DNA of 11,267 nucleotides from Gemmatimonadota bacterium (GTDB lineage: Bacteria; Gemmatimonadota; Gemmatimonadetes; Longimicrobiales; UBA6960): positions 1-11,267 of the forward strand of contig JAHWKH010000039.1 of the NCBI GenBank assembly GCA_019347995.1, written 5' to 3'. Shown piece after piece: positions 1-11,267 of the stretch. Positions within the stretch are counted from its first letter, which is position 1. Every line of letters begins with the position of its first letter. Both the position numbers and the translations under genes were made by a program. The notes beneath the pieces were generated by a model. It was not told the DNA's origin and searched no databases. It saw only the letters and a program-made list of their open reading frames with translations.

Positions 1-453
1 GATGGGAATTCCTGCACGTCTGCGTGGATGACGCCAGCCGCGTCGCCTATGCGGAGGTGCTGCCGGACGAAAAGGGCGTCACCTGTGCCGCCTTCCTCAA
101 ACGAGCGGCAGATTGGTTCGCCGGCCGCGGCGTCCGGCTGGAGCGGGTGATGACCGACAATGGCGGCGGATACGTCTCGAAGGTCTTCCGGCGCGTTCTC
201 GAGGCTCTGGGCGCCCGCCACATCCGAACCCGGCCCTTCACCCCGCGGACCAACGGGAAGGCCGAACGATTCATCCAGACCTGCAAACGGGAGTGGGCTT
301 ACGCCCGCCCCTACCATCACTCAGACATCAGGACAGCTGCCTTGCCGACGTTCCTCTGCTATTACAACTGCCATCGCTCTCACTGGGGGATCGGCAGAAA
401 AACGCCCCAGCTCCGATTCACCGAGCTGGTGAACAACGTATCTGGCAGCAACA
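1..453 (+). mobile_element. Right end of an IS481-like insertion sequence
   Basis: The transposase frame runs nearly to the end of the element, as in compact IS481-type elements. I place the right tip at 453 because the bases 451-453 read ACA, the right-hand partner of the TGT...ACA ends usual in this family. They are followed at once by a CTAG hexamer that matches the IS481 target preference. The last 25 bases (about 429-453) would then be the right terminal inverted repeat and would also encode the last transposase residues. The left end is outside the window, so the repeat cannot be compared. The presence of the element is well supported; the exact boundary is inference. Confidence 0.7.
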
Positions 454-458
454 CCTAG
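1..458 (+). CDS. IS481-like transposase, C-terminal part (5' end outside window)
   Basis: This is the rve/DDE integrase core of an IS3/IS481-type transposase, which cuts and joins the element ends during transposition. The frame is open from base 3 and begins inside the catalytic core (WEFLHVCVDDAS), so the N-terminal helix-turn-helix part lies upstream of the window. The GTG at 24 is an internal valine, not a start. All three catalytic acidic residues can be placed: D in CVDDAS, D in MTDNGGGY and E in TNGKAERF. The motif order TNGKAERFIQT followed by YNxxRxHxG is typical of IS481-family enzymes. The protein ends VSGSNT at a TAG at 456-458. The copy looks intact as far as it is visible. Third-position GC is lower than in the neighbouring genes, which suits a mobile gene. 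The family is confident; the exact IS name cannot be given from this fragment. Confidence 0.92.
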   Translation, partial: WEFLHVCVDDASRVAYAEVLPDEKGVTCAAFLKRAADWFAGRGVRLERVMTDNGGGYVSKVFRRVLEALGARHIRTRPFTPRTNGKAERFIQTCKREWAYARPYHHSDIRTAALPTFLCYYNCHRSHWGIGRKTPQLRFTELVNNVSGSNT

Positions 459-459
459 G
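454..459. repeat. Probable target-site duplication (right copy) CCTAGG of the IS481-like element
   Basis: The six bases match NCTAGN, the hexamer that Bordetella IS481 is known to duplicate on insertion. The central CTAG gives a TAG stop to the transposase on the plus strand (456-458) and a TAG stop to the GGDEF gene on the minus strand (457-455). Because CCTAGG is palindromic and would be regenerated on insertion, the GGDEF gene keeps its stop codon. The left copy lies outside the window, so the duplication itself is not shown. Confidence 0.5.
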
Positions 460-1396
460 GCGTCGGAATCGCCGGCGCCACCACCCGGTCGCGGCCCTCC
501 GCCTTCGCCCGCAGCAGGGCCTGGTCGGCCACCTGGAAGAGGAACTCGGGCCTGCGGGCGTGGTCCGGGCAGGCGGAGAAGCCCGCCGACATGGTCACGT
601 GCACGCGTCCCCCCTCCCGCAGGGGCGGCCGTGCCTCCGCCACCACCGCCACGAGACGCTGGGCGGCCTTTCCGGCCACGTCGGGACCGGTGCTGGGGCA
701 GAGGACCGCGAACTCCTCGCCGCCCACGCGGAAGCAGGCGTCGGCGGCCCGGGTGTGCTCCGCGAGCATCCTCCCCACCCAGGCCAGCACCTCGTCACCC
801 ACGTCGTGGCCCATGGTGTCGTTGATCGCCTTGAACCTGTCCAGGTCCAGGAGGATCAGGGCGAAGCCGTCGCCGTAGCGGCGGAAGCGGTCGCACTCCT
901 CATGCAGCCGCTCGTGGAAGGCACGCCGGTTCAGGAGGTTCGTCAGGGAATCCCGGAGCGCCTGGTCCGACAGGCCGCTGATCTGCTCGTCGGCGTTGCG
1001 GATGCGTTGCGAGAGCGCCCCGAGGATCTCCACGGCCAGCCGCGGCGTCTCCATGAGCACGCGATCGAAGTCGGCCCTGGCCAGCGCCAGCGCCTCGACC
1101 CGATCCACCGCCCGCACGGTGGCGGAGCGAGGCTTCTCGTTGAGCAGCGCCATCTCGCCGAAGCACTCGCCCGAGCCCAGCCGCGCCAGCTCGAACTCCG
1201 CGCTGCGAGCCGGATAGAGGATCTGCACCACGCCGGACGTGACGATGTAGAGGGCGTGACCCGGGTCGCCGATGGTCACGATCTCCGTTCCCGGCTCGAA
1301 CGCCACCGGCCTCGTCGCGTCCAGGACGCGCTGGAGGTCGTCCGGCGACAACTCCCGGAAGAGGGGAACGCGGGTGAGGAGCTCTCGCTGGTCCAT
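455..1396 (-). CDS. Cyclic-nucleotide-binding / GGDEF protein, probable diguanylate cyclase
   Basis: The 313-residue protein probably makes cyclic di-GMP from two GTP in response to a small ligand. Residues 10-125 form a CRP-like cNMP-binding domain. Its phosphate-binding cassette lies at about 79-94 (FGEMALLNEKPRSATV), with the Glu and Arg that hold the cyclic phosphate in cAMP/cGMP-binding members. Residues 150-308 are a GGDEF domain: LTNLLNRRAF entry helix, DLDRFKAIND, then GGEEF at 225-229. An RxxD pair (R216, D219) sits exactly five residues before GGEEF, as in a product-inhibition I-site. No membrane segment or signal peptide is visible, so it is probably cytoplasmic. The start is the ATG at 1396, which opens directly on the helix before the cNMP domain; the frame continues upstream to a GTG at 1468 with no recognisable sequence. 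The stop lies in the CTAG at the IS end, yet the domain is complete, so the gene looks functional. Confidence 0.9.
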   Translation of the reverse strand: MDQRELLTRVPLFRELSPDDLQRVLDATRPVAFEPGTEIVTIGDPGHALYIVTSGVVQILYPARSAEFELARLGSGECFGEMALLNEKPRSATVRAVDRVEALALARADFDRVLMETPRLAVEILGALSQRIRNADEQISGLSDQALRDSLTNLLNRRAFHERLHEECDRFRRYGDGFALILLDLDRFKAINDTMGHDVGDEVLAWVGRMLAEHTRAADACFRVGGEEFAVLCPSTGPDVAGKAAQRLVAVVAEARPPLREGGRVHVTMSAGFSACPDHARRPEFLFQVADQALLRAKAEGRDRVVAPAIPTP

Positions 1397-1650
1397 GGGA
1401 GATCCGGGGTGATCGGCCGCGCAGGGCCGTGGAAGCGCAACATAGGGGCCGTGGGGGACGGGCGCCACGCGTGTGACGCGGCCCGCCGGGCCGGCCGACG
1501 AGCACCACCTGGTGGGGTGAGCCGACCGGCGCCGCCGCCAGCTCGGTCCCGAGGGCCTCCCAGCGCTCCGGCACCCACGGCGCCTGCGGGTCGAGCCGCT
1601 GCGCCGTCGCGTCCCGCACCCGCTGCTCGGCGTCGTGAAGGCTGGTGGCC
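1397..1650. other. Stretch without an intact gene between the GGDEF gene and the truncated RND gene
   Basis: These 254 bases separate the divergently read GGDEF and RND genes. The part next to the GGDEF start (about 1397-1480) shows no consistent coding signal on either strand and should carry the GGDEF promoter. On the minus strand a TATGTT at about 1442-1447 is the only -10-like hexamer, and I see no convincing -35 partner. The remainder is occupied by the coding-like minus-strand fragment listed separately. No tRNA, repeat or terminator is visible. Confidence 0.5.
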
Positions 1651-1652
1651 AT
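1479..1652 (-). pseudogene. Coding-like orphan fragment, function unknown
   Basis: Reading the minus strand from the ATG at 1652, the first 58 codons have G or C at the third position in all but two. They give a normal-looking hydrophilic peptide (MATSLHDAEQRVRDATAQ... ending near HQVVLVGRPGG). After about 1480 the third-position bias collapses, although the frame stays open into the GGDEF gene. Upstream of 1652 the same strand is antisense to the RND gene. The start codon shares the palindrome CCATGG with the first in-frame ATG of the RND remnant, so neither gene has room for a promoter here. I do not recognise a family. The best reading is a gene remnant cut at both ends by rearrangement; a real short gene is less likely. 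Confidence 0.35.
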
Positions 1653-4134
1653 GGTGGTGACCCGGCCGGCCAGCGCCGCCGACGTGGGCGCGGCGGTCAT
1701 CGCGTCGCGCGCCGGCACGCCGGTGCGCGTGGGCGACGTCGCCACCGTCCACGACACGTACGAGGAGGCCACCGAGCTCCAGCGCATCGACGGCCGCCCC
1801 GCCGTCAGCTTCGACGTGGTCAAGGCGGTCGGGACCAACACGGTCCGCGCCGCCGACCGGGTGAAGGCGCGCCTGGCGCGGCTGGAGGCGACCCTGCCGT
1901 ACGGCGCCGCGTTCGTGCTGGTGGACGACGAGAGCGAGGACATCCGCCGCCAGCTCTCGGACCTGCGGCTGCGGGCGGTGGTGGCGGCGGCGGTCATCTT
2001 CCTGGTGCTGCTCGGGTTCCTGGGCTCCTTCCGCTCGGCGGCGGTGGTCTTCGCCACCATCGCCTTCAGCGTCCTCATCGCGCTGAACCTCGTCTACTTC
2101 GGCGGGCTCTCCCTGAACCTCCTGACCCTCATGGGCCTGGCCATGGGCTTCGGCCTGGTGGTGGACAACGCCATCGTGGTGCTGGAGAACGTCTTCCGGC
2201 GGTGGCAGGCCGGCGAGGCCGCCCCCGACGCCGCCGAGGCGGGCACGCGCGACGTGGTCCTGCCGATCCTGGCTTCGACGGCCACCACCCTCATCGTGTT
2301 CGTGCCGTTCGTCTATCTCCAGGGCGAGCTGCGCGTGTTCTACGTGCCGTTGGCCGTGGTGGTGGCCCTCACGCTCGTCGCGTCCCTCTTCGTGGCGTTC
2401 ACGTTCGTGCCGGCGCTGTCGGCGCGGCTGCTCTCGGCGCGGGCGGGGCGGGGGGTGCGAGCGGGGGGCGTGCTGCGAGGGGGAGGGCACGGCGGCGACC
2501 CGAGCCCGGCGTCCGGGCCGCCCGCCGGCCCAGCCGCCCACCCCCCCCTCTACGTCCGCTTCTACGCCGGCCTGCTCGACCTGACCCTGCGCCACCCATG
2601 GCCCACCGTGGCGGTGGCCGCGGTGCTCCTCGCCGGCTCCTGGACCCTCTTCGACCGCTACGTCACCCGCGGCGTGGTGTGGGGAGGTGGATGGGGGCAG
2701 CAGACCTACATCCTCATCAACGTGGAGCTGCCCCGGGGCTCCAACCTGGAGCGCACCGACCAGCTCGTGCGCTTCTTCGAGGAGAGGCTGGCCGGACTGC
2801 CGGAGGTGGAGCGCTTCACCACCACGGTGAACCAGACCTCCGGCCGCATCGAGGTCACCTTCCCCGACTCGCTCGAGAGCACGTACGTCCCGGTGGCCAT
2901 CAAGGAGCGGATGTTCGGCTACAGCCACACGTTCACCGGGGCCCAGGTGCGCGTGTACGGCTACGGCCCCTCGTTCTACGGCGGGGGAGGGGCGCCGCCC
3001 ACCTATGGCATCACGGTGCTGGGCTACAACTTCGAGCGCGTGCGCGAGATCGCCGAGTCGCTGGGCGGGCGCATCGCCCGCCTGTCCCGCGTCGCCGAGG
3101 TCGACACCAACGCCTCCGGCGCGTTCACCCGGGACCGTGCCAGCGAGTTCGTGGTGCGCGTGGACAGGGACGCCGTGTCCCGCCACGGCCTCACGGTCCG
3201 CGACCTCGTGGCGCGCATGAACGCCGCCGTCGGAGGGGGCGGCGGCCTCGCCCGGGTGAAGCTGGGCGGCGAGGAGGTCGACGTCCGCGTCGCCCTGAGC
3301 GGCGCCGACGAGACGGACGTGCTGGCGCTCGAGGAGACCCTGCTGCAGGGGCCGGGGGGCGAAGGGATCCGCCTCGGCGACCTGGTCGGCGTGGAGTCAC
3401 GCGACGTCCTGGCCAACATCCACCGCGAGAACCAGCAGTACGAGCGGCGCGTGGCGTACGAGTTCCGCGGCCCCCGCAGGCTCGGCGACCTGGTGCAGGA
3501 GGCCGTCATCGCCAGCACCGAGGTGCCGCCGGGCTACACGGTGGAGAAGGCCGAAGGGTGGCGCTTCGGAGACCAGGAGCGCCAGCAGGTGCTGATGGTG
3601 CTGCTGGTGGCGTTGACGCTGGTCTACATGGTCACCGCGGCCCTCTTCGAGTCGCTGCGCCAGCCGCTGTGCGTGATCCTCACCGTGCCCATGGCCGCCA
3701 TCGGCATCTTCATGATCTTCTTCTACACCGGCGCCACGTTCACCCGCGAGGCCTACATCGGCGCCATCATGACGGGCGGCATCGTGGTGAACAACGCCAT
3801 CCTGCTGGTGGACCACCTGAACCGCGTGCGGTCGCGGCGCGGGCTGCGATTCGAGGCGGCGGTGGTCACCGCGACCCTGGAGCGCGTGCGGCCGATCCTC
3901 ATGACGACGGCCACCACGGTCCTGGGCCTGCTCCCCCTCGTGGCGTTCTCCGGCGCCGACGAGAACATCTGGAACGCCCTGGGCTTCACGCTGATCGGCG
4001 GCCTGCTCTCCTCCACGCTCCTGGTGCTCACCGTCACCCCCGCCCTGTACCTGCTCATGGAGCGGGGAAGGGGGGAGGCCGCGCTGGCGTCGCGCATCCT
4101 GCCCCCCGCAGCCGCTGCCGCCGGCGCCGACTGA
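1651..4134 (+). pseudogene. RND-type efflux transporter, N-terminally truncated
   Basis: This is an inner-membrane proton-driven efflux pump subunit of the AcrB/HAE or NolG-like RND group. The 827 residues from ATG 1651 start in the first periplasmic porter region (TPVRVGDVATV). They then run through TM2-TM6 (about residues 105-265), a low-complexity Gly/Pro/Ala linker (about 270-305), TM7, the second porter domain (about 345-645), and TM8-TM12. The TM4 motif GLVVDNAIVVLEN holds D172, equivalent to AcrB Asp407, with Asn in place of Asp408. The TM10 motif reads VVNNAILLVD, with Asn where AcrB has Lys940. These changes occur in related RND branches and do not by themselves mean loss of function. 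AcrB Asp407 corresponds to residue 172 here, so about 230 residues (TM1 and most of the first porter domain) are missing. An in-frame TGA at 1636-1638 closes the frame upstream. No adaptor or outer-membrane channel gene is present. Probably non-functional, unless the junction is an assembly artefact. Confidence 0.85.
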
Positions 4135-4143
4135 TCCGGCGCT

Positions 4144-4722
4144 TCAGCCGCCCACGGCGTCCAGGGCCGCCCGCAGGTCGGCCTCCAGGGCGTCCTCCCG
4201 TAGCACCGGTCGGTAGCTCGCCCCCTCGAGGAAGAGCCCCGGTGTCCCCGTGACCCCGCTGGCGCGGCCGCCGCGCATGTCGCGCCATATGCGCTCCGCG
4301 TGGGTCCGTTCCCGCACGTCGCGATGGAGGCGCTCCACGTCGAGCCCCAGCTCGGCGGCGACGCGGTCCAGCTCGCCGGGACCCCGCCGCGGATCCATCT
4401 CGAGAAGCCGGTCGTACATGGGCCAGAACGCCCCCTGGGCCCCGGCGGCCTCCACCGCCAACGCCGACTGCATGGCCCGGGGGCGGCTGGAGACGAGAGG
4501 GAAATGGCGGTGCACGAAGCGCACGCGCTCCCGCAGCTCCTCGCTGAGGGCCCCGAAGACGCCGTGGAACGCCTGGCAGTCGGGGCATTCGAAATCGGCG
4601 TAGGCCACCAGGGTGACGACGCCGGAGGTGGGGCGGAAGCGGTCCGCCGCCTCCACGGGGACCCGCAGCCGACGCTCGGGATCCAGGACTCCATGGGGAA
4701 GGACGAGGGTGGGTGGGGTCAT
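4144..4722 (-). CDS. DsbA-family thioredoxin-fold oxidoreductase, cytoplasmic type
   Basis: The 192-residue protein has a DsbA-like thioredoxin fold and should catalyse thiol-disulfide exchange. The strand VVTLVAYADFECPDC carries the active-site CPDC at residues 46-49 (C46, C49). A long helical insertion follows (about 60-150), and the cis-proline loop is GVTGTP with T160-P161 before a final strand and helix. There is no signal peptide or lipobox, so it resembles the cytoplasmic DsbA-like group, whose domain also occurs fused to some NhaA antiporters, rather than periplasmic DsbA. Pro-Asp between the cysteines is unusual beside the commoner Pro-Tyr or Pro-His. The start is ATG 4722; upstream bases give only a weak purine stretch. 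The stop lies 9 bp from the RND stop (convergent). The gene is divergent from glnS across 193 bp. The physiological substrate cannot be told from the sequence. Confidence 0.85.
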   Translation of the reverse strand: MTPPTLVLPHGVLDPERRLRVPVEAADRFRPTSGVVTLVAYADFECPDCQAFHGVFGALSEELRERVRFVHRHFPLVSSRPRAMQSALAVEAAGAQGAFWPMYDRLLEMDPRRGPGELDRVAAELGLDVERLHRDVRERTHAERIWRDMRGGRASGVTGTPGLFLEGASYRPVLREDALEADLRAALDAVGG

Positions 4723-4797
4723 GGGCGTTCTCGCGAGGGCTCGTGCGGCGAGGGGCGAGCCGAAAGATGGGTGGACGCCGCCGGGCCATCCAGGGGC

Positions 4798-4820
4798 GGA
4801 GGGGTGTTCCGGACCCCTCC
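4798..4820. promoter_or_regulatory. 8-bp inverted repeat GGAGGGGT-N7-ACCCCTCC in the divergent promoter region
   Basis: The arms 4798-4805 and 4813-4820 are perfect complements around a 7-bp centre. The dyad lies between the dsbA-like start (4722) and the glnS start (4916), just upstream of a TACGTT at 4841-4846 that may be a -10 element for glnS (TGC precedes it, so an extended -10 is possible). No T-run follows, so it is not a standard terminator. It may be a repressor or activator operator for one or both genes, or an RNA hairpin in an upstream-initiated transcript. The repeat is visible; the role is inference. Confidence 0.4.
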
Positions 4821-4915
4821 AGTCGTCCGGGGGTTGTTGCTACGTTGGACCTGCCGCCGCGCATCGCGGCCGCCGACGCCCCGACGCTACCCCTCTCCGG
4901 ACCTGCCACCACACC

Positions 4916-7321
4916 GTGAGCGACACCTCCTCCGGCACCGCCGCCGAGCCCCGCGCCCCCGGGCGGGATTTCATCCGCCAGACCATCGACCGCGACCTGG
5001 AGAGCGGTCGCTGGGACCGGGTCGTTACGCGCTTCCCCCCCGAGCCCAACGGCTTCCTGCACATCGGACACGCCAAGGCGGTGTGCCTCAGCTTCGGCAT
5101 CGCGGAGGAGTACGGCGGCCGCTGCCACCTGCGCTACGACGACACCAATCCGGAGACGGAGGAGGACGTCTACGTCCGCGCCATCGCCGCCGACGTCCGG
5201 TGGCTGGGCTTCGACTGGGGCGGGCATCGCTACTTCGCGTCCGACTATTTCGAGCGCATGTACGCGTGCGCCGAGCTGCTGGTGGAGAAGGGCAGCGCGT
5301 ACGTGGACTCCTCCTCGGAGGAGGAGATCCGGGAGATGCGCGGCACCCTCACCGAGCCGGGGCGGGAGAGCCCCTTCCGCGACCGCCCGGTGGAGGAGAA
5401 CCTGGACCTCCTGCGGCGCATGAAGGCCGGCGAGTTCCCCGACGGCGCCCACGTGCTGCGCGCCAAGATCGACATGGCCTCGCCCAACATGGTCATGCGC
5501 GACCCGGTGCTCTACCGGATCCGGCACGCCACGCACCACCGGACCGGCGACGAGTGGTGCATCTACCCGCTCTACGACTACGCCCACTGCCTCGAGGACG
5601 CCTTCGAGGGCATCACCCACTCCCTGTGCACGCTGGAGTTCGTCCCCAATCGGGCGATCTACGACTGGGTGCTGGACGAGGTTGGCTTCGAGGAGCCGCG
5701 CACGCACCAGTACGAGTTCAACCGCCTGCACCTCGAGTACACGGTCCTCTCCAAGCGCAAGCTCATCCGGCTGGTGCGGGAGGGCCACGTGGACGGATGG
5801 GACGATCCGCGCATGCCCACCCTGACCGGGCTGCGACGCCGAGGCGTTCCGCCCGGCGCCGTGCGCGCGTTCTGTGGATCGCTGGGGGTCACCAAGAGCG
5901 ACAGCCGGGTGGACGTGGCCAAGCTGGAGCACGCCATCCGTGAGGAGCTCAACCAGGAGGCGCCCCGGGTCATGGGGGTGCTGCGCCCCCTCCCCCTCAC
6001 CGTCACCACGTGGCCCGAGGGGGAGGTGGACTGGATCGACGCGCCCAGCTATCCGAAGGACGTGGGCCGGGAGGGCAGCCGCCGGATCCCCTTCGACGGC
6101 AAGCTCCTGGTGGAGCGCGACGACTTCCGCGAGGACCCGCCGAAGGGCTGGTACCGCCTGGCGCCGGGCCGGGAGGTGCGCCTGCGCTACGGCTATTTCG
6201 TCACGGTGGACGAGGTGGTCCGCGATCCGGAGACCGGCGAGGTGGCCGAGCTGCGCTGCAGCCACGATCCCGCCACGCGGGGCGGCGACGCGCCGGACGG
6301 GAGGAGCCCCAAGGGCACGATCCACTGGGTGTCGGCGGCCCACGCGCTGGACGCGGAGGTACGCCTCTACGACCGGCTGTTCTCGGTGCCGGACCCCGAC
6401 GACGTGCCCGAGGGCGAGGACTTCACGTACCACCTCAACCCCGGCTCGCGGATTGTGCTGGAGGGGGCGAAGGTGGAGCCGTCGCTGGGCCAGGCGCCCC
6501 CGGACACGCGCTGGCAGCTGGAGCGCACGGGATACTTCTGGCGCGACCCCGAGGAGGGACGAGGGGAGCGCCTGGTGCTGAACCGCATCGTCAGCCTGCG
6601 CGACGCGTGGGCGCGGCGCGAGGCGGCGGAGGACGCCCGGGGCGGCGCCACCGACCATCCGGAGCCTGTGGGTGGCTCACCGACGGCGCACACCGAGCCG
6701 CCTCCCGAGCAGCGCCCCGGCGCCGGGCCCGAGACGCGGGTCAGCGACGCCAGGGAGCGCGCCCGCTCGGCGGACCCTGAGCTGGCTCGCCGCCGCGCCC
6801 GCTACCTGGACGCGATGGGCCTCGATGCCGACGCCGCGGGCATCCTCTCGGGCGACCGCGCCCTCTCCGACTTCTTCGAAGCCGCCGTGGAGGCCCATGA
6901 CGCCCCCGGGAGCGTGGCTTCGTGGGTGGTCAACGACGTGCTGCGCGAGCTGGGCGAGCGCGATCCCGGCGATCTGCCCTTCGGGGGCGCCGCCCTGGGA
7001 CGGCTCGTTCGGCTGGTCGACGAGGACCGCGTCACCCGCGCCCTGGCCCGGCAGGTGCTGGCCGAGATGGCGGCCGAGGGGGGCGATCCCGACGCCATCG
7101 TGGAACGCCGCGGCCTCACAAAGGTGAGCGATCCCGACGCCCTGGAGCCGCACGTGGAGCGGGCGCTGGCCGAGCGCCCCGACAAGGTGGAGGAATACCG
7201 CGCCGGCAAGACGGGGCTCCTGGGCTTCTTCGTGGGACAGGTCATGCGTGCCACCGGCGGAACCGCCGACCCGAAGCTGGTGGCGGCCCTGATGCGCGAG
7301 CGCCTGGAGGGCGACGGATGA
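4916..7321 (+). CDS. glnS: Glutaminyl-tRNA synthetase with C-terminal YqeY-like domain
   Basis: GlnRS attaches glutamine to tRNA-Gln with ATP in the cytoplasm. The 801-residue protein opens at GTG 4916, the only start just before the conserved opening (RDFIRQTIDRDLESG); the ribosome site is weak. The class I signature PNGFLHIGH is at residues 45-53 with HIGH at 49-52. The KMSKS equivalent is LSKRK at 278-282. The catalytic core (about 15-330) and the two beta-barrel anticodon-binding domains (about 335-560) are complete. A Pro/Glu/Ala-rich linker (about 570-615) then leads to a YqeY/GatB-tail-like helical domain (about 620-801), ending in GLLGFFVGQVMRATGG with an invariant-looking Lys-Gly-like turn. 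Deinococcus GlnRS carries the same kind of tail, where it helps tRNA binding. The stop codon overlaps the gltX start (ATGA). Its presence implies direct Gln-tRNA formation rather than sole reliance on transamidation. Confidence 0.95.
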   Translation: MSDTSSGTAAEPRAPGRDFIRQTIDRDLESGRWDRVVTRFPPEPNGFLHIGHAKAVCLSFGIAEEYGGRCHLRYDDTNPETEEDVYVRAIAADVRWLGFDWGGHRYFASDYFERMYACAELLVEKGSAYVDSSSEEEIREMRGTLTEPGRESPFRDRPVEENLDLLRRMKAGEFPDGAHVLRAKIDMASPNMVMRDPVLYRIRHATHHRTGDEWCIYPLYDYAHCLEDAFEGITHSLCTLEFVPNRAIYDWVLDEVGFEEPRTHQYEFNRLHLEYTVLSKRKLIRLVREGHVDGWDDPRMPTLTGLRRRGVPPGAVRAFCGSLGVTKSDSRVDVAKLEHAIREELNQEAPRVMGVLRPLPLTVTTWPEGEVDWIDAPSYPKDVGREGSRRIPFDGKLLVERDDFREDPPKGWYRLAPGREVRLRYGYFVTVDEVVRDPETGEVAELRCSHDPATRGGDAPDGRSPKGTIHWVSAAHALDAEVRLYDRLFSVPDPDDVPEGEDFTYHLNPGSRIVLEGAKVEPSLGQAPPDTRWQLERTGYFWRDPEEGRGERLVLNRIVSLRDAWARREAAEDARGGATDHPEPVGGSPTAHTEPPPEQRPGAGPETRVSDARERARSADPELARRRARYLDAMGLDADAAGILSGDRALSDFFEAAVEAHDAPGSVASWVVNDVLRELGERDPGDLPFGGAALGRLVRLVDEDRVTRALARQVLAEMAAEGGDPDAIVERRGLTKVSDPDALEPHVERALAERPDKVEEYRAGKTGLLGFFVGQVMRATGGTADPKLVAALMRERLEGDG

Positions 7322-8772
7322 GCCCGCGCCTGCGCTTCGCGCCCTCGCCCACGGGCTACCTCCACGTGGGCGGCGCCCGCACCGCGCTCTTCAACTGGCT
7401 CCTGGCCCGGGGCTGGAGCGGCACGCTGGTGCTGCGCATCGAGGACACGGACCGGGAGCGCTCCAGCGCCGAGCACACCCGCGCCATCCTGGACGGCCTC
7501 GGATGGCTCGGCATTGACTGGGACGAGGGTCCGCTCTACCAGAGCGACGGGCTCGAGCGGCACCGCGCCGACGCGCTGCGGCTGCTGGACGAGGGCAAGG
7601 CGTACCGCGACTTCACGACGCCCGAGCTCCTGCGCCTGGAGGCCGAGCGGCGCGGCATCGAGAACCCCAGCGCGCTGGCCCGCGTATTGGCGGACGAGGC
7701 CGGGCCGGACGCCTCCGCGCGCCGCGCCGACGGCGGCGAGGACTTCGCCGTGCGCTTCAGGGTCCCGGAAGGCGAGACCTCGTGGAAGGACCTGGTGCAC
7801 GGGGAGATGCGCTTCGCCAACGCCGACATCGAGGACCTGGTCCTCCTGCGGAGCGACGGCACGCCTACCTACAACCTGGCCGTCGTGTCCGACGACGCCG
7901 ACGCGGCCATCACCCACGTGGTGCGGGGCGACGACCACGTCTCCAATACGCCCAAGCAGATCCTCCTGTATAGGGCCCTGGGCCTGGAGGTGCCCACCTT
8001 CGGCCACGTGCCCCTGATCCTAGGCCCGGACGGGCGCCGCCTCTCCAAGCGCCACGGCGCCACGGCGGTGGGCGAGTACGAGGAGCGCGGGATCCTCCCG
8101 GAGGCCATGGTGAACTTCCTGGCGCTCCTGGGCTGGAATCCGGGCGACGAGCGCGAGGTGATGGAGAAGGCCGAGCTGGTGGAGGCCTTCTCGCTGGACC
8201 GCGTCCAGGTCAAGAGCGCGGTCTTCGACCACGAGAAGCTGGGCTGGCTCAACGGGCGCTGGCTCGAGCGGCTGCCGCCGGAGCGCGTGGCGCCGCTGGT
8301 GGCCCGGCGCCTGGAGGCCCACGGCGTGGACGAGCACGTGCTGGAAGGGCGCGGGGAGTGGTGGCTCCGCCTGGTGGACCTCCTGAAGGCGCGGGCGCGC
8401 TCGGTGGACGAGGTGGCCGCGGCCGCGACGATCTACCTGGGGAGCGGCGTGCCCGCCTACGACGATACGGCCGTGGCGAAGCACTGGGAGAAGGATCCGG
8501 GGGCCGCGGAGGAGCGCCTCGAGGCCCTGCGGGATCGTCTGGGCGCGGGTCCGTGGAAGGAAGCGCCCCTGGAGGAGCGTCTGCGGGCCCTCGCGGAGGC
8601 CCGTGGCGAGGGAGCAGGCAAGGTGATCCACCCCCTGCGTGTGGCGCTAACGGGGCAGCGGGCCAGCCCCGGAATCTTCGAAGTGCTCGTGCTCCTGGGG
8701 CGCGAGGAAAGCCTCGCCCGGATCGAGGAGGCGCTGCGCCGAATCCGCGCAGCGGCGGGCCGGAGCGGGTGA
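7318..8772 (+). CDS. gltX: Glutamyl-tRNA synthetase
   Basis: GluRS charges tRNA-Glu with glutamate, feeding both translation and 5-carbon tetrapyrrole synthesis. The 484 residues match the usual bacterial length. The HIGH-type motif is PSPTGYLHVGGAR (HVGG at 16-19), followed by LRIEDTDRERS. The KMSKS loop is RRLSKRHGA (LSKRH starting at residue 242). The HVVRGDDHVSNTPKQ segment is typical of the catalytic domain, and the C-terminal 150 residues form the helical anticodon-binding domain. The cysteines that bind zinc in E. coli GluRS are absent (AYRDFTT region), as in many other bacterial GluRS enzymes. The ATG at 7318 overlaps the glnS stop by 4 bases, so the two synthetases are translationally coupled. 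With a separate GlnRS present, this enzyme may be discriminating (tRNA-Glu only), but that cannot be read from the motifs. Confidence 0.96.
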   Translation: MSPRLRFAPSPTGYLHVGGARTALFNWLLARGWSGTLVLRIEDTDRERSSAEHTRAILDGLGWLGIDWDEGPLYQSDGLERHRADALRLLDEGKAYRDFTTPELLRLEAERRGIENPSALARVLADEAGPDASARRADGGEDFAVRFRVPEGETSWKDLVHGEMRFANADIEDLVLLRSDGTPTYNLAVVSDDADAAITHVVRGDDHVSNTPKQILLYRALGLEVPTFGHVPLILGPDGRRLSKRHGATAVGEYEERGILPEAMVNFLALLGWNPGDEREVMEKAELVEAFSLDRVQVKSAVFDHEKLGWLNGRWLERLPPERVAPLVARRLEAHGVDEHVLEGRGEWWLRLVDLLKARARSVDEVAAAATIYLGSGVPAYDDTAVAKHWEKDPGAAEERLEALRDRLGAGPWKEAPLEERLRALAEARGEGAGKVIHPLRVALTGQRASPGIFEVLVLLGREESLARIEEALRRIRAAAGRSG

Positions 8773-8833
8773 GCCTCCCCCGAGGCGCCGGCGGCCCGCG
8801 GGACGGTGGCATGCGGTCCGAAACATCCTTTTC

Positions 8834-8863
8834 TTGACACCCTTCGAAGCCTTGGCGTACGAT
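8834..8863 (+). promoter_or_regulatory. Sigma-70-type promoter for the lexA-like gene
   Basis: A perfect -35 TTGACA (8834-8839) and a -10 TACGAT (8858-8863, four of six consensus bases) are separated by 18 bp. An AT-rich stretch (AAACATCCTTTTC) lies just upstream. Transcription would start near 8870, giving a leader of about 120 bases before the ATG at 8991. An 8-bp palindrome CTTCGAAG (8842-8849) sits inside the spacer and could be an operator. It does not match the classical E. coli (CTGT-N8-ACAG) or Bacillus (GAAC-N4-GTTC) LexA boxes. Confidence 0.7.
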
Positions 8864-8869
8864 TGGTTT

Positions 8870-8990
8870 CTGGCCCGGCCTCTGCTTGAATCGGATGGGC
8901 CATGAGCGAGGATGAACCCCAAGGGTCGCTCCCCGCCGTAAAGGGGGAGGCCGGATACCCGATCCGGCGCGACATATTCCGGAGTCCAGG
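8870..8990 (+). promoter_or_regulatory. Structured leader of the lexA-like gene: two hairpins, tiny ORFs and RBS
   Basis: Two adjacent hairpins can be drawn in the predicted leader. The first is CTCCCC (8929-8934) with GGGGAG (8944-8949), and the second is CCGGAT (8951-8956) with ATCCGG (8962-8967). The ribosome site GGAG (8981-8984) is six bases before the ATG at 8991 and stays outside both stems. Three small ATG frames lie in the leader: 8895-8915 (6 residues), 8912-8941 (9 residues) and 8902-9006 (34 residues, ending inside the lexA-like gene out of frame). I do not recognise a known riboswitch. Third-position GC of the 34-residue frame is lower than in neighbouring genes, so it is probably not a conserved protein. 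Translation through it could still affect initiation at 8991. Confidence 0.4.
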
Positions 8991-9644
8991 ATGCCTCACG
9001 CGTTGACCGATATCGAGCGGAAGATCCTGGACTACATGGTCCAGTATCTTCGCTCCAACACATACCAGCCCTCGATCCGCGAGATCGGCGAGCGCTTCGG
9101 CATCAAGAGCACCAAGACGGTCTCCGAGCACCTCCAGGCGCTCGCCAACAAGGGCCATCTCGAGCGCGATCCCTCCCGCTCGCGCGGGGTGCGCATCCTG
9201 GGCGTGGACCTCAATCCCGACGCGGTGTCCATCCCCTGCTACACCCAGGTCCCCGACGAGCGCGCGCTGGGCCGGGGTGCCGAGGCCGACGCCCACATCA
9301 CGCTGGACCGCCGCCTGGTCGGCGCGAACGGCGGATTCTTCGTGCGCGCCCAGGGGGAGGGTCTGGCGGTTCTGGGGATCGAGGACGGAGACCTCCTGCT
9401 GGTGGAGCCGGCCGCCCTGGACGAATGCGAGGACGGCGCCGTGGTGCTGGTGCGCCGCGGCCCGGCCGCCAGCTTCCATCGCATCGGAAGGAACGGCCGC
9501 GGCGTCACGCTGCAGGCCCTGCGGCCCGGTGAGGCGGCCACGGTGGTGGAGGAGCCGGGCACCCTGCCGCTGGTGGGGAAGGTGAGCGCCCTCTTCCGCC
9601 GCATGGACGGCCGCACCGCCGCGGTGAGCCTGACCGCCCACTGA
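8991..9644 (+). CDS. LexA-like repressor with degenerate (non-catalytic) S24 domain
   Basis: The 217-residue protein has the LexA layout. Residues 4-68 form the winged helix-turn-helix (LTDIERKILDYM, PSIREIGERFGI, TVSEHLQALANKGHLERD, RGVRI). Residues 80-203 match the S24 latch/peptidase fold, ending VGKVSALFR. In classical LexA the second half cleaves an Ala-Gly bond using a Ser-Lys dyad when RecA is activated. Here the GDSM serine motif aligns without gaps to G122-E-G-L125, so Ser is replaced by G124. The VKR lysine position reads SFHR (F162, no Lys). The cleavage region IPCYTQVPDERA has no Ala-Gly. The surrounding frame residues (FFVRA, GIEDGDLLLV) are well conserved, so this is not random decay. 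It is probably a DNA-binding regulator with another input signal. A RecA-cleaved SOS repressor is unlikely. Start ATG 8991 has GGAG six bases upstream. The fold is confident; the regulon is unknown. Confidence 0.85.
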   Translation: MPHALTDIERKILDYMVQYLRSNTYQPSIREIGERFGIKSTKTVSEHLQALANKGHLERDPSRSRGVRILGVDLNPDAVSIPCYTQVPDERALGRGAEADAHITLDRRLVGANGGFFVRAQGEGLAVLGIEDGDLLLVEPAALDECEDGAVVLVRRGPAASFHRIGRNGRGVTLQALRPGEAATVVEEPGTLPLVGKVSALFRRMDGRTAAVSLTAH

Positions 9645-9730
9645 GGCACGCCGCCGACGCCCCCCCCCGGGGCCGGGCCGCGCCGTCCACCCTCTCCGCC
9701 GGTGCGGGTTCGGCGGCCGACGCCCTGTGG

Positions 9731-10213
9731 ATGGCCCGCGCCCTGGAGCAGGCGAGGGCGGCCGCGGCCGTGGGCGAGGTGCCGGTGGGAGCCGTGCTGG
9801 TCCACCAGGGCGGAATCCTCGCCGAGGCGCACAACCTCACCCTCACCCTCGGCGATCCCACCGCCCACGCCGAGATCCTCGTGCTGCGGGAGGGCGCGCG
9901 GCGCCTGGGGGGCTGGCGGCTGCTGGACACCACCCTGTACGCCACGCTCGAGCCGTGCGCCATGTGCGCCGGAGCCGTGGTCCTGGGGCGGGTGCCCCGG
10001 CTCGTGTACGGCGCACCGGACCCCAAGGCCGGCATGGTGGGCTCGCTGGGGGACCTTGCCCGGGATCCGCGGCTCAACCACCGGGCGGAGGTGACGTCGG
10101 GCGTCCTGGCCGACGCGTCGGGAGAGCTGCTGCGGGGGTTCTTCCGCGAGCGGCGGGAGCCGGGCGGTCCGGGGGCGGAGGATGGCGGGGGTGGCGCCCA
10201 GGACGGTGCCTGA
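9731..10213 (+). CDS. tadA: tRNA-specific adenosine-34 deaminase
   Basis: TadA converts adenosine to inosine at the wobble position of tRNA-Arg(ACG), letting it read CGU/CGC/CGA codons. The zinc site is complete: HAE at residues 46-48 (H46 ligand, E48 proton shuttle) and PCAMC at 75-79 (C76 and C79 ligands). EVPVGAVLV at the start and NHRAEVTSGVLADASGELLRGFF near the end also match the family. The 160-residue length is normal, with a Gly-rich tail. Start ATG 9731 is the first ATG or GTG in frame, but family members usually have a few residues before the matching YWM (here LWM), and there is no ribosome site. A non-standard start a little upstream (such as CTG 9725) is therefore possible. It lies 86 bp after the lexA-like gene, whose transcript probably extends into it, and it overlaps the next gene. 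Confidence 0.93.
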   Translation: MARALEQARAAAAVGEVPVGAVLVHQGGILAEAHNLTLTLGDPTAHAEILVLREGARRLGGWRLLDTTLYATLEPCAMCAGAVVLGRVPRLVYGAPDPKAGMVGSLGDLARDPRLNHRAEVTSGVLADASGELLRGFFRERREPGGPGAEDGGGGAQDGA

Positions 10214-11267
10214 GGCCACCCGACCGCGCCGGATCTCCCCGCTCCTGGCCCTGGCCCTGGGCGCGTGCACGGTGGTCGGAATGCCCCCCGGCGAGGCGCT
10301 TCCGCCCATGCCAGCATGGGAGGACGACGGGGTATCCCCCCGCACCTTCCCGGAGGTCCGCGCCCTGTGGGTCGTGAGAACCACGCTCGCCTCCCCGGAG
10401 GGCGTGGTGGCCATGGTCGACCGGGCCCACCGGGCCGGATTCAACTCCCTGCTGGTGCAGGTGCGGGGCCGGGGCGACGCGTGGTACGCCAGCGTCCTGG
10501 AGCCCGCGCCGCCGGAGCTGCTGGGACGCCCGGACTTCGACCCCCTGGCCCTGGTCGTGCGCGAGGCCCACGCCCGGGGGATGGGCGTGCACGCGTGGGT
10601 GAACGCGCTGCTGGTGGGGGGGCTGGGGACGGTTCCGGCCGACCCGAGACACCTGGCCGTGAGCCGTCCCGAGGGCCTGGCGGTGCCCCGCCCCCTGGCC
10701 CGGGAGCTCTTCGGAGCCGATCCCCGCGACCCCGCCTACGCCCGGCGCCTGCGCGACTGGGCCGACGACAACCGTCATCGGGTGGAAGGGCTCTTCGCCG
10801 CCCCGTCCGATCCCGTGGTGCGGCGACGCGTCACCGAGGTGGTCGAAGACCTCGCGTCACGCTACGACCTGGACGGAGTGCATCTGGACTACATCCGCTA
10901 TCCGGGGCCCGATTTCGACTACTCGCGCGGCGCGCTGGAGGCGTTCCGGGGGTGGATGGCCGAGCGCGTCCCCGCGGCGGAGCGGGCGGCGGCGGAGGGT
11001 GCGTGGCCCCGCGACCCGCTGGCCTACGCCGAGGCGTTCCCGCAGGAGTGGGCCGAGTTCCGCCGCGAGCAGGTGACCCGCCTGACGGAGGAGGTGGCCG
11101 GGGCGGCGCGCGGGGCGCGCCCGGGCATCGTCGTCTCGGCCGCCGTCTTCCCCGATCCGGAGGACGCGCGCCGGAACCGCTTCCAGGACTGGGGCGCGTG
11201 GGCCCGCTGGGGCCTGCTGGACGCGGTGGCGCCCATGGCGTACACGGGCGACGCCGACCGGTACCGC
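10191..11267 (+). CDS. GHL10/DUF187-family glycosyl-hydrolase-like lipoprotein (3' end outside window)
   Basis: The open frame continues past the window end (359 codons visible). A basic start (RPRR) and hydrophobic run (ISPLLALAL) lead to the lipobox LGAC, giving a lipid-anchored cysteine at residue 26. From about residue 55 the sequence fits the YngK-like GHL10 TIM-barrel family: VRALWVV strand, AGFNSLLVQVRGRGDAWYAS, ARGMGVHAWVNALLV, then LDGVHLDYIRYPGPDFDYS with acidic residues at D228 and D233 in the expected active-site strand, and later VSAAVFP and DAVAPMAYTG. Members are thought to act on surface or cell-wall glycans, but the substrate is not established. GGAGG at 10177-10181 lies nine bases before GTG 10191 and directly abuts ATG 10182, so I prefer the GTG; ATG 10182 is the alternative. 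Either start lies inside tadA (overlap 23 or 32 bases), suggesting coupled translation. Confidence 0.82.
   Translation, partial: MAPRTVPEATRPRRISPLLALALGACTVVGMPPGEALPPMPAWEDDGVSPRTFPEVRALWVVRTTLASPEGVVAMVDRAHRAGFNSLLVQVRGRGDAWYASVLEPAPPELLGRPDFDPLALVVREAHARGMGVHAWVNALLVGGLGTVPADPRHLAVSRPEGLAVPRPLARELFGADPRDPAYARRLRDWADDNRHRVEGLFAAPSDPVVRRRVTEVVEDLASRYDLDGVHLDYIRYPGPDFDYSRGALEAFRGWMAERVPAAERAAAEGAWPRDPLAYAEAFPQEWAEFRREQVTRLTEEVAGAARGARPGIVVSAAVFPDPEDARRNRFQDWGAWARWGLLDAVAPMAYTGDADRYR

Follow-up and report, generated by a model that had tools for sequence, protein, structure and literature searches.

The window, by which we mean the whole stretch of DNA analysed here (11,267 nucleotides from a Gemmatimonadota bacterium), encodes a LexA-type protein in which the residues of self-cleavage are replaced. 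The locus raises the question of whether this gene, called lexA2 below, is a specialised paralogue that works beside a normal LexA and RecA, or the LexA of a lineage that has rewired its SOS response. Both answers were put forward in the sequence-only reading that first described the gene. The features of lexA2 on which the argument depends are the following.

8991..9644 (+): lexA2 gene, ATG start, 217 aa, coding for a LexA-type protein without cleavage site or catalytic dyad
8991..9212 (+): DNA-binding half, residues 1-74, delimited by domain match and homologue identity
9108..9143 (+): STKTVSEHLQAL stretch, residues 40-51, aligned with the recognition-helix segment of LexA
9255..9260 (+): Asp89-Glu90, at the position of the scissile Ala-Gly, by alignment to E. 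coli LexA and LexA1
9360..9362 (+): Gly124, at the position of the catalytic Ser, by the same alignments
9477..9479 (+): His163, at the position of the catalytic Lys, by the same alignments

Domains and Cleavage Residues of the Window Protein

The protein matches LexA_DNA_bind (PF01726) over residues 4-66 (4.9e-20, 71.5 bits, cut-off 23.7) and Peptidase_S24 (PF00717) over residues 99-197 (2.3e-8, 34.2 bits, cut-off 23.3), and the former match bears out the LexA-type DNA-binding half recognised earlier. The segment aligned with STKTVSEHLQAL is the part that we take to recognise DNA. With the TIGR00498 lexA equivalog the protein scores 105.2 bits, just below the family cut-off of 110.95. For residue assignment the protein was aligned with E. 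coli LexA by phmmer and with a LexA1 of Gemmatimonadota by MAFFT, and its two domains align throughout with both proteins. In these alignments the Ser-Lys dyad is absent, its places being taken by Gly124 and His163 with Arg164 retained, and the scissile Ala-Gly is replaced by Asp89-Glu90. The sequence-only reading had correctly placed a glycine at the serine of GDSM (GEGL, residues 122-125) and described a hinge without Ala-Gly. It was also right that the lysine is lost from SFHR and wrong in placing it at position 162, as F162 corresponds to the preceding Val and His163 to the Lys. Because the dyad is missing, RecA-stimulated self-cleavage of the window protein is not expected from its sequence.

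The predicted model of the protein has a mean pLDDT of 80.5 and a pTM of 0.60, and its best structural matches are LexA structures (T. maritima LexA, E 5.1e-14). Over the full length the eight best matches give a TM of 0.42-0.50 and an rmsd of 8-10, while single-domain TM, normalised by target, reaches 0.77 for the C-terminal and 0.82 for the DNA-binding domain. The fold of each domain is therefore predicted to be retained, with the mutual placement of the domains unsettled.

Residue Variation Among the Closest Relatives

The homologue set consisted of the best 120 matches to the window protein, with the window's own protein (P0001) counted in. Over these 120 window-type rows the Ser position holds D in 45, E in 44, G in 22, S in 5, A in 2 and Q in 2, the Lys position holds Lys in 0/120, and Ser plus Lys occurs in 0/120, the window's own row included. 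The dyad is likewise lacking in the nearest relatives, P0002 (91% identical to the window protein; GDGL/SFHR) and P0003 (82% identical; GDGL/SFQR). It is for that reason unlikely that the replacements are due to a sequencing error or that this copy is decaying by itself, both of which had been named as grounds for refutation; the lack of Lys from all of the best matches speaks against an error at these positions, and selection on the gene persists.

An acid stands at the Ser position in 89/120 window-type rows, the Lys position is His or Arg in 87/120, and the two occur together in 59/120. Such an acid/basic pair may form a salt bridge, the window protein itself having Gly and His. A second group of dead LexA2 proteins, the Gemmatimonadaceae type with members named Gemmatimonas, has an intact dyad in 0/120 among the matches listed, and has D or E in place of Ser in 117/120 rows and Arg in place of Lys in 120/120. 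It is conceivable, and we propose it only tentatively, that the old active site was rebuilt in parallel within one phylum: the second, DNA-damage-cleaved repressor of an ancestral two-LexA system would repeatedly have become a non-proteolytic regulator, and the dead site may now be a salt bridge or a ligand pocket that carries the switch.

Mean identity of the 119 homologues to the window protein is 91% in the DNA-binding half and 53% in the remainder. Over 46 aligned proteins, conservation is 90% or higher, up to invariance, at every position of QPSIREIGERFGIKSTKTVSEHLQ, and the C-terminal half has near-invariant residues towards its end (G196, V198, R203, R204). These late residues and the predicted S24 fold would suit a partner of LexA1 in mixed dimers, through which LexA2 would tune LexA1 and could do without an operator. 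We regard this as quite unlikely, since conservation is highest in the DNA-binding half, which speaks for specific DNA sites.

LexA1 and RecA in LexA2-Bearing Genomes

The sample comprised 121 genomes of the phylum to which G001, a MAG with the title Gemmatimonadetes bacterium, belongs, drawn at a minimum completeness setting of 90. LexA2 is present in at least 65 of these 121 genomes, a count that may miss weaker copies, and weak extra LexA matches (e.g., G030:C64) stand outside the LexA1/LexA2 classification. A separate TIGR00498 match elsewhere in the genome, referred to as LexA1, accompanies LexA2 in 64/65, the one in G103 being truncated by a contig end, and G001 is the sole LexA2-bearing genome without a LexA1 match. 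Loss of the normal LexA in LexA2 genomes is rejected on these matches. Ala-Gly, Ser and Lys are all present in the 36 LexA1 proteins read, 12 of which come from LexA2-bearing genomes (G002, G003, G004, G010, G034, G050, G054, G071, G084, G085, G098, and G105). A second lexA with intact residues, on which the choice between the two answers had been made to hang, was thus found in relatives.

RecA had been brought up for the same purpose, and here the outcome is mixed. It was matched (TIGR02012) in 17 of the 20 LexA2 genomes searched, and G001, G077 and G098 gave no match with TIGR02012 or PF00154. G077 carries LexA1 and LexA2 on one contig of more than 3.5 Mb, and in both G077 and G098 the two LexA proteins are accompanied by the direct-repeat boxes described below. 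An incomplete assembly of G001 is one possible reason for its missing LexA1 and RecA, and only one, because RecA went unmatched in G077 and G098 as well, although LexA1 is present there. The RecA-LexA1 picture leaves the missing matches in 3/20 genomes unexplained. For the window organism itself, LexA1 and RecA are inferred from its relatives.

A side observation concerns Y-family polymerases (PF00817), which gave no match in 7 of 12 LexA2 genomes of mostly intact dyad (G107, G028, G023, G064, G013, G096, and G018) and were matched in 13/13 window-branch genomes.

Ancestry, Synteny and Repeated Loss

A tree of 69 LexA2 and 14 LexA1 proteins was obtained by a quick search over an alignment with trait columns included, and 21 of its 80 inner branches are open. 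In this tree LexA2 forms a single clade against LexA1 with 100% SH-aLRT, and the window protein lies inside it. Ser and Lys are both kept in 13 of the 69 LexA2 copies (12 of them also with Ala-Gly), Lys only in 1 and neither in 49; Ala-Gly without Ser and Lys is kept in 2/69. The earlier claim that the three cleavage elements vanished together while the fold was kept therefore describes the window protein and does not extend to the family, where 6/69, for example, keep Ser without Lys.

Dyad loss takes 5 parsimony changes on the quick tree, and 6 all-lost clades stand among intact ones, which suggests some five or six separate losses of the dyad. The same tree places intact forms near the base of LexA2. 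Longimicrobium-type LexA2 proteins have Ala, Gly, Ser and Lys intact in 120/120 among the matches listed, and P0121, whose source name is Longimicrobium terrae, is identical to the LexA2 of locus L110. Judged from these placements, LexA2 was ancestrally cleavable.

The neighbours of lexA2 are shared as well. In the window these are:

7318..8772 (+): gltX-type glutamyl-tRNA synthetase gene, conserved upstream neighbour (window annotation and locus comparison)
9731..10213 (+): tadA-type deaminase gene, downstream neighbour conserved in the window's branch (window annotation and locus comparison)

Either gltX upstream, tadA downstream or both occur at 68/68 distinct lexA2 loci (73 rows, 5 of them duplicates); counted by row, gltX is present in 63 and tadA in 39 of the 73. 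The sequence-only reading had likewise seen tadA next to lexA2, and the other companion it named, a surface lipoprotein, is a GHL10-family protein (PF02638). Synteny and tree fit vertical descent with repeated loss. Recent horizontal acquisition of lexA2 is rejected because the synteny is shared and LexA2 is monophyletic.

Elsewhere in the window, a glutaminyl/glutamyl-tRNA synthetase-type protein with a fused C-terminal GatB/YqeY domain (4613-7321) lies directly upstream of gltX. An integrase-core (rve) fragment (24-458) stands at the window start, followed by an ORF on the minus strand that joins a cyclic-nucleotide-binding domain to a GGDEF diguanylate cyclase domain (455-1468) and by an AcrB-type transporter ORF (1645-4134), which is matched by its profile only from position 231, the N-terminal part being outside the frame.

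Selection on the Two Halves

Pairwise dN/dS was calculated by the Nei-Gojobori method for each half separately. In window-branch LexA2 the DNA-binding half gives 0-0.07 (10 pairs), and the DNA-binding half of LexA1 is looser at 0.02-0.19 (8 of 9 pairs). The dead C-terminal half of the window branch gives 0.12-0.40 (9 pairs, with 1 more not computable), compared with 0.05-0.14 for living LexA2 (4 pairs, including the living-vs-dead pair L118-L119), 0.01-0.15 for LexA1 (7 of 9 pairs computable) and 0-0.21 for other dead LexA2 lineages (5 pairs). Dead LexA2 copies remain under purifying selection in the pairs tested, most strongly in the DNA-binding half. Some loosening of the dead C-terminal half is real, because its values exceed those of living LexA2 and LexA1; this half is less constrained than the living ones, yet far from free.

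That loosening, and a LexA2 match in G029 whose aligned part is reported to contain an in-frame stop, could be read as signs of a pseudogene-like relic, a gene of fading function in which the DNA-binding half survives by chance. Such a relic is highly improbable, as the other frames are open, dN/dS is well below 1 in both halves for every computable pair, and the neighbouring genes are conserved.

Candidate SOS Box, Promoter and Operator Searches

The upstream regions of lexA1 (among L048-L087 and L155-L157) and recA (L158-L173) share a direct repeat, TTCG-N7-TTCG, mostly in the form TTCGG-N6-TTCGG. It precedes 35 of 36 lexA1 genes, in two copies in 32 of them, and all 13 recA genes read (of 17 recA loci). 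The lone lexA1 row without it (L058) is the second LexA of G093 and has GAAC-N4-GTTC upstream. The repeat also stands at 14/15 presumed imuB loci and 2/13 dinB-type loci, where 'imuB' was inferred from weaker IMS scores (two below the Pfam cut-off) and no ImuB model was used. Counts over 17 LexA2-bearing genomes are 316 for TTCGG-N6-TTCGG and 94 for the reversed control pattern, the former being the higher in 17/17. The repeat looks like the LexA1 operator, and is a candidate SOS box of Gemmatimonadota, which is the subject of none of the listed open-access papers on LexA and SOS.

The box was found in 0/69 regions upstream of lexA2 and is absent from the window. Genomes in which LexA2 was not seen have it before lexA1 too, and the protein that reads it is therefore likely to be LexA1. 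Since LexA1 coexists with LexA2 and since lexA1, recA and presumed imuB carry this common box, LexA2 is read as a specialised paralogue, as one of the two original answers had it, and not as the centre of a rewired SOS response.

LexA2 might still bind the boxes of LexA1 and, being non-cleavable, compete there or act as a brake, which would fix the basal level and the length of the SOS response. Both proteins have the LexA winged helix, the recognition segment is partly common (TV-x-EHL in the window's branch), and the two coexist in nearly all LexA2-bearing genomes. However, the segments differ in the rows read, being of the type STKTVSEHL in LexA2 vs SLATVHEHL in LexA1, the box stands before lexA1 even where LexA2 was not seen, and a constitutive non-cleavable competitor would work against induction. 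On balance this role is rather unlikely.

One further locus, L295 (G098, C1), has a LexA-type match that closely precedes a Y-family polymerase match, taken to be imuB, and no direct-repeat box, which suggests a lexA-imuB cassette under its own control.

The window lexA2 does have a strong-looking promoter pattern of its own, as had been claimed:

8834..8863 (+): sigma70-like lexA2 promoter TTGACA-18 nt-TACGAT, 10/12 matches, 0.1 expected in shuffles

In the 220 nt that precede the domain start, TTGACA is found in 14/25 window-branch rows and 1/44 other LexA2 rows, and the shorter TTGAC in 17/25 and 25/44, respectively. In G036 the same promoter type occurs at 5 intergenic sites, which are those of lexA2, of nuoA, rpsL and rplM (recognised by eye) and one other. 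The pattern fits constitutive expression of lexA2 in the window's branch; strong constitutive expression is not extended to the whole family, because of the uneven distribution of TTGACA.

Counts of dyads and spaced pairs upstream of lexA2 genes gave nothing usable as an operator, the pair GTAC-N6-GTAC standing before 3/69. A de novo repeat scan of 1.84 Mb of G036 for the operator and targets of LexA2 gave mainly dispersed repeat elements. These intergenic elements lie on contigs C2, C7, C14, C22 and C29 (L177, L182, L189, L197, L204, and others) and have GTGGC-N5-GCCAC and ACTCA-N8-ACTCA cores.

Proposed Role of LexA2

Taken together, lexA2 is probably a second LexA of Gemmatimonadota, inherited vertically, which was once self-cleaving, lost cleavage in several lineages including that of the window, and now would serve as a RecA-blind constitutive regulator outside the SOS response. 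The starting point would have been a normal self-cleaving repressor. The window LexA2 would be a constitutively made dimer that RecA could not switch off by cleavage, and the dimer would bind its own operators and regulate genes outside SOS. Its switch, if there is any, would be occupancy, a ligand, a modification or turnover, in a manner comparable to the LexA of Synechocystis; no ligand or signal for LexA2 was found in this analysis, and a LexA2 without any switch is possible.

The name 'repressor' should be taken as homology-based, because no target was found in these searches. LexA2 could instead be mainly an activator or a nucleoid-type organiser. LexA homologues can take other roles, and according to the excerpts of PMC6182141 a phage-encoded LexA homologue activates the lytic genes of GIL01. 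The sequence offers nothing that favours activation over repression, and we consider this alternative unlikely.

Within a single orthologous gene, LexA forms a natural series that runs from cleavable to non-cleavable, mostly alongside an intact LexA1, and the role of a RecA-free LexA therefore becomes testable. The cleavable form is carried, according to the name given by one source, by Longimicrobium terrae, a cultured species. Gemmatimonadota also gain a candidate SOS box of the direct-repeat type. Several sources name LexA2 proteins 'repressor LexA', which could mislead SOS inference for this phylum.

Comparison With Known Systems

In Synechocystis sp. PCC 6803, according to PMC3091678, the catalytic Ser of LexA is changed to Asp and Ala-Gly to Gly-Gly. 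The protein is tied to non-SOS genes, and phosphorylation has been suggested as a graded control (excerpts of PMC3091678 and PMC7567884). It is an apt precedent for altered cleavage residues and non-SOS genes, as the sequence-only reading had proposed. Like it, the window LexA2 has neither the catalytic Ser nor Ala-Gly. Unlike it, the window LexA2 has also lost the dyad Lys, a loss that is not among the changes reported in those excerpts, and LexA2 is a second LexA, beside a LexA1 match in 64/65 genomes, with losses that recur across the phylum.

Canonical LexA (TIGR00498) and Gemmatimonadota LexA1 share PF01726 and PF00717 with the window LexA2, in the same order and with the same predicted fold. 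In contrast to them, the window protein is without Ser, Lys and Ala-Gly, has another recognition segment and falls below the family cut-off; its promoter, unlike that of Gemmatimonadota LexA1, has no SOS box. The LexA2 of Longimicrobium terrae belongs to the orthologous clade and has the gltX and tadA neighbours (L110) and the STKTVSEHL segment, whereas the Longimicrobium type keeps all four cleavage residues. Two LexA proteins per genome are also reported for Leptospira interrogans, with its LexA2, and for Deinococcus radiodurans, with a second LexA (excerpts of PMC3789691 and PMC8072749). The LexA2 of Leptospira, unlike that of the window, retains Ser and Lys and is located in a prophage-like region (same excerpts).

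No report comparable to the Gemmatimonadota LexA2 family was found among the open-access titles and opening lines of abstracts listed, and the passages found in PMC8565304 make no mention of Gemmatimonad-. A non-cleavable LexA is already known; what appears to be new is a phylum-wide second LexA that has repeatedly lost cleavage, mostly beside an intact LexA1.
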